64,000 nt of DNA from Acetivibrio alkalicellulosi (lineage in GTDB: Bacteria; Bacillota; Clostridia; Acetivibrionales; Acetivibrionaceae), in assembly GCA_008125075.1 (NCBI GenBank), contig VLTH01000003.1, positions 69,199 through 133,198 on the forward strand. Reading direction: 5' to 3'. Under the pieces are notes generated by a model. It was not told the DNA's origin and ran no database searches. It saw nothing but the letters and a program-made list of their open reading frames with translations. The position numbers were made by a program, and so were the translations under genes. Positions within the stretch are counted from its first letter, which is position 1. Every line of letters begins with the position of its first letter. Shown here in pieces: positions 1 through 64,000 of this stretch.

Positions 1-64
1 TTTAACTACTACCCACTTTTTTTATAAAAATATCTGATTTTAATTTAACATTGCCAAAAATAAT

Positions 65-1291
65 TTAGTCTTCTTCGAGAATGAGTGCAGCCGACGGAAA
101 GGGCTTAAGTGCCCTATTTAAAATTCCATGTGTATAGGCTATCAAAACTCCATAGTTTGTTATAAAAACATTACTTTCTTTTGATGACTCTATCCTAAAT
201 TGCATCTCTTTTCTGTTAATCATGCAGCCACCACAATGAACTATTAAATCATACCCATTAATATCTTTGGGGAAATGTGCTCCTGAGGCCCATTCGAAGT
301 TGATGTCATATCCACAAATTTGTCTTATCCATCTAGGAATTTTAACCTTTCCAATATCATCTGCCTGTCTGTGATGTGTACATCCTTCAACAATTAAAAC
401 TTTACTTCCTTGTTTTAACTCTTGAATTTTTTTAATACCTTTTACCAGTTCTGCTAAGTCCCCTTTTTGCCTAGCGAATAGTATAGAAAAGGATGTAAGC
501 GGAACGTCAGAAGGAGTGTCTGCGGATACTTTTAAAAATGCCTGAGAATCTGTTATTACTAATGAAGGCTTTACTTTTAGATTGTCAAGGGTGTGCTTTA
601 ACTCATGTTCCTTTGTAACAATAGCTATTGCATCATTATCAATAATATCTCTTATTGTTTGTTGTTGTGGCAATATAAGCCTTCCTTTGGGGGCTGATTT
701 ATCAATAGGAGTGACAAGTACTACTGTATCTCCTGGCTTTATAAGGTCTCCAATCAAACTAATCTCTGATTTATCATACTTTGCATTATCTATAATAAGG
801 TTCTTGACGCTATCAATACCTTCACCCGTGCCTGCGCTTGTTTTTACAAAGGGGATACCCAATATCTTGCTATATTCCATTACATCACTTTGTAAAACAT
901 CTTTTATATCACATTTATTTATAACCCCAACTAATGGTATCTCTCTTTTCTTTAACATTGCTGCAAAATCTTTTTCAAATTCAGTGATTCCTTCAGTTGC
1001 ACTTATAACAAGTATTGCTATATTTGATTTTCTTAATACTTCATGTGCCTTTTCAATTCTTAAGTTACCTAAATCTCCACTGTCATCAAGCCCAGCTGTG
1101 TCAATAATGACTACAGGACCTATAGGTAAAAGCTCCATTGTCTTATATACTGGATCTGTTGTTGTTCCTGGAACATTTGAAACCACTGCTATTTGTTGTC
1201 CTGTAAGTGCATTTATCAGTGATGATTTTCCAGCATTTCTTCTTCCAAAAATAGCTATATGAAGCCTATTTGAAATTGGTGTTGTATTCAA
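65..1291 (-). CDS. hydF: [FeFe]-hydrogenase maturation GTPase HydF
   Basis: HydF is the scaffold on which the 2Fe subcluster of the [FeFe]-hydrogenase H-cluster is assembled before transfer to HydA (family knowledge). The protein has an N-terminal Ras-like GTPase domain with P-loop GRRNAGKSS at about residue 16, DTAGL and NKCD, followed by a dimerisation region and a C-terminal [4Fe-4S] domain with the HydF ligands: Cys-Thr-His in EGCTHHRQ and HCGGC further on. I start it at a TTG (complement 1291-1289) because AAAGGAG lies 7 bases upstream. A longer frame to 1363 has no ribosome site and would overlap aspA. It follows aspA by 13 bases, probably as one transcript. hydE and hydG are not in the window. 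Confidence 0.95.
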   Translation of the reverse strand: MNTTPISNRLHIAIFGRRNAGKSSLINALTGQQIAVVSNVPGTTTDPVYKTMELLPIGPVVIIDTAGLDDSGDLGNLRIEKAHEVLRKSNIAILVISATEGITEFEKDFAAMLKKREIPLVGVINKCDIKDVLQSDVMEYSKILGIPFVKTSAGTGEGIDSVKNLIIDNAKYDKSEISLIGDLIKPGDTVVLVTPIDKSAPKGRLILPQQQTIRDIIDNDAIAIVTKEHELKHTLDNLKVKPSLVITDSQAFLKVSADTPSDVPLTSFSILFARQKGDLAELVKGIKKIQELKQGSKVLIVEGCTHHRQADDIGKVKIPRWIRQICGYDINFEWASGAHFPKDINGYDLIVHCGGCMINRKEMQFRIESSKESNVFITNYGVLIAYTHGILNRALKPFPSAALILEED

Positions 1292-1304
1292 TATTATCAC
1301 TCCT

Positions 1305-2699
1305 TTACTTTTTTCCCGGTATGCCTGGCGTTGTAATTGACACAGTATCAAATATCTTGTCAATTTCGGCTTTATCTAAAATATTCTCTGATAGAAGTAC
1401 TTCTCGAACTGTCTTACTTGTCTTAATGCATGATTTTGAAACTTCACTAGCTCTATCATATCCAATATGACCAGTAAGTGCAGTAACTAAGGTAAAACTT
1501 TTTTCTAAAAGTTCACTACATCTTGATATATCAGCGGAAATTCCCTTTATGCATTTTTCAATAAAAATACTTAAAGTGTTATTTAAAATGTCTAGCATTT
1601 CAAATAAATTATGTGCGATAACAGGTAAAAATGCATTTAATTCAAGTTGTCCAGACTGAGCAGCTAGTGTAATAGCAAAATCATTAGACATTATCTGAAA
1701 AGCAGCTTGATTAACTGCTTCTGCTATCACAGGGTTTACTTTTCCAGGCATTATTGAAGACCCTGCTTGGACAGGTGGGAGATTAATCTCACCTAATCCA
1801 GCTATAGGACCAGAAGATAAAAGCCTTATATCACTAGATACTTTAGATAGATTTACGGCTGATGTTTTTAAAAGCCCTGATACTTCAACAAAAACATCAC
1901 AGTTTTGAGTACAATCTATCATATATTCAGATCTTGCAAGACCAATTCCAGTAATTTCTCTAAGCTTTTCAATTACATTAAAAATATACTTTTTTTCAGC
2001 ATTTATTCCTGTCCCAACGGCAGTTCCACCAATATTAACCTGTCTTAACCTTTCTTCTACCTTATAAATTCTCCACCTGTCTCTTGCAAAGGCTTGAGCC
2101 CATGCGCCAAACTCTTGACCTAACGTAACAGGAACCGCATCTTGTAGTTGTGTTCTTCCAACTTTTAAAACATTTGAAAATTCGTCTTCCTTTTCTTGTA
2201 AGGAAGCTTGCAACTGTGCAAATTTTTCACTTACAGGTCGTAATAGATTTATTGCTGCAATTCTTACAGATGTAGGGAAAACATCATTTGTTGATTGGGA
2301 CATATTTACATGATCAATTGGATGTACTATATGATATTCACCTTTATTACCACCTAATATTTCAATAGCTCGGTTTGCAACCACTTCATTTACATTCATG
2401 TTTGCAGAAGTTCCAGCACCACCTTGTAAACAATCCACAATAAATTGATCAAAAAAGTTTCCCAACAATATTTCATCACATGCTTTTACAATTGAACATG
2501 CTATATCACTGTTTAAAAGTCCTGTCAAGTGATTTGTAATTGCAGCAGCTTTCTTTACTATAACAATTGCTTTAACAAGTTCCCAGTGGATGGGCCTTTT
2601 GGTTATAGGAAAATTATCTAATGCTCTTTTTGTGTGTATTCCAAAGTAACAATTATCATCTATTTCAAGTTCACCTAGCATATCACTTTCAATTCTCAC
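1305..2699 (-). CDS. aspA: Aspartate ammonia-lyase (aspartase)
   Basis: This fumarase/aspartase superfamily member would convert L-aspartate to fumarate and ammonia in the cytosol. The family signature SSIMPGKVNP is intact (the catalytic-loop serine region), as are QGGAGTSANMNVNEV and HPIDHVNMSQSTND, which match aspartase rather than fumarase or argininosuccinate lyase. The length of about 464 residues is normal. The start is the GTG at 2699, preceded by GGAGGT at good distance; an upstream TTG would lie inside that ribosome site. Aspartase beside hydrogenase maturation genes is a known recurrent arrangement in anaerobes, so it is likely co-transcribed with hydF. Its exact role in H-cluster assembly is not settled. 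Confidence 0.93.
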   Translation of the reverse strand: MRIESDMLGELEIDDNCYFGIHTKRALDNFPITKRPIHWELVKAIVIVKKAAAITNHLTGLLNSDIACSIVKACDEILLGNFFDQFIVDCLQGGAGTSANMNVNEVVANRAIEILGGNKGEYHIVHPIDHVNMSQSTNDVFPTSVRIAAINLLRPVSEKFAQLQASLQEKEDEFSNVLKVGRTQLQDAVPVTLGQEFGAWAQAFARDRWRIYKVEERLRQVNIGGTAVGTGINAEKKYIFNVIEKLREITGIGLARSEYMIDCTQNCDVFVEVSGLLKTSAVNLSKVSSDIRLLSSGPIAGLGEINLPPVQAGSSIMPGKVNPVIAEAVNQAAFQIMSNDFAITLAAQSGQLELNAFLPVIAHNLFEMLDILNNTLSIFIEKCIKGISADISRCSELLEKSFTLVTALTGHIGYDRASEVSKSCIKTSKTVREVLLSENILDKAEIDKIFDTVSITTPGIPGKK

Positions 2700-2870
2700 C
2701 CTAACACCTCCCAAAAATTAAATTAAATATAAAAAGAAAACAATAGATTAATATCAATATTAACAGTAACTTAACCTACTATATTTATTAAAATATATAC
2801 CCATATAATTAATATTTCAATATAAAATTTAAAAAAGATATTATATCTTATTCTATTAATCAATCATCTA

Positions 2871-2950
2871 TAAGGTGGAGTTTCTATTATAATTTTCAGA
2901 GGGAGTAGAGTTTCTATCTGAAGCCTCTATTTTAGCTTTAGAGTTAACTA
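2871..2950 (-). repeat. Dispersed three-hairpin repeat, copy A (reverse)
   Basis: Reverse-oriented, diverged copy of the element seen at 5241-5340, 18755-18834 and 55726-55763. The reverse complement carries the AAAGCTAAA arm, the GGCTTCAG...CTGAAA arm and the AACTCCACCTTATA end. It lies in the 413-base gap between aspA and the GH11 gene; the rest of the gap up to the terminator is AT-rich with nothing recognisable. Confidence 0.6.
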
Positions 2951-2991
2951 GTATAAGGTTAAAAGGCAGAATGTTAAACCTAGTGTTTTGC

Positions 2992-3032
2992 AAAAAAAAG
3001 AGCTGATACACAATAAGTGTGTATCAGCTCTT
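2992..3032 (-). terminator. Rho-independent terminator of the GH11 gene
   Basis: Perfect hairpin with stem AAGAGCTGATACAC pairing with GTGTATCAGCTCTT around a short loop. On the minus strand it is followed by a run of eight T, so it would end the GH11 transcript about 80 bases after the stop codon. Confidence 0.85.
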
Positions 3033-3112
3033 AAGATACTTAAACTATATTTTTCTCAGGTAGATTATAATGTCTACCTGAAGATCTCAAGATTAACTAT
3101 AAATAGATTAGT

Positions 3113-5036
<1,924 letters not shown>

Positions 5037-5065
5037 TTGACTTAAGACTTATTGTGTGTTAGATT
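5037..5065 (+). promoter_or_regulatory. Housekeeping promoter for the Mn2+ riboswitch unit
   Basis: TTGACT, 17-base spacer, TAGATT. The predicted start falls a few bases before the riboswitch aptamer begins, which supports the assignment. Confidence 0.6.
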
Positions 5066-5078
5066 CTAAGTATATTCT

Positions 5079-5182
5079 AAAAGGGAGTAGTTGCGGCGAG
5101 ATTGCCAGAAATAAAATCAACAGGCTGGAGAAATCCTGGTTTTATTTGCTTTAAGAGTAACTTAAAGAAGCGAGACTTTTAG
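5079..5182 (+). promoter_or_regulatory. yybP-ykoY manganese riboswitch
   Basis: The 5' hallmark AAAAGGGAGTAG and the 3' hallmark GAAGCGAGACTTTTAG frame two paired arms (AATAAAATCAACAG...CTGGTTTTATTT, and GCTTTAAGAGTAACTTAAAG). This is the layout of the yybP-ykoY aptamer, a Mn2+ sensor that switches on Mn2+ exporters (established for the class). The following 50 bases contain competing segments that could form the switch. The downstream gene is a UPF0016/TMEM165 transporter, a typical target. Confidence 0.85.
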
Positions 5183-5240
5183 ATTAGTTAGCCATTAATA
5201 TAGGGCTTATTAATCTATTGGTTTCGCTTTTAGTTTTGTG

Positions 5241-5340
5241 TGAACTCGTTTAGCTAAAGCTAAACATCGAGGCTTCAGGTGGAGACTCAACTCTACCTGA
5301 AGATTTATAAGACGAACTCCACCTTATAGAAGGTGGAGTC
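5241..5340 (+). repeat. Dispersed three-hairpin repeat, copy B (most complete)
   Basis: Three successive stem-loops: TTTAGCTAAAGCTAAA, then CTTCAGGT...ACCTGAAG, then ACTCCACCTTATAGAAGGTGGAGT. It sits in the leader between the Mn2+ riboswitch and the exporter start. Copies A (2871-2950) and C (18755-18834) are reversed; copy D (55726-55763) is partial. Confidence 0.7.
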
Positions 5341-5386
5341 TTAGAATACGATAAAGATTGAAAATAATAGTGATAGGTGTGAGAAT

Positions 5387-6490
5387 ATGATACAAGAAAT
5401 ATTAAAGGCATTTTTTCTTATTTTTATAGCTGAAATGGGTGACAAGACTCAAATACTTGCAATGGCTTTTGCTACAAGATTTCCAGTAAAAAAGGTATTG
5501 CTAGGAGTATTTATAGGAGTTCTTTTAAATCATGGTTTGGCAGTAGTTTTAGGAAAATACATATCTAGCTTTATTCCAGGCAACTCAATTCAGATAGTTG
5601 CAGGTTTTGCCTTTGTTGGGTTTGCACTTTGGAATCTAAAAATAGATTCTAAAGAAGATGAAGAGGGAGAAAAAAAATATAAATACAGTCCGGTTTTAAC
5701 TGTGGCTCTGGCGTTTTTCATAGGAGAACTAGGAGATAAAACTCAATTAACGGCAATAACTTTAGCCACTGAAGCTTCCTATCCATTAGCTATGTTGAGT
5801 GGTACTGTTTTAGCAATGATTGCTACATGTTCATTAGGTATTTTAGTAGGAAAACAATTGGGTGATAAAGTTCCAGAATTTAATATTAAATTAATATCAG
5901 CTAGTGTTTTTATGTTATTTGGTGTTATTAAACTATATCAGAATGTGCCTAAGAACTATTTAAACATTCATAATACATTTGTATTTATTGTAATAATATC
6001 TATTATTACTTTAGTATTATTGCGTTCTATGGTAGTAGAAAAGAGAAAAGGATTTAAATCTAAGTTTAAAAGGATGTCTAAAGAATTATATGAGTATTAT
6101 CATCATGTTGGAAAAAGTGCGGAAAAAATATGTCTTGGTTCTGAAAAATGTGGTAAATGTCAAATGGACGAATGTATGATAGGATATATAAAGAGTCTGG
6201 TGAAAAATGCTTTAGAAGGAGAGATTATAAAACAAAAAACTTTTATACATGAGAAAAAGGTTGTAAATAAAAATTATGACAAAGGACAGGTTATGGAGTG
6301 TTTAAAAATGACATTAAGACTTATTAGAAGTAGGGATACTTGCCAAAAAGATAACAGCATTAATCAAATAAGAATAAATTTAGAAAGGATACTATTTGGT
6401 AAAAGTGTTGGTGAAATAAATGATTGGGAAAACTATTCAAAAAGCTTATATAGTATTGATAAAGTAATTGCTAAAAGAATTTTAGAATAA
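5387..6490 (+). CDS. UPF0016/TMEM165-family Mn2+ exporter with Cys-containing C-terminal extension
   Basis: Membrane cation exporter of the UPF0016 (TMEM165/GDT1/MneA) family. The two inverted repeats each carry the signature acidic motif, EMGDKTQ near residue 16 and ELGDKTQ near residue 118, in a six-helix core ending around residue 210. The family is usually about 200-230 residues. This one has 367, adding a charged cytosolic tail of about 150 residues with a cysteine cluster (CLGSEKCGKCQMDEC near residues 246-260). The tail might bind a metal or Fe-S centre (inference); I do not recognise it as a named domain. The Mn2+ riboswitch upstream points to export of excess Mn2+. Confidence 0.88.
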   Translation: MIQEILKAFFLIFIAEMGDKTQILAMAFATRFPVKKVLLGVFIGVLLNHGLAVVLGKYISSFIPGNSIQIVAGFAFVGFALWNLKIDSKEDEEGEKKYKYSPVLTVALAFFIGELGDKTQLTAITLATEASYPLAMLSGTVLAMIATCSLGILVGKQLGDKVPEFNIKLISASVFMLFGVIKLYQNVPKNYLNIHNTFVFIVIISIITLVLLRSMVVEKRKGFKSKFKRMSKELYEYYHHVGKSAEKICLGSEKCGKCQMDECMIGYIKSLVKNALEGEIIKQKTFIHEKKVVNKNYDKGQVMECLKMTLRLIRSRDTCQKDNSINQIRINLERILFGKSVGEINDWENYSKSLYSIDKVIAKRILE

Positions 6491-6572
6491 GTTTCTAATA
6501 ATCCATTTAAAAATAATGCTGTAAACTCTAATATTAAAATTATTTATTAAATAATCCGAAATAGAATATAGA

Positions 6573-6603
6573 ATTCCGAACTTAAAAAAAAAACATTTAC
6601 GAA
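6573..6603 (+). promoter_or_regulatory. SigI-type promoter of sigI-rsgI (autoregulatory)
   Basis: The block starting ATTCCGAACTT, then a run of A, then AACAT and CGAA at 6600-6603, is repeated almost base for base at 9319-9349 before the GH10 gene, with CGAA exactly 27 bases from the block start in both. SigI promoters of C. thermocellum have an A-rich -35 region and a CGWA -10 (from memory). A small hairpin follows in the leader (ATCTTATAA...TTATAAGAT, 6638-6662). Confidence 0.75.
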
Positions 6604-6754
6604 GATGTCAAATAAAAAGAAGAAGTAAACGTGAAGAATCTTATAAGTAAGTTTTATAAGATACTATTTAGAAGCGTTGGAGTGAAATGGAGGACTCAAT
6701 AGCAAAGGGGATCTAGACCCCCGAGTTTTATTTTGAAAATAATTATAAGGGAAG

Positions 6755-7492
6755 ATGTGTATGATATTTATTTGGTCGATTTTCACTGGTGAAACAGCAA
6801 CTAGCATTGTTGAAAAAATAAAGAATGGGAATAAAGAACTGAAAGAAAAATTTATTGAAGACTACATTCCATTTATAATAAAAGTTATTTCAAGTTTCTA
6901 TTCTTCAAGCATAGTGGATATAAAAAACAGTGATGAATATAGCATAGGACTTATGGCTTTTGATGAAGCAATAGAGAAATATGATAGCAATAAGAATAAG
7001 AGTTTTTTGGGGTTTGCGAAATTGGTGATAAAAAGGAGGATAATAGATTACTTTAGAAATATATCTTCTGTAAGAAAAAAAGAAATTCCATTTTCATCTT
7101 TTAACAGTATAGTTACTTCTGAGTTTGAGGATGAATCAAATATAATTGATTATGATATAGGTTCAGGTAGATATGAAGTCATTAGTGAGTTGGAAGATTT
7201 TTCTAGGCAATTAAAATCATATGGACTAAGTATAAAGAATTTGCCTGAATACATGCCAAAGCATAAGGATTCAAAACAGATGTGTATAAGTATAGCTAAA
7301 AAAATAATTGAAAACAAAAATATCTATAACATATTAAAAACGAAAAAATACTTTAAGATGAAAGAGTTATCTAAAATAATTGATGTTCATCCAAAGACCA
7401 TTGAAAGAAATAGAAGGTTTATAATATGCTTGTGTATAATATATGACAATAATTACAGTAATTTCAAAGCGTATTTGAGTCAAATATCTTAA
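6755..7492 (+). CDS. sigI: RNA polymerase sigma factor SigI
   Basis: Alternative sigma factor of the SigI family (245 residues). Region 2-like residues span about 15-120 (DEYSIGLMAFDEAIEKYD, FLGFAKLVIKRRIIDYFR) and a C-terminal HTH region 4-like domain contains MKELSKIIDVHPKTIERNRR, the SigI signature rather than classical sigma-70 region 4. rsgI follows after 99 bases, the standard sigI-rsgI pair of cellulosomal clostridia, in which RsgI holds SigI inactive until polysaccharide is sensed. Alternative start ATG 6761 has better spacing to GGGAAG. The promoter upstream looks SigI-dependent, so the pair is probably autoregulated. Confidence 0.93.
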   Translation: MCMIFIWSIFTGETATSIVEKIKNGNKELKEKFIEDYIPFIIKVISSFYSSSIVDIKNSDEYSIGLMAFDEAIEKYDSNKNKSFLGFAKLVIKRRIIDYFRNISSVRKKEIPFSSFNSIVTSEFEDESNIIDYDIGSGRYEVISELEDFSRQLKSYGLSIKNLPEYMPKHKDSKQMCISIAKKIIENKNIYNILKTKKYFKMKELSKIIDVHPKTIERNRRFIICLCIIYDNNYSNFKAYLSQIS

Positions 7493-7591
7493 CAGGTAAA
7501 TTTAATAAAAAAACTATAAGATTTTTGGTTTTTTATATAGTTAAAAATAATTATCAAAAAACAAAAATCCACATATTCAGGGGTGGGAAAA

Positions 7592-9208
7592 ATGAAACAA
7601 AAGGGTATCGTAATAAGTATGACTAAGAATAAAGTAGTGGTAACTACTAATGAGTTTCAGTGCTTCTATATTAAAAGAAGGCCTGCAGTTTATGTAGGAA
7701 AGGAAGTTGAATTTACAGCAAAAGAAATAATTAAGAAAAGACCAGTTGTAAAAACACTTTCATTAGGGGTTGCTTGTATGGCTTTTCTATTTATGGTAGT
7801 GTATTTTTTAAATTCTGCTTATATTAAAGATATTTTTACTGAGCCAAAAGTTTTTGCATATATTAATATTGATATTAATCCTAGTTTGGAAATGGAAATC
7901 GATGTTGATGGAAATGTATTGAAGTTAGTTCCCTTAAATGAAGAGTCCAATGCATTTATTAAGAACTTGAGAATTGATAAGGTAAGTGTTTTTGAAGCTA
8001 TTAATAAGATATTAGAAAAAGTAAATATAATAGAAACAAGTAATACTGATAATTATTATATACTTATTTCAAGTACTTTAAATAATAAAGGAAATGAATA
8101 TGATAAAGAATATCAAATGGAAAAGGAAAAACTAGATATAATAGTAAATTCATTAAAAGACAACATACAAGAAAAAGAAGACAGTGAAATGTATGTATAT
8201 GTTGTTCAAGCAGACATATACGAAAGAAAAGAGGCACAGAAGAAAGGTATATCAACAGGAAGATATGTACTGTATAATGAATATAAAAAATCAGAAAGTA
8301 ACTTTTCAATTGAAGAAGCTAAAAGAGTTGGCGTTAATGAGATGTTACTAAACATATTTAATCCTATTTCAGAAAAAGAAAAAGATAATATGCCGATGGA
8401 AACCACTTCACCAACACCGACACCGACACCGACACCGACACCAACATCAACACCAACACCAAAATCAACACCAAAATCAACACCAACATCAACACCAAAA
8501 TCAACACCAACATCAACACCAACATCAACACCAACATCAACATCAACACCAACATCAACATCAACATCAACATCAACACCAACACCAACATCAACATCAA
8601 CACCAACACCAACATCAACACCAACACCAACACCAACACCAATACCAACATCAACACCAACACCAACACCAATACCAACATCAACATCAACATCAATACC
8701 AACATCAATACCAGCATCAATACCAACACCAACACCAATGCCAACAGCAACACCAACAACAGCAAAACCAACACCAACACCACAAATAAACCAAGTGTAT
8801 ATGAGATATGAATCATACAATTATAAAAACCGATATATAAGGCATGAGTCATTTTTAGGGCGCATTTCACCAAATGTATCTCCACTAGATGATTCAATAT
8901 TTAATGTAGTTCTTGGTCTGGCTGACTCCAATTACGTTTCTTTTGAGTCGAAAAATTTTCCGGGATATTACTTGATTCATGAGGACTTTAAAATTGTTCT
9001 TAAACAAAATGATAACTCAGATAACTTTAGAGAGAGTGCAACATTTAAGAAAGTGCCTGGATTAGCTAATAATAACTTAATTTCTTTTCAATCGTATAAT
9101 TATCCAGATAGATATATTCGACACAGGATGTTTTATCTTCATGTTGATGAAATTATTACAGATTTAGAAAAAGAAGATGCTACATTTATTGAAGTTAAAA
9201 TTGACTAA
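7592..9208 (+). CDS. rsgI: Anti-sigma factor RsgI with extracellular CBM42 (arabinofuranose) sensor
   Basis: Membrane anti-sigma factor of 538 residues. Order: cytosolic SigI-binding domain (1 to about 52, MKQKGIVISMTKNKVVV), one membrane helix (about 57-80), conserved extracytoplasmic RsgI domain with NIDINPSLEMEID (the Asn-Pro where RsgI proteins are reported to self-cleave), a roughly 130-residue Pro/Thr/Ser linker, and a C-terminal CBM42/AbfB beta-trefoil (about 408-538) recognised by RYIRHESF, YVSFES, YPDRYIRHRMF and DATF. CBM42 binds arabinofuranosyl side chains of arabinoxylan; C. thermocellum RsgI5 has the same sensor type (from memory). The ATG at 7592 follows AGGGGTGGG; an upstream GTG at 7583 lies inside that site. 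The neighbouring GH62 arabinofuranosidase gene fits the predicted ligand. Confidence 0.93.
   Translation: MKQKGIVISMTKNKVVVTTNEFQCFYIKRRPAVYVGKEVEFTAKEIIKKRPVVKTLSLGVACMAFLFMVVYFLNSAYIKDIFTEPKVFAYINIDINPSLEMEIDVDGNVLKLVPLNEESNAFIKNLRIDKVSVFEAINKILEKVNIIETSNTDNYYILISSTLNNKGNEYDKEYQMEKEKLDIIVNSLKDNIQEKEDSEMYVYVVQADIYERKEAQKKGISTGRYVLYNEYKKSESNFSIEEAKRVGVNEMLLNIFNPISEKEKDNMPMETTSPTPTPTPTPTPTSTPTPKSTPKSTPTSTPKSTPTSTPTSTPTSTSTPTSTSTSTSTPTPTSTSTPTPTSTPTPTPTPIPTSTPTPTPIPTSTSTSIPTSIPASIPTPTPMPTATPTTAKPTPTPQINQVYMRYESYNYKNRYIRHESFLGRISPNVSPLDDSIFNVVLGLADSNYVSFESKNFPGYYLIHEDFKIVLKQNDNSDNFRESATFKKVPGLANNNLISFQSYNYPDRYIRHRMFYLHVDEIITDLEKEDATFIEVKID
8403..8790 (+). repeat. Minisatellite encoding the RsgI Pro/Thr/Ser linker
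   Basis: Short tandem units of the type ACACCAACATCA (variants ACACCG, AAATCA, AATACC) running about 390 bases. It reads as (TP)n/(TS)n and bridges the cell wall between membrane and CBM42. Such repeats slip, so length may differ between strains. Long reverse-strand frames across it are compositional artefacts. Confidence 0.9.
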
Positions 9209-9258
9209 TATTGGAGTAAATAATGATTGTTTTATCAATATAGATTATATGCATTTCC

Positions 9259-9294
9259 TAGAAAAAAGTTTGCTTTTTAGCAAACTTTTTTCTA
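9259..9294 (+). terminator. Terminator after rsgI
   Basis: Near-perfect hairpin TAGAAAAAAGTTTGC...GCAAACTTTTTTCTA with a T-rich 3' arm. The same stem core recurs at 23336-23363. It separates rsgI from the GH10 gene, which then has its own SigI-type promoter. Confidence 0.85.
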
Positions 9295-9318
9295 AATAAA
9301 TTTAAAATATCACTACAG

Positions 9319-9349
9319 ATTCCGAACTTAAAAAATAACATGCTTCGAA
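9319..9349 (+). promoter_or_regulatory. SigI-type promoter of the GH10/GH62 gene
   Basis: Shares ATTCCGAACTTAAAAAA, AACAT and CGAA (9346-9349) with the block at 6573-6603 in front of sigI, at identical spacing. It lies about 100 bases before the start codon. The leader contains a strong hairpin (AAATCTGTAATCCT with AGGATATACAGATTT, 9375-9412). Confidence 0.75.
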
Positions 9350-9374
9350 GGTGTATTACAATTAAATAAAGAAA

Positions 9375-9412
9375 AAATCTGTAATCCTATGGAAATGAGG
9401 ATATACAGATTT
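9375..9412 (+). promoter_or_regulatory. 5' leader hairpin of the GH10/GH62 mRNA
   Basis: Fourteen-base-pair stem with one bulge around a small loop, between the SigI-type promoter and the AAGGAGGAG ribosome site. No T-run follows, so it is more likely a stability element than a terminator. Confidence 0.55.
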
Positions 9413-9444
9413 ATATAAATAGAGTTTATTTTAAGGAGGAGTAG

Positions 9445-12411
<2,967 letters not shown>

Positions 12412-12430
12412 AGAGTAGTACATCATTTAA

Positions 12431-12520
12431 GCTTCAACACAGAAAAAGTGGTGTAATTAGTGAATGTTTTTCTTCACTTTAAAAATATGATCTCTAAAAA
12501 AAATATTTCTGTGTTGAAGC
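12431..12520 (+). promoter_or_regulatory. Inverted repeat between GH10/GH62 and GH30 genes
   Basis: Perfect 15-base arms GCTTCAACACAGAAA (12431-12445) and TTTCTGTGTTGAAGC (12506-12520) around about 60 bases that contain a smaller hairpin (GTGAA...TTCAC). There is no clear T-run, so it may be an mRNA processing or stability structure within one transcript rather than a full terminator. Confidence 0.6.
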
Positions 12521-12525
12521 TGTAG

Positions 12526-14457
<1,932 letters not shown>

Positions 14458-14512
14458 GTTATTATGTATAGACTAAGAAGTCTTTTATCCCTTGAGGGGT
14501 AAGTGTTTAGAT

Positions 14513-14658
14513 ATATGGAAGAAACATTGTGAAGCAAGTCATAGAGCCTGTTAATACGACGAGGAGAGGGAGAGCATTGTTTGAGCGAAGCGAGTTTTCC
14601 AAAGGCCCCGAGGAGTATTTACAGGCTCTAAACTGCTAAACTTAAGTTTGTGGAATAT
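14513..14658 (+). repeat. 146-bp structured dispersed repeat, copy 1
   Basis: Matches the reverse complement of 42954-43098 over its whole length with few differences. It contains AGAGCCTGT ... ACAGGCTCT inverted arms and an internal GAGCGAAGCGAG palindrome. No plausible ORF. It could be a MITE-like element or a structured RNA. It fills most of the 294-base gap between the GH30 gene and the metal operon. Confidence 0.75.
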
Positions 14659-14706
14659 ATTTAAACACTTTTACTAATTGTACCCGCAGAAGACCTTTTT
14701 ATTGAT

Positions 14707-14735
14707 TTGCCAATAAAAAAAGTTTATTATATATA
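14707..14735 (+). promoter_or_regulatory. Promoter of the metal-chaperone operon
   Basis: TTGCCA, 17-base spacer, TATATA. No Zur- or Fur-like palindrome was recognised next to it. Confidence 0.5.
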
Positions 14736-14751
14736 TATGAGGTGAGATGCT

Positions 14752-15042
14752 ATGAAGAAAATTATAATTATTAGTGTTATATTTATTGTAAGTATATTAT
14801 TACTAATGGGATGTGTTCCGGGGGATGGGACTTATACAGATACAAAACCTGCAGGCTTTTTCTGGGGAATATGGCATGGGTGGATAGCACCTGTTTCTCT
14901 TATAATAAGTATATTTAATAAAAATATTGGGATTTATGAGGTGTCAAACACAGGCTTTGGATATAATTTTGGCTTTTACATTGCAGTTATCAGTGGCTTT
15001 GGCGGTCTATCCGTATTTAGAAAAAAACGTTCTAAAAAATAA
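14752..15042 (+). CDS. Small conserved lipoprotein/membrane protein of unknown function
   Basis: 96 residues. A lipoprotein signal with lipobox LLMGC ends at about Cys21; a conserved-looking block AGFFWGIWHGWIAPVSLI follows, then a second hydrophobic stretch (FGFYIAVISGFGG) and a basic C-terminus (FRKKRSKK). I recall similar small proteins annotated only as hypothetical in many anaerobes. It leads the operon, 20 bases before a G3E GTPase gene, which hints at a link to metal handling (inference from context only). The ribosome site GAGGTGAG is good. Confidence 0.75.
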   Translation: MKKIIIISVIFIVSILLLMGCVPGDGTYTDTKPAGFFWGIWHGWIAPVSLIISIFNKNIGIYEVSNTGFGYNFGFYIAVISGFGGLSVFRKKRSKK

Positions 15043-15062
15043 AAGTTATAAAGGGTGATAAA

Positions 15063-16082
15063 ATGAAAGTTAAAGTTGACATTATATCAGGATTTTTAGG
15101 GGCGGGAAAGACTACTCTTATTAAAAAGCTTCTAGAAGAAAAACTAAATACAGAAAAACTTGTTATTATTGAAAATGAATTTGGTGAAATAGGAATAGAT
15201 GGAGTTTTGCTAAAAGAATCGGGAATAGAAATAAAGGAGATCAATTCAGGATGTATTTGTTGCACCCTTGTAGGTGACTTTGAAAAGTCTATTTCTGAGG
15301 TAATTGATAAATTTAAACCTGAAAGAATAATTATTGAGCCATCAGGTGTTGGAAAGTTGTCGGAGGTCATTAAAGCCTGCAATTCTAAAAACCTTGAACA
15401 CTTAATTGAGCTAAATATGATAACTGCTGTAGTAGATGTTATTAAATATGATATGTATATTTCAAATTTTAGTGAATTTTATAAAAATCAAATAAAAAAC
15501 GCCAAAACAGTTATTTTAAGCAGAACACAAAAAGTTCAGTCAGAAAATATAGAAAGTGTTGCAAAAGCTATTAAAGCATTAAATTCCACAGCAAATATTG
15601 TTACCACTCCATGGGATGAAATTAAAGGGGAGAATATAATTGCATTGGCTCAACAGGATATGAGTATTTCTTTAGAAAATAAGTTAATTGAATCTAAAAA
15701 AATAGTATTAAAAAAACATAGCCATGGAAAATCGTGCAAGTGCAATCATTCAAAAAATCATGTCCATAATGATAACTGTGGATGTGATAATAATCATAGT
15801 GCAGATGAGGTTTTTGAGGTCTGGGGATTAGAGACTCCAAAAAGATTTAATAAGAGCGAACTTGGTAATATTTTAGAGGGCTTAAAAAATGATAAAATCT
15901 ATGGTATAGTATTAAGAGGAAAAGGTATAATTCAGAGCTTTGAAGATAGAAAATGGATAGAGTTTGATTTTGTTCCTGGTGAATATGAGTTTAGAGATAG
16001 TCAAGCTGATTATACAGGCAGGATATGTTTTATTGGCAAAAATCTTAACAAAACTGAGCTTGCAAAATTATTTGAACTGTGA
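15063..16082 (+). CDS. G3E (CobW/YjiA) family GTPase, putative metal chaperone
   Basis: 339 residues. P-loop GFLGAGKTT near the N-terminus, ENEFGEIGIDG, the metal-binding GCICC motif (CXCC) near residue 63 and EPSGVG are all present. A His/Cys-rich stretch (about 220-248, alternating HxH and CxC) and a C-terminal CobW_C domain (VFEVWGLETP...) follow. G3E proteins deliver Zn2+, Co2+ or Ni2+ to targets using GTP. Odd point: where NKxD should specify guanine the protein reads LSRTQKV, so base specificity may be altered. It sits between the lipoprotein gene and the GTPase-permease fusion. Which metal is served is unknown. Confidence 0.9.
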   Translation: MKVKVDIISGFLGAGKTTLIKKLLEEKLNTEKLVIIENEFGEIGIDGVLLKESGIEIKEINSGCICCTLVGDFEKSISEVIDKFKPERIIIEPSGVGKLSEVIKACNSKNLEHLIELNMITAVVDVIKYDMYISNFSEFYKNQIKNAKTVILSRTQKVQSENIESVAKAIKALNSTANIVTTPWDEIKGENIIALAQQDMSISLENKLIESKKIVLKKHSHGKSCKCNHSKNHVHNDNCGCDNNHSADEVFEVWGLETPKRFNKSELGNILEGLKNDKIYGIVLRGKGIIQSFEDRKWIEFDFVPGEYEFRDSQADYTGRICFIGKNLNKTELAKLFEL

Positions 16083-16186
16083 AGATAGAGGGATGGCTAT
16101 TAATTGCACTTTTCAAAGGGGCTATTTTGAACAAATAAGAATTTAGTATTCCTAGTGAATAAGTTTTTTATATGGATGGGGAAAAG

Positions 16187-17785
16187 ATGAAAATTCAAAT
16201 TGATGTTATAACTGGTTTTTTAGATTCCGGCAAAACTACTTATATAAATGAACAAATCAAAGAGGGCAGATATTTAAAAGAGAAAACAGTCATTATTCAA
16301 TGTGAAAATGGACAAACTGAAGTAAATAAAAATGACAATATATATGTGGTTAAATGTAATAATGAAAATAGTATTGACGAAGAGTTTTTTCTAGAGATAA
16401 TAAAAGAGCATTCACCTTTACGTATTGTTGTTGAACACAATGGTACATGGAGCATACAACTTTTATTAGACCTATTAGACTCTTCAAAATTACGAAAGTT
16501 TTGCTTATTAGATAGAATTATTCATACAGTTGATGTTAATACTTTTGATGTATTTATAAATAATATGGGCTCAATACTAACAGAGCAGATTTCTCTAAGT
16601 AACACTATTATTCTAAATAAGACAGACAATTTTCCTTTTGAAAAACTCCAAAGCATAAGAAAAACATTAAAAACTTTAAATAAATCTGCAAAAGTATATA
16701 AGTGTATTACCAAAAAAGAATCTAATAGTTTAATATATGAATGTTTGTTTAGTATTAATGCGTTTCCTAGAAGTAAAGGGGACAAGCTATTTTTAGCCTT
16801 TACTGTATTTATATTAGGATATGTTGTCTTTGCACTTTTAAGAGGAGGTACATTTAGTTTTTCAGATATAGACCTGTCAAGATATCAGACTTTCAGCACA
16901 CTTTTTATAAGTATACTTATGCAAGCATTTCCATTTATTTTAATAGGTGTTTTTATATCTGCCATTTTTCAGGTACTTGTACCAGAAGAGGCTATTTTAA
17001 AGGTGTTCCCCAAAAATCCTATTGCAGCTTTTTTTGTTGCTATTACAGCAGGGATATTCTTTCCAATATGTGATTGTGCAATAGTGCCAATAGCAGGTAA
17101 GCTTGTGAAAAAAGGTGTTCCGGTTTATTGTGCAGTTACTTTTTTACTTGCTGCACCTATTGTAGATCCAGTTGTAATAGCGTCAACATTTTATGCTTTT
17201 CCCGGCAATCCTAAAATTGCCGTTTACAGGGTGGTTATTGGACTTACAGTAGCAATTTCTGTAGGAATTATAACCCTTATATTTGGCCAAAAGGACAATA
17301 TACTTCGTAATAACATAAACAACAGCTGGTGCGGCTGCGAAGCATGTACAGTTAAAAACCTAAAAAATAAAAGTATTTTTAATAAAATTTATTTAGTTTT
17401 TAATCATGCAGGATCTGAATTTTTAATGGTGGGAAGGTTTTTAATTATTGGTGCATTTTTATCTGTATTAGCTCAGACTTCACTGCCTCAGGATATATTG
17501 TCAACCATAAGCTCAGAAGGACTAATTTCCATAATTATAATGATGGGGGCTGCATTCTTTTTATCAATATGTTCCACTTCTGATGCTTTTATAGCAAGGA
17601 GTTTTACAAATCATTTTCCAATGAGTTCGGTTATGGGATTTATGGTAATGGGTGCAATGATTGATATAAAAAATGTATTTTTACTACTTGGGACTTTTAA
17701 AAGGAGATTTGTAATAGAGCTTCTATTTATAATTGTAGCTCTTGCATTTTCAATCATAACCATTTATACCTTATTACTATTTTAG
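16187..17785 (+). CDS. G3E GTPase domain fused to UPF0718 (DUF318) permease
   Basis: 532 residues. An N-terminal G3E GTPase domain (1 to about 190) has P-loop GFLDSGKTT and guanine motif LNKTD but lacks the CXCC metal motif. The membrane part (about 200-530) has some eight to ten helices with conserved FPICDCAIVPIAGKL and SICSTSDAFIARSF, as in the UPF0718/YcgR/ArsP-like permeases. These permeases are usually stand-alone and paired with a TIGR03943/DUF1980 protein, which is exactly the next gene here. The fusion suggests nucleotide-gated transport or insertion of a metal (inference). The start is ATG 16187 after GGGG; ATG 16172 overlaps that ribosome site. Alternative reading: two fused genes by assembly error, unlikely because the frame is clean. 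Confidence 0.85.
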   Translation: MKIQIDVITGFLDSGKTTYINEQIKEGRYLKEKTVIIQCENGQTEVNKNDNIYVVKCNNENSIDEEFFLEIIKEHSPLRIVVEHNGTWSIQLLLDLLDSSKLRKFCLLDRIIHTVDVNTFDVFINNMGSILTEQISLSNTIILNKTDNFPFEKLQSIRKTLKTLNKSAKVYKCITKKESNSLIYECLFSINAFPRSKGDKLFLAFTVFILGYVVFALLRGGTFSFSDIDLSRYQTFSTLFISILMQAFPFILIGVFISAIFQVLVPEEAILKVFPKNPIAAFFVAITAGIFFPICDCAIVPIAGKLVKKGVPVYCAVTFLLAAPIVDPVVIASTFYAFPGNPKIAVYRVVIGLTVAISVGIITLIFGQKDNILRNNINNSWCGCEACTVKNLKNKSIFNKIYLVFNHAGSEFLMVGRFLIIGAFLSVLAQTSLPQDILSTISSEGLISIIIMMGAAFFLSICSTSDAFIARSFTNHFPMSSVMGFMVMGAMIDIKNVFLLLGTFKRRFVIELLFIIVALAFSIITIYTLLLF

Positions 17786-17798
17786 TGGGTGATATAAT

Positions 17799-18584
17799 AT
17801 GAGAGTTTTTAAAAATTATGAAATCAATGTGGATGCAATTTTAAAAAGTTTAGTTTTACTTGGGTTTGCAGTTTTTTTTCTTACATCTTTTATTAGTGGA
17901 AACTATTTGTTCTATGTTAACCCTAGGTATGGCTTGTATATTGTTTTTGGAGCTATAGCAATGATACTGATATCAGTATTTTTTTTAAAGGATATATTTA
18001 AGGTTTCAAGAAGACAAAGGCCAAATAAGCTTAACTATTTAATATTTTTAATTCCACTTGTCATTGCTTTTGTCATTCCTGGAGGTACAATCGAGCCAAA
18101 CTCATTGCATAGTTTTCAGATGTCTGTAGAGGCTGGGGCAGGTACAGGAGATAATGAGGAAGATACAGAGAAAAATATTTCTGAGAGAAAAAAGCTCAGA
18201 GAAGAGGACATAATCCGTGATGATGGTACCATATTAATGAATGACGATAGTTTTATGTACTGGTATGAAGAACTTTATATAAATCAAAAAAGGTATATCG
18301 GAAGAGAAATTGAAGTTATAGGTTTTGTATTTAGAATGGATGATTTTAACCAAAGTGAATTTGTACCTGCGCGTTTTATGATGGTTTGTTGTGCAGCAGA
18401 TATGCAGCCAGGAGGTTTTTTAAGCCGATATGAAAATGCATCACAGTTTGCCGATAATAGCTGGGTGAAAGTTGTTGGAACAATTGAGCAAACTGTTTTT
18501 AGGAATCAATCCATGCCTGTTATTATTGCACATACAGTAGAACAGGTGGAAAAACCAGAAATGGAATACGTATATCCATTTTAA
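17799..18584 (+). CDS. TIGR03943/DUF1980 (YcgQ-like) membrane protein, permease partner
   Basis: 261 residues with two N-terminal membrane helices (about 12-32 and 42-62), a third near 76-92, and a soluble outer C-terminal domain with conserved motifs MNDDSFMYWYEELYINQKRYIGREIEVIGFV (split: MNDDSFMYWYEE and YIGREIEVIGFV) and RFMMVCCAADMQPGG. The Cys-Cys-Ala-Ala-Asp block is typical of this family and might bind metal. It follows the permease fusion by 13 bases. B. subtilis YcgQ/YcgR form the same pair; function is not established but is usually linked to metal homeostasis. Confidence 0.85.
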   Translation: MRVFKNYEINVDAILKSLVLLGFAVFFLTSFISGNYLFYVNPRYGLYIVFGAIAMILISVFFLKDIFKVSRRQRPNKLNYLIFLIPLVIAFVIPGGTIEPNSLHSFQMSVEAGAGTGDNEEDTEKNISERKKLREEDIIRDDGTILMNDDSFMYWYEELYINQKRYIGREIEVIGFVFRMDDFNQSEFVPARFMMVCCAADMQPGGFLSRYENASQFADNSWVKVVGTIEQTVFRNQSMPVIIAHTVEQVEKPEMEYVYPF

Positions 18585-18610
18585 TTAGACAGTATAAAAT
18601 AAGGCTTTAA

Positions 18611-18664
18611 GGTATAGTTTTGGCTATGTATTCAGCACGAAAATTAAAAGAAAAAAACTATACC
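18611..18664 (+). terminator. Inverted repeat ending the metal operon
   Basis: Arms GGTATAGTTTT (18611-18621) and AAAACTATACC (18654-18664), followed by a small CATTG...CAATG hairpin and a T-run (GTTTTT). Preceded by AAGGCTTTAAGG, which recurs at 23065. Likely terminator region. Confidence 0.55.
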
Positions 18665-18754
18665 CATTGCTTCCAATGCAGGTTTTTAAATCAATCAGAC
18701 AGTATTAAAGATTCTGAAGAAAAAATCAAAATAAAAATATTATGAGAAATCTAA

Positions 18755-18834
18755 TAAGGTAGAGTTCCTCTTATAATCTTCAGGTAGAGTATCCATCTTC
18801 AACTCCTATGTTTAGCTTGAGCTAAAGGAGTTTA
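18755..18834 (-). repeat. Dispersed three-hairpin repeat, copy C (reverse)
   Basis: The reverse complement aligns with copy B over AACTC-TTTAGCT-AAGCTAAACAT, then CTACCTGAAGATTATAAG, then GAACTCTACCTTAT. It lies between the convergent metal operon and the two-component genes. Confidence 0.7.
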
Positions 18835-18883
18835 CTATTGTTTTACTATTTTGTGGGTATTTTTTTACAGTCTCAATTTAGTT

Positions 18884-19519
18884 TCAAAGGCTAGACCTAT
18901 AGAAACCTTTTCTTCGATACTTTTCTAAGGCAATATTAATTGTCGGAGACTCTAATTTTTTTAATATTCGGTTAATATGATTCTTTAATGTGTTTTCACT
19001 TATAAATAGTATGTCTAAAATTTCTTTTTTTGTTTTTCCTTCATCTAGAAATAAGAAAATTTTCTTTTCAGTAGTTGTGAGAGGAGATAAAATTTCTTTC
19101 ATTCTAAGTCTTAAGTAGTCCTTTGCTAAAATCTCGTTTGGATTATTTCCGCGTACTGTTTTGCGGATTACTGAAGATATAAGTTTATAGTCTGTCTTTA
19201 ACACATAATTTACAGCACCAGCGGAATATGCACTTTTAATAATTGTATCATTTAAAATTGATGTTAACATTATGATCTTTATTTGTTTATGATATAGTAT
19301 TTCTGCTGTTGCATATATTCCATCAAAGTCATCATTACCTGAGAGATTTATATCCATTAAAATAACATCCGCATCATTTTTTATACAAGTTTCGATGGCT
19401 GCTTTATAGTTTTGTGCAACAGCAATTATATTAATGTCTTGCTCAAATTCTAAAAACATACTAATTGAAGTAATCCAATCCGGATCATCTTCAATTAAAA
19501 TAATTCTTATCTTATCCAT
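18884..19519 (-). CDS. Response regulator, receiver plus LuxR/NarL-type HTH
   Basis: 211 residues. Receiver domain (about 4-125) with acidic pair E10-D11-D12, phospho-acceptor D56 in LMDINLSG, and Lys in VLKTD. The C-terminal HTH (about 145-205) with LTTTEKKIFLFLDEGKTKKEI and SENTLKNHINRILKKL is the LuxR/NarL class. It is paired with the kinase 109 bases upstream on the same strand. Targets are unknown; no binding sites were recognised. Confidence 0.88.
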   Translation of the reverse strand: MDKIRIILIEDDPDWITSISMFLEFEQDINIIAVAQNYKAAIETCIKNDADVILMDINLSGNDDFDGIYATAEILYHKQIKIIMLTSILNDTIIKSAYSAGAVNYVLKTDYKLISSVIRKTVRGNNPNEILAKDYLRLRMKEILSPLTTTEKKIFLFLDEGKTKKEILDILFISENTLKNHINRILKKLESPTINIALEKYRRKGFYRSSL

Positions 19520-19628
19520 GATACTCTCCCAAAATTTATTATTGCAATATTTTTAACTTGTTATAAGATTATAAGTTTACAATCTTAAGGTATATTTGAT
19601 TACACCACAATGTGAGATTTTTACTAAA

Positions 19629-21029
19629 TTACTTAAGAACAGGGATACCTAAAACCCTTTTTAAAGGAAAAATAAGGCTTACTATTGTTTCTGTACCTAA
19701 AACGCTTTTAATTTCAATATTCCCTCCGTGCTTTTTCATGACGTTATAACAATAAAATAATCCAAGCCCAAAATTGTCACTATGTTTCTTAGTAGAATAA
19801 AAGGGATCAAATAGCAAAGATAGTTTATCCTGATGTATACCCACTCCATTATCCTTTACATGAAGAACCAAAAACCTTTCTTTATGAGCAATAGAAACCG
19901 TTATAAATCCTGTATTATTAATAGCTTCAATGGAATTTTTAACTATATTACCCAAACATTCTCTTATATGAGTGTAATCAGCTTTTATTTTATAATCAGT
20001 TTTAATATTAAGATCTATAACTATGCCATTATTTTTACATATTTCTGTAACACCTTTTAAAGTTTCATCTATCAAGTCTTTTAAACTAAATATAGTATCA
20101 TTTAGTATGATAGGACATGTACCATCTTTTATTCGATCTACTAAATTTAACAAATGATGCGTAGAATTTTCAATAATTTCTGCACATTTACTTATTTTTT
20201 GTTTGAGATTTTCATCTTTAATCTGTTTATGTACATTGATAATAGTTTGTGAGCACAAATGTATTTTTGCAACTTCATTTTTTACTGCATGATTGTAAAT
20301 AAGTGTACTTGAATTAATAGTTTTTAATGCTGCCTCCATTCGTATGTTTTCAAATTTAATTTTAAGTCCCAAAATCCCATATTTGATAGTAAAAGCTATA
20401 CATATAATAACTATAACTGTAACAACCATGTAACCATATTGCCATATATTTTTAATACCAAAAGCTTGAGTCACAAATATTATAAAATATTGAGAACTCA
20501 ATCCAATAACAACTATAATAGAAATAAATAGTTTTTCACGTTTTTCGATTATTGTTACTGCATTTTTATAAACTCTCCACTGTATAATTGCTACTAAAAA
20601 AAGATAAATACCTGTCCAGAATGCAAGAAATCTAAAATCAGGATTGAATTGTCTTTGAACTGGAAACAAAATAAAACTGACTATTGTAGGAATAAAAATC
20701 AAGAAAGCAAGGAAAAAATGTTGAAATGGTTTTTTATTGTTCATATAATTTGTTAAGTAAATTGAAAATAGTAATGAAACGGGATATGGCATAAAATGCC
20801 CACATGATAATAAAAAACCGCAAAAATACTCTAGTAAAATTATCTGTTTTTCTCCAATAATGACTTGAGTCTTTAAATATGGAATTAAATCATATTCCAT
20901 GTAAGAACCTAAAATACCAAAGGATACAATAAATAGTATGCTCGAAAAAAACCAATTTATAGTTTTAAATCTATTTGAAACTATAAATAATATAGCTACT
21001 AAAAATGTTAGTATTGAGGAAAAAAGCAT
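19629..21029 (-). CDS. Membrane histidine kinase
   Basis: 466 residues. Seven or so membrane helices fill the first 230 residues; a coiled region with the phospho-accepting His in YNHAVKNEVAKIH and a C-terminal HATPase domain (NIVKNSIEAIN, VKDNGVGI, FGLGLFYCYNVMKKHGG) follow. It belongs to the kinases with multi-helix sensory regions and an atypical H-box and is the cognate partner of the response regulator. The input is unknown. ATG follows a GGGAG ribosome site. Confidence 0.88.
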   Translation of the reverse strand: MLFSSILTFLVAILFIVSNRFKTINWFFSSILFIVSFGILGSYMEYDLIPYLKTQVIIGEKQIILLEYFCGFLLSCGHFMPYPVSLLFSIYLTNYMNNKKPFQHFFLAFLIFIPTIVSFILFPVQRQFNPDFRFLAFWTGIYLFLVAIIQWRVYKNAVTIIEKREKLFISIIVVIGLSSQYFIIFVTQAFGIKNIWQYGYMVVTVIVIICIAFTIKYGILGLKIKFENIRMEAALKTINSSTLIYNHAVKNEVAKIHLCSQTIINVHKQIKDENLKQKISKCAEIIENSTHHLLNLVDRIKDGTCPIILNDTIFSLKDLIDETLKGVTEICKNNGIVIDLNIKTDYKIKADYTHIRECLGNIVKNSIEAINNTGFITVSIAHKERFLVLHVKDNGVGIHQDKLSLLFDPFYSTKKHSDNFGLGLFYCYNVMKKHGGNIEIKSVLGTETIVSLIFPLKRVLGIPVLK

Positions 21030-21490
21030 TCAAATAACTCCCTTTTAAGAAAAACTTCGTAAAACATTTTTCTCGAACACATTTAGAAACAAATGAAATA
21101 TTGCCTCAAAGTTTTCACAGGTAAAAATTTTAATATATAAGGTCAAAAGTGAAAATTTAGAGAAAGTTAGTTTTTCATTGTTCCTTTGTTATTATAATAT
21201 CATAAAATATCAAAATAATAAACTTCTAAATGGTTGAAGAGTTGAAGGTTTGAATGGGTACTACTTAAAATAGTCCTTTTATAAATGTTAAAAAAATTAT
21301 ATAATTAGATATGAAAACTTTTTATTCGCTATAAAAATATAAACCATACTTCTATTACCCACATTGATATAAAAATCTATTTAGTACAACTACCTATAAT
21401 TATATAGCTAATTTCATTATATTTATTTTATATGTAGGATTATATGTTAAGAAAAGTATCTTATTAATTATTTTTTAGGAGGAGTTTGTT
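21030..21490. other. AT-rich intergenic region, divergent
   Basis: A 461-base gap between the leftward kinase gene and the rightward serpin gene. Very AT-rich with no ORF, repeat copy or SigI-type block that I can recognise. It must hold both promoters; several TATAAT-like words occur but none with a clear -35. Confidence 0.4.
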
Positions 21491-22978
21491 ATGTTGAAAA
21501 AATTAATTTGTGTTATGGTTACTCTTTTTATGCTAAGTTCATTTTTGCTTACAGTAAATGTTGTTGGAATGGAGGATTATAAATCCCTTTCTTCCATAGT
21601 TTATGGTGATTTAAATGGAGATGGACATGTTAATTCGGCAGACTATATCTTATTAAAAAGATATGTATTAGGAATAATAACAGAGTTTACATCAGAGCAT
21701 GGAGAAATCGTAGCAGATTTAAATGGAGATGGAGTTATAAATAGTACCGATTGTGTTTTACTAAGAAGATATATTCTAGAAATGATAGATAAGTTTCCTG
21801 TTGAGCAGAATAGTATAGTTATAGGTGAAGGGATAAGTGAAGGTTTTATTGATGGGAATAGCAGATTTGCATTTAATCTGTTTAAACAAATTAATGAAGA
21901 AGATTATGATGAAAATGTATTTATTTCTCCATTTAATATCTCAGTTGCCTTGTCTATGGTTTGTCAGGGTGCAAGCACTACAACTAAGAATGAGATTATA
22001 CAACTTTTGGGGTTTGAAGGGCTTGATATTTTACAGATTAATCAAAGTTATAGATATTTATTAAATCATTTAAATAGATCAAATGAAAAGATTAAAATTA
22101 ATAATAGTAGTTCCATTTGGAAGAATAAATTATTTGGTGACTCGATTGATGATGATTTTACATCTGTCAATCAGGAGATATTTGACTCGTTTGTAGCTTC
22201 GCGTTATTTTACTGATGAGAGTCTTTTAGATGAAATAAATAATTGGATTTCTGATGCTACACAGGGACAAATACCAGAGGTTCTTAAAGAAATTGATCCA
22301 TTTGCTATGTTATATATTATATCTGCAATTTATTTTAATGGAATTTGGACAGAAGATTTTAATATTGATAATACTATCGAACATGAATTTTTTATGGATG
22401 ATGGAAGCATAAAAAGTGTTATGATGATGAATAAGATTAGTAAAATGAATTATGGGGAAGGTAATGGATACCAGGCAGTAAGGTTGCCCTATGGAGATGG
22501 TGAACTTTCCATGTACTGTATTCTTCCTGATGAAGATACTCCTATTAATGATTTTATAAGAGATATGGATGATAATAGATGGAATGAGATAAAAGATAGT
22601 ATGTTTGAACAACAAGTTAGACTCTACTTACCTCGTTTTAAAATTGAATATGGAACAAGGAGCATTGTGGAAGCTTTACAGAATATGGGAATGAATAGTG
22701 CGTTTTGCCAAGAAAGTGCTGATTTTAGTGGGATTTCTGGAATGGGGCCTGGAACAAGTCCAAGTATAAGTGAAGTATTACATAAAGCTGTGGTAGAGGT
22801 GAATGAAGAGGGAACGGAAGCTTCAGCGGTTACTGTAATAATAATTACACCGCCTGGTTTAGGTGGTGGTGGTCCTATAATTCCTAGCTTTTATGCAAAC
22901 AGGCCTTTTATATTTGTAATTGCAGATGACGAATCTGATACAATATTATTCATGGGTAAATACTCTAATGTTCAATAA
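21491..22978 (+). CDS. Cellulosomal serpin with N-terminal type I dockerin
   Basis: 495 residues. Signal peptide (about 1-26), type I dockerin directly after it (about 37-97; DLNGDGHVNSAD and DLNGDGVINSTD), then a full serpin domain (about 115-494). Serpin signatures: NVFISPFNISVALSMV, IISAIYFNGIW, hinge EEGTEASAV and RPFIFVIAD at the C-terminus. The hinge small residues predict an inhibitory serpin that traps serine or cysteine proteases. The reactive loop is unusual, with Pro and Gly runs (TPPGLGGGGPIIP). Dockerin-bearing serpins such as PinA of C. thermocellum are known and thought to guard the cellulosome from proteases. The ribosome site AGGAGGAG precedes the ATG. Confidence 0.95.
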   Translation: MLKKLICVMVTLFMLSSFLLTVNVVGMEDYKSLSSIVYGDLNGDGHVNSADYILLKRYVLGIITEFTSEHGEIVADLNGDGVINSTDCVLLRRYILEMIDKFPVEQNSIVIGEGISEGFIDGNSRFAFNLFKQINEEDYDENVFISPFNISVALSMVCQGASTTTKNEIIQLLGFEGLDILQINQSYRYLLNHLNRSNEKIKINNSSSIWKNKLFGDSIDDDFTSVNQEIFDSFVASRYFTDESLLDEINNWISDATQGQIPEVLKEIDPFAMLYIISAIYFNGIWTEDFNIDNTIEHEFFMDDGSIKSVMMMNKISKMNYGEGNGYQAVRLPYGDGELSMYCILPDEDTPINDFIRDMDDNRWNEIKDSMFEQQVRLYLPRFKIEYGTRSIVEALQNMGMNSAFCQESADFSGISGMGPGTSPSISEVLHKAVVEVNEEGTEASAVTVIIITPPGLGGGGPIIPSFYANRPFIFVIADDESDTILFMGKYSNVQ

Positions 22979-23064
22979 TTGTAAACAATCAGTTTGCTGT
23001 AGTGAAAATATAACTTAAGTATGAATTAATATTTTTAGTATTCCTAATGTTAATGATTAAAAAT

Positions 23065-23104
23065 AAGGCTTTAAGGTAGAGAATCCACTCATCCTTAAAG
23101 CCTT
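23065..23104 (+). terminator. Hairpin after the serpin gene
   Basis: Perfect 12-base arms AAGGCTTTAAGG and CCTTAAAGCCTT around a 16-base loop, without a strong T-run. It could end the serpin transcript. The left arm also occurs at about 18600. Confidence 0.5.
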
Positions 23105-23110
23105 AAATCT

Positions 23111-23334
23111 AGCAAAGGTGCAGGGGCTCATTTGTATGAAAAGCTGTTAAAAATAGCAGAAAATAAATTACCACTCGTCTATAATGAATGTGGTCTTGTT
23201 CCACAGCCTGAGCGGATGATTGAAGATGGTGCAAAATGGGCATAGCTTCTAACATGGCACACTACTCACCTTATGGATGAAACTCACTAGAATATATTAA
23301 AATGGTCTGTAAGCATGACTATACTATTCTTCTC
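23111..23334 (+). pseudogene. Remnant of a GH26 beta-mannanase C-terminus
   Basis: Frame from 23111 reads GAGAHLYEKLLKIAEN ... LVYNECGLVPQPERMIEDGAKWA, then a stop TAG at 23243-23245 where a Trp is expected, then LLTWHTTHLMDE. After a frameshift near 23280 it reads NSLEYIKMVCKHDYTILL. The order (nucleophile-type Glu in NECG, Pro-rich loop, W..TWHT, final helix) matches the end of GH26 mannanases. There is no start and no N-terminal domain. A terminator hairpin still follows. Confidence 0.65.
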
Positions 23335-23335
23335 A

Positions 23336-23363
23336 AAAAGTTTGCTTTTTTAGCAAACTTTTT
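23336..23363 (+). terminator. Terminator hairpin after the GH26 remnant
   Basis: AAAAAGTTTGC ... GCAAACTTTTT, with flanking CTTCT/AGAAG extending the stem. Almost the same stem as the rsgI terminator at 9259-9294. Confidence 0.75.
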
Positions 23364-23385
23364 AGAAGATATAGTTCATCTGTTT

Positions 23386-23430
23386 ATCGCAGCGTAACTT
23401 AACTACTATGATTGCAGCTTCCGCTGCGAT
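23386..23430. repeat. Inverted repeat in the gap before the PAS kinase
   Basis: Arms ATCGCAGCG and CGCTGCGAT separated by 27 bases that include a further GCAGC...GCTGC pairing. The rest of 23431-23795 is AT-rich with a TATAAT-like word near 23530 and a weak ACTTCC...GGAAGT hairpin near 23670-23715; no gene seen. Confidence 0.45.
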
Positions 23431-23795
23431 ATGCTATAACTCTTGATAAATTGCCTGATTTTAAGTCAAATTCTAATGCTTTTTTAAATAAAAAGTAAAA
23501 AAAAATTTTATTTTACTATATTTTATGATATAATCTTTTGTAAGTACTATTCTGTTATTGGGTGTAAATAGATGTTACATAATGTCTATAGAACTTCGTA
23601 TATTGAAATATCTAATAAAGCATTAGCATAAATGGTGCATTGTGGATTAAATAAATATTACTTCCACTTTTGGCAGAGCTATTTGGCATTAAATAAGGCA
23701 TGTAGAGGAAGTTATAATTTTAACAATCCTAAGTAAGGGTATCTAGTTTCATATGAGAGTTTAATAAATATTATTTTGGTATGGGGGTAAAAATT

Positions 23796-26219
23796 GTGCT
23801 CAATACTAATTTAGGTCAAGCTATAAATTTAGATATGAGTGGAATATTTTTTTCAATTATTGATAAATTTGATCATCCAATTATTATTTTAGATGCTAAA
23901 TGTATGATTTTATATGCCAATCAAATTTTTATAGAAACAATAGGTTTTTGTTCCGAAGATTTAATGGGTTTGTCTTTTTTTAACTTAGTTAAACAAGAAG
24001 AAATTAAAGATATACGACAGACTTTTGAAAACTGTATAAAATATAATTCATCAGGATTTAACTTACAACACAAAATAATTAATGGCAAAGAAGGTTTTGA
24101 ATCATTTAAAACAAACGTTGTTCTTCAAAAAAATGAGAGTAATCAATCTATTTTGATTTTGCATCTTCAACCCATAAAAGAGTTCATAGAATTTATAGAA
24201 GAAAATAAAAAGAAAGAACTTTGCTACGAAGTACTAGCTGAACAAGTAAGCGATTCTTTTTTAGCTCACGATTTTGAGGGAAGATTCTTAGTGGTAAATG
24301 AACAGGCTTGCAAAAGCCTTAGGTATTCTAAAGAAGAGCTTTTAAACATGTCTGTAACTGACATTGAACTGGATTATGATTTAAAAAGTGCTCAAGCTGA
24401 GTGGTCAAAAGTAAAGCCCGGTGAAGGTTTTACATTGTATGGGCGCCAGATACGAAAAGATGGAACAATTTTTCCAGTAGAAATTCGATTTGGATGTTCT
24501 TATTGGAAAGGGGAAAAGATATTTTTAGCTATGTGCAGGGACATTACCGAGAGAAAAAAGGCAGAAACTGAGCTGAAAGAAAAAGAAGAGTTTAATAGAC
24601 TTGTTATGGACAATCTTCCTATTGGGATTGCAGTTAATTCAGTTTTTCCAACAGTTAATTTTGTTTATATGAATGACAAATTTCCGCATATTTATAGAGT
24701 TCAAAGAGAACAACTTGAAGAACCAGGTTCTTTTTGGGAAGTTGTTTGTGAAGATGCTGATTTTCGAAGTTATATCAAAAAGAGAGTTCTTGATGATATT
24801 GCAAGTGGAGAGGTTGGACGGATGATGTGGGAAAATATACCTATTGTTCGAGGTGGAGAAACTAGATATATTTCAGCCTATAATATCCCTATACCGGGTA
24901 AAGATTTACTAATTTCAACAGTTATTGATGTAACAGATCGTGTGGTTGCAGAACAAATACTACAACAAAATGCTGGTCGTCTTCAAATGCTACATGAAAT
25001 TGATCAGGCAATTTTAAAAGGTTTTACGCAGTTAGAAGACATAGGAGAGTTGGCCATTAAACATATATCTAAATTAATTGAATTAAACCAAGCCAGCGTG
25101 GCTATTTTTGATTTTAATTGCAAAGATCTCCATGTAATAAGTGAAATAAATGGTGTTAAATCTAATACAGTATTTATGATTTCAAAAGCTGATTATAAAA
25201 GATTATCCATACTTAAGGATGAAATGATTTTAAAAAATGATGAGGTATTTCAAAAGCTTCCTTCAATTATAATTGATATATGCGATTTAAAGGAAGGGTT
25301 TTCTTATATATATTTGCCTCTTCTAGCATCAGATAAGCTAATTGGCATTATTAATGTAGGATTTAGCAATGAAAAAGATTTAGAAGATCAAAAGATTCAG
25401 ATTATAAAAGAGATTGCTACGCAAATAACTCTTGCTGTTGAGCAAACTCATTTGAGAAGAGAAATGGAACTTCATGCAGTAAAGCTTGAAGAGAGAGTTA
25501 GAGAACGTACATTTCAACTTGAATCAGCAAATAAAGAACTAGAAGCATTTTCATATTCTGTATCCCATGACCTACGGGCACCCCTTCGAGCTGTAAATGG
25601 ATATGTACAAATTTTAATTGAAGATTATGAATCAATTCTTGATGATGAGGGAAAACGAATATGTTCTGTTATTAGTAGCAGTGCAAAACAGATGGGACAA
25701 CTAATAGATGATTTATTATCTTTTTCGAGAATTGGAAGAACTAATTTAGAGCCTTCAATTGTAAATATGGAACAAATGGCAAAGTCAATATATTACGAAT
25801 TGACATCTGAAAATAATCGAAATAACATTTCTTTTAATGTAGAAAATCTTCCCGATGCATTTGTAGATACTATGCTAATTCGTCAAGTATGGATTAATTT
25901 AATAAGTAATGCAATTAAATTTTCATCTAAAAGAGAAAGTACAGTAATTAATATTAGTGGAATGCAACAGGGAGATGAGATTATTTACTCAGTGAAAGAT
26001 AATGGGGCAGGATTTAACATGAAATATGTAGAGAAAATGTTTGGAGTATTTCAAAGACTTCACAGTGTTAAAGAATTTGAAGGTACAGGGGTGGGGCTTG
26101 CCATAGTGCAGCGTATTATAAATCGTCATGGGGGAAGAGTATGGGCAGAAGGAATAGAAGATGAGGGAGCAACTTTTTATTTTAGTTTAAGATGCCGAGA
26201 GGAGAATAGCTATGAATGA
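23796..26219 (+). CDS. Cytosolic PAS/GAF sensor histidine kinase
   Basis: About 807 residues with no membrane helix. Three PAS-like domains (about 15-130, 140-260 and 265-390), a GAF-like domain (about 400-560), a HisKA domain with His591 in SYSVSHDLRAPLRAV, and HATPase motifs NLISNAIKF, VKDNGAGF and GTGVGLAIV. The kinase half resembles cyanobacterial phytochrome-type kinases, which partner Rcp1-like single receivers; such a receiver gene overlaps its 3' end by 8 bases. The start is the GTG at 23796 after GGGGGT; ATG 23781 has no ribosome site. The ligand is unknown; PAS/GAF suggests redox or a small molecule. Confidence 0.88.
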   Translation: MLNTNLGQAINLDMSGIFFSIIDKFDHPIIILDAKCMILYANQIFIETIGFCSEDLMGLSFFNLVKQEEIKDIRQTFENCIKYNSSGFNLQHKIINGKEGFESFKTNVVLQKNESNQSILILHLQPIKEFIEFIEENKKKELCYEVLAEQVSDSFLAHDFEGRFLVVNEQACKSLRYSKEELLNMSVTDIELDYDLKSAQAEWSKVKPGEGFTLYGRQIRKDGTIFPVEIRFGCSYWKGEKIFLAMCRDITERKKAETELKEKEEFNRLVMDNLPIGIAVNSVFPTVNFVYMNDKFPHIYRVQREQLEEPGSFWEVVCEDADFRSYIKKRVLDDIASGEVGRMMWENIPIVRGGETRYISAYNIPIPGKDLLISTVIDVTDRVVAEQILQQNAGRLQMLHEIDQAILKGFTQLEDIGELAIKHISKLIELNQASVAIFDFNCKDLHVISEINGVKSNTVFMISKADYKRLSILKDEMILKNDEVFQKLPSIIIDICDLKEGFSYIYLPLLASDKLIGIINVGFSNEKDLEDQKIQIIKEIATQITLAVEQTHLRREMELHAVKLEERVRERTFQLESANKELEAFSYSVSHDLRAPLRAVNGYVQILIEDYESILDDEGKRICSVISSSAKQMGQLIDDLLSFSRIGRTNLEPSIVNMEQMAKSIYYELTSENNRNNISFNVENLPDAFVDTMLIRQVWINLISNAIKFSSKRESTVINISGMQQGDEIIYSVKDNGAGFNMKYVEKMFGVFQRLHSVKEFEGTGVGLAIVQRIINRHGGRVWAEGIEDEGATFYFSLRCREENSYE

Positions 26220-26652
26220 TTATGAGGTCATTGATATTTTGTTAGTTGAAGACAATCCTCAAGATGTTGAATTGACTTTAAGAGCACTAAAAAAACGTAA
26301 TGTACTTAATCCTGTACATGTGGCTGAAGATGGAGCACAAGCATTAGATTTTATTTTCTGTAAAGGTGCGTATTCAAGTAGAGACTTTAAGAATATGCCA
26401 AAGGTTATTTTTCTGGATTTAAAATTACCTAAAGTAAGTGGACTTGAGGTATTAAAAGCTATAAAATCCAATGAGCATACTCGTAAAATACCTGTAGTTG
26501 TTGTAACATCATCAAAGGAAGACCCAGATATAAAAGCTGCGTATGAATTAGGAGCTAATAGCTATGTTGTAAAACCCGTAGAATTTGATGAATTTGTAGA
26601 AACAATGAAAAGCTTAGATTATTACTGGCTGATTGTAAACCAGAAGCTATAA
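26212..26652 (+). CDS. Single-domain response regulator (Rcp1-like)
   Basis: 146 residues, receiver only. LLVEDNPQDVELTLRALKK at the N-terminus, acceptor Asp in VIFLDLKLPKVSG, Thr in VVVTSSKED and Lys in YVVKPVEFDEF. The long insert before the acceptor (DFIFCKGAYSSRDF) is typical of the Rcp1 group. It starts inside the end of the kinase gene, so it is translationally coupled. It probably relays phosphate from the kinase, possibly onward to the c-di-GMP enzyme encoded next. Confidence 0.9.
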   Translation: MNDYEVIDILLVEDNPQDVELTLRALKKRNVLNPVHVAEDGAQALDFIFCKGAYSSRDFKNMPKVIFLDLKLPKVSGLEVLKAIKSNEHTRKIPVVVVTSSKEDPDIKAAYELGANSYVVKPVEFDEFVETMKSLDYYWLIVNQKL

Positions 26653-26679
26653 TTATTAAAGAAAAATAGAGGTGTTGTA

Positions 26680-28881
26680 ATGGATAATACAATGCGCGTT
26701 TTAATAGTAGAGGATCTATCTACAGATGCTTTGCTTATTAAAAGAGAGGTAAAAAAGGTTTTATCCCAGTGTGAATTTTTTTGTGTAGAAACAAAAAAAG
26801 ATTTTTTGGAAGCACTTAATGATTTTAAGCCAGATATAATACTTTCGGACTTCAGACTTCCAAGTTTTGATGGATTAACTGCATTAAAACTTGCAAAAGA
26901 TAATGCATTAGAAGTTCCCATTATTATTGTAACAGGATCAATGGACGAAGATACTGCTGTAGACTGCATGAAAGCAGGGGCGTGGGATTATGTCATTAAA
27001 GAGCATTTAAAACGTCTTGGACCAGCTATTTTAAGTTCACTAGAGTTAAAAGAATTACGTGTTGAGAGAAAAAAAGCTGAAGAGGAGAGAGAAAGCTTAT
27101 TACAACTTAACCAAGCAATGTTTAATGATCATGATGCAGCAATGCTTATTATAGATCCAATAAGTGGTGAATTTTTAGATGTAAATCCAGCAGCTACCAA
27201 GTTTTATGGCTATACAAAGGAAGAATTTCTTGAATTGGATATTGGAGATATTAATGTGTTAGAGGAGGAAGAAATTCAGCAGAGAATGATGTGGGTACTT
27301 GAAAACAAGCAAAAGAGATATACTTTTCACCATAAGTTGAAAAATGGTGAAATAAGATTGGTGGATGTTTATTCTTGTCCAATTGTCCATCAAGGAGTAA
27401 ATAAACTATACTCAATTGTATTTGATGTGACAGACAGGGAGAAATTTAAAGAAGAATTATTTCAGGAAAAGGAATATTTAAATAGTTTAATACAGTATGC
27501 AAATGCACCTATAATAACATGGACACCCGACTTTAAAATATCCGAGTTTAATAGAGCAGCTGAAAAGTTAACAGGGAGAAAGTGGATTGATGTTATGGGG
27601 CAACATATTGGAAATTTGTTTCCTGAGAAAAATAGAGAAGATATTATGAAGAGTATAGAGAAAGTAAAAGAAGGTGAGTGCTGGCAAAATGAAGAAATAC
27701 CAATTCTAAATCTATCAGGGGAAAACAAATTAGTATTGTGGAATTCATCAAATATAAAAAATGCTAATGGTGAATATGTTGCTACCATTGCTCAGGGTAC
27801 AGACATAACAAAGCGTAAGGAAGCTGAAGAAAAATTTATGTATCTTAGTTATCATGACTATGTTACAGAAGTATATAACAGAAGATTTTTTGAAGAAGAA
27901 TTAAGACGACTTGACACTAAAAGAAACTATCCACTAACTATAATTATGGGTGATGTAAATGGTTTAAAACTTATAAATGATTCTTTTGGACATGAAACAG
28001 GCGACCAATTGCTTAAAAAAGCAGCCGAAGTAATGAAAGCAGGATGCCGTTCTGATGATATAATAGCAAGAACTGGAGGGGATGAATTTGCAATTATACT
28101 TCCAAATACACAAGAACAAGAGGCAGAGGAAATAATAAAAAGAATTAAAGAACAGGCTTTTAAAGTAAAGCTTAATAACGTGCAATTATCTATATCTTTT
28201 GGTTATGCAACAAAGTATAATAACAGTGTGAAGAGACAGGAAATATTGGCAGCAGCAGAAAACTATATGTATAAGCGTAAAATGTATGAAAGTGCAAGTA
28301 TGAGAAATAAAACAATTGATGTAATTATGAATGCTCTTTTTGAAAAGAGTGAAAGAGAAATGCTTCATTCCAAAAGAGTAAGTGCTATTAGTGGGGCTAT
28401 TGCCATGCAGTTTGGTTTTAGTGAGGATGAAATAAATAAAATAAAAATGTCAGGGCTTCTTCACGACATAGGTAAAATTGGAATAGATGAAAAAATACTT
28501 AATAAAGAAGGAAAATTAGACGAACAAGAATGGATTGAAATAAAAAAACATCCTGAGGCTGGATGGAGAATTCTTTCTTCTGTAGACGAGTTTTCAGACC
28601 TTGCAAAGCATGTTTTATATCATCATGAGAGTTGGAATGGAAAAGGATATCCAGAAGGGTTAAAAGGTGAAGAAATACCAATAGAATCTAGAATTATTTC
28701 ACTTGCAGATGCATTTGATGCAATGACAAAAGACCGTACTTACAGAAAGGCAATGAGTAATGAAGAAGCTATTTGTGAATTAAAGAGAAATAAGGGAACT
28801 CAATTTGATCCTAATATTGTAGATATTTTTGTAAGTATGCTTAACAAAAACGGAGCAAACTTTTATAAGGAGCCTTGTTGA
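26680..28881 (+). CDS. Response regulator with PAS-PAS-GGDEF-HD-GYP (c-di-GMP turnover)
   Basis: 733 residues. Receiver (about 1-120; acceptor Asp in IILSDFRLPSFDG), two PAS domains (about 140-250 and 260-385), a GGDEF domain (about 390-545) with intact active-site GGDEF in ARTGGDEFAIILP, and an HD-GYP domain (about 550-725) with LLHDIGKIG and HHESWNGKGYP. Both c-di-GMP synthesis and hydrolysis motifs are intact, so it may switch activity by phosphorylation and PAS signals. It lies 28 bases after the receiver gene in one operon. I saw no c-di-GMP riboswitch in the window. Confidence 0.92.
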   Translation: MDNTMRVLIVEDLSTDALLIKREVKKVLSQCEFFCVETKKDFLEALNDFKPDIILSDFRLPSFDGLTALKLAKDNALEVPIIIVTGSMDEDTAVDCMKAGAWDYVIKEHLKRLGPAILSSLELKELRVERKKAEEERESLLQLNQAMFNDHDAAMLIIDPISGEFLDVNPAATKFYGYTKEEFLELDIGDINVLEEEEIQQRMMWVLENKQKRYTFHHKLKNGEIRLVDVYSCPIVHQGVNKLYSIVFDVTDREKFKEELFQEKEYLNSLIQYANAPIITWTPDFKISEFNRAAEKLTGRKWIDVMGQHIGNLFPEKNREDIMKSIEKVKEGECWQNEEIPILNLSGENKLVLWNSSNIKNANGEYVATIAQGTDITKRKEAEEKFMYLSYHDYVTEVYNRRFFEEELRRLDTKRNYPLTIIMGDVNGLKLINDSFGHETGDQLLKKAAEVMKAGCRSDDIIARTGGDEFAIILPNTQEQEAEEIIKRIKEQAFKVKLNNVQLSISFGYATKYNNSVKRQEILAAAENYMYKRKMYESASMRNKTIDVIMNALFEKSEREMLHSKRVSAISGAIAMQFGFSEDEINKIKMSGLLHDIGKIGIDEKILNKEGKLDEQEWIEIKKHPEAGWRILSSVDEFSDLAKHVLYHHESWNGKGYPEGLKGEEIPIESRIISLADAFDAMTKDRTYRKAMSNEEAICELKRNKGTQFDPNIVDIFVSMLNKNGANFYKEPC

Positions 28882-28960
28882 ATTTATTTATGCAATACCT
28901 TTCTAGTGAAAAATATTTTATTAATTCTTAAGATTTATACAAATCCTATATGAAAGTTTA

Positions 28961-29015
28961 CAAAACTTCTTACAAGCTAGAGATAATCTAGATTTTATGG
29001 ACAGAAGAAGTTTTG
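28961..29015 (+). terminator. Long hairpin after the c-di-GMP gene
   Basis: Arms CAAAACTTCTT (28961-28971) and AAGAAGTTTTG (29005-29015), with an inner CTAGAGATAATCTAG hairpin, followed by ATTTTCTG. Plausible terminator in the 366-base gap before pstS. Confidence 0.55.
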
Positions 29016-29137
29016 ATTTTCTGTGCAAAAAATCAGTGTAAAATAATTTAAAAAGCAGAATGTAGTAAAATATAAATATTTTCTACACTGACGTCTGTTT
29101 TCTAAATTGTTACAGGTTTATAGAAATATCATAAGTA

Positions 29138-29176
29138 TTTAACATAGATTTAACATAGATTTAACACTGTTTAACA
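29138..29176 (+). promoter_or_regulatory. Pho box: four TTTAACA direct repeats before pstS
   Basis: TTTAACA begins at 29138, 29149, 29160 and 29170 (spacings 11, 11, 10). This matches the TT(A/T)ACA direct repeats bound by PhoP/PhoB response regulators in Firmicutes. The regulator gene phoB lies 4.5 kb downstream. A similar array precedes the alkaline phosphatase gene. Confidence 0.85.
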
Positions 29177-29187
29177 CAATCATAATA

Positions 29188-29216
29188 TTGTCTTAACTTT
29201 CACCCTTTAATATATA
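29188..29216 (+). promoter_or_regulatory. Promoter of pstS
   Basis: TTGTCT, 17-base spacer, TATATA, directly after the Pho box and about 30 bases before the pstS start. Confidence 0.6.
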
Positions 29217-29247
29217 GTTTGTAACTATTAATTAAGGGGGCTATTAA

Positions 29248-30144
29248 ATGAGTAAATTAATTAGAAAATTATCATTAGCAGTAATAATATCAGTTGGGTT
29301 AGGGGTTGTTTTTACAGGTTGTGGAGGAAATAATGACACACCTTCAACTATAAGTGATCCTACAAGTAAACCAGCAGCAGAGAAAACTGAAGATGCAAAT
29401 CAGGAATCGTCACTTAGTGGAAGAATAAACATTGTTGGTTCGACTTCAGTTGCACCACTAGCACAAAAATTAGCAGATGATTTTACTGACATGGAAACTG
29501 GTGTGAGAATAAGTATACAGTCTTTAGGTTCTTCTGCTGGAGTTCAGGCAGCAAATGAGGGTAATGCAGATATTGGAATGTCATCAAGAGAGTTAAAAGA
29601 TGAAGAAAAGGAATGGGGAATGACAGAGCATTTTATTGCTGTAGATGGTATTGCTTTAGTTGTAAATCCTTCAAATTCAGTTTCAGAACTTACTGTTGAA
29701 CAAGTAACAAAAATTTATACAGGAGAAATTACAAACTGGAAAGATGTTGGAGGAGATGACAAAGATATAATAGTTGTAGTGCGTGAAGATGCCTCTGGTA
29801 CTAAAGCTGCATTTGATGAAATTTTAGATTTAAAAGATAAAGTTATAAGTGATGCTTTAGTTGCAGATAGTGGTGGAGCTGTAAGAGCTAATGTAAGTAG
29901 CACTAATGAAACAATAGGATATTTATCTTTGGGGTCTGTTAATGATGATGTAAAAGCTTTAAGTATAAATGGATCTAAGCCTTCAGAAGATACTATAAGA
30001 TCAGGAGAATATCCTATATCAAGAAGATTTTTATTTCTAACAAAAGGAGACATTAAGCCAGAATTACAAGCTTATATAGATTATATTTTTACATCAGCAG
30101 GAAAAGAGATTGTTTCAAAGGAAGGTTATGTCCCAGTGAACTAA
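29248..30144 (+). CDS. pstS: Phosphate ABC transporter substrate-binding lipoprotein PstS
   Basis: 298 residues. Lipobox FTGC gives a lipid-anchored Cys at about 26; a short Ser/Thr linker and the phosphate-binding protein fold follow, with family motifs IVGSTSVAPLA, SSAGVQAANEGNADIGMSSREL and VVREDASGTKAAF. It captures phosphate at the cell surface for PstCAB. First gene of the pst-pho cluster, behind four Pho-box repeats. A strong hairpin after it probably lowers read-through so that PstS is made in excess, as is common. Confidence 0.95.
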   Translation: MSKLIRKLSLAVIISVGLGVVFTGCGGNNDTPSTISDPTSKPAAEKTEDANQESSLSGRINIVGSTSVAPLAQKLADDFTDMETGVRISIQSLGSSAGVQAANEGNADIGMSSRELKDEEKEWGMTEHFIAVDGIALVVNPSNSVSELTVEQVTKIYTGEITNWKDVGGDDKDIIVVVREDASGTKAAFDEILDLKDKVISDALVADSGGAVRANVSSTNETIGYLSLGSVNDDVKALSINGSKPSEDTIRSGEYPISRRFLFLTKGDIKPELQAYIDYIFTSAGKEIVSKEGYVPVN

Positions 30145-30155
30145 GGAATGTCTGA

Positions 30156-30194
30156 AATATAACTTCCACTTTTCGTGTGGAAGTTATATTTTCA
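30156..30194 (+). terminator. Hairpin between pstS and pstC
   Basis: AATATAACTTCCAC pairs with GTGGAAGTTATATT (offset by one base) around a tiny loop, followed by TTT. Likely a partial terminator setting a high pstS to pstCAB ratio. Confidence 0.75.
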
Positions 30195-30281
30195 GCATAC
30201 CTAAGTATTAAACTATATTTTCAAGTTTGTAGTGTGGAGTATAACTTCACCTGCTAATTTGAATAATGATTAAAAATTACT

Positions 30282-31259
30282 ATGAGATGGTGTGTTGATT
30301 ATATGGTATCTAAAATATTAACTAGAATTACCAAAAGGCAAAAAATGCAATTAAATATTACTAAAGACATGTTAAATAAAAAAAACTTAAAAAAAATAGG
30401 GAAAAAGGTATTTGAAAAGATTGTAGAAAACATTTTTCTTTTATTTGCCTGTATTTCTGTTATATGTGTTGCTTTAATTATTTTTTATATATTTACAAAA
30501 GGTTCGCCGGCTATTTTTAAAATTGGATTGGGTCATTTTTTATTTGGAACTAAATGGGCTCCTACTCAAGGCATATATGGTATACTACCAATGATAGTTG
30601 GGTCAATATATGGAACAATCGGAGCAGTAATAGTAGGTACTACAATAGGTTTGTTTACAGCAATATTTATGGCAGAGATTTCACCACCATGGATGGTTAA
30701 AATCTTCAGACCAGCTATTCAACTCTTAGCAGGTATACCTTCTGTTATTTATGGTTTTTTTGGTTTGCTAGTAATAGTTCCAATAATCCATAAGTTTTAT
30801 GGAGGGGGAGGTAATAGTCTCTTGGCAGTAATCATTATTCTTTCAATTATGATTTTACCAACGCTTATAAGTATTTCAGAAATTTCATTAAGATCAGTAC
30901 CAAAAGAGTATAAAGAAGGATCACTAGCCCTTGGTGCCACACACATACAGACCATATTTAAAGTCATGATTCCAGCGGCAAAATCAGGAATACTAACCTC
31001 AATAGTTTTAGCAGCAGGCAGAGCCATGGGTGAAACTATGGCTGTTATACTTGTAGCAGGTAATTCTCCAATTATGCCTACATCATTAATTAGTCGTGTT
31101 AGGACTCTGACTGCAAATGTAGCTTTTGAAATGAGTTATGCCTCAGGTCTTCATAGGGAAGCACTTTTTGCAACAGGAGTAGTGTTGTTTATTTTTATCA
31201 TGATTTTAAATATAGTTTTAAATTTTATAATCAAAAAGGCAGGTGCATCAGTTAAATGA
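30282..31259 (+). CDS. pstC: Phosphate ABC transporter permease PstC
   Basis: Up to 325 residues with six membrane helices and the binding-protein-dependent permease loop (SLALGATHIQTIFKVMIPAAKSG). PstC motifs LAGIPSVIYGFFGL and GRAMGETMAVILVAGN are present. The start is uncertain: ATG 30282, ATG 30303 and ATG 30345 (the last after AAAAGG) are all possible, and the extra N-terminus is basic. Its last bases overlap pstA by ATGA. Confidence 0.93.
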   Translation: MRWCVDYMVSKILTRITKRQKMQLNITKDMLNKKNLKKIGKKVFEKIVENIFLLFACISVICVALIIFYIFTKGSPAIFKIGLGHFLFGTKWAPTQGIYGILPMIVGSIYGTIGAVIVGTTIGLFTAIFMAEISPPWMVKIFRPAIQLLAGIPSVIYGFFGLLVIVPIIHKFYGGGGNSLLAVIIILSIMILPTLISISEISLRSVPKEYKEGSLALGATHIQTIFKVMIPAAKSGILTSIVLAAGRAMGETMAVILVAGNSPIMPTSLISRVRTLTANVAFEMSYASGLHREALFATGVVLFIFIMILNIVLNFIIKKAGASVK

Positions 31260-32092
31260 GTACAAGAATAAAAGATAGGCTGTTATACATTATAATATGC
31301 GCCATTTCCTTTATAACACTAGGCATACTAGTTTGGATTATGGCGTATATAATAACGAAGGGACTTCCTTATATTAGTTGGGAGTTTTTAACAACTGATT
31401 ACAGGGGGGACAGAGAAGGAATACTTCCATCCATTGTTACAACTTTATATCTCATAATTATATCTCTGTCAATATCAACACCTATTGGAATTGGGACGGC
31501 AATTTATCTTGTTGAATACTCTAAACCAGGAAAAACTATAGATGTAATTAGATTTGCAATTGTAACACTTGCAGGAATACCTTCTATAATATATGGATTG
31601 TTTGGATATATGTTTTTTGTTATTGCCTTAAATTATGGTAACTCATTTCTAGCAGGTGGAATGACCATTAGTATTATGGTGTTGCCAACAATAATAAGGA
31701 CAACTGAAGAAGCACTTAAAGCAGTTCCCAAATCATTTAGAGAAGGAAGCCTTGCATTAGGAGCTACAAAACTTACTACTATAATAAAAATAGTATTACC
31801 TTCTGCTATACCTGGAATTTTGGCAGCTATAATTTTAAGTATTGGTCGAATTGTTGGTGAAACAGCAGTACTAATTTTTACATTAGGAACTGCTACGGGA
31901 TTTCCAACTAGTATTATGGATTCAGCAAGAACACTTTCAGTTCACTTATATATGCTTGCAAAAGAAGGGCTCTCCTTTGAACAGGCATTTGCTACAGCGA
32001 CAGTTTTACTTATTATTACTGCTTTTATAAATTTTATTTCTAGTAAGATAGCTTTAAATATAAAACGATTTGCCATGGGATCAAAAAATTAA
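31256..32092 (+). CDS. pstA: Phosphate ABC transporter permease PstA
   Basis: 278 residues with six helices. Motifs LAGIPSIIYGLFG, SLALGATKLTTIIKIVLPSAIPG and GRIVGETAVLIFTLGT place it as the second phosphate permease. It overlaps pstC by 4 bases (ATGA), showing translational coupling, and is followed by pstB after 21 bases. Confidence 0.94.
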   Translation: MSTRIKDRLLYIIICAISFITLGILVWIMAYIITKGLPYISWEFLTTDYRGDREGILPSIVTTLYLIIISLSISTPIGIGTAIYLVEYSKPGKTIDVIRFAIVTLAGIPSIIYGLFGYMFFVIALNYGNSFLAGGMTISIMVLPTIIRTTEEALKAVPKSFREGSLALGATKLTTIIKIVLPSAIPGILAAIILSIGRIVGETAVLIFTLGTATGFPTSIMDSARTLSVHLYMLAKEGLSFEQAFATATVLLIITAFINFISSKIALNIKRFAMGSKN

Positions 32093-32113
32093 ACCTAAAG
32101 AAAGGTTGGTAAC

Positions 32114-32875
32114 ATGAAATCTGATTTACAAAAAATACATACGCAAAATCTTGATTTATTTTATGGTGACACTCAAGCATTAAAAGATGTTTCTATTTCT
32201 CTAGAAGAAAAAAAAGTTACTGCTTTTATAGGACCATCTGGATGTGGAAAATCCACTTTTTTAAAAACTCTTAACCGTATGAATGACCTTGTGGATAATG
32301 TAAAAATTTCGGGGAAAGTATTTCTTGACAATTTGAATATTTATGAAAAATATGATATAGTTGAGCTTAGAAAAAGAGTTGGTATGGTTTTTCAAAAGCC
32401 AAACCCTTTTCCTATGTCAATATATGATAATATAGCATATGGACCAAGAGTTCATGGAATAAAGTCTAAATCAATACTAAATGAGATAGTTGAAAAAAGC
32501 CTTAAAAATGCAGCACTATGGGATGAAGTAAAAGACAGATTAAAGCAAAATGCATTAGGACTATCAGGAGGTCAACAGCAAAGACTTTGTATTGCAAGAG
32601 TCCTTGCAGTTGAGCCAGAAGTAGTTTTAATGGATGAGCCAACATCTGCGTTAGATCCATTGTCAACATTAAAAATAGAAGATTTAATCAATGAACTTAA
32701 AAAAAATTACACTATAATAATTGTTACACATAATATGCAGCAGGCAGGTCGTATCTCTGATAAAACAGCCTTTTTTCTCTTAGGTGAAATTGTAGAATAT
32801 GGATCTACAGATAAGATTTTTAGTGTACCAGAAGATAAAAGGACAGAAGACTATATTACAGGAAGATTTGGATAA
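32114..32875 (+). CDS. pstB: Phosphate ABC transporter ATPase PstB
   Basis: 253 residues. Walker [11 protein letters not shown]-loop [11 protein letters not shown] (the PstB-typical KPNPFP), signature LSGGQQQR, Walker [14 protein letters not shown] and switch His in [12 protein letters not shown]. It energises uptake by PstCA and, with PhoU, signals phosphate status to the PhoR kinase. Confidence 0.96.
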
Positions 32876-32906
32876 TATTCCATAGTATAAAGGAGCATGA
32901 TTATAT

Positions 32907-33608
32907 ATGACAAGGAATTATTTTGAAAAAGAATTAGAGCAACTTCATATTGAAATGATAAAAATGGGAAGCTTGGTAGAAGAGTCAATAGAAAACACAA
33001 TTCAAGCTCTAAAAAAACAGGATATTGACCTAGCTTGGGATGTTTTTAAAAATGATGATGTTATTGACGAATATGAGCAAAGAATTGAAAAACATTGCCT
33101 TAATCTTATAGCAAGGCAGCAGCCTTTAGCAAATGATCTTAGGACAATTAGCACTGCGCTTAAAATAATAACCGACATGGAGCGTATAGGAGACCATTCT
33201 GCTGATATAGCTGAAATAACAATACGAATGGCTAATGAAAAATACATAAAACCATTAATTGATGTTCCTAAGATGGCTGACCTTGCAAAGCAAATGGTTA
33301 ACAGATCAATTGATGCATATATCAAACAGGATCTAGAACTAGCAAAAAAGGTATGCGCTAGTGATGATGAAGTAGATGATTTGTTTTTTAAAATAGTACT
33401 TGAACTAATAAATATTGTAAAAAGTGATGTTTCTGCTATTGAACAGGCCATTAATTTTATGTTTATAGCAAAATATCTTGAACGAATGGCAGATCATGCA
33501 ACTAACATTGCAGAATGGGTAGTTTATAATGTTACAGGAGAACATGAACATCTGACAAGATATTACCATAAGGACGACAGAATTAGGAATCCATTTATCG
33601 ACAAATAA
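32907..33608 (+). CDS. phoU: Phosphate signalling protein PhoU
   Basis: 233 residues, all helical, with the two PhoU repeats showing the metal-binding pattern DMERIGDHSADIAE and YLERMADHATNIAEW. It couples Pst transporter state to PhoR and keeps the Pho regulon off when phosphate is plentiful. Ribosome site AAGGAG with a slightly long spacer. Confidence 0.95.
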   Translation: MTRNYFEKELEQLHIEMIKMGSLVEESIENTIQALKKQDIDLAWDVFKNDDVIDEYEQRIEKHCLNLIARQQPLANDLRTISTALKIITDMERIGDHSADIAEITIRMANEKYIKPLIDVPKMADLAKQMVNRSIDAYIKQDLELAKKVCASDDEVDDLFFKIVLELINIVKSDVSAIEQAINFMFIAKYLERMADHATNIAEWVVYNVTGEHEHLTRYYHKDDRIRNPFIDK

Positions 33609-33653
33609 TAGGCAAGGTTTTTTATAAACTTCTGGACTAATTGGAGAAAAGAT

Positions 33654-34364
33654 ATGAGTGAAAAGATGATTTTTTTTGTAGAAGACGAAAAACATATTCA
33701 AGAGTTAGTTAAATTTAATTTAGAAGAAAAAGGTTATAAGGTAAGGGTTTTTGAAGATGGTGAGAGTCTATTAAAAGAGTGTAAACATGCTTTACCTAGT
33801 TTATTTATACTTGATGTTATGCTTCCAGGTATAGATGGTTTTGAAATATGTAGAAGAATACGTCAGGACAATCACCTAAAAAAAATACCAGTTATAATAT
33901 TAACTGCAAAAGGTGAAGAATTTGATAAAGTTTTAGGCCTTGAACTTGGTGCAGATGATTATATTACTAAACCCTTTAGTATAAGAGAGTTTGTTGCAAG
34001 AGTAAGAGCAATGTACAGAAGAGCCGATAGCAATGAGAACAATGAAATAGAAGTAATTCGAGCAGGCAACATAAAGATTGATTTTTTAAAAAGAGAGGTG
34101 TTTAAAGATGACAAATGCCTTGAGCTATCATATAAGGAATTTGAAATACTAAAGCTCCTAATATTAAATAAAGGAAAGGTTTTATCAAGAGATACACTGT
34201 TAGAGAAAATATGGGGATTTGATTATTTTGGTGAGACCAGAACGGTTGATGTACATATAAGATATTTAAGACAAAAGATAGAAGATAATGATAATCAACC
34301 TGTATATATTGAAACAGTTAGGGGAATAGGTTATAGATTTACTGATAAAGAGGTAGATAATTAA
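33654..34364 (+). CDS. phoB: Phosphate response regulator (OmpR/PhoB family)
   Basis: 236 residues. Receiver with acceptor Asp in LFILDVMLPGIDGFE and KPFS, then a winged-helix OmpR domain with LSYKEFEILKLLILNKGKVLSR split by the recognition helix TRTVDVHIRYLRQKIED and GIGYRF. By context it is the regulator that binds the TTTAACA arrays at 29138 and 39712. Could be called phoP. One base separates its stop from the phoR start. Confidence 0.92.
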   Translation: MSEKMIFFVEDEKHIQELVKFNLEEKGYKVRVFEDGESLLKECKHALPSLFILDVMLPGIDGFEICRRIRQDNHLKKIPVIILTAKGEEFDKVLGLELGADDYITKPFSIREFVARVRAMYRRADSNENNEIEVIRAGNIKIDFLKREVFKDDKCLELSYKEFEILKLLILNKGKVLSRDTLLEKIWGFDYFGETRTVDVHIRYLRQKIEDNDNQPVYIETVRGIGYRFTDKEVDN

Positions 34365-34365
34365 A

Positions 34366-36138
34366 ATGAAAAAAAAAATATTCAAGTACTATATTATTCT
34401 ATTTGTCTGTGTATTGTTTATCACAGCTTTTTTTACTTCTACAATATCAGGAAGGTTTTACAAATTAGAAGTTGAAAATAAGCTAATTGCCATTGGTGCA
34501 TCAATTGAGCATTACATTGTAAATATGGCAAAGTATGAAGAAGTAGATTACAATTATGTGTCAAAAGATTTTGCTGATTATATAAATAGTGCAGAAAATT
34601 ATTTTGGGTTCAATGATAATATAAGAGTTACTATTGTGGACTTTAATGGTAATGTTCTAGGGGATTCTGATGCAAACTATACGCAGATGGAAAATCATGG
34701 ACAAAGAAGAGAAATAAAACTGGCCATGGAAGATGGATTTGGAAAAGATATTAGAAGAAGCCATACTATTAACACTGACTTATTATATGTTGCTGTATCG
34801 TTAAATCAACTCGATATTATTGCCAGGATTTCAGTTCCACTTTCCCAGATAAAAGAAATAAACAAACTTATATGGTTATATACTATTTTAACAACATTAG
34901 TGGCAATACTTTTGACTATTATTGTATCTGTTAAAATATCCAATTCATTGATAAGACCTTTTAACGAATTAATAATTGCATCAAAAGAAATATCTAATGG
35001 CAATTATACTGGGAGAATAAATTTAAAATCAAAGGATGAAATAGGTCAATTATCAAACTCCTTTAACGAAATGGCAGAAAAACTTGAAAAGACAATAAAT
35101 GATTTATGGTACAAAAAAGTTGAAATAGAATCTATTGTAGACAGTATGACGATTGGTATTGTTGCAGTAGATACTATGTATAGAGTAGTTTTAATAAATC
35201 CAGTTGCAATTGAGTTATTTAAAGTAGATAGTGGTAAGAATATAATTGGCAACAACATTGTTGAGAGCATAAGGAACAATCAGGTGAATGTTATTTTAAG
35301 GAATACTATTTATAACAATAAACCTTTAGAAAGTGAATATATTTGTATGGATGATACAGTATTAAAGCTTTCTACAAGCCCAATAAAGCCAAAAGTTGAG
35401 GACAGTAAAAACTCAGGTGCTATTGTATTTATACAGGATGTAACAAAAATTAGGAAGCTTGAAAAAATAAGGACGGAGTTTGTATCTAATGTTACACATG
35501 AGCTAAAAACTCCTATAACTTCAATTAGAGGTTTTATTGAAACTTTAAAAGGTGGGGCTATAAATAATCAACAGGTTTCAATGAGATTTTTAGACATAAT
35601 AGATATAGAGGCAGAGAGACTACATGCTCTAATTGATGACATATTACAGTTGTCAGAAATTGAATCCAGACAAAATGGTCCAAAGATTGAAAAGCTAGAT
35701 ATTAAAGTAGTTGTAGATAAGGTGATTGAAGTAGTTCAAAACATTGCACAAGAGAGAAGTGTGACTTTATACAACGAAGTAGAAGAGGGGCTTACTATTA
35801 ATGCAGACAAAAACAGACTAAAACAGCTATTATTAAATTTAATTGATAATGCAATTAAATATAATGTAAAAAATGGAGCTGTTAATATCAAAGCTTACAG
35901 AAGTGAAGGGAAAATTGTGATTATAGTAAAAGATACTGGTATAGGTATTGATTCTGAGCATTTTTCCAGAATATTTGAAAGGTTTTATAGAGTTGATAAA
36001 GGAAGATCAAGAGATCAGGGCGGCACTGGATTAGGTCTTTCGATCGTAAAACACATTGTTAATCTTTTTAGTGGAGATATAAAAGTAAATAGTAAATCAG
36101 GAGAGGGAAGTGAGTTTATAGTTCAGTTACCTATTTAG
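34366..36138 (+). CDS. phoR: Phosphate sensor histidine kinase PhoR
   Basis: 590 residues. Membrane helix about 7-26, outer sensor domain, second helix about 168-188, HAMP, PAS (about 250-365), HisKA with phospho-His in FVSNVTHELKTPITSIRGF, and HATPase (NLIDNAIKYN, VKDTGIGID, GTGLGLSIVKHIV). Last gene of the pst-pho cluster; it phosphorylates the response regulator when phosphate is scarce. Confidence 0.93.
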   Translation: MKKKIFKYYIILFVCVLFITAFFTSTISGRFYKLEVENKLIAIGASIEHYIVNMAKYEEVDYNYVSKDFADYINSAENYFGFNDNIRVTIVDFNGNVLGDSDANYTQMENHGQRREIKLAMEDGFGKDIRRSHTINTDLLYVAVSLNQLDIIARISVPLSQIKEINKLIWLYTILTTLVAILLTIIVSVKISNSLIRPFNELIIASKEISNGNYTGRINLKSKDEIGQLSNSFNEMAEKLEKTINDLWYKKVEIESIVDSMTIGIVAVDTMYRVVLINPVAIELFKVDSGKNIIGNNIVESIRNNQVNVILRNTIYNNKPLESEYICMDDTVLKLSTSPIKPKVEDSKNSGAIVFIQDVTKIRKLEKIRTEFVSNVTHELKTPITSIRGFIETLKGGAINNQQVSMRFLDIIDIEAERLHALIDDILQLSEIESRQNGPKIEKLDIKVVVDKVIEVVQNIAQERSVTLYNEVEEGLTINADKNRLKQLLLNLIDNAIKYNVKNGAVNIKAYRSEGKIVIIVKDTGIGIDSEHFSRIFERFYRVDKGRSRDQGGTGLGLSIVKHIVNLFSGDIKVNSKSGEGSEFIVQLPI

Positions 36139-36251
36139 CAATCTAGACCTAAATACGGGTGCATATTAAATACACTCTCAAAGTACCTAGTTTTGCATAA
36201 ATATTCACATAAGTAATTGAGGTAAGGATATAGTATAAAATAATTTAACAC

Positions 36252-36290
36252 AAAAAAATGGCATAACATAAAATGTTAGTGCCATTTTTT
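36252..36290. terminator. Bidirectional terminator between phoR and the stalk-domain gene
   Basis: AAAAAATGGCATAACAT and ATGTTAGTGCCATTTTTT form a hairpin with A-run and T-run on the two sides, serving both convergent genes. Confidence 0.85.
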
Positions 36291-36325
36291 ATACATATAT
36301 ATTTTTTATACTATTTACTATTTAA

Positions 36326-37054
36326 CTACTCAACGATAGGATTAAAGAAATATGCAGTGGTAACTGGTGTTCTAGTAATGGCAGCATCAGCTGCAAATCC
36401 CACAGTTTTTACTCCGGTTATGTCAATTTCTTCAATTTTCTTGATTTGACCGCCTTCGATGTCAATATTTGCTAATGACTCTCCAGTATCTACATTATAT
36501 ATACGCAGTATGTATGAATAACCCTCTCCAGGAACATACGCATCAAAAGATAATTTACTGTATCCACCACCTATTTGAGCTTGATATGATCTAGCAATAT
36601 TGGAAGAAGAAGATGCATTCCAAATTCTAAAGCTTACTCCGTCGTCAAACACCGTAACAGCACCAAGATCTCCTTCAACTGTTAATGAACCTTTATCAGT
36701 TACTTTGCTACTAAAGTCTGATGTTTTTGCATCAAATCTTAATACACTCCTTGGTTCCTTTTGTTCTGTACCAAGAATAACAGTTTTTGTAGAGGCTTCC
36801 CAATCTACAGGTAGATCAAGCATATTGCTGACGGCACGAATTGGAAGATATGTAGTACCATTATACATAATAGGATATACAACATTTCCTGATCCGTCTC
36901 TCATTTCCTGTACAACACCTTGATATCTTACACTGACTTCCCGACTCAATATTGCCTTTATTTCGGAATTTACCGAAGCTCCAAAAACAGCAATACTTGT
37001 ACAAAACATAATTGCACTAGATACAACAGCGATTTTTACTTTCTTGTTAACCAA
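36326..37054 (-). CDS. Secreted stalk-domain (copper amine oxidase N-like) protein
   Basis: 242 residues. Signal peptide (about 1-26) and a copper-amine-oxidase-N-like 'stalk' repeat (about 35-95: YPIMYNGTTYLPIRAVSNML and WEASTKTVILG), followed by a beta-rich C-terminal domain (about 105-240) resembling NPCBM-type carbohydrate-associated domains (FDDGVSFRIWNA...). Extracellular, probably wall or polysaccharide associated; the exact role is unknown. Start TTG at 37054, 8 bases after GGAG; a GTG at 37063 overlaps the ribosome site. Confidence 0.8.
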   Translation of the reverse strand: MVNKKVKIAVVSSAIMFCTSIAVFGASVNSEIKAILSREVSVRYQGVVQEMRDGSGNVVYPIMYNGTTYLPIRAVSNMLDLPVDWEASTKTVILGTEQKEPRSVLRFDAKTSDFSSKVTDKGSLTVEGDLGAVTVFDDGVSFRIWNASSSSNIARSYQAQIGGGYSKLSFDAYVPGEGYSYILRIYNVDTGESLANIDIEGGQIKKIEEIDITGVKTVGFAADAAITRTPVTTAYFFNPIVE

Positions 37055-37251
37055 AGCGTTCACTCCAATTCTATATAATATTAGTTACTAATCAATTATA
37101 TGACAATGGAAGAACTTTATCAAACTTTATGTCAATCACTATAACGAAAAAAACACTATTTTTCAACATAAATCTTCTTTTTTATTGTATTCTCTATAGC
37201 CTTTTAAAAAATTCCTGAAATCTACTTTTTTTCCTTTAGACAAATATTCCA

Positions 37252-38118
37252 TTATTTCTTTCCTATAGGAATATATATTTCACTAACAGAGTTTTCATTA
37301 TAAGGTCCTAAATACTCAGCACCATAGTATTCAAAATTAAAATGACCGGGCAATTTATAGTCACTTGCTGGTAGCCACTCTTCGTATATATACTGATAAG
37401 TATGTCCTACTTGATTAGCTAATCCTTTATGCCTGAATTTTAAGTAAGTTTGGTTTGGTATAGTTTTTGCTGTCAATTGAATTGGAATGAATTCAAGTTC
37501 ATCAACTTCTATTGCCACATAAAAATATATGCTATCATTGTCTTGATCAGGAAACCAAAATTGTAGCTGATAAAACTTAAAGGGTTTTTTCACATTTGGA
37601 ATAACAGATATGTTTTGTGTCAAAAGAGACCAATGCTCTGTCAAATCATTTCCCATTGATAAATCATAATAAAATGGGATTCCCACTAACTTTATTTCAC
37701 CTAAATATACTATTTCTGGTTCCTTATCCAGAGAATGCTCATTTTTTTTTAGTCGATTATCAGTTATAGGTTGAAGTAAAAATTGCCTATTAATAGTACC
37801 TTCTTTGCGAACTTCTGAAGGATTTTTGTTGACAATTTTATAAAATGCTCTTGTATAAGCTTCTGAACTTCCAAAACCAAATTCAATGGCTAAATCAATA
37901 ATTCGTATGTCTGTTTCAATAAGTTTTGAAATTGATTCAGTTATTTTCCTTGCCAATATATATGATTTTGGAGAGTACCCTGTAATAGATTTGAACAATC
38001 TGCAATAGTAGTAGAAAGAAAACCCCAACTCCTTAGATAAATCTAAAACAGATATTTTTGATCGGATGTTATTCTCTATTATTTGAATAGATAATAATAT
38101 AAGCTTTCTATTATTCAT
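37252..38118 (-). CDS. AraC-family regulator with GyrI-like effector domain
   Basis: 288 residues. An N-terminal pair of HTH motifs (about 8-105; DLSKELGFSFYYYCRLFKSITG, DLAIEFGFGSSEAYTRAF, split in the usual AraC way) precedes a C-terminal GyrI-like small-molecule binding domain (about 125-288). This is the Rob/SoxS-BmrR-like layout in which the second domain senses amphipathic compounds. It follows trmO by 12 bases, so probably co-transcribed. Ligand and targets are not known. Confidence 0.88.
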   Translation of the reverse strand: MNNRKLILLSIQIIENNIRSKISVLDLSKELGFSFYYYCRLFKSITGYSPKSYILARKITESISKLIETDIRIIDLAIEFGFGSSEAYTRAFYKIVNKNPSEVRKEGTINRQFLLQPITDNRLKKNEHSLDKEPEIVYLGEIKLVGIPFYYDLSMGNDLTEHWSLLTQNISVIPNVKKPFKFYQLQFWFPDQDNDSIYFYVAIEVDELEFIPIQLTAKTIPNQTYLKFRHKGLANQVGHTYQYIYEEWLPASDYKLPGHFNFEYYGAEYLGPYNENSVSEIYIPIGKK

Positions 38119-38130
38119 ACTAATTCCCTC

Positions 38131-38589
38131 TTAGAAATTAAAAAAATTACTCCAATCATAATCAGCAGAATCTTCAATACAATTTGGTAAACCATCACAC
38201 CATTTAGGTAATTTATATTCTTTTACCAAATCAGTACATGGATAATATGGTTTAATGTCAAGAATGGGTGTTCCGTTTTCTGCATCTATATAGGAAGTAT
38301 ATATTATTCCTAAGTCAAAATCAATGCTTTTAACATCAATAATACTTATGCAAATTGGATTAGGCCTAAGTGGTGATCTAGTTGCTAAAATTCCAATAGA
38401 ATCTGGCCCGTTCTTATAGGGTTTTTCTGAGGACATAATTTTACGCAAATCAGGGTTATCAACGTGATCTGCCCACCAAACAACAATCAGGTGGCTAAAC
38501 TCATCTATACCCATCAGTGCGTCTTTGTACTCTTTATCAATTTCAAAACTATTATTGCCATTAATTCTACCTATTTTTAATAGTTCCAT
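38131..38589 (-). CDS. trmO: tRNA t6A37 N6-methyltransferase TrmO
   Basis: 152 residues of the TsaA/YaeB/UPF0066 family, which methylates N6-threonylcarbamoyladenosine at position 37 of tRNA-Thr using SAM. Visible family motifs: MGIDEFSHLIVVWW, ATRSPLRPNPICIS and DAENGTPILDIKPYYP. Somewhat shorter than E. coli TrmO, as is usual in Firmicutes. GGAGG precedes the ATG. Confidence 0.88.
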   Translation of the reverse strand: MELLKIGRINGNNSFEIDKEYKDALMGIDEFSHLIVVWWADHVDNPDLRKIMSSEKPYKNGPDSIGILATRSPLRPNPICISIIDVKSIDFDLGIIYTSYIDAENGTPILDIKPYYPCTDLVKEYKLPKWCDGLPNCIEDSADYDWSNFFNF

Positions 38590-38809
38590 TTTAATTGCCT
38601 CCTATTTTATTAAAATTAATATAGGTATATTATAGACTATTACACAGAACAACTCTTGATTTAATTTGTTCAAAAACAATATAAAATTGATAATATTTGC
38701 TTAATGTTTAATTGGCGAGGGAATTTTAGATCTTAAATAAATATATATGGAGTTTACTTATATACTTTTAAGGTAAGCTTATTATTAGATTATTTATTAA
38801 AAAATAACC

Positions 38810-38838
38810 TTCCAAATGTAATTGTACAATGATATAAT
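38810..38838 (+). promoter_or_regulatory. Promoter of the heptad-repeat protein gene
   Basis: TTCCAA, 17-base spacer, TATAAT at 38833-38838. A good -10 with a weak -35, in the 281-base gap after the divergent trmO. Confidence 0.5.
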
Positions 38839-38870
38839 TAAAGTAAAAATAAAATTGAAAGGAAAAATAT

Positions 38871-39407
38871 ATGACAAACGAAGAATTTCAAAAATTAGTT
38901 TTAGAGCAACTTTCAGGACTAAAAAATGATGTAACAGGAATTGAAAATAATGTAACAGGACTAAAAAATGATGTAACAGGACTAAAAAATGATGTAACAG
39001 GACTAAAAAATGATGTAACAGGAATTAAAAATGATGTAACAGGAATTAAAAATGATGTAACAGGACTTAAAAATGATGTAACAGGACTTAAAAATGATGT
39101 AACAGGACTTAAAAATGATGTAACAGGAATTGAAAATAATGTAACAGGACTAAAAAATGATGTAACAGGACTTAAAAATGATGTAACAGGACTTAAAAAT
39201 GATGTAACAGGACTTAAAAATGATGTAACAAGTATTAAGGTTCGTCAAGATGAAATTTACCAAGTTGTTAAAGCCATTGAACATTCTAACCAAGTTGGGA
39301 AAGCTGAGCTTGATAAACACGAATTCAGAATTGCCAAAGTAGAAGGAAAATTCAAAAAAGTTGCAAAAATAATGGATGAAGACATTGATAAAGCATCAAA
39401 TCTCTAA
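38871..39407 (+). CDS. Coiled-coil protein with 15 near-identical heptads
   Basis: 178 residues, no signal peptide or membrane helix. Residues 15-119 are fifteen copies of a heptad (TGLKNDV with variants TGIKNDV, TGIENNV), giving hydrophobic residues at regular i, i+3/i+4 positions as in a long coiled coil. N- and C-terminal caps (MTNEEFQKLVLEQL; about 120-178 with KVRQDEIYQVVKAIEHSNQ) are non-repetitive and also helical. I do not recognise a function; similar short cytosolic coiled-coil proteins occur in clostridia. A strong -10 and AAAGGA ribosome site show it is a real gene. Confidence 0.75.
   Translation: MTNEEFQKLVLEQLSGLKNDVTGIENNVTGLKNDVTGLKNDVTGLKNDVTGIKNDVTGIKNDVTGLKNDVTGLKNDVTGLKNDVTGIENNVTGLKNDVTGLKNDVTGLKNDVTGLKNDVTSIKVRQDEIYQVVKAIEHSNQVGKAELDKHEFRIAKVEGKFKKVAKIMDEDIDKASNL
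38913..39227 (+). repeat. 21-bp tandem repeat inside the heptad-repeat gene
   Basis: Fifteen 21-base units with few differences, in frame. Near identity at synonymous sites indicates recent expansion by slippage or recombination. It is not a CRISPR array since there are no spacers. Confidence 0.95.
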
Positions 39408-39605
39408 TGTAAAACGTCATTTAAAGAATGGGTTATGTTTCTACCCTTAAATTCATGTTTCTTAATTTCTCTCAAGGCAAAAATTTCCGTAAATCATTGC
39501 ACTAGTTATTTCTTGCAAACTATCAAGTAGGTAGATATTAATAATCGTTATCAGAATCGTAATTACAAAATCTTTCAATCTAACATTTAATAAATGTTTA
39601 CTGAT

Positions 39606-39638
39606 AAGTCTGCTACAAATTATTTTTAGCAGGCTTTT
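39606..39638 (+). terminator. Terminator hairpin after the heptad-repeat gene
   Basis: AAGTCTGCTA pairs with TAGCAGGCTT, followed by TT. It lies about 200 bases past the stop; the rest of this 426-base gap up to the Pho box is AT-rich. Confidence 0.65.
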
Positions 39639-39711
39639 ATAAATTTTGGAATAAGTAAATTCAAAACACTTGATTTTTCAAGCTTTGCAACAGAATGTAT
39701 TATTAAAAAAG

Positions 39712-39758
39712 TTTAACATTTGCTTAATATAGATTTAAACATATAGAGTTATTATAAT
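39712..39758 (+). promoter_or_regulatory. Pho box and promoter of the alkaline phosphatase gene
   Basis: TTTAACA at 39712, CTTAATA at 39723 and TTTAAAC at 39734 keep the 11-base period of Pho boxes; TATAAT at 39753-39758 is the -10. Same architecture as the pstS promoter, so the gene should be induced by phosphate limitation. Confidence 0.78.
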
Positions 39759-39833
39759 TATGGTCGACCAAATAATAAAATATCAAATTACACACTTTAA
39801 CCATTGTAGATAATTGAAAGGGGATACTTAATA

Positions 39834-41699
39834 ATGTTTAAGTTTAAAAAAGGAATTATTGCATCTTTACTAGTAATTATATTTATAACTTCATGTGTTT
39901 TCACTGCTGTAATGTCAAATGAATTTAGTTTTTCTAACGCAAATAATGACTATTCAGGAAGAATGCCAAAGTATGTGTTTCTCTTTATTGGTGATGGAAT
40001 GAGCTATCCACAAATAAACTCAGCTGAAATATACGAAGGAAGTCTACTTTATGGGGACTCAATGGTTAACATAAGAAGACTTAGCTTCACAGAGTTTCCT
40101 GTAGAAGGTGTATGTACAACTTTTGATGCAGAATCATTTATTCCAGATTCAGCTTCAACAGCTACATCAATAGCATCAGGAAAGAAAACATTAGGCGGAA
40201 TTATCAACATGGATACAACAAGAACATCTTCATTTACTCCATTCCCATACTTATTAAAAGAAGAAGGATACAAAATAGGTATAGTTAGTAGTGTTCCAAT
40301 AGATCATGCAACACCTGCAGCTTTTTATTCAAGTGTTCCATCAAGAGGCGATGATTACGAAATTGCAGTTCAGCTTGCAAACAGTGGTTTTGACTATTTT
40401 GGTGGTGGAGGAATCCGTAGACCAAGAGGAAGAAGTGGTGACCTACCTTGTGCAATTGAAATGGCTATAAATAATGGATATACATATGTGAATACATATG
40501 AAGAAATTTTAGCTCTTAATAAAGAATCAGGAAAAGTAATTGCAGTAAATCCAGTTTTAGATAGTTCATCTGCTTTGCCATATGAATTAGATCGTGCAGA
40601 AGATGATCTTTCACTTGCAGATTATACAAGATTAGGTATTGACTTATTGTATGATGAAAAAGGCAAAGGTTTTTTCATGATGGTTGAGTCAGGAAAGATA
40701 GACTGGGCTTGTCATGCTAATGATGCAGCAGCGTCAATTCATGACACACTTGCATTTGAAAGAGCTATAAATGAAGCTATTGAGTTTTATAATAAACATC
40801 CAAAGGATACTCTTATAATTGTTACAGGAGATCATGAATGTGGTGGAATGACACTAGGATTTGCAGGAACAGGATATGACACATTCTATGATAAAATAGC
40901 ATTCCAGACTATGTCATACATTGAGTTTGATAAAATTATTGAAGACTATAGATCAAATACATCAAGAGAAGATGCAACTTTAGAAGACTTACTTCCTGAA
41001 ATTAAAGCAGCATTTGGTTTAATAATGTCAACTGATGAAGATGCACAAAATTATCCTATAATGGTTCTTTCAGATTTTGAAGTTCAAAAATTAGAAGATG
41101 CTCTAGTTCACACAATGACTCCAAGAAATCAAAGACAGTATACTCCAAATGACAGACTTTTATATGGAGGCTATGAGCCATTATCAGTAACTTTAACACA
41201 CATTTTAAACAATAAAGCAGGTATTGGCTGGACATCATATTCACATACTGGATTACCTCTTCCTGTTTATGCAATGGGATCAGGTCAGGAAATATTTAAT
41301 GGAAGCTACGATAATACTGATATCTACAAAAAAATAGTTTCAATAATGAATCTAAATGATCAAAAACCAGCTAAAAGTGATCCAACAGTATCTTATGTTA
41401 TGACAAATGATTGGGGCTCTGGAGCAACTATAAATGTAACAATACATAACAACACTGATGCACCAATAGATGGATGGCAATTAGATTGGAACTTCCAAGG
41501 AAGTCAAAAAATAACGAATATGTGGAATGGTCAGTTTACTCAAACAGGAGCTAATGTTACAGTAACAAACAATACTTATAACAGAATTATACCAGCTAAT
41601 GGATTTGTAACTATAGGTTTTAATATTTCTTACAATGGTAATATTAGAGTACCTAGAACATTTACTTTAAATGGTGGTCCTGTAAACATAGAAAAATAA
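39834..41699 (+). CDS. Secreted alkaline phosphatase fused to a cellulose-binding CBM2
   Basis: 621 residues. Signal sequence (about 1-40); PhoA-type alkaline phosphatase domain (about 45-500) with metal ligand Asp in FIGDGM, nucleophile Ser106 in PDSASTAT, VESGKIDW, VTGDHECGGM and the late metal His in SYSHTGLP. A C-terminal CBM2-like domain (about 515-621) starts around SYVMTNDWGSGATINV and has GWQLDWNFQG, MWNGQFTQTG and FTLNGG; two surface Trp are kept and the third is Tyr. The domain is clearly related to the CBM2 of the GH11 xylanase at 3113-4684. It would hydrolyse phosphate esters outside the cell while bound to cellulose (inference). Pho-box control fits phosphate scavenging. Fusion of these two families is unusual. 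Confidence 0.9.
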   Translation: MFKFKKGIIASLLVIIFITSCVFTAVMSNEFSFSNANNDYSGRMPKYVFLFIGDGMSYPQINSAEIYEGSLLYGDSMVNIRRLSFTEFPVEGVCTTFDAESFIPDSASTATSIASGKKTLGGIINMDTTRTSSFTPFPYLLKEEGYKIGIVSSVPIDHATPAAFYSSVPSRGDDYEIAVQLANSGFDYFGGGGIRRPRGRSGDLPCAIEMAINNGYTYVNTYEEILALNKESGKVIAVNPVLDSSSALPYELDRAEDDLSLADYTRLGIDLLYDEKGKGFFMMVESGKIDWACHANDAAASIHDTLAFERAINEAIEFYNKHPKDTLIIVTGDHECGGMTLGFAGTGYDTFYDKIAFQTMSYIEFDKIIEDYRSNTSREDATLEDLLPEIKAAFGLIMSTDEDAQNYPIMVLSDFEVQKLEDALVHTMTPRNQRQYTPNDRLLYGGYEPLSVTLTHILNNKAGIGWTSYSHTGLPLPVYAMGSGQEIFNGSYDNTDIYKKIVSIMNLNDQKPAKSDPTVSYVMTNDWGSGATINVTIHNNTDAPIDGWQLDWNFQGSQKITNMWNGQFTQTGANVTVTNNTYNRIIPANGFVTIGFNISYNGNIRVPRTFTLNGGPVNIEK

Positions 41700-41725
41700 A
41701 ATAAATAAATAATATCTACTATATT

Positions 41726-41756
41726 AACAAGGGATATATATTTTATATCCCTTGTT
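41726..41756 (+). terminator. Hairpin after the alkaline phosphatase gene
   Basis: Near-perfect inverted repeat AACAAGGGATATATA ... TATATCCCTTGTT, without a strong T-run. Likely terminator or partial terminator before the YibE/F gene. Confidence 0.65.
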
Positions 41757-41783
41757 AGAAATTTATTTAAAGGAGTTATTAAT

Positions 41784-42938
41784 TTGATTAAAAGTATTTT
41801 AAAAAGTACAGAATTTTATTTTGTTGCTGTAGTTATCGTTTTTATTCTTGTTCTTTTGTTTATTCCAACTGGTTTTGAAAGAGAAATCTATCCTAATACA
41901 ACTAGAGCAAAAGCCTTAATACTTGAAGTAGATAATTCAAATGTTCGTTCAGCTCGTATTATACAAGAAGGAGAACAGAAATGTAAAATTCTAATTCTTA
42001 ATGGGAAATTTAAGGGATATGAAGCAAATGGCATAAATAGGCTTACTGGAAAACTTGAATTGGACAAAATATTTAATGAAGGTGATAAGGCATTTGTTGT
42101 AATTGACTATAATAATGATAGTATTCATTTTGTAAATATATTGGATCACTATCGTCTAAACATTGAATTAATTCTTTTTATTGCATTTGTACTTTTATTA
42201 ATAATATTTGCAGGCTGGATAGGAGTTAAGTCTGTTCTTTCATTTATTCTTACTGTATTATTGTTGTGGAAAATACTACTTCCTTCGTTTTTGAAGGGTT
42301 TAAATCCTATATTTATTTCTCTTCTTGTTGTAACTATAATGACCACCATTACACTTTTTCTTGTGGCAGGTCTCAATAAGAAATCACTAGTTGCCATACT
42401 TGGTTCACTTTCTGGATCTTACTTTACTTGTATTTTAGCCATAATATTCGGTAGTCTTTTTAAAATTCATGGTGCCGTTATGCCTTTTTCTGAAAACTTA
42501 TTGTATTCAGGATACTCCCACCTAAGACTGTCTGACATATTTATAGCAGGTATTTTTATAGCATCGGCTGGAGCAATTATGGATCTTTCGATGGATATTT
42601 CTGTGTCAGTTTTTGAAATATATCAAAAGAAACCTGATTTAACAATCAAAGAAGCTATTTTTTCAGGATTTACAATAGGAAGAGCTGTTATAGGTACAAT
42701 GACAACAACACTTTTATTGGCATATTCAGGTGGATATGTAGCGATGTTTATGGTATTTATGGCTCAAGGAACACCCATATTGAATATATTAAATTTAAAT
42801 TATGTATCCTCTGAAATTTTGCATACTTTAGTAGGTAGCTTTGGTTTAGTTACAGTTGCACCACTAACAGCTATTTTAGCTGGTGTAATATTTCATAAAA
42901 ATACTTTTAAAAGTATAAGTAATGGCGGGTGCATGTAA
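41784..42938 (+). CDS. YibE/F family membrane protein
   Basis: 384 residues. One N-terminal helix, an outer beta domain (about 35-110), then some seven helices (about 125-375). The conserved YibE/F core includes GWIGVKSVLSF, SGSYFTCILA and GAIMDLSMDISVSVFE. A transporter-like family of unknown substrate. Start TTG at 41784, 8 bases after AAAGGAG. It may share the alkaline phosphatase transcript if the intervening hairpin is leaky. Confidence 0.85.
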   Translation: MIKSILKSTEFYFVAVVIVFILVLLFIPTGFEREIYPNTTRAKALILEVDNSNVRSARIIQEGEQKCKILILNGKFKGYEANGINRLTGKLELDKIFNEGDKAFVVIDYNNDSIHFVNILDHYRLNIELILFIAFVLLLIIFAGWIGVKSVLSFILTVLLLWKILLPSFLKGLNPIFISLLVVTIMTTITLFLVAGLNKKSLVAILGSLSGSYFTCILAIIFGSLFKIHGAVMPFSENLLYSGYSHLRLSDIFIAGIFIASAGAIMDLSMDISVSVFEIYQKKPDLTIKEAIFSGFTIGRAVIGTMTTTLLLAYSGGYVAMFMVFMAQGTPILNILNLNYVSSEILHTLVGSFGLVTVAPLTAILAGVIFHKNTFKSISNGGCM

Positions 42939-42953
42939 CAAATGTGAAGAAAG

Positions 42954-43098
42954 ATATTCCAGAAACTAAAGTTTCGCAGTTTAGAGCCTGTAAATACTCC
43001 TCAGGGTCGAGCAAAACTCGCTTCGCTCAAACAATGCTCTCCCTTTCCTCGTCGCATTAACAGGCTCTACTACTTGCTTCACAATGTTTCTTCCATAT
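42954..43098 (-). repeat. 146-bp structured dispersed repeat, copy 2 (inverted)
   Basis: The reverse complement matches 14513-14658 end to end, including AGAGCCTGT/ACAGGCTCT arms and the GAGCGAAGCGAG core. It lies right after the YibE/F gene in a 702-base gap that also holds a hairpin and a dockerin remnant. Confidence 0.75.
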
Positions 43099-43136
43099 TT
43101 TTCTTCACTTAAATAATATGCACTCGTAATGGCTAA

Positions 43137-43213
43137 GAAATAACATTCGATTCTCATCGTCCAAAACCCGTTAAAACATCGGCATTTTGTCCTTGAGAAT
43201 ATGAAGTTATTTC
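43137..43213. repeat. Long hairpin next to repeat copy 2
   Basis: GAAATAAC (43137-43144) pairs with GTTATTTC (43206-43213), and ATTCTCA with TGAGAAT inside. It could be a terminator-like or mobile-element structure. No ORF. Confidence 0.45.
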
Positions 43214-43285
43214 TAAGGCATTCCTAAGTAAGTAAAAAAACAAACATGTAATAAGTTATAAATAACTTTTTTATAAACAGACACA

Positions 43286-43446
43286 TCGTTATATCATGAT
43301 GAACCATATGTAGTAAAGAAAGATTTTAATTATTTTATAGACGAACATTTGATAAATTTAGCGAATTCAGACATTAATAGTGATAACAAAATTGACTAAA
43401 CAAATTTTTCTCTATTGAAAAGAAATATTCTTGGAATTATATATAC
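43286..43446 (+). pseudogene. Remnant of a dockerin-containing gene
   Basis: The frame from 43286 reads about 25 unrecognised residues and then ANSDINSDNKID, stop TAA at 43397, TNFSLLKRNILGIIYT. This is the second half of a type I dockerin (calcium loop plus LLKR.ILGII helix) with a stop in the loop and no upstream gene. The gap on to 43640 otherwise shows nothing recognisable. Confidence 0.6.
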
Positions 43447-43640
43447 GAATCTTTATCTTAGATCAAACATTTCGTTATTTATTATACAACTATAGTTTAC
43501 TTTTTGATAAAAAGCTTACGCTAACTGTAGCTTTTTAATAAATTGATACTGTCACTTTATTTTTGAGGGTTTCTATTGTTTAATAAAAACAAAGCAAGAA
43601 AAAATCAAATACTTTAAAACACATATAGTAAGGAGATAAG

Positions 43641-44636
43641 ATGGATACGAAAAAACTTATTGAAACCTGTAAGCAACAAGCTTTAGAAGGACATAGATTA
43701 GGAAAAGATGCTATTGTTAGATTGCTTAGTGTGAATCCTCAATCACAAGAATATGAACTCATTAAACAGGTTGCAGGATTAGTTGCAGCAACAAGAAGTA
43801 AATACCGATCTTATATGTGGGCAGCCATTGGTCTTGATTATAAACCTTGCAAGATGAACTGCAATTTTTGCTCTCTTGGAGAAAAATGGGGATTAATTCA
43901 TGAAGAATATGAGCTTGATGAGGATGTAGTCATTCAACTTGTACGTAACTATGTAGAGACAGGAGTAAGATGGATCGTTCTGCGTACCACTCAGTTTTAT
44001 TCCTTTGATAAACTACTATCATTAGCTCAAAATATTAAATTAAAAGTCAAGGGTTCCTATGAACTAGGGGTCAATGTAGGGGAGTTTGATGAGGAAATAG
44101 TTAAGAGGATGCTTCAAACGGGTATTGAATTTGTTTATCATTCTGTCAGGATACGTGAAGGAATCGACACATGTTTTGATCTGGCTGAAAGGAAAAAAAC
44201 AATGGCGGCTATTAGAGATTCCAAGTTGAAATTAGTTTCATTGATAGAACCTATAGGCATAGAACATTCCAATGAAGAAATTGCGGATGCATTTCTGACC
44301 GCTTTGGAATTTGGACCAGTTGTGACCGGTGCCATGGCAAGAGTTCCTGTGAAAGGAACTCCTTTAGGAAATATACAGGCTTTATCAGAAGAAAGATTAG
44401 CTCATATCATTGCTGTAACCAGACTGGCATCAGGATACCAAGCATCGGATATTTGTGTTCACCCGGCAACAGAAAGATGTGTGGAATGGGGAGCTAACGT
44501 TGTTGTAATAGAAACTGGTGCTATTCCAAGAGACTCATGTAAAAAGCTTAATATTAACTGGAATGATTTTTCTCCATTAGTTGCTTCAAATATATTTAAA
44601 AAATTCAATTATCAAGTTTATTCAAAAGGGGAATAA
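43641..44636 (+). CDS. BioB-like radical SAM protein
   Basis: 331 residues. Radical SAM cluster motif CKMNCNFC (CX3CX2C) near residue 73 in YKPCKMNCNFCSLGEKWG, and a TIM-barrel with BioB/HydE-like features: LRTTQFYSFDKLLSL, ELGVNVGEFDEEIVKRM, RVPVKGTPLGN. It resembles the biotin synthase/HydE/LipS subgroup but lacks enough detail to assign a substrate. It overlaps nothing and is followed by an ABC transporter after 2 bases, so it probably acts on a compound that transporter imports, or makes a cofactor from it (inference). Confidence 0.82.
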   Translation: MDTKKLIETCKQQALEGHRLGKDAIVRLLSVNPQSQEYELIKQVAGLVAATRSKYRSYMWAAIGLDYKPCKMNCNFCSLGEKWGLIHEEYELDEDVVIQLVRNYVETGVRWIVLRTTQFYSFDKLLSLAQNIKLKVKGSYELGVNVGEFDEEIVKRMLQTGIEFVYHSVRIREGIDTCFDLAERKKTMAAIRDSKLKLVSLIEPIGIEHSNEEIADAFLTALEFGPVVTGAMARVPVKGTPLGNIQALSEERLAHIIAVTRLASGYQASDICVHPATERCVEWGANVVVIETGAIPRDSCKKLNINWNDFSPLVASNIFKKFNYQVYSKGE

Positions 44637-44638
44637 CA

Positions 44639-45592
44639 ATGAAAAAAGCAATTATTTTCATTATGACTCTAGTACTTTTACTGGTTGGCTGCAAATCACA
44701 TAACAATAAAAGCCTCAACTTAAAAGTTGGCACTTGGAAAACAGCACAAACTATTCAGCCTTTTTTTTATAATGACTACATTAATTCAAATCACACTGTA
44801 GAAGCAGTTCCATTTACCAATCCAGGGGATATGAAAACGGCACTGCTGGCAGGAGAACTGAATTTTTGCGGAACAACCTTGGTAACTGCCATTACCGCAG
44901 CTTCTAATGGTGAACCAATTGTATTGGTGGCGGGACTGGCTAATAGGTGTTCAGCACTGGTGGTTGGGAAAGATTCTGGTGTTGAAAAAGAAGCTGATTT
45001 AAAAGGAAAAAGAATAGCTTATGTTCCGGGGACAATGCATCATCTCCTTCTACTGGAGGTGTTGAGTAGTAATGGGATAGATGTAGAAAAAGATGTTGAA
45101 TTGATCAGGATTGATTTTTTTGATATGGTACAAGCCTTAGGGTTGGGAATAATTGATGCATTTTACAGTGGGGAGCCATATCCATCAATAGCTGTTGTGG
45201 AAGGATGTGGAAGGGTGCTAACTTACCCTACTTTAGAGGATAATCTGGGAGAAATCAATGCAGCCATGATAACGACTAAAGAAGAAATCAAGAATAACCC
45301 AGAAGGAATACAAGCTCTAGTGGATGCTCATGTAGCAACCACCATTAAACTCAATGATGACAGAGATACTTGGTTGAAAGCCGCAGGTGAATTGGGTACT
45401 AGAAAAGAGGTGCTGGACATAGCCGTTGATAACATGGAATTGATATATGATATAGATGATGATTATATTCACCATGTAAAAGCCTTGGCAGGGCGTATGT
45501 TAGAGCAAGGAATGATCCAACAATTACCTGATTTTGACCATTTATTTGATTTAAGCTTTCTTAAAAAATCAATGGAAAAGGATTTGAAGTAG
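44639..45592 (+). CDS. NitT/TauT-family ABC substrate-binding lipoprotein
   Basis: 317 residues. Lipobox LLVGC (Cys about 18) and an NMT1/SsuA-like fold: KVGTWKTAQTIQPFF, AGELNFCGTTLVTAI, LKGKRIAYVPGTMHHLLL and DAFYSGEPYP. This family binds sulfonates, nitrate, thiamine precursors or similar small molecules; the ligand is unknown. First component of a complete importer, behind the radical SAM gene. Confidence 0.88.
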   Translation: MKKAIIFIMTLVLLLVGCKSHNNKSLNLKVGTWKTAQTIQPFFYNDYINSNHTVEAVPFTNPGDMKTALLAGELNFCGTTLVTAITAASNGEPIVLVAGLANRCSALVVGKDSGVEKEADLKGKRIAYVPGTMHHLLLLEVLSSNGIDVEKDVELIRIDFFDMVQALGLGIIDAFYSGEPYPSIAVVEGCGRVLTYPTLEDNLGEINAAMITTKEEIKNNPEGIQALVDAHVATTIKLNDDRDTWLKAAGELGTRKEVLDIAVDNMELIYDIDDDYIHHVKALAGRMLEQGMIQQLPDFDHLFDLSFLKKSMEKDLK

Positions 45593-45595
45593 CAG

Positions 45596-46375
45596 ATGAT
45601 AAAGAAATTTGATTTGCTTGGTTTGATATTACCAATTTTTCTTGTTTTTTTATGGGGGTATGTGACGGTTACAAACATAGCACCATCCTACATTCTACCT
45701 TCACCATCAAAAGTAGTTATAAGCCTTTTTGACTTTGCCTTCGGTACGAATTCCTCATCTCCTTATTCAGGACAGATGCTTGAGCACACATTGATGAGTC
45801 TAAAAAGAGTATGTACCGGTTTTTTACTGGGAGGAGGACTGGGCTTTGTACTAGGAATTGCATCTGCAGCAGTTCAATATGTCAATCGCATCTTTGCTAC
45901 TTCAATTCATATATTAAGAGCAATGCCTGGAATCGGTTGGTTGCCAATAGCAATGGTATGGTTTGGAGTCGGAGAAAAAACTTCCATATTCTTGATCGGT
46001 ATAGCAGCTTTTTTTCCAATTTATATGAACACATTACAAGGAGCAGGGGCAGTAGATCCACTTCAGTACAGGGCAGCACGAATGTTGGGTGCAAAGAAGC
46101 TTCAACTACTAACTTCCATAATGATACCCTCAGCACTCCCTCAGATTCTTGTAGGGTTGAGAATTGGTTTGTCCATTTCATGGGCCTATGTAGTTTTGGG
46201 TGAGTTAACAGGGGTTAACAAAGGACTAGGAGCAGTTATGATGGATGCAAGAATGCTGGGACGATTAGAAATGATTTTGGTTATGATGGTTTGCATAGCC
46301 GTTTTGGGAAGAATTACAGATCAATTTTTGTTGTTACTTTATCGTTTTATTCGACCTTTTGAAATAAAAAAGTAG
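45596..46375 (+). CDS. NitT/TauT-family ABC transporter permease
   Basis: 259 residues with six helices. Family motifs: LPSPSKVV, HILRAMPGIGWLPIAMVWFG (split around GIGWLPIA) and the EAA-type loop YRAARMLGAKKLQLLTSIMIPSALP (RAARMLGAKKLQLL). SsuC/TauC/ThiX-like. It begins 3 bases after the binding-protein gene. Confidence 0.9.
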   Translation: MIKKFDLLGLILPIFLVFLWGYVTVTNIAPSYILPSPSKVVISLFDFAFGTNSSSPYSGQMLEHTLMSLKRVCTGFLLGGGLGFVLGIASAAVQYVNRIFATSIHILRAMPGIGWLPIAMVWFGVGEKTSIFLIGIAAFFPIYMNTLQGAGAVDPLQYRAARMLGAKKLQLLTSIMIPSALPQILVGLRIGLSISWAYVVLGELTGVNKGLGAVMMDARMLGRLEMILVMMVCIAVLGRITDQFLLLLYRFIRPFEIKK

Positions 46376-46384
46376 GTGAAATTC

Positions 46385-47152
46385 ATGAAACCGATATTAA
46401 AAATTGAAAACATCAGCAAGTATTACACTAAACACGGTACAAAGGATAGGCTTCATGTACTCGATCAACTTTCCTTTGAAATCAATGAAGGGGAGATTGT
46501 TACTTTGTTAGGATCTAGTGGGTGCGGAAAGTCAACAATTCTGAATATTATTGCAGGATTTGAAAAGATTGAAGGAGGAGCAGTATATTTAAAGGGGGAG
46601 AAAATTCAACAACCATCCAGTTCAATTGGGGTGGTATTTCAGAATCCAACTCTTTTCGAGTGGATGACTGTTTACGAAAATATACAGTTTGGACTAAAGT
46701 ATAAAAAAATAGATAAAAAAACAGAAAGAGAAAGTATTTATGAATATATTAATTTATTAGAACTGAAAGGTTTTGAAAACTTTTATCCTAGTCAATTGTC
46801 AGGAGGAATGCAGCAACGAGTTGCGATTGCCAGAGTACTGATCCTAAGCCCTCAAATATTACTAATGGATGAGCCTTTTGCAGCCCTAGATTCTTTTCGT
46901 CGTGCTAAAATGCAGCTTCTTCTTCAACATTTAGCCATTCAGTTGAAATGTACCATTCTTTTTATAACTCATGACCTAGAGGAAGCCATTTTCTTATCTG
47001 ATCAAATTTACATTCTTAAGGACTTGCCCACACAAATAATTCAAAAAGTAAATATATCATTTGAAAGACCGAGGCGGTATGAAGATTTATGTGGAGATCT
47101 GGAATTCATGAACATCAAGAGTGAAATTTTCCAACAACTTAGGCATGAATGA
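46385..47152 (+). CDS. NitT/TauT-family ABC transporter ATPase
   Basis: 255 residues. Walker A LGSSGCGKST, Q-loop VFQNPTLFEWMT, signature LSGGMQQR, Walker B ILLMDEPFAALD and switch FITHDLEEAIFL: the SsuB/TauB group. Start ATG 46385 after AGGTG; GTG 46376 directly abuts the permease stop. Completes the importer. Confidence 0.91.
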   Translation: MKPILKIENISKYYTKHGTKDRLHVLDQLSFEINEGEIVTLLGSSGCGKSTILNIIAGFEKIEGGAVYLKGEKIQQPSSSIGVVFQNPTLFEWMTVYENIQFGLKYKKIDKKTERESIYEYINLLELKGFENFYPSQLSGGMQQRVAIARVLILSPQILLMDEPFAALDSFRRAKMQLLLQHLAIQLKCTILFITHDLEEAIFLSDQIYILKDLPTQIIQKVNISFERPRRYEDLCGDLEFMNIKSEIFQQLRHE

Positions 47153-47244
47153 AATAATTATCGGGATTCTGACGAATTTAAGAAAACTTTTAAATCCAAG
47201 TTTAGAATTTCAAGATTACTTTTTACATTAAAATAAAAGGGTCA

Positions 47245-47279
47245 GGAATGCTAAAAAGTATATCTTTATTTAGCATTCC
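47245..47279. terminator. Terminator between the ABC ATPase and URO-D genes
   Basis: GGAATGCTAAA and TTTAGCATTCC form a perfect 11-bp stem followed by CATTTTAATA. Placed between convergent genes and may serve both. Confidence 0.8.
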
Positions 47280-47346
47280 CATTTTAATAATATTATTGTT
47301 ATATAAAAATCATTAAATATATTTACTCAAGCGGGATGTGAGTTTC

Positions 47347-48714
47347 TTAAACCTTATTTTTTGCTTCTTTGATTGTAGAAATTAATTCTTGTTTACTTGG
47401 GATGATAGAAATAAATTTTGGTTCACCGTTAATAACCATAGTTGGTAAGTTTTTAAGTCCCATCTTTTTTGTACGTGCAATATCATCTTTTCTATTATAT
47501 TGGTATACTTTGTAATCAGCGATATCCTTAATTTCATCATAAATATCAACAACGCTATTGACCATGTATGTACATGCAGCACATTGCTCTGGATCAAGTG
47601 TGAATAACTCAATTAATACTTTGTCCAAATTTTTATAATCAGGAATTTCAATATGGTCAAACTGGTCTTCAATTGCTTCGTAGTTTTTTACCATTTCACG
47701 GGCAGCATCTGTACGAAGTACAGCCTGTGCTACAGCAACAGTATTTTCAATTGGGGTATCATAAGGCATATCACAACCAGGACTTAATAATAGGTTTTGG
47801 TGATCTTCAATGCTGTCCAATAAATCAATTACACATTTCATATTATCTTGTTGATTTCCAAACAGCATAGTTGTTGTCAGTGGTATATTGCCACCTATGG
47901 CAATATTGAATTCATCAGTTACTTTTTTTGCATCAGATAATATAACATTTTCATCAACGTGAATTGAGTCAGGATAAGTTTCGCACATAACCCTTATTTG
48001 TTTTGTTGCATTTCCGCATACAAAAAATGATGATAGAACATTTTTATCTTTAAGATAGTCAAAAATTGCTTTAAAATGTGAGCCCATTAATTTTGAAAAG
48101 AACTTTGGTGATACTTGACTGACTAATGGGTCAACGATTGCTATAACATCCATACCAGCGTCAATGTAGTATTCACTAATTTTAATAGCTACTTTGGTAC
48201 AAAAACTCATGAAATTTTCTACAAGTTCTGCGTTGGAAAACATATCCATAAAAAATTTACTACCACGAAGATGTGATGCAAGAGTTAATGGTCCACATAC
48301 TAAACCATAAAGTGCAGTGTCATCTCCTATTGATTCCTTAATTCGCTTCATGGTATTAAGTACCATTGGTATTCTTCCATCCTCTTTTGAAGGAATCATA
48401 TCATCTGAAGGATATCCACTTCCATCTTGACTGTAAGGATGCTTTGATACGGATGGTGGGTTGAAATCTGCCCATAATAATTCACAGCCTAGTATCTCAG
48501 CTTCTATTTGCAAATCAAACATAATTGGCATACCATCAGGAACATATAGTTTGTGTACTTCCATTAGTGAATCGTATAATTTGTTTTCATCCATTAGAAC
48601 TTCTTTTGCTGTATAATTTTTTAATTTGCCAGCATGAACTCCTGCAAATGGTATCCAGGGGACACGATCTGTTTGCTCGTGTTTAAGTGTCTTAAATACT
48701 AATTCTTTTCCCAA
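47347..48714 (-). CDS. URO-D/MtaA-like methyltransferase fused to a thioredoxin-like domain
   Basis: About 455 residues. The N-terminal uroporphyrinogen-decarboxylase-fold domain (1 to about 345) resembles corrinoid-dependent methyltransferases (MtaA/CmuA group): EQTDRVPWIPFAGVHAG, YGLVCGPLTLASHLRG, FFVCGNATK, LSPGCDMPYDTP. The usual zinc-ligand His two residues before VCG is replaced by Phe, so metal binding may differ. A thioredoxin-like domain (about 375-455) has a redox motif CAAC (EQCAACTYMV) and cis-Pro (LPTMVI). Start TTG 48714 after GGAGGT; ATG 48729 lies upstream of that site. The divergent G3E GTPase and nearby B12 genes support a corrinoid/methyl role (inference); it is not heme UroD. 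Confidence 0.83.
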   Translation of the reverse strand: MGKELVFKTLKHEQTDRVPWIPFAGVHAGKLKNYTAKEVLMDENKLYDSLMEVHKLYVPDGMPIMFDLQIEAEILGCELLWADFNPPSVSKHPYSQDGSGYPSDDMIPSKEDGRIPMVLNTMKRIKESIGDDTALYGLVCGPLTLASHLRGSKFFMDMFSNAELVENFMSFCTKVAIKISEYYIDAGMDVIAIVDPLVSQVSPKFFSKLMGSHFKAIFDYLKDKNVLSSFFVCGNATKQIRVMCETYPDSIHVDENVILSDAKKVTDEFNIAIGGNIPLTTTMLFGNQQDNMKCVIDLLDSIEDHQNLLLSPGCDMPYDTPIENTVAVAQAVLRTDAAREMVKNYEAIEDQFDHIEIPDYKNLDKVLIELFTLDPEQCAACTYMVNSVVDIYDEIKDIADYKVYQYNRKDDIARTKKMGLKNLPTMVINGEPKFISIIPSKQELISTIKEAKNKV

Positions 48715-48874
48715 TTTAGTTACCTCCATTAATCATTTATTTTATAGTTAAAAGTAGATGCTTTTGGGCAAGGGTTTATTCTGCATGTGGTAAAAATGAA
48801 AATCATATATACATTCTAATATTTAATTATAAATAATCCGAGGTACAGTTTAATAAAATTTATGAGTGACAATT

Positions 48875-48895
48875 GGGTGCATATTAAATGCACCC
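48875..48895. promoter_or_regulatory. Palindrome in the divergent URO-D/G3E intergenic region
   Basis: GGGTGCA TATTAAA TGCACCC, flanked on both sides by GTGACAATT. It lies upstream of a TTGACA promoter, so it could be an operator for the divergent pair. An imperfect copy is at about 36157-36177. Confidence 0.45.
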
Positions 48896-48912
48896 CGTGA
48901 CAATTCTATATG

Positions 48913-48941
48913 TTGACAAGAAAAATTTATGGTGATAAACT
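48913..48941 (+). promoter_or_regulatory. Promoter for the G3E GTPase gene
   Basis: TTGACA, 17-base spacer, TAAACT. It would give a leader of about 330 bases that includes the structured element at 49073-49219. Confidence 0.5.
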
Positions 48942-49072
48942 GAAATTGTTAAAGGTTAAAAGTCGAAATTTTGTAATTGCTATCTAATTGCTTTGGGTTA
49001 TGTTTATTTTCCATAATAATATTGAGTAAAAATGAATATTTGTATTTCCAGTGTCTACAGTTATGTGCATTA

Positions 49073-49219
49073 CTATTCTGAAAATACTTTTCAGAATAGA
49101 ACCTTTTGATTTAATGCTCGTGTAATTTGTTTGCTTCGCAAACATACACATTGCGCAGTAACATTCATTCGGATTATACTTTTATCCTACCTTGGTGAGT
49201 TTTATGCTCATGAATGTCT
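49073..49219 (+). repeat. 145-bp multi-hairpin element E, copy 1 (leader of G3E GTPase)
   Basis: Highly similar to 54161-54304. It contains CTATTCTGAAAA...TTTTCAGAATAG, GTTTGCTTCGCAAAC and a long-range ACATTCAT...ATGAATGT pairing with GGTGAG/CTCA inside. It ends 60 bases before the G3E start. Candidate cis-regulatory RNA or small mobile element. Confidence 0.7.
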
Positions 49220-49278
49220 ACTTGGCATGTAGTTTACGCTGGGATATGAATAAGTTGAAATTTCTAGGAGGTTTATTT

Positions 49279-50238
49279 ATGAAAAAAAATATACAGTTAT
49301 ATTTGATCTCTGGCTTTTTGGGATCAGGGAAAACAACTTTTTTAAAGCAATTATTAGAACAAAGCAATAAAAAAGTTGGTGTAATTGTAAACGAATTCGG
49401 TAGTGTAGGTATTGATGGAAAGGTACTTCAAAAAGAAGATTTGAAGATGGTTGAAATTAATAATGGATCAATTTTTTGTGCTTGCTTAAAAGGTGGATTT
49501 GTAAAGGCACTAGTTGCTTTTTTAGAAAAGCCAATTGATGTATTATTTATTGAGGCATCAGGTATGGCAGATCCATCTGGGATGAAAAACTTATTGGAAC
49601 AATTGACTGTCCTACTTGAAAAAAATTCAGAAATAACTCAGCAGTTTGAATACAAAGGCTCTATATGTATAGTTGATGCAGTTCGTTTTGAAGATTTTAG
49701 CGAGATGTTTCAACCAGTAACTAATCAAGTAAGAAACAGTTCTTTAATAATTATAAATAAAGTTGATGAGGTGTCAGAAACAAAATTAAAAAAATTATAC
49801 ATAAAATTATCCCAACTAAACAATAAGGCATATGTATATGAAACATCTTTTGGACAGATGCCAATAGAACTTCTTGACAGTAAAGTCAATCCTAATGTTG
49901 TTTTAGATCAAAAATCTACTAATACCATTAATAACAGACCAAAAAGTTATACTATTCAAATGAAGGATATGTATGATGTAGAAAAAATGAAAGATTTTTA
50001 TCTTGAACTTTCAAATGATGTTATAAGATTTAAAGGATTCTTTAAAACCCTTGAAGGAGAAATAGCACATGCCGACTGCGTTGGAGATTACATAAAAATT
50101 GACATAAAAAGTTATAATATTAATATAAATGATTCTTTTGAAATAGTTATGATAGGGAAAAGTGGTGAAGATTATTCTAAGAGAATAATGCAAACATGGA
50201 ACAAACATTTCGGCAAAAAAGTAATATGTTTTAAGTAA
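49279..50238 (+). CDS. G3E (CobW) family GTPase, possible corrinoid/metal chaperone
   Basis: 319 residues. P-loop GFLGSGKTT, VNEFGSVGIDG, a CXC variant of the metal motif (IFCACLKGGF), EASGMADP and guanine motif INKVDE, plus a C-terminal CobW_C-like domain. Start ATG 49279 after AGGAGG; the longer frame from 49192 has no support. Third G3E gene of the window, divergent from the URO-D-thioredoxin gene. Related G3E proteins next to methyltransferase or corrinoid genes are thought to serve B12 delivery or reactivation (inference). Confidence 0.88.
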   Translation: MKKNIQLYLISGFLGSGKTTFLKQLLEQSNKKVGVIVNEFGSVGIDGKVLQKEDLKMVEINNGSIFCACLKGGFVKALVAFLEKPIDVLFIEASGMADPSGMKNLLEQLTVLLEKNSEITQQFEYKGSICIVDAVRFEDFSEMFQPVTNQVRNSSLIIINKVDEVSETKLKKLYIKLSQLNNKAYVYETSFGQMPIELLDSKVNPNVVLDQKSTNTINNRPKSYTIQMKDMYDVEKMKDFYLELSNDVIRFKGFFKTLEGEIAHADCVGDYIKIDIKSYNININDSFEIVMIGKSGEDYSKRIMQTWNKHFGKKVICFK

Positions 50239-50536
50239 TTCTAATATATGAAAAAGTATTAATATAAAAAAGCTTTGCTTTGAAAAATGAAATTTTCAAA
50301 TTGACAACATTCATATTTTATGGTAATCTATTTTTAGTGGTAAAGTAATTTTAATTCATATTTACAATTTCATAATTTCTATTCCAAATGCCATATTAAG
50401 TTATCAATGATGATATTTATATCGTTTCAACATGTCTCGATATAGTTTATTTATGATAACTTTTTTGTTTGTTTTTTTGCATTGTTGGCAAAAAACTAAA
50501 TCTAAAAATTAAGAATGAGTAAAGGAGATATAGAAA

Positions 50537-51772
50537 ATGGGATTTGAATATGGATTAAATTCTCTATGGATTTTAGTTGCAGGAATATTAGTGTTTTTCA
50601 TGCAGGCAGGATTTGCTTTGTTGGAAGGCGGACTTTCAAGACAAAAAAATACAGTAAATATTTTGATGAAAAATTTTATGGATTTTGGTTTAGGAACAAT
50701 AGCTTATTGTCTGGTAGGATTTGGTCTTATGTACGGAGTGGATAAGTTTGGCTTTTTTGGTGGAGATTTATTCTTGAACCCACTTGGTTATGATACAGAG
50801 GGAGCATTTTCACCAGCAGTATTTTTCTTCTTTCAATTAATGTTTTGTGCAGCTACAGCGACTATTGTTTCAGGAGCAGTTGCTGAAAGGACTAAGTTTT
50901 CGTCATATTTGATTTTTAGTTTTATAATTAGTGCATTTATTTACCCAGTAGGTGCTCATTGGATCTGGGGTGGAGGCTGGTTAGAACAGTTAGGATTTAT
51001 GGATTTTGCAGGTTCAACAGCAGTTCATTCTATTGGTGGATGGACAGCAATGATGGGTGCTATTATTGTTGGACCTAGAATTGGCAAATTTAGCAAAGAC
51101 GGCAAAGTAAATGCCTTTGCACCTAGTAATATTTTTATGGCATGCTTGGGTTTCTTCATTTTATGGTTAGGGTGGTATGGATTTAATCCTGGTTCAGAAT
51201 TAGCATTTAATGAACATGTGTTATATACTGCAGTTTCAACAACAGTTGCAGTTGGAGTTGGTTCTGTAGTTGCATTATTTACTACTTGGATACGTTACAA
51301 AAAACCTGATATTGGTATTTCAATGAATGGTGCTCTTGGTGCTCTTGTAGGTATAACAGCTGGATGTAAATTTGTAGATTTAGGTGGAGCTGCTATTATT
51401 GGTGCAGTTACGTCGATTTTGGTAGTTTTTAGTGTTGAGTTCTTTGATAGAGTTGCTAAAGTGGATGATCCTGTTGGTGCAATTAGTGTTCATGGTGTGG
51501 GTGGTGCTATTGGAACTCTTTGCATAGGTCTATTCGCAACAAGAGAAACAGAACTTCAGGGACTTTTCTATGGTGGTGGAGTTAAACTACTAGGAATTCA
51601 ATTTGCAGGTGTATTGGCTATAGCAGCATGGTCAATAATCACAGGAGGTATATTATTCTTTGTCATTAAGAAAGTATTTGGCTTACGTGTATCAAAAGAG
51701 GAGGAAATTATGGGATTGGATATTGCAGAGCATGCTATTGAAGCATATCCCGAATTTGTAACAAAAGAGTAA
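50537..51772 (+). CDS. amt: Ammonium transporter Amt
   Basis: 411 residues with eleven helices. AmtB signatures are intact: FFFFQLMFCAATATIVSGAVAERTKF (FCAATATIVSGAVAER), DFAGSTAVHSIGGW with the pore His, and VHGVGGAIGT with the second pore His. Imports ammonium and is normally plugged by a GlnK-type PII when nitrogen is ample; two PII genes follow. Ribosome site AAAGGAG. The 298 bases upstream hold no site I can name. Confidence 0.95.
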   Translation: MGFEYGLNSLWILVAGILVFFMQAGFALLEGGLSRQKNTVNILMKNFMDFGLGTIAYCLVGFGLMYGVDKFGFFGGDLFLNPLGYDTEGAFSPAVFFFFQLMFCAATATIVSGAVAERTKFSSYLIFSFIISAFIYPVGAHWIWGGGWLEQLGFMDFAGSTAVHSIGGWTAMMGAIIVGPRIGKFSKDGKVNAFAPSNIFMACLGFFILWLGWYGFNPGSELAFNEHVLYTAVSTTVAVGVGSVVALFTTWIRYKKPDIGISMNGALGALVGITAGCKFVDLGGAAIIGAVTSILVVFSVEFFDRVAKVDDPVGAISVHGVGGAIGTLCIGLFATRETELQGLFYGGGVKLLGIQFAGVLAIAAWSIITGGILFFVIKKVFGLRVSKEEEIMGLDIAEHAIEAYPEFVTKE

Positions 51773-51794
51773 GAAGTAGAGGAAGTGGATACCT

Positions 51795-53201
51795 ATGATA
51801 TACCTTAATAAAAAAAATGACATTCCTTTATATGAACAGTTATATTCAAAAATTAAAGAACAAATTGTTAGTGGTACTTTACCTAAGAATACGGCATTAA
51901 GTTCCTTGAGGGTCATGGAAAAAGAATTGCAAGTTAGCAGAAACACTGTAGATCGGGCGTATCAACAACTACTTGCAGAAGGGTATATTAGATCGGTTCC
52001 AGGAGCAGGTTACTTTGTTGAGGACATAGAAAATGATTATTTTTGTTATGATAACTTAAAAGTTAGTAGTTATACAAAAGAAAATACTGATAAAAAGAAA
52101 AAAATGAAATATGATTTTGAATATGCAAGTATTGATTCGGATTTGTTTCCATGGGGAAAATGGAAGAAGTATATACACAATGCTATGCTTTCAGAATCAA
52201 GTAGAAATGCCATTTCATACGAAAGCAACAAAGGTAATGAACTTCTAAGAAAGAGTTTGTGTGGATTTTTAAACAGGCATAGGGGAGTTAACTGCGAACC
52301 TGAACAAATCATCATATGTGCAGGTACTCAATATGGTATGGAAATAGTTTCAAACCTTCTTCCTGCTGATGTAAATCGTTTAGCATTTGAAGAACCAGGG
52401 TATAATGCAATGAGGTATATGTTTGAAGAAAAAGGTTACGCTATTACATCAATACCTGTTTTGGAAGATGGGGTAGATTTAGAGTTATTATCTAAAACAA
52501 ATTGTAATATTTTGTATATTACCCCCTCCCATCAGTTTCCTACTGGTGTTGTAACTTCAATTTCAAATCGAAATAAAATGTTGAAATGGGCATGTAATAA
52601 TGATGCATATATTGTAGAGAATGACTATGACAGTGAATTCAGATACGGAAGTATGCCTATTCCCTCACTCCAATCATTGGACAAATGTGGTAAAGTAATA
52701 TATGTAGGTACTATGTCTAAAGTATTATCACCATCAATAAGATGTGCATATGTGATTTTGCCCCAAGAGTTAATTAAGGTATATGATAAAAAATACAAAT
52801 ATTTCAACTCAGCTCTTCCTAGTTATCATCAATTTGCACTAGCTCAATTTATCGAAGATGGTATGCTAGAAAAGCATTTGCGCAGAGTATCAACAATTAA
52901 TGAGAAGAAATATTTTGTATTGATTAAGGCAATAAAAGAGTTTTTGTCTGATGAAATTGAGATATTTACTCAACCTTCAGGTGTTCACACTTTAGTACGA
53001 TTTAAGAATTGTAAAAACCAAAAGGAACTGATTGAAAAAATGGAAGAAGCATCAATAGCGATTTATGGCATTAAAATGTATTGGCATGATCAGAAAAGTG
53101 CCCAGGAAGATACATTTTTAATGGGTTTTAACTCAATGTCGGAAGATGATATACGAAATGGATGTATGAAAATGGCTAAAGTGCTACGGGAATTAAAGTA
53201 A
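51795..53201 (+). CDS. MocR/PdxR-type regulator (GntR wHTH + aminotransferase fold)
   Basis: 468 residues. GntR winged helix (about 8-75: IPLYEQLYSKIKEQIVSGTL, SRNTVDRAYQQL, GAGYFVE) joined to a class I aminotransferase-like domain with PLP motifs ENDYDSEFRY and the Schiff-base Lys in YVGTMSKVLSPSIR. MocR proteins use PLP or an amino-acid adduct to sense metabolites. It sits between amt and the PII genes with 22 and 35 base gaps, so it probably controls or belongs to this nitrogen unit, which is unusual. A role in PLP synthesis control is the alternative; no pdx genes are nearby. Confidence 0.88.
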   Translation: MIYLNKKNDIPLYEQLYSKIKEQIVSGTLPKNTALSSLRVMEKELQVSRNTVDRAYQQLLAEGYIRSVPGAGYFVEDIENDYFCYDNLKVSSYTKENTDKKKKMKYDFEYASIDSDLFPWGKWKKYIHNAMLSESSRNAISYESNKGNELLRKSLCGFLNRHRGVNCEPEQIIICAGTQYGMEIVSNLLPADVNRLAFEEPGYNAMRYMFEEKGYAITSIPVLEDGVDLELLSKTNCNILYITPSHQFPTGVVTSISNRNKMLKWACNNDAYIVENDYDSEFRYGSMPIPSLQSLDKCGKVIYVGTMSKVLSPSIRCAYVILPQELIKVYDKKYKYFNSALPSYHQFALAQFIEDGMLEKHLRRVSTINEKKYFVLIKAIKEFLSDEIEIFTQPSGVHTLVRFKNCKNQKELIEKMEEASIAIYGIKMYWHDQKSAQEDTFLMGFNSMSEDDIRNGCMKMAKVLRELK

Positions 53202-53236
53202 AATATAAAATTCATGCAAAAAGAGAGGTGTATTTT

Positions 53237-53587
53237 ATGGAAGAAACCTTAAATAGAGTAACAATTATTACAAGAAGAGAAAAACAGGAAGAACTGAGAC
53301 AAGCATTATCTGAACTAGGAATAAAGGGAATGACTGTGACAAGGGTAGAAGGTTGTGGAGTACAGCGAGTAGAGGTGCGTTATTATAGAGGCGTCAAAAC
53401 AGAAGTGAGACTGTTACCTAAAGTAATGTTTGAGATGGTAGTATCGGAAATTCCTGTAGAAAGTATTGTTAAGACGGCCAGAGAAGTTCTATATACAGGC
53501 GAAATAGGTGATGGCAAAATTTTTGTAGAAGAAGAACAAAGTGTCTTTAAAATACGTACAAAGGAAGAGGGAAAAACAGCATTATAA
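53237..53587 (+). CDS. PII nitrogen signal protein (GlnB/GlnK family), first copy
   Basis: 116 residues. PII fold with VEGCGVQR, T-loop RVEVRYYRGVKTEVRLLPK and C-terminal TGEIGDGKIFVEEE. The T-loop retains Tyr around the position uridylylated in enterics (YYRG). ATG 53237 follows AGAGG; a GTG at 53228 overlaps that site. Likely partner of the Amt transporter upstream. Confidence 0.9.
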   Translation: MEETLNRVTIITRREKQEELRQALSELGIKGMTVTRVEGCGVQRVEVRYYRGVKTEVRLLPKVMFEMVVSEIPVESIVKTAREVLYTGEIGDGKIFVEEEQSVFKIRTKEEGKTAL

Positions 53588-53605
53588 AAGGAGGAGGTAA
53601 TTAAT

Positions 53606-53971
53606 ATGGCGACAAAAATGAGTAAAGTTTCAATAATAACAAGGCGTGAGAAATTTGAGGAACTGAGAATAAAGTTATTTGAAATTGGTGTTGAAGGAAT
53701 GACCCTTACAGAAGTAGAAGGTTGTGGTGTGCAAAAAGGTATTGACTTATTGATTCGAGGAGTTAAAAAACATATTTATTTGTTACCTAAAATAAAAGTA
53801 GATATTGTGGTAAGTACAGTTCCCGTTCAGGATATAATTGATATTGCAACTAAGGTTTTGCAAACTGGAGAAATCGGAGACGGAAAGATATTTGTATCTG
53901 AGATTAAAGAAGTAATTAGAATTAGAACAGGAGAGAGAAATGAAGCAGCACTTATTAATAGTATAGATTAG
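53606..53971 (+). CDS. PII nitrogen signal protein, second copy
   Basis: 121 residues. VEGCGVQKG, T-loop IDLLIRGVKKHIYLLPK, TGEIGDGKIFV and RIRTGERNEAA as in PII. In this copy the modifiable Tyr is replaced by Ile (LIRG), so the two PII proteins probably differ in control and partner. It follows the first copy by 18 bases after AAGGAGGAGG. Confidence 0.9.
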   Translation: MATKMSKVSIITRREKFEELRIKLFEIGVEGMTLTEVEGCGVQKGIDLLIRGVKKHIYLLPKIKVDIVVSTVPVQDIIDIATKVLQTGEIGDGKIFVSEIKEVIRIRTGERNEAALINSID

Positions 53972-54032
53972 ACTTATACATAGTTCCTATAAAAAAGTTT
54001 GTTTTTTGCATACACAAGTTATATCAAAGATT

Positions 54033-54092
54033 AGAATTCAGGATTCAGAATGGAAAATAAGCAAGAGTTTAATATGCTGAATCCTGAATTCT
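54033..54092. repeat. Perfect 16-bp inverted repeat after the PII genes
   Basis: AGAATTCAGGATTCAG (54033-54048) and CTGAATCCTGAATTCT (54077-54092) with a 28-base loop. It could end the amt-PII transcript although no T-run follows. Confidence 0.6.
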
Positions 54093-54160
54093 ATGGTTCT
54101 GAATTCTTGCGGCTATGCAGCGATATAAATCTGATTTGTAGTATTGGTTTATAAAAAAAT

Positions 54161-54304
54161 CTATTCTGAAAATACTTTTCAGAATAGAAACTTTGATTTT
54201 ATGCGCGTGCAATATGTTTGCTGTCGCAAACATACACATGCGCAGCGACATTCATTCGCATTATATTTTATCCTATGTTGGTGAGATTTTTGCTCATGAA
54301 TGTC
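54161..54304 (+). repeat. 145-bp multi-hairpin element E, copy 2 (before the B12 riboswitch)
   Basis: Aligns with 49073-49219 over its full length. CTATTCTGAAAA...TTTTCAGAATAG, TATGTTTGC...GCAAACATA and GACATTCAT...ATGAATGTC stems are all kept. It ends about 80 bases before the cobalamin aptamer. Confidence 0.7.
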
Positions 54305-54384
54305 TAATTATAGATTGTCACATAAAAAAAATGTTAATTATACCTTTCTTAAAGAACAAAAATGAGGTATTATATATATATATT

Positions 54385-54556
54385 GTTGATAGGAAAACAG
54401 GTGAGAGGCCTGTACAGTTCCCGCTGCTGTAAGGGGAAGTAATATTTTATAGTAACAATAACTTGTTGCTGGCCACTGTATTTATACGGGAAGGTTAAAT
54501 ATTACGGGTTACACTTTTGTGTAACAGATACCAAAGTCAGAAAGCCTGCTTCAATA
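54385..54556 (+). promoter_or_regulatory. Cobalamin (B12) riboswitch
   Basis: Conserved blocks in order: ACAGGTGAGAGGCC, CTGCTGTAAGGGGAA, GGCCACTGTA, ACGGGAAGGT and AAGTCAGAAAGCCTGCTT. These match the cobalamin riboswitch, which represses B12 synthesis and cobalt uptake genes when adenosylcobalamin or a related B12 form is bound. It controls the cbi operon that starts 435 bases on. Confidence 0.92.
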
Positions 54557-54758
54557 CTGGAAATATAATTTGGTTACGGGATATGACCAGATATTTCAAT
54601 ATTCACTATAATGCATATTGCTGTTGTTAAAGCGTGAATAATGAATTATTTAATAAGTCCCGTCAAATCAAAACTTTGTTGATATCAATTGCGATACAAA
54701 CGAAGATAATTCTAGTTTTAATTTAATACAAAATTAATTTAGGCATCGTTAAAAAATA

Positions 54759-54872
54759 ACTTCCTCTAAGTTTTCACTTGTACGCGAAAAAGAGGAAGTA
54801 ATTCTATAGCCGAGCCTTAATTAAATTATATTGAACCCACTAAAGTATTTACATGAAGTGTTGTGGGTTCAA
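54759..54872 (+). promoter_or_regulatory. Two hairpins in the cbiM leader
   Basis: ACTTCCTCT...AGAGGAAGT (54759-54799) and TTGAACCCAC...GTGGGTTCAA (54831-54872), between the B12 riboswitch and cbiM. They could belong to the switch's expression platform or be terminators. Otherwise the 54557-54990 stretch is AT-rich without a gene. Confidence 0.5.
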
Positions 54873-54990
54873 TGAATCAAGGTATAAAATTTCGCAAAAT
54901 CCAGAATTAGTAATGTGAAATGCTTTTTGCGAATCATATAGGTGATTCAAAAAAACTTTACATAGATTATTTTTTTATAGGAGGAGTAAA

Positions 54991-55725
54991 ATGAAAAAGA
55001 AAAATGAAAAGAGGGCTTTGTTAGTATCAATAGTAATAGCAGTTATTCTAGGAATTCCTGTGTTAAATGTGTATGGTATGCACATTATGGAAGGATTTTT
55101 GCCTCCAGTTTGGTGCATCAGCTGGGGAGCGTTATGTATACCATTTTTGGTTAAGGGGTATTTTTCAATTAAGAATAAAATCCATGAAAATTCAAGAATG
55201 GTTCTTATATTGGCCATGTGCGGTGCATTTGCCTTTGTATTGTCTGCATTAAAGCTTCCTTCAATGACTGGTAGCTGTTCCCATCCAACTGGAGTTGGCC
55301 TTGGTACAATTATTTTTGGTCCTTCTGCCATGGCTATTATTAGTTCAATAGTATTGATATTTCAAGCAGTGCTACTAAACCATGGCGGGCTTACAACATT
55401 AGGTGCAAACATATTTTCTATGGGAGTAGCAGGTCCTTTGGCAACTTTTGGGATTTTCATCCTTCTAAAGAAATTTGGAGTAAAAAGAAGTATTTCAGTT
55501 TTTACAGCTGCATTTATTGGTAATATTTTAACCTATATGGTAACTTCCTTTCAGCTTTCCATAGCCTTTCCTGACATAGAGGGTGGTGTATTTGTTTCCC
55601 TTGTGAAGTTTCTTGGTATTTTCGCTGTTACTCAAATTCCTCTTGCAATTTCAGAAGGATTGTTGACTGTAATTGTGTATGATGGAATAAAAAAATATAG
55701 TACTAATGAATTAGCTATGGAGTGA
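54991..55725 (+). CDS. cbiM: Cobalt ECF transporter substrate-specific subunit CbiM
   Basis: 244 residues. The N-terminal MHIMEGFLPP motif provides the metal-binding His of CbiM after a leader helix, and a typical seven-helix core follows (KLPSMTGSCSHPTGVGLG, GGLTTLGANIFSMGVAGPL). Imports Co2+ with CbiN, CbiQ and CbiO. First gene behind the cobalamin riboswitch. GGAGGAG precedes the ATG. Confidence 0.95.
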   Translation: MKKKNEKRALLVSIVIAVILGIPVLNVYGMHIMEGFLPPVWCISWGALCIPFLVKGYFSIKNKIHENSRMVLILAMCGAFAFVLSALKLPSMTGSCSHPTGVGLGTIIFGPSAMAIISSIVLIFQAVLLNHGGLTTLGANIFSMGVAGPLATFGIFILLKKFGVKRSISVFTAAFIGNILTYMVTSFQLSIAFPDIEGGVFVSLVKFLGIFAVTQIPLAISEGLLTVIVYDGIKKYSTNELAME

Positions 55726-55763
55726 ACTCGTTTAGATAAAGCTAAACATCGGAGTATTAGGTG
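55726..55763 (+). repeat. Dispersed three-hairpin repeat, copy D (partial)
   Basis: ACTCGTTTAGATAAAGCTAA, then ACATCGGAGT...AGGTGG, matching the first third of copy B. It sits immediately after the cbiM stop, inside the operon. Confidence 0.55.
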
Positions 55764-55820
55764 GTTTGGAATAAGATAAATACTTTAAATAAATAAATAA
55801 AGAGTAGAAGGAGGTTAACC

Positions 55821-56114
55821 ATGAAATTGTGGAAAAAAAATTTGATGCTGTTGTTTTTTGTAGTTATATTAGTGGTAAGTCCACTGGTAATATTAAAAAA
55901 TGCAGAATTTTCTGGGGCAGATGAGCAAGCTGAAGAGGTGATCAAAGAGATAAACAAAGATTATGAGCCTTGGATAAATCCCTTGTTTGAGCCTGCAAGT
56001 GGGGAGATAGAGTCTTTACTATTTGTATTACAGGCAGCTATTGGTGCAGCAATACTAGGTTTTGGATTCGGTAGGCTATCGGCTAAAAAGAATATTGGAA
56101 GTGAAAATAAATGA
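55821..56114 (+). CDS. cbiN: Cobalt transporter accessory protein CbiN
   Basis: 97 residues with a membrane helix at each end (about 7-25 and 68-85) and an acidic outer loop (GADEQAEEVIKEI, PWINPLFEPASGEIESLLF), typical of CbiN. It assists metal loading of CbiM. AAGGAGG ribosome site; overlaps cbiQ by 4 bases (ATGA). Confidence 0.93.
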   Translation: MKLWKKNLMLLFFVVILVVSPLVILKNAEFSGADEQAEEVIKEINKDYEPWINPLFEPASGEIESLLFVLQAAIGAAILGFGFGRLSAKKNIGSENK

Positions 56115-56893
56115 TTGGAATAGACAGGTGTGCATACAGTTCTAATATTTCTAATATAAGGGCTGAGATTAAGTTCAGGTACGCAGTGTTTCCACTTTTG
56201 ATATGCTTATTTTACAGCTCAAATATACTAAGTATACTAACTATTACTGCAATGTCTCTATCATCGGTTTTTTTAGGGGGATTTCAACTAAAAACTTATT
56301 TGAGGCAATGTCTGGTTCCAGTAACATTTTTATTATGGGGTGTTGTTGCTGTAATTTTTGGACAGGTAGATTCTAGTGATTTAGGAGTCCTTTTTTCCTT
56401 TAAGTTGTTTGGGGGTCTTTATGGAATTAATACAACATTGTTACATAGAGGCATGACACTTTTTTTGAAAGCATTTGCATGTGTATCTTGCCTTTGTTTT
56501 TTTTCACTAAATACTCCTGTTAATTCGTTTTTGACCTATTTGAAAAAAAAGAGGTTTTCAAAGCTCCTTATTGAACTGATGGAGTTGATGTACCGTTTTA
56601 TTTTTGTTATTGGTGAAGAGGCAAAAAAGATATATATTGCTCAAAATTCACGCCTTGGTTATAAAGATTTTACAACAAGCATCAAATCATTGGGGGAACT
56701 TGTAACATCAGTATTTATAAAAGCATTTATAAGGGTTGAACGGGTAAATGCTTCATTGGAAGCAAGAGGCTTTAGTGGTGATTTTGACTATATAATTGAA
56801 GAGGAGAATGGTAGTAAACTGATGAATATCTTAACTTTATCTTTAAGTTCATTATTAATTACACTTGGCATTTTTGAAAGGTTGAAATTATGA
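56111..56893 (+). CDS. cbiQ: Cobalt ECF transporter T component CbiQ
   Basis: 260 residues. Five or six helices and the coupling motifs of ECF T proteins (SRLGY and ASLEARGFSG). It links CbiMN to the ATPase CbiO. Overlaps both cbiN and cbiO by 4 bases (translational coupling). Confidence 0.92.
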   Translation: MIGIDRCAYSSNISNIRAEIKFRYAVFPLLICLFYSSNILSILTITAMSLSSVFLGGFQLKTYLRQCLVPVTFLLWGVVAVIFGQVDSSDLGVLFSFKLFGGLYGINTTLLHRGMTLFLKAFACVSCLCFFSLNTPVNSFLTYLKKKRFSKLLIELMELMYRFIFVIGEEAKKIYIAQNSRLGYKDFTTSIKSLGELVTSVFIKAFIRVERVNASLEARGFSGDFDYIIEEENGSKLMNILTLSLSSLLITLGIFERLKL

Positions 56894-57744
56894 ATTGTAT
56901 TGAAATAAAGGATTTATGTTTTAGCTATGAAGATGGAGAAAAAGCTCTTAATAATATAAGTATGGTATTTAAAAAAGGGAAAACTACAGCACTTTTAGGA
57001 GGTAATGGTGCAGGAAAATCCACCCTGTTTTTAAACATAAATGGTGTGCTAAAACCTGAAAAGGGAAAATTGTTTATAGAAGGAAAACAGTTAAAATACA
57101 ATAAGAAAGACCTTTTAGAAATAAGAAAAAAAGTTGGAATAGTGTTTCAAGATCCTGAAAATCAACTTTTTTCCGCAAGTGTTAGAAAGGACATTTCCTT
57201 TGGTGTAATGAATCAAGGGCTTTCTAATGAAGAAATTAAAAAGAGATTGGAGTTTGTAATAAAAAAGACAAGAATAGAAAGTATTGTAAATAAACCTACT
57301 CATTCCCTCAGTTATGGACAGAAGAAAAGGGTAGCAATAGCAGGGGTATTGATAATGAATCCATCAGTAATAATCCTTGATGAGCCTACAGCAGGACTTG
57401 ATCCGTGTGGTGTCAATGAGATATTGAGTTTGATGAATGAAATTAAAGATACTATGGGAATTACAATTATTATTTCCACCCATGATATTGATTTGGTACC
57501 TTTATACTGTGATGATGTTTTTGTAATGAATAAAGGTTCTATTGTATTTGAAGGTACACCAGAGGAACTTTTTTTAAAACCTGAATTATTAAGAGAGCAT
57601 AGTTTGCGTCTTCCAAGGATAGCCCATTTAATGAGTATTTTATATAATAAAGACCATATAAATGTCAATAAAAATGCAGCTACAATTTCACAGGCTAGAA
57701 AAAGTATAAAAGAATTGTTTGAATGTGGTGAAAATGATGAATAG
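56890..57744 (+). CDS. cbiO: Cobalt ECF transporter ATPase CbiO
   Basis: 284 residues. Walker A LGGNGAGKST, Q-loop VFQDPENQLF (ECF-typical), signature SYGQKKR, Walker B VIILDEPTAGLDP and switch ISTHDIDLV. Powers Co2+ uptake. Its 3' end overlaps the cbiD start. Confidence 0.95.
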   Translation: MNCIEIKDLCFSYEDGEKALNNISMVFKKGKTTALLGGNGAGKSTLFLNINGVLKPEKGKLFIEGKQLKYNKKDLLEIRKKVGIVFQDPENQLFSASVRKDISFGVMNQGLSNEEIKKRLEFVIKKTRIESIVNKPTHSLSYGQKKRVAIAGVLIMNPSVIILDEPTAGLDPCGVNEILSLMNEIKDTMGITIIISTHDIDLVPLYCDDVFVMNKGSIVFEGTPEELFLKPELLREHSLRLPRIAHLMSILYNKDHINVNKNAATISQARKSIKELFECGENDE

Positions 57745-58861
57745 ATTTGTTGTGAAATCAGGTAAAAGATTAAGAATGGGTATTACAACGGGAACATGTG
57801 CAACAGCTGCCACAAAAGCTAGTGCAATTATGTTGCTAGATAAGAAAAAAATAAATGAAGTTAAACTTTTTCTCCCAGGTGGAGAAGATAAAACACTCCA
57901 AATCCAGGATGTATCAATTATTAATGATACTGTAAGCTGCTGCACTATAAAGGATGCAGGGGATGATCCTGATGTGACTCATGGCATTAGAATATATTCT
58001 AAAGTTAGAAAGATAAAAAATGGTATAATTATTAATGGAGGTATGGGTGTTGGAAGAGTAACAAGACCTGGGTTGCCTTGTAAGGAAGGAGAAGCGGCAA
58101 TAAATCCTGTACCAAGGAAGATGATTATTAATGCTCTTCAAAATGTTTCAAGACAATTTGGTTATGAAGGTGGATTTGAGGTGGAGATATTTGTCCCAGA
58201 AGGAGAAAGAGTAGCAAAGAAGACTTTTAATGAAAGACTTGGCATCTGTGGAGGTATTTCTATTTTAGGAACAACAGGCATTGTAGAGCCAATGAGTGAA
58301 ACTGCTTTAATAGATACAATAAAACTAGAAATAGATATAAGGAAAGCAAATAAACAGAAAATTTTACTTTTGTCACCGGGGAATTATGGGCTGGATTTTA
58401 CTAAAGATTTTTTGGGTTTGGATATCAAAAAGGCTGTAAAAATTTCAAATTATGTTGGTGAAGCCCTTGATTATGCGGTGTATAAAGATTTTAATAAAAT
58501 ACTTTTGGTAGGTCATGTGGGGAAATTGGTTAAGATTGGTGCAGGAGTGATGAATACCCATTCAAAAACAGCTGACTGCAGAAATGAGATATTTGCGGCG
58601 CATTGTGCCTTGAAAGGGTGCAAAAAGGAAGTTATCGAAAATATTATGAACTCTACCAACACTGTGGAAATACACAGGATACTCCTAGAAGAAAAATTAT
58701 GTGATGAAGTTTATGGAAGTATACTTAAAAAAATTATATACAATATTAATTATAGATTAATGAACAAGGCACAGGTTGAGGTAGTAATATTTTCTAATGA
58801 AAATGGCATATTGATGAAAACAGATTATGTAGATGATTTTATAGCACAGCTAAGGAACTAA
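57734..58861 (+). CDS. cbiD: Cobalt-precorrin-5B C1-methyltransferase CbiD
   Basis: 375 residues. N-terminal family block LRMGITTGTCATAATKA and CTIKDAGDDPDVTHG, then GGMGVGRVTRPGL and TGIVEPMSE, all typical of CbiD. It methylates C1 of the corrin ring in the anaerobic B12 pathway using SAM. I start at ATG 57734, overlapping cbiO by 11 bases; a TTG at 57719 is a weaker option. Confidence 0.93.
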   Translation: MMNRFVVKSGKRLRMGITTGTCATAATKASAIMLLDKKKINEVKLFLPGGEDKTLQIQDVSIINDTVSCCTIKDAGDDPDVTHGIRIYSKVRKIKNGIIINGGMGVGRVTRPGLPCKEGEAAINPVPRKMIINALQNVSRQFGYEGGFEVEIFVPEGERVAKKTFNERLGICGGISILGTTGIVEPMSETALIDTIKLEIDIRKANKQKILLLSPGNYGLDFTKDFLGLDIKKAVKISNYVGEALDYAVYKDFNKILLVGHVGKLVKIGAGVMNTHSKTADCRNEIFAAHCALKGCKKEVIENIMNSTNTVEIHRILLEEKLCDEVYGSILKKIIYNINYRLMNKAQVEVVIFSNENGILMKTDYVDDFIAQLRN

Positions 58862-58879
58862 TGAAAAGGAGTGAAATGA

Positions 58880-59560
58880 TTGAAAGGGAATTTATTTGGA
58901 GTAGGTGTTGGTCCCGGAGATAAAAAGCTTTTGACAATTCTTGCGGTGGAAACTCTCAAAAATGCTGGGAAAATTGTAGTACCAGATACGGGAGGGGAAA
59001 ATGTTTCACTTAATATAGTGAAGGAATATGTTGAGGATAAAGAAAAAATATATTGTAAAATGCCCATGACAAGGGAGAAAAAGCTATTACAGGAAAGTCA
59101 TAAGTTGTGTGCTGATATAATATGTAGAGAATTGGATAAAGGTCTTGATTTGGCGTTCATAACATTAGGTGACCCCACTATTTATTCTACATATATGTAT
59201 GTTCACAAGTTGGTTAGGGACAGAGGATATAATGCACAGATAGTTAATGGTATACCTTCCTTTTGTGGGGCAGCAGCTAAGCTGAATATATCTTTGTGTG
59301 ACAATGGTGAGACACTTCACATAATTCCAGCATCCTATGAGGGAATAGATGATTATTTGAAAATAAAAGGAAATAAGGTTTTGATGAAAAGTGGGAAAAG
59401 TATATTTAAGGTAAAAGAGAAGCTTGAAAAACTCAATATCCTTGATAGAGCAAAAATGGTAGAGTGTTGCTTTATGGAAAATGAAAGAATATACGAAAGC
59501 TTAAGTGAATTTGAGAAGGAGAGCAGTTATTTTTCAACAATAATTGTTAAGGGTGAATGA
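58880..59560 (+). CDS. cbiL: Cobalt-factor II C20-methyltransferase CbiL
   Basis: 226 residues of the tetrapyrrole methylase fold. GVGVGPGDKKLLT, FITLGDPTIYSTYMYV and IVNGIPSFCGAAA are the C20-methyltransferase (CbiL/CobI) signatures. Start TTG 58880 after AAGGAG. Adds the C20 methyl group with SAM before ring contraction. Confidence 0.93.
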   Translation: MKGNLFGVGVGPGDKKLLTILAVETLKNAGKIVVPDTGGENVSLNIVKEYVEDKEKIYCKMPMTREKKLLQESHKLCADIICRELDKGLDLAFITLGDPTIYSTYMYVHKLVRDRGYNAQIVNGIPSFCGAAAKLNISLCDNGETLHIIPASYEGIDDYLKIKGNKVLMKSGKSIFKVKEKLEKLNILDRAKMVECCFMENERIYESLSEFEKESSYFSTIIVKGE

Positions 59561-59561
59561 T

Positions 59562-60320
59562 ATGGTGTATTTTATTGGAGCTGGTCCTGGTGCTGTTGAC
59601 TTAATAACAGTCAGAGGATGTGAACTCTTAAAAAAGGCAGATGTAGTTATATATGCAGGCTCTTTGGTTAACCCAGAGCTTTTAAATTATACAAAGGAGA
59701 GCTGTAAGATACATAATAGTGCATCCATGACTTTAGAAGAAGTTATTGATGTTTTTGTCAAGGAGGATAGAAAGGATAAAGTAATGGTAAGGCTTCATAC
59801 TGGAGATCCAAGTATTTATGGTGCAATAAAAGAGCAAATGGATTTATTGGACAAGCATAATATATCCTACAGTGTTGTTCCAGGTGTTAGCTCATTTTGC
59901 GGGGCAGCAGCTTCCCTAAACGTGGAATTTACTTTGCCTGGTGTAAGTCAAAGTGTTATTTTATCAAGGATGGAAGGAAGAACACCTGTCCCAGAATTGG
60001 AACAAATACAAAAACTTGCCTCCCATAAAACTTCTATGGTGCTTTTTCTTACATCTTCATTAATTGATAAATTGACTAGGGAGCTCATAGAAGGGGGATA
60101 TACTGAAAATACTCCTGCTGCAATAGTATATAAAGCAACATGGCCTGATGAAAAGATTATAAGGACAACGGTGGGAAACTTGTATAAGAGTGCAAAAGAA
60201 AACAATATAACTAAAACAGCATTGATTTTCATAGGTGATTTTTTATCAAGTGACTATGAAAGGTCAAAGCTTTATGATAAATACTTTACACACCAATTTA
60301 GGAAGGCAGTAGAACAATGA
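59562..60320 (+). CDS. cbiF: Cobalt-precorrin-4 C11-methyltransferase CbiF
   Basis: 252 residues. FIGAGPGAVDLITVRG, YAGSLVNPELL, RLHTGDPSIYGAI and GVSSFCGAAASLNVEFTLPG (shorter: VSSFCGAAASL) match CbiF/CobM. Start ATG 59562 just after the cbiL stop; TTG 59544 is unlikely. Ends overlapping cbiG by ATGA. Confidence 0.94.
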   Translation: MVYFIGAGPGAVDLITVRGCELLKKADVVIYAGSLVNPELLNYTKESCKIHNSASMTLEEVIDVFVKEDRKDKVMVRLHTGDPSIYGAIKEQMDLLDKHNISYSVVPGVSSFCGAAASLNVEFTLPGVSQSVILSRMEGRTPVPELEQIQKLASHKTSMVLFLTSSLIDKLTRELIEGGYTENTPAAIVYKATWPDEKIIRTTVGNLYKSAKENNITKTALIFIGDFLSSDYERSKLYDKYFTHQFRKAVEQ

Positions 60321-61360
60321 TTTATTTAATTGCTTTTACCCATACAGGTGCAGCTTTATGCAGAACTCTCACTAAAAACTTGAATTCTTCAGGTCTTGAG
60401 GCAATTGGTTTTTCAAAATACGAGATAGAAGGATTAACACTATTTAGGGGAGGTCTCAAAGAATTTTGTGAGAAAGCCTTTATAAAGACCAATGCAATTA
60501 TTTTTATAGGAGCAGTTGGAATTGCAGTTCGGGGAATAGCTCCATTTATAAAAACAAAAGACAAAGACCCTGGAGTTATTGTTATTGACGAATTTGGTAA
60601 ATATGTTATTCCCATTTTATCTGGTCATATTGGAAAGGCAAATGAACTCTCAGTAAAAGTGGCAGAGATATTAAAAGCTAAACCTGTTATAACCACTTCA
60701 ACTGATTTAAACGGTAAATTCTCTGTTGATGTGTGGGCAGTGAAAAACCATTTGTATATAGAAAATGTAGAAAATATAAAATATGTATCTGCTGCTATAC
60801 TAAAGGATGAACAGGTGAGTTTTAAATGTGATTATGAACTTATTGGTTTACTTCCTGAGTTTTTAACTCTTAAGGATAGAGAAGTGGGTATACATATTTT
60901 AAAAGGAGAAACCAGACACTTGTTTTCTAAAACCTTGATTCTAAGACCAAAGGAATACTTTATAGGAATAGGGTGTAGGAAAGATACAAGAAAAAAAGCT
61001 TTAGAAGAGTTTGTACTTGATACATTAAATCAACATAAAATTTCAAGGAATTTGGTAAATGCTGTTGCTACAATTAATATTAAAGAAAAAGAAGAGGCAA
61101 TTAAAGCATTTTGTAAAAAGTATTCCTATGACTTAAAAACATTTACAAGTGAGCAATTGTTACAAGCAGAGGGTGATTTTAGCTCTTCTTTATTTGTTAA
61201 AAGCATAGTAGGTGTTGACAATGTATGTGAGAGAGCTGCTGTACTAGCTAGCGGGAAGAGCAATTTAATAATACAAAAAAAGGTTAAAGACGGAATGACC
61301 GTTGCAGTTGCAATGGGTGATTGGAGGTGCCGTTTTGAACATAATAATGGCAGGGATTGA
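60317..61360 (+). CDS. cbiG: Cobalt-precorrin-5A hydrolase CbiG
   Basis: 347 residues. N-terminal CbiG domain with FIGAVGIAVRGIAPFIKTKD (GAVGIAVRGIAP), DEFGKYVIPILSGH and GHIGKANELS, and the C-terminal CbiG domain with GIGCRKDTRK and LVNAVATI. It opens the delta-lactone and releases acetaldehyde (C20) from cobalt-precorrin-5A. The end overlaps hemA by 26 bases. Confidence 0.93.
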   Translation: MIYLIAFTHTGAALCRTLTKNLNSSGLEAIGFSKYEIEGLTLFRGGLKEFCEKAFIKTNAIIFIGAVGIAVRGIAPFIKTKDKDPGVIVIDEFGKYVIPILSGHIGKANELSVKVAEILKAKPVITTSTDLNGKFSVDVWAVKNHLYIENVENIKYVSAAILKDEQVSFKCDYELIGLLPEFLTLKDREVGIHILKGETRHLFSKTLILRPKEYFIGIGCRKDTRKKALEEFVLDTLNQHKISRNLVNAVATINIKEKEEAIKAFCKKYSYDLKTFTSEQLLQAEGDFSSSLFVKSIVGVDNVCERAAVLASGKSNLIIQKKVKDGMTVAVAMGDWRCRFEHNNGRD

Positions 61361-62519
61361 CTATCATACAGCAGAACTTGATTGCCGTGAAAAATTCAGT
61401 TTCACTAAAAGTAAAACCAGAGAAATAATAAAAGCTATAAATATAAATAGCGGCTTAAGCGTAGTTTTACTATGCACTTGTAATAGAACTGAAATATACA
61501 TGACAGGAAATAAAAAGGAAAACACTGCTGATCCCGTGGATGTTTTGTGTCAGTATGCCGGTGCTGATGCTGATAAATATAGACAGTATTTTTTCATAAA
61601 AGAAAACAGGGAAGCTGTAAAACACTTGATGGAAGTGGCATCTGGGCTTCATTCCATGATATTTGGGGAGGATCAGATTATTTCTCAGGTAAAAGATGCA
61701 GTTAGAGTATCCAATGAGGAAAAAGTTAGTAATCCGGTATTAAATACTTTATTTCGGTATGGGGTTACTTGTGCAAAGAAGGTTAAATCCAGTGTTTCTA
61801 TAAAAAGTGTTTGCCCCTCGGTAGCAAAAAAAGCTGCAGAAATCTTAGAGGAGAGAATTAAAGGGAAGTCTGATTTTAAGGTTCTTGTTATAGGGAATGG
61901 TGAGGTTGGCAGGAGTGTGTGTAACCAATTGACATTATACGGTTGTAGTGTATTTATGACACTTAGAAGCTTCAAACATGGAGAAACTGTTGTACCAAGT
62001 GGCTGTATACCTATTGATTACAATTTGCGTCAAAAGTACTTTGAAAAGGTTGATGCTGTAATTAGTGCTACATTAAGCCCCCATCACACAATTAGCTATG
62101 GAATGATAAAAGAATGCTTGAAGTTGCCAGAGTTTATTATTGATCTGGCCGTTCCGAGGGATGTTGATCCTGCTGTGAGTACAATTGAAGGAATAAAGTA
62201 CTATAACATTGATACCCTTGGAAGGTGTGCATTGAAAGATAACACCAAGGAAATTGAAATTATAAGCCACATTATTGAGAAGGAAATGGGAAAATGTTAT
62301 GACTGGTTTGTTATACATAAACACGCCCATGATATAACTTCTGTTAAAGATTTGACAATTAAAAAAGTGACAGAAAACTTGCAAAAAGATTTAACAGAAG
62401 AGGAAAAAATACAAAAAGCCATATCAAAAACCGTTGACTATATTATGTACGCCATAAAGGATGATATATCAAAGGAAACATTTTTAAAGATAAAACAAGG
62501 AATTGAGTTGAGGAGATAA
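61335..62519 (+). CDS. hemA: Glutamyl-tRNA reductase HemA
   Basis: 394 residues. N-terminal catalytic domain with the active-site Cys in LCTCNRTEIYMTG, EVASGLHSMIFGEDQI (SGLHSMIFGEDQI), NADPH domain VLVIGNGEVGRSV and a C-terminal dimerisation helix. It makes glutamate-1-semialdehyde, the start of the C5 tetrapyrrole route that feeds B12. Start TTG 61335, 6 bases after GGAGGT and inside the cbiG end; earlier starts have no ribosome site. Confidence 0.94.
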   Translation: MNIIMAGIDYHTAELDCREKFSFTKSKTREIIKAININSGLSVVLLCTCNRTEIYMTGNKKENTADPVDVLCQYAGADADKYRQYFFIKENREAVKHLMEVASGLHSMIFGEDQIISQVKDAVRVSNEEKVSNPVLNTLFRYGVTCAKKVKSSVSIKSVCPSVAKKAAEILEERIKGKSDFKVLVIGNGEVGRSVCNQLTLYGCSVFMTLRSFKHGETVVPSGCIPIDYNLRQKYFEKVDAVISATLSPHHTISYGMIKECLKLPEFIIDLAVPRDVDPAVSTIEGIKYYNIDTLGRCALKDNTKEIEIISHIIEKEMGKCYDWFVIHKHAHDITSVKDLTIKKVTENLQKDLTEEEKIQKAISKTVDYIMYAIKDDISKETFLKIKQGIELRR

Positions 62520-62523
62520 TTAT

Positions 62524-63261
62524 ATGATTTACATAATAGGTTTAGGTCCCGGAGAACAAAGCCAGCTTACTCAAAAAGCAGTAACTGCCCTGAAAAACTG
62601 TGATGTTATTGCCGGATACAATGTATATATAAACTTGATAAAGGATATTGTCAGCAAAAAACAAATAATCAGTACGCCTATGAAACAAGAGGTAGAGCGA
62701 TGCAGATTAGCTGCAATTGCTGCATCAAAGGGGAAAAAAGTTGCCATGGTATCAAGTGGTGATGCGGGCATATACGGTATGGCTGGACTTATGTATGAGA
62801 TTTGCTTTGAGCTAAATATAGATGTTGAGATTGAAGTTATAGCTGGAATTACTGCAGCAAGTTCAGCAGCCGCTGTTTTGGGTGCACCACTAACCCACGA
62901 TTTTGCAGCAATTTCTCTTAGCAATTTGCTCACACCCTGGGAGGATATTGAAAAGAGGTTGGACTTAGCTTCAAAGGCGGGGTTTGTCCTTGCAATCTAT
63001 AACCCTGTAAGTAAAAAAAGAGCCAACTTTTTAAGAAAAGCCTGTGAAATATTATTAAACAATCTGGATGAAAATACTATGTGCGGCTATGTTAGGAATA
63101 TTGCAAGAGAAGGACAGGAACATAGAATATTAAATTTGAAAGAGCTTAAAGATTGCCAAATTGACATGTTTACAACAGTAATTGTGGGTAATAAAAACAC
63201 AAAAGTTATTGGAAATAAATTAGTTACACCACGGGGTTACAAAAATGTAGGTGAAAAGTAG
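62524..63261 (+). CDS. cbiH: Cobalt-precorrin-3 C17-methyltransferase CbiH
   Basis: 245 residues, tetrapyrrole methylase fold. IIGLGPGEQSQLT, VAMVSSGDAGIYGMAGL, GITAASSAAAVLGAPLTHDF, LAIYNPVSKKR and GYVRNIAREGQ are the CbiH/CobJ signatures. Carries out ring contraction with C17 methylation. Five bases after hemA. Confidence 0.94.
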   Translation: MIYIIGLGPGEQSQLTQKAVTALKNCDVIAGYNVYINLIKDIVSKKQIISTPMKQEVERCRLAAIAASKGKKVAMVSSGDAGIYGMAGLMYEICFELNIDVEIEVIAGITAASSAAAVLGAPLTHDFAAISLSNLLTPWEDIEKRLDLASKAGFVLAIYNPVSKKRANFLRKACEILLNNLDENTMCGYVRNIAREGQEHRILNLKELKDCQIDMFTTVIVGNKNTKVIGNKLVTPRGYKNVGEK

Positions 63262-63295
63262 GATGTAAGTTTTTGAAAAAAGGGGACTTAAAGGG

Positions 63296-64000
63296 ATGGA
63301 AATAATAAGAGTAGGGAGTAGGGACAGTAAGTTGGCAATTATACAATCAAAGCTTGTTATGGATGCAATAGAAAAGTTTGATAAAAATATAAAAACCCAG
63401 CTTATAACCATGAAAACTACAGGGGATAAGATACTTGATAAAAGTCTTGACAAAATAGGTGGCAAGGGGCTTTTTGTAAAAGAATTAGATGATGCTTTGC
63501 TAAATAATATGGTGGACATAACTGTACACAGTTATAAGGATATGCCAATGGATATAAACCCTGATCTTCCAATAGTAGCAGTGTCTGAAAGAGAAGATGA
63601 ACGGGATGTTCTTATATTGCCAAATACTAAAATAGATGAGACAAAGCCTATAGGCTGCTCAAGCAAAAGACGAGTAATTCAATTATCTCAATTAGGATAC
63701 CTTAATATGGCTCCAATTCGAGGAAATGTTATTTCAAGGCTTAGAAAACTTGATGAAGGTCAGTTTCGTACTCTTGTTTTAGCAGCAGCAGGAATTAAAA
63801 GACTTAATCTTACAGAGCGTATTCATAAATTCTTTTCAACGGAAGAAATTATGCCTGCTGCTTGTCAGGGGATTATTGCAGTTCAAGGGCGAAAAGGAGA
63901 AAATGTTGACTATTTAAAAGGCTTTCACTGTGAAAAATCAAAACAAATAGCTGATGGGGAGAGGGCTTTTGTAGCTGCTTTAGATGGAGGTTGTTCATCG
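63296..64000 (+). CDS. hemC: Hydroxymethylbilane synthase HemC (partial, runs off the window)
   Basis: 235 codons are visible with no stop before the edge. VGSRDSKLAIIQSKLV, HSYKDMP, REDERDVLI, IRGNVISRLRKL and PAACQGIIAVQ are present; the last residues LDGGCSS contain the Cys that holds the dipyrromethane cofactor. Polymerises four porphobilinogens to hydroxymethylbilane. ATG 63296 follows GGGGACTTAAAGGG. It follows cbiH by 34 bases; the rest of the operon lies outside. Confidence 0.95.
   Translation, partial: MEIIRVGSRDSKLAIIQSKLVMDAIEKFDKNIKTQLITMKTTGDKILDKSLDKIGGKGLFVKELDDALLNNMVDITVHSYKDMPMDINPDLPIVAVSEREDERDVLILPNTKIDETKPIGCSSKRRVIQLSQLGYLNMAPIRGNVISRLRKLDEGQFRTLVLAAAGIKRLNLTERIHKFFSTEEIMPAACQGIIAVQGRKGENVDYLKGFHCEKSKQIADGERAFVAALDGGCSS

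What the first reader, a model, noticed from the sequence alone, without database searches (positions are those of the whole stretch)
39712..41699. Phosphate-starvation alkaline phosphatase fused to a cellulose-binding CBM2
A complete PhoA-type phosphatase (DSA nucleophile, GDHECGG, SHTGLP) ends in a CBM2-like domain with WGSG, GWQLDW, MWNGQF and a terminal LNGG. The gene sits behind an 11-base-periodic Pho box and a TATAAT, like pstS 10 kb upstream. This suggests phosphate scavenging targeted to plant cell-wall surfaces, linking phosphate limitation and cellulose binding in one protein. I know of no described example, but my knowledge is not exhaustive.
Basis: partly seen in the sequence, partly recalled or inferred. 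Interest (0 to 1): 0.82.

Follow-up and report, generated by a model that had tools for sequence, protein, structure and literature searches.

The report
Cellulose-binding secreted alkaline phosphatase
A cellulose-eating bacterium carries a phosphate-releasing enzyme with a cellulose-gripping module joined to its end, probably so that phosphate is freed right where the cells feed; it is an unusual pairing of two well-known parts.

Summary
Confirmed. ORF 39834-41699 (+, 621 aa) is a PhoA-family alkaline phosphatase (PF00245, 1.8e-55) joined by about 8 linker residues to a CBM2 (PF00553, 2.6e-27). The catalytic and metal positions checked against E. coli PhoA are kept, except D153 to His and K328 to Trp. 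A CBM2-only model (pLDDT 91.9) matches cellulose-binding CBM2s at TM 0.86-0.93; contact positions are W, W, Y, as in EngD. It is the genome's only PF00245 protein. Ten same-order homologues (49-63% identical) end where the CBM2 begins; the 80 best named AP loci have tails of at most 41 aa; no other phosphatase with a CBM2 appeared in six genome searches, which cover part of one phylum. pstSCAB-phoU and a PhoPR-like pair lie 3.7-10.6 kb upstream. The pstS Pho box is strong; the phosphatase's is barely above chance. The genome is probably Clostridium alkalicellulosi, whose cellulosome paper places its six CBM2s in hemicellulases; three of six are in glycoside hydrolases here. Binding, activity and induction are untested. 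A new variant of a known kind.

The parts
39713..39740 (+). putative Pho box: TTAACA-N5-TTAATA plus a degenerate third repeat
   Evidence: 16 of 18 for three hexamers at 11-base spacing; p 0.030 (two repeats) and 0.066 (three) against simulated copies of the same 250 bp
39753..39758 (+). TATAAT, putative -10 element
   Evidence: read from sequence; no good -35 hexamer at the usual spacing
39816..39823 (+). putative ribosome-binding site GAAAGGGG
   Evidence: read from sequence
39834..41699 (+). alkaline phosphatase-CBM2 fusion protein, 621 aa
   Evidence: single ORF; both domains over the Pfam cut-off
39834..39917 (+). signal peptide, about residues 1-28; ITSC at residues 18-21 resembles a lipobox (recalled pattern), but no Cys stands at that position in 10 of 10 homologues
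   Evidence: alignment; the cleavage site was not predicted by any tool here
39942..41357 (+). alkaline phosphatase domain, residues 37-508; nucleophile S106; D54, T160, R171, E285, D290, H294, D333, H334, H471
41358..41381 (+). linker DQKPAKSD, residues 509-516
   Evidence: lies between the end of the homologues (within 2 residues of 508) and the CBM_2 match
41385..41678 (+). CBM2, residues 518-615; contact aromatics W527, W564, Y582
41726..41756 (+). inverted repeat after the stop codon, possible terminator
   Evidence: read from sequence, not scored
29139..29176 (+). Pho box of pstS: four TTAACA repeats spaced 11, 11 and 10 bases
   Evidence: 18 of 18 for the first three; no 18 in 20 simulated windows (same call)
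29248..33608 (+). pstS, pstC, pstA, pstB, phoU
   Evidence: NCBIfam matches over cut-off
33654..36138 (+). PhoP/PhoR-like response regulator and sensor kinase
   Evidence: kinase over the PnpS cut-off; the regulator's top NCBIfam models (YycF, PhoB) are below their cut-offs

Best explanation
The gene encodes a secreted metal-dependent alkaline phosphomonoesterase that is probably switched on by phosphate shortage together with pst. Its C-terminal CBM2 fastens it to cellulose, the solid food on which the cells live, so phosphate cut from organic esters is released next to attached cells rather than lost to the medium. Shown by sequence: the single ORF, both domains, the active-site residues checked, cellulose-type binding residues, no dockerin, and a CBM absent from close homologues. 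Inferred: secretion, binding to cellulose, phosphate control, and the benefit of local phosphate release.
For: Both domains are far over cut-off. The catalytic and metal positions checked are kept, but for two. The CBM2 model matches the CBM2s of Cellulomonas fimi (TM 0.86 for the NMR structure, 0.91-0.92 for a chargeless variant) and EngD (0.93), with W, W, Y at the contact positions as in EngD. The pst-phoU and regulator genes are nearby, with a strong pstS box. The genome is rich in cellulosome genes: 47 cohesin matches, and two dockerin proteins with GH10 or CBM6 in this window. It is the only PF00245 protein in the genome. An engineered AP-CBM1 fusion has phosphatase activity that is used to read out its binding to cellulose and chitin (PMC5962083, title and passages), so the layout is physically workable.
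Against: The phosphatase's own Pho box is weak (p 0.030 and 0.066; scores like it are near the chance count in the window), and on the two-repeat test only 1 of 10 homologues is below 0.05. No binding, activity or expression data exist. The likely habitat, soda lakes, can be rich in phosphate (PMC11837993 and PMC11678467, search listing only). Chitin-binding domains also appear among the fold matches, and the cellulose-binding CBM2 of ScLPMO10C matches less well than several of them (TM 0.68). Phosphatases of other families were not looked for in the genome. The fusion is seen in one genome only, so selection cannot be tested.
Confidence: 0.66

Rival explanations
1. The CBM2 brings the phosphatase to a substrate: it removes phosphate groups carried on plant or microbial polysaccharides, as the glucan phosphatases laforin and SEX4 do with their starch- or glycogen-binding modules (both recalled).
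For: A CBM next to a phosphatase is the layout of glucan phosphatases (recalled).
Against: PhoA-family enzymes are broad phosphomonoesterases (recalled), and CBM2 targets unphosphorylated cellulose. The gene neighbours serve phosphate uptake. Ten homologues without a CBM suggest that the module is an add-on.
Confidence: 0.08
2. A chance domain fusion with no selected role: a secreted general phosphatase acquired a CBM2 by domain shuffling, harmlessly.
For: Only one genome has it among those searched, and close homologues do without. CBM2s occur beside varied partners in this genome.
Against: The CBM2 is at most 54% identical to any other one sampled, so it is not a fresh copy of those, yet it keeps all three contact aromatics and a confident fold.
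Confidence: 0.18
3. It is a lipoprotein: Cys21 in ITSC is lipidated, so the phosphatase sits on the cell and the CBM2 helps to hold the cell to cellulose. (Compatible with the best explanation apart from the place of anchoring.)
For: ITSC fits a lipobox pattern (recalled) at residues 18-21.
Against: 0 of 10 homologues have a Cys at that position, and the hydrophobic stretch continues past it (VFTAV).
Confidence: 0.12

Closest known systems
   Same: ten are 49-63% identical, with the same active site; L011 is the sister in the tree (97 SH-aLRT, quick tree)
   Different: 10 of 10 end within 2 residues of our residue 508, with no CBM2
CBM2 of endoglucanase EngD, Clostridium cellulovorans (PDB 3ndy)
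   Same: 47% identity in the structural alignment, TM 0.93, same W/W/Y contact positions
   Different: attached to an endoglucanase, not a phosphatase
Other multi-domain bacterial alkaline phosphatases (with SLH and choice-of-anchor, or Cu_amine_oxidN1 modules)
   Same: PhoA domain plus C-terminal modules in one protein
   Different: no CBM in the 8 phosphatase ORFs scanned, from 15 regions fetched
Engineered alkaline phosphatase-CBM fusions (e.g. AP-CBM1, PMC5962083)
   Same: phosphatase with a C-terminal carbohydrate-binding module; activity used to read out binding (passages)
   Different: man-made, CBM1, a laboratory tool
Glucan phosphatases laforin and SEX4 (recalled)
   Same: phosphatase plus carbohydrate-binding module
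   Different: unrelated eukaryotic phosphatase fold, starch- or glycogen-binding modules, glycan substrates (recalled)

Membership tests
Alkaline phosphatase family (PF00245) | profile match over the curated cut-off | tested here: met
   189 bits against 24.4
Alkaline phosphatase family (PF00245) | serine nucleophile, arginine and two-Zn/Mg ligands | tested here: met
   S106, R171, D54, T160, E285, D290, H294, D333, H334, H471 align to the E. coli residues; D153 to H158 and K328 to W291 differ
Alkaline phosphatase family (PF00245) | phosphomonoesterase activity at alkaline pH | not testable with these tools
   needs an enzyme assay
CBM family 2 (PF00553) | profile match over the curated cut-off | tested here: met
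   95.5 bits against 24, profile positions 2-99 of 101
CBM family 2 (PF00553) | CBM2 beta-sandwich fold | tested here: met
   model pLDDT 91.9; the five best matches are CBM2 structures, TM 0.86-0.93
CBM family 2 (PF00553) | three surface aromatics of the cellulose-binding type (CBM2a; positions recalled) | tested here: met
   W527, W564, Y582 align with the W, W, W of 1exg and the W, W, Y of EngD
CBM family 2 (PF00553) | binding to cellulose | not testable with these tools
   needs a pull-down
Phosphate (Pho) regulon | PhoP-type box of 11-base direct repeats upstream (pattern recalled) | tested here: inconclusive
   two repeats p 0.030, three repeats p 0.066; near the chance count window-wide
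Phosphate (Pho) regulon | induction at low phosphate | not testable with these tools
   needs RT-qPCR or RNA-seq
Cellulosome component | dockerin module | tested here: not met
   no dockerin match in Pfam at E up to 1

The most novel reading that the evidence does not exclude
A cellulose-degrading bacterium has made its one PF00245 phosphatase cellulose-bound, so that phosphate-starvation output is tied to adhesion on the carbon source and released phosphate is kept for the attached cells: nutrient scavenging immobilised on the food itself.
Probability: 0.4. Interest if true: 0.58.

Novelty: new variant of a known kind. Interest (0 to 1): 0.42.

Why it matters
CBMs are usually discussed as helpers of polysaccharide-degrading enzymes. 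A CBM on a phosphate-scavenging enzyme would suggest that cellulose adhesion is also used to place other nutrient-acquiring enzymes at the cell-substrate interface, where carbon is plentiful and phosphorus may be scarce. It gives a natural version of the AP-CBM reporters made in laboratories and a candidate cellulose-immobilised alkaline phosphatase. If the genome is that of Clostridium alkalicellulosi, it also corrects a published statement that its six CBM2s sit in hemicellulases.

Tried and rejected
Lipoprotein reading: set low because no homologue of ten has the Cys. Full-length AlphaFold model: mean pLDDT 68.7 from an 11-row alignment, too weak to use; no domain arrangement is claimed. 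Donor of the CBM2: the tree is unresolved around it (50/85), so none is named. Viral contigs: 10 stretches matched a pattern, none encodes a relative. Plasmids: 208 records hold an AP match; of the 40 listed none is matched beyond residue 529, and 168 records were not listed. The CBM2 alone matches 11 plasmid records, 10 listed; the features named under them are glycoside hydrolases or cellulose-binding proteins, or none. Papers: 8 searches. Six bear on a natural phosphatase-CBM fusion, and none showed one in the titles and opening abstracts listed (6 of 6 listed; 14: 20 of 34; 36: 15 of 27; 67: 12 of 68; 68: 12 of 15; 69: none found); some concern the organism and its habitat. Passages with 'phosphatase' in PMC2721979 and PMC5590126 are unrelated; one in PMC4035507 mentions, citing others, that some cohesin or dockerin proteins may act in dephosphorylation. 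Confidence of the best explanation was lowered from 0.70 to 0.66, and that of the chance-fusion rival raised from 0.17 to 0.18, after a recount of the Pho-box controls.

Full report
The observation. The window holds one ORF at 39834-41699 (+), 621 aa. Pfam finds Alk_phosphatase (1.8e-55, 189 bits) and CBM_2 (2.6e-27, 95.5 bits, residues 518-615), both far over their cut-offs, and no dockerin. The best solved relatives are alkaline phosphatases for the first part and the CBM2 of EngD for the last.

The phosphatase. Against E. coli PhoA, the nucleophile (S106), the arginine (R171) and D54, T160, E285, D290, H294, D333, H334 and H471 are present. Two other positions differ: D153 is H158 and K328 is W291, and the same two residues stand in all seven homologues aligned in that call. 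From memory, the His/Trp type is known from other phosphatases; that was not tested. The genome (G000, 5.31 Mb, 3 contigs) has only one PF00245 protein, this one; phosphatases of other families were not looked for.

The CBM2. The module aligns with EngD's CBM2 and the C. fimi CBM2a, and the three contact positions (recalled as W17, W54, W72 in C. fimi) are W527, W564 and Y582; EngD too has W, W, Y. A model from 25 sequences has mean pLDDT 91.9. Its five best fold matches are CBM2s: a chargeless C. fimi variant (TM 0.91-0.92), EngD (0.93) and the C. fimi NMR structure (0.86). Chitin-binding and xylan-binding relatives match less well (TM 0.62-0.80), but so does one cellulose-binding CBM2, that of ScLPMO10C (0.68; same call). 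Cellulose is the best-supported ligand; chitin is not excluded.

An added module. Ten homologues from the same order (49-63% identical) stop within 2 residues of our residue 508; ours continues with eight linker residues and the CBM2. Searches of 119, 58, 398, 391, 17 and 38 genomes (overlapping; handles run to G850) list no other phosphatase with a CBM2. The last four used cut-offs of 1e-20 or 1e-25, and all are within one phylum. Two listed phosphatase matches reach past residue 517: G349, to 520, in a 523-aa frame with a stop codon inside the match, and G318, to 548; the G318 tail has no CBM in Pfam, and G349 was not examined further. In the family of the window's genome, the other 13 genomes searched match only in the CBM2 part or not at all at E up to 0.001. 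Inheritance with losses and transfer within the order are both possible. Eight phosphatase ORFs from other genomes carry other extras or none (SLH and choice-of-anchor, Cu_amine_oxidN1, GDSL lipase, endonuclease/phosphatase, Ig-like domains), but no CBM.

Regulation. Upstream lie pstS, pstC, pstA, pstB and phoU, all over their NCBIfam cut-offs, then a response regulator and a kinase over the PnpS cut-off; the regulator's own best models are below theirs. pstS has four TTAACA repeats; its 18-of-18 score did not occur in 20 simulated windows, and 17 or more is expected about 0.4 times a window. Upstream of the phosphatase, two repeats are perfect and the third is degenerate. Window-wide, 10 places score 16 of 18 (about 7 expected) and 7 places score 12 of 12 on two repeats (about 4 expected), so this box alone would not stand out. 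The local p is 0.030 (two repeats) or 0.066 (three). Among the ten homologues' upstream regions, on three repeats five have p below 0.02, four lie between 0.05 and 0.14 and one at 0.20; on two repeats only one is below 0.05. The best sites lie at varied distances (64 to 224 bases upstream), and the sequences are related and AT-rich, so this is mild support at most. Phosphate control is plausible, not shown.

Which organism. Clostridium alkalicellulosi DSM 17461, from a soda lake, fits: the paper on its cellulosome (PMC6780208: abstract, passages and section 3.4 seen) gives 5.3 Mb, six CBM2s and a ScaA with ten type I cohesins. Here there are 5.31 Mb, six CBM_2 matches and a 2111-aa frame with ten cohesin matches; 47 cohesin matches in all compare with 44 cohesins in its abstract and 45 cohesin-containing proteins in its results. 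That paper says that the six CBM2s appear in hemicellulases. Of the six here, three are in glycoside hydrolases (two GH11, one GH16). The others are this phosphatase, a Pro/Thr-rich protein with an N-terminal hydrophobic segment (L005) and a CBM2-alpha/beta-hydrolase protein (L006). The word phosphatase does not occur in that paper's main text; its supplements could not be read.

How it most likely works. A secreted phosphatase, probably made when phosphate is short, is held on cellulose by its CBM2. Cells that live on cellulose would thereby gather phosphate from organic esters at the interface where they feed. The sequence shows the parts; secretion, binding, induction and benefit are inferred. 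Against the story: the weak box, soda lakes that may be rich in phosphate (listing only), and a single genome, which gives no test of selection.

Novelty. Each half is ordinary; the natural pairing was not found in the six paper searches that bear on it (some listings capped). Laboratory AP-CBM fusions exist (PMC5962083, passages). I file it as a new variant of a known kind: a modular phosphatase with an unexpected targeting module.

Noticed in passing
L005 (own genome C2), L026, L033, L037: Four species of the genus have a protein with an N-terminal hydrophobic segment, a long Pro/Thr/Ser-rich stretch and a C-terminal CBM2: possibly a membrane-anchored cellulose binder. The CBM2s of L026, L033, L037 and L148 form one clade (95/85); that of L005 falls outside it on a long branch.
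   Followed up: partly
window 6755-9208: A SigI sigma factor and an RsgI-like anti-sigma factor whose C-terminal end is an AbfB (arabinofuranosidase B) domain, just upstream of GH10 and CBM6-dockerin genes: a possible arabinoxylan sensor.
   Followed up: partly
window 21491-22978: A serpin with an N-terminal dockerin, a protease inhibitor probably placed in the cellulosome.
   Followed up: no
window 38871-39407: A 178-aa protein built of near-perfect (G)LKNDVT repeats directly upstream of the phosphatase; its many Pfam matches look like low-complexity noise.
   Followed up: no
L006 (own genome C2): An N-terminal CBM2-like domain joined to an alpha/beta hydrolase, another unusual CBM2 pairing.
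   Followed up: no
   Followed up: partly
window 41784-42938: A YibE/F-like membrane protein directly downstream of the phosphatase; a possible terminator lies between them.
   Followed up: no
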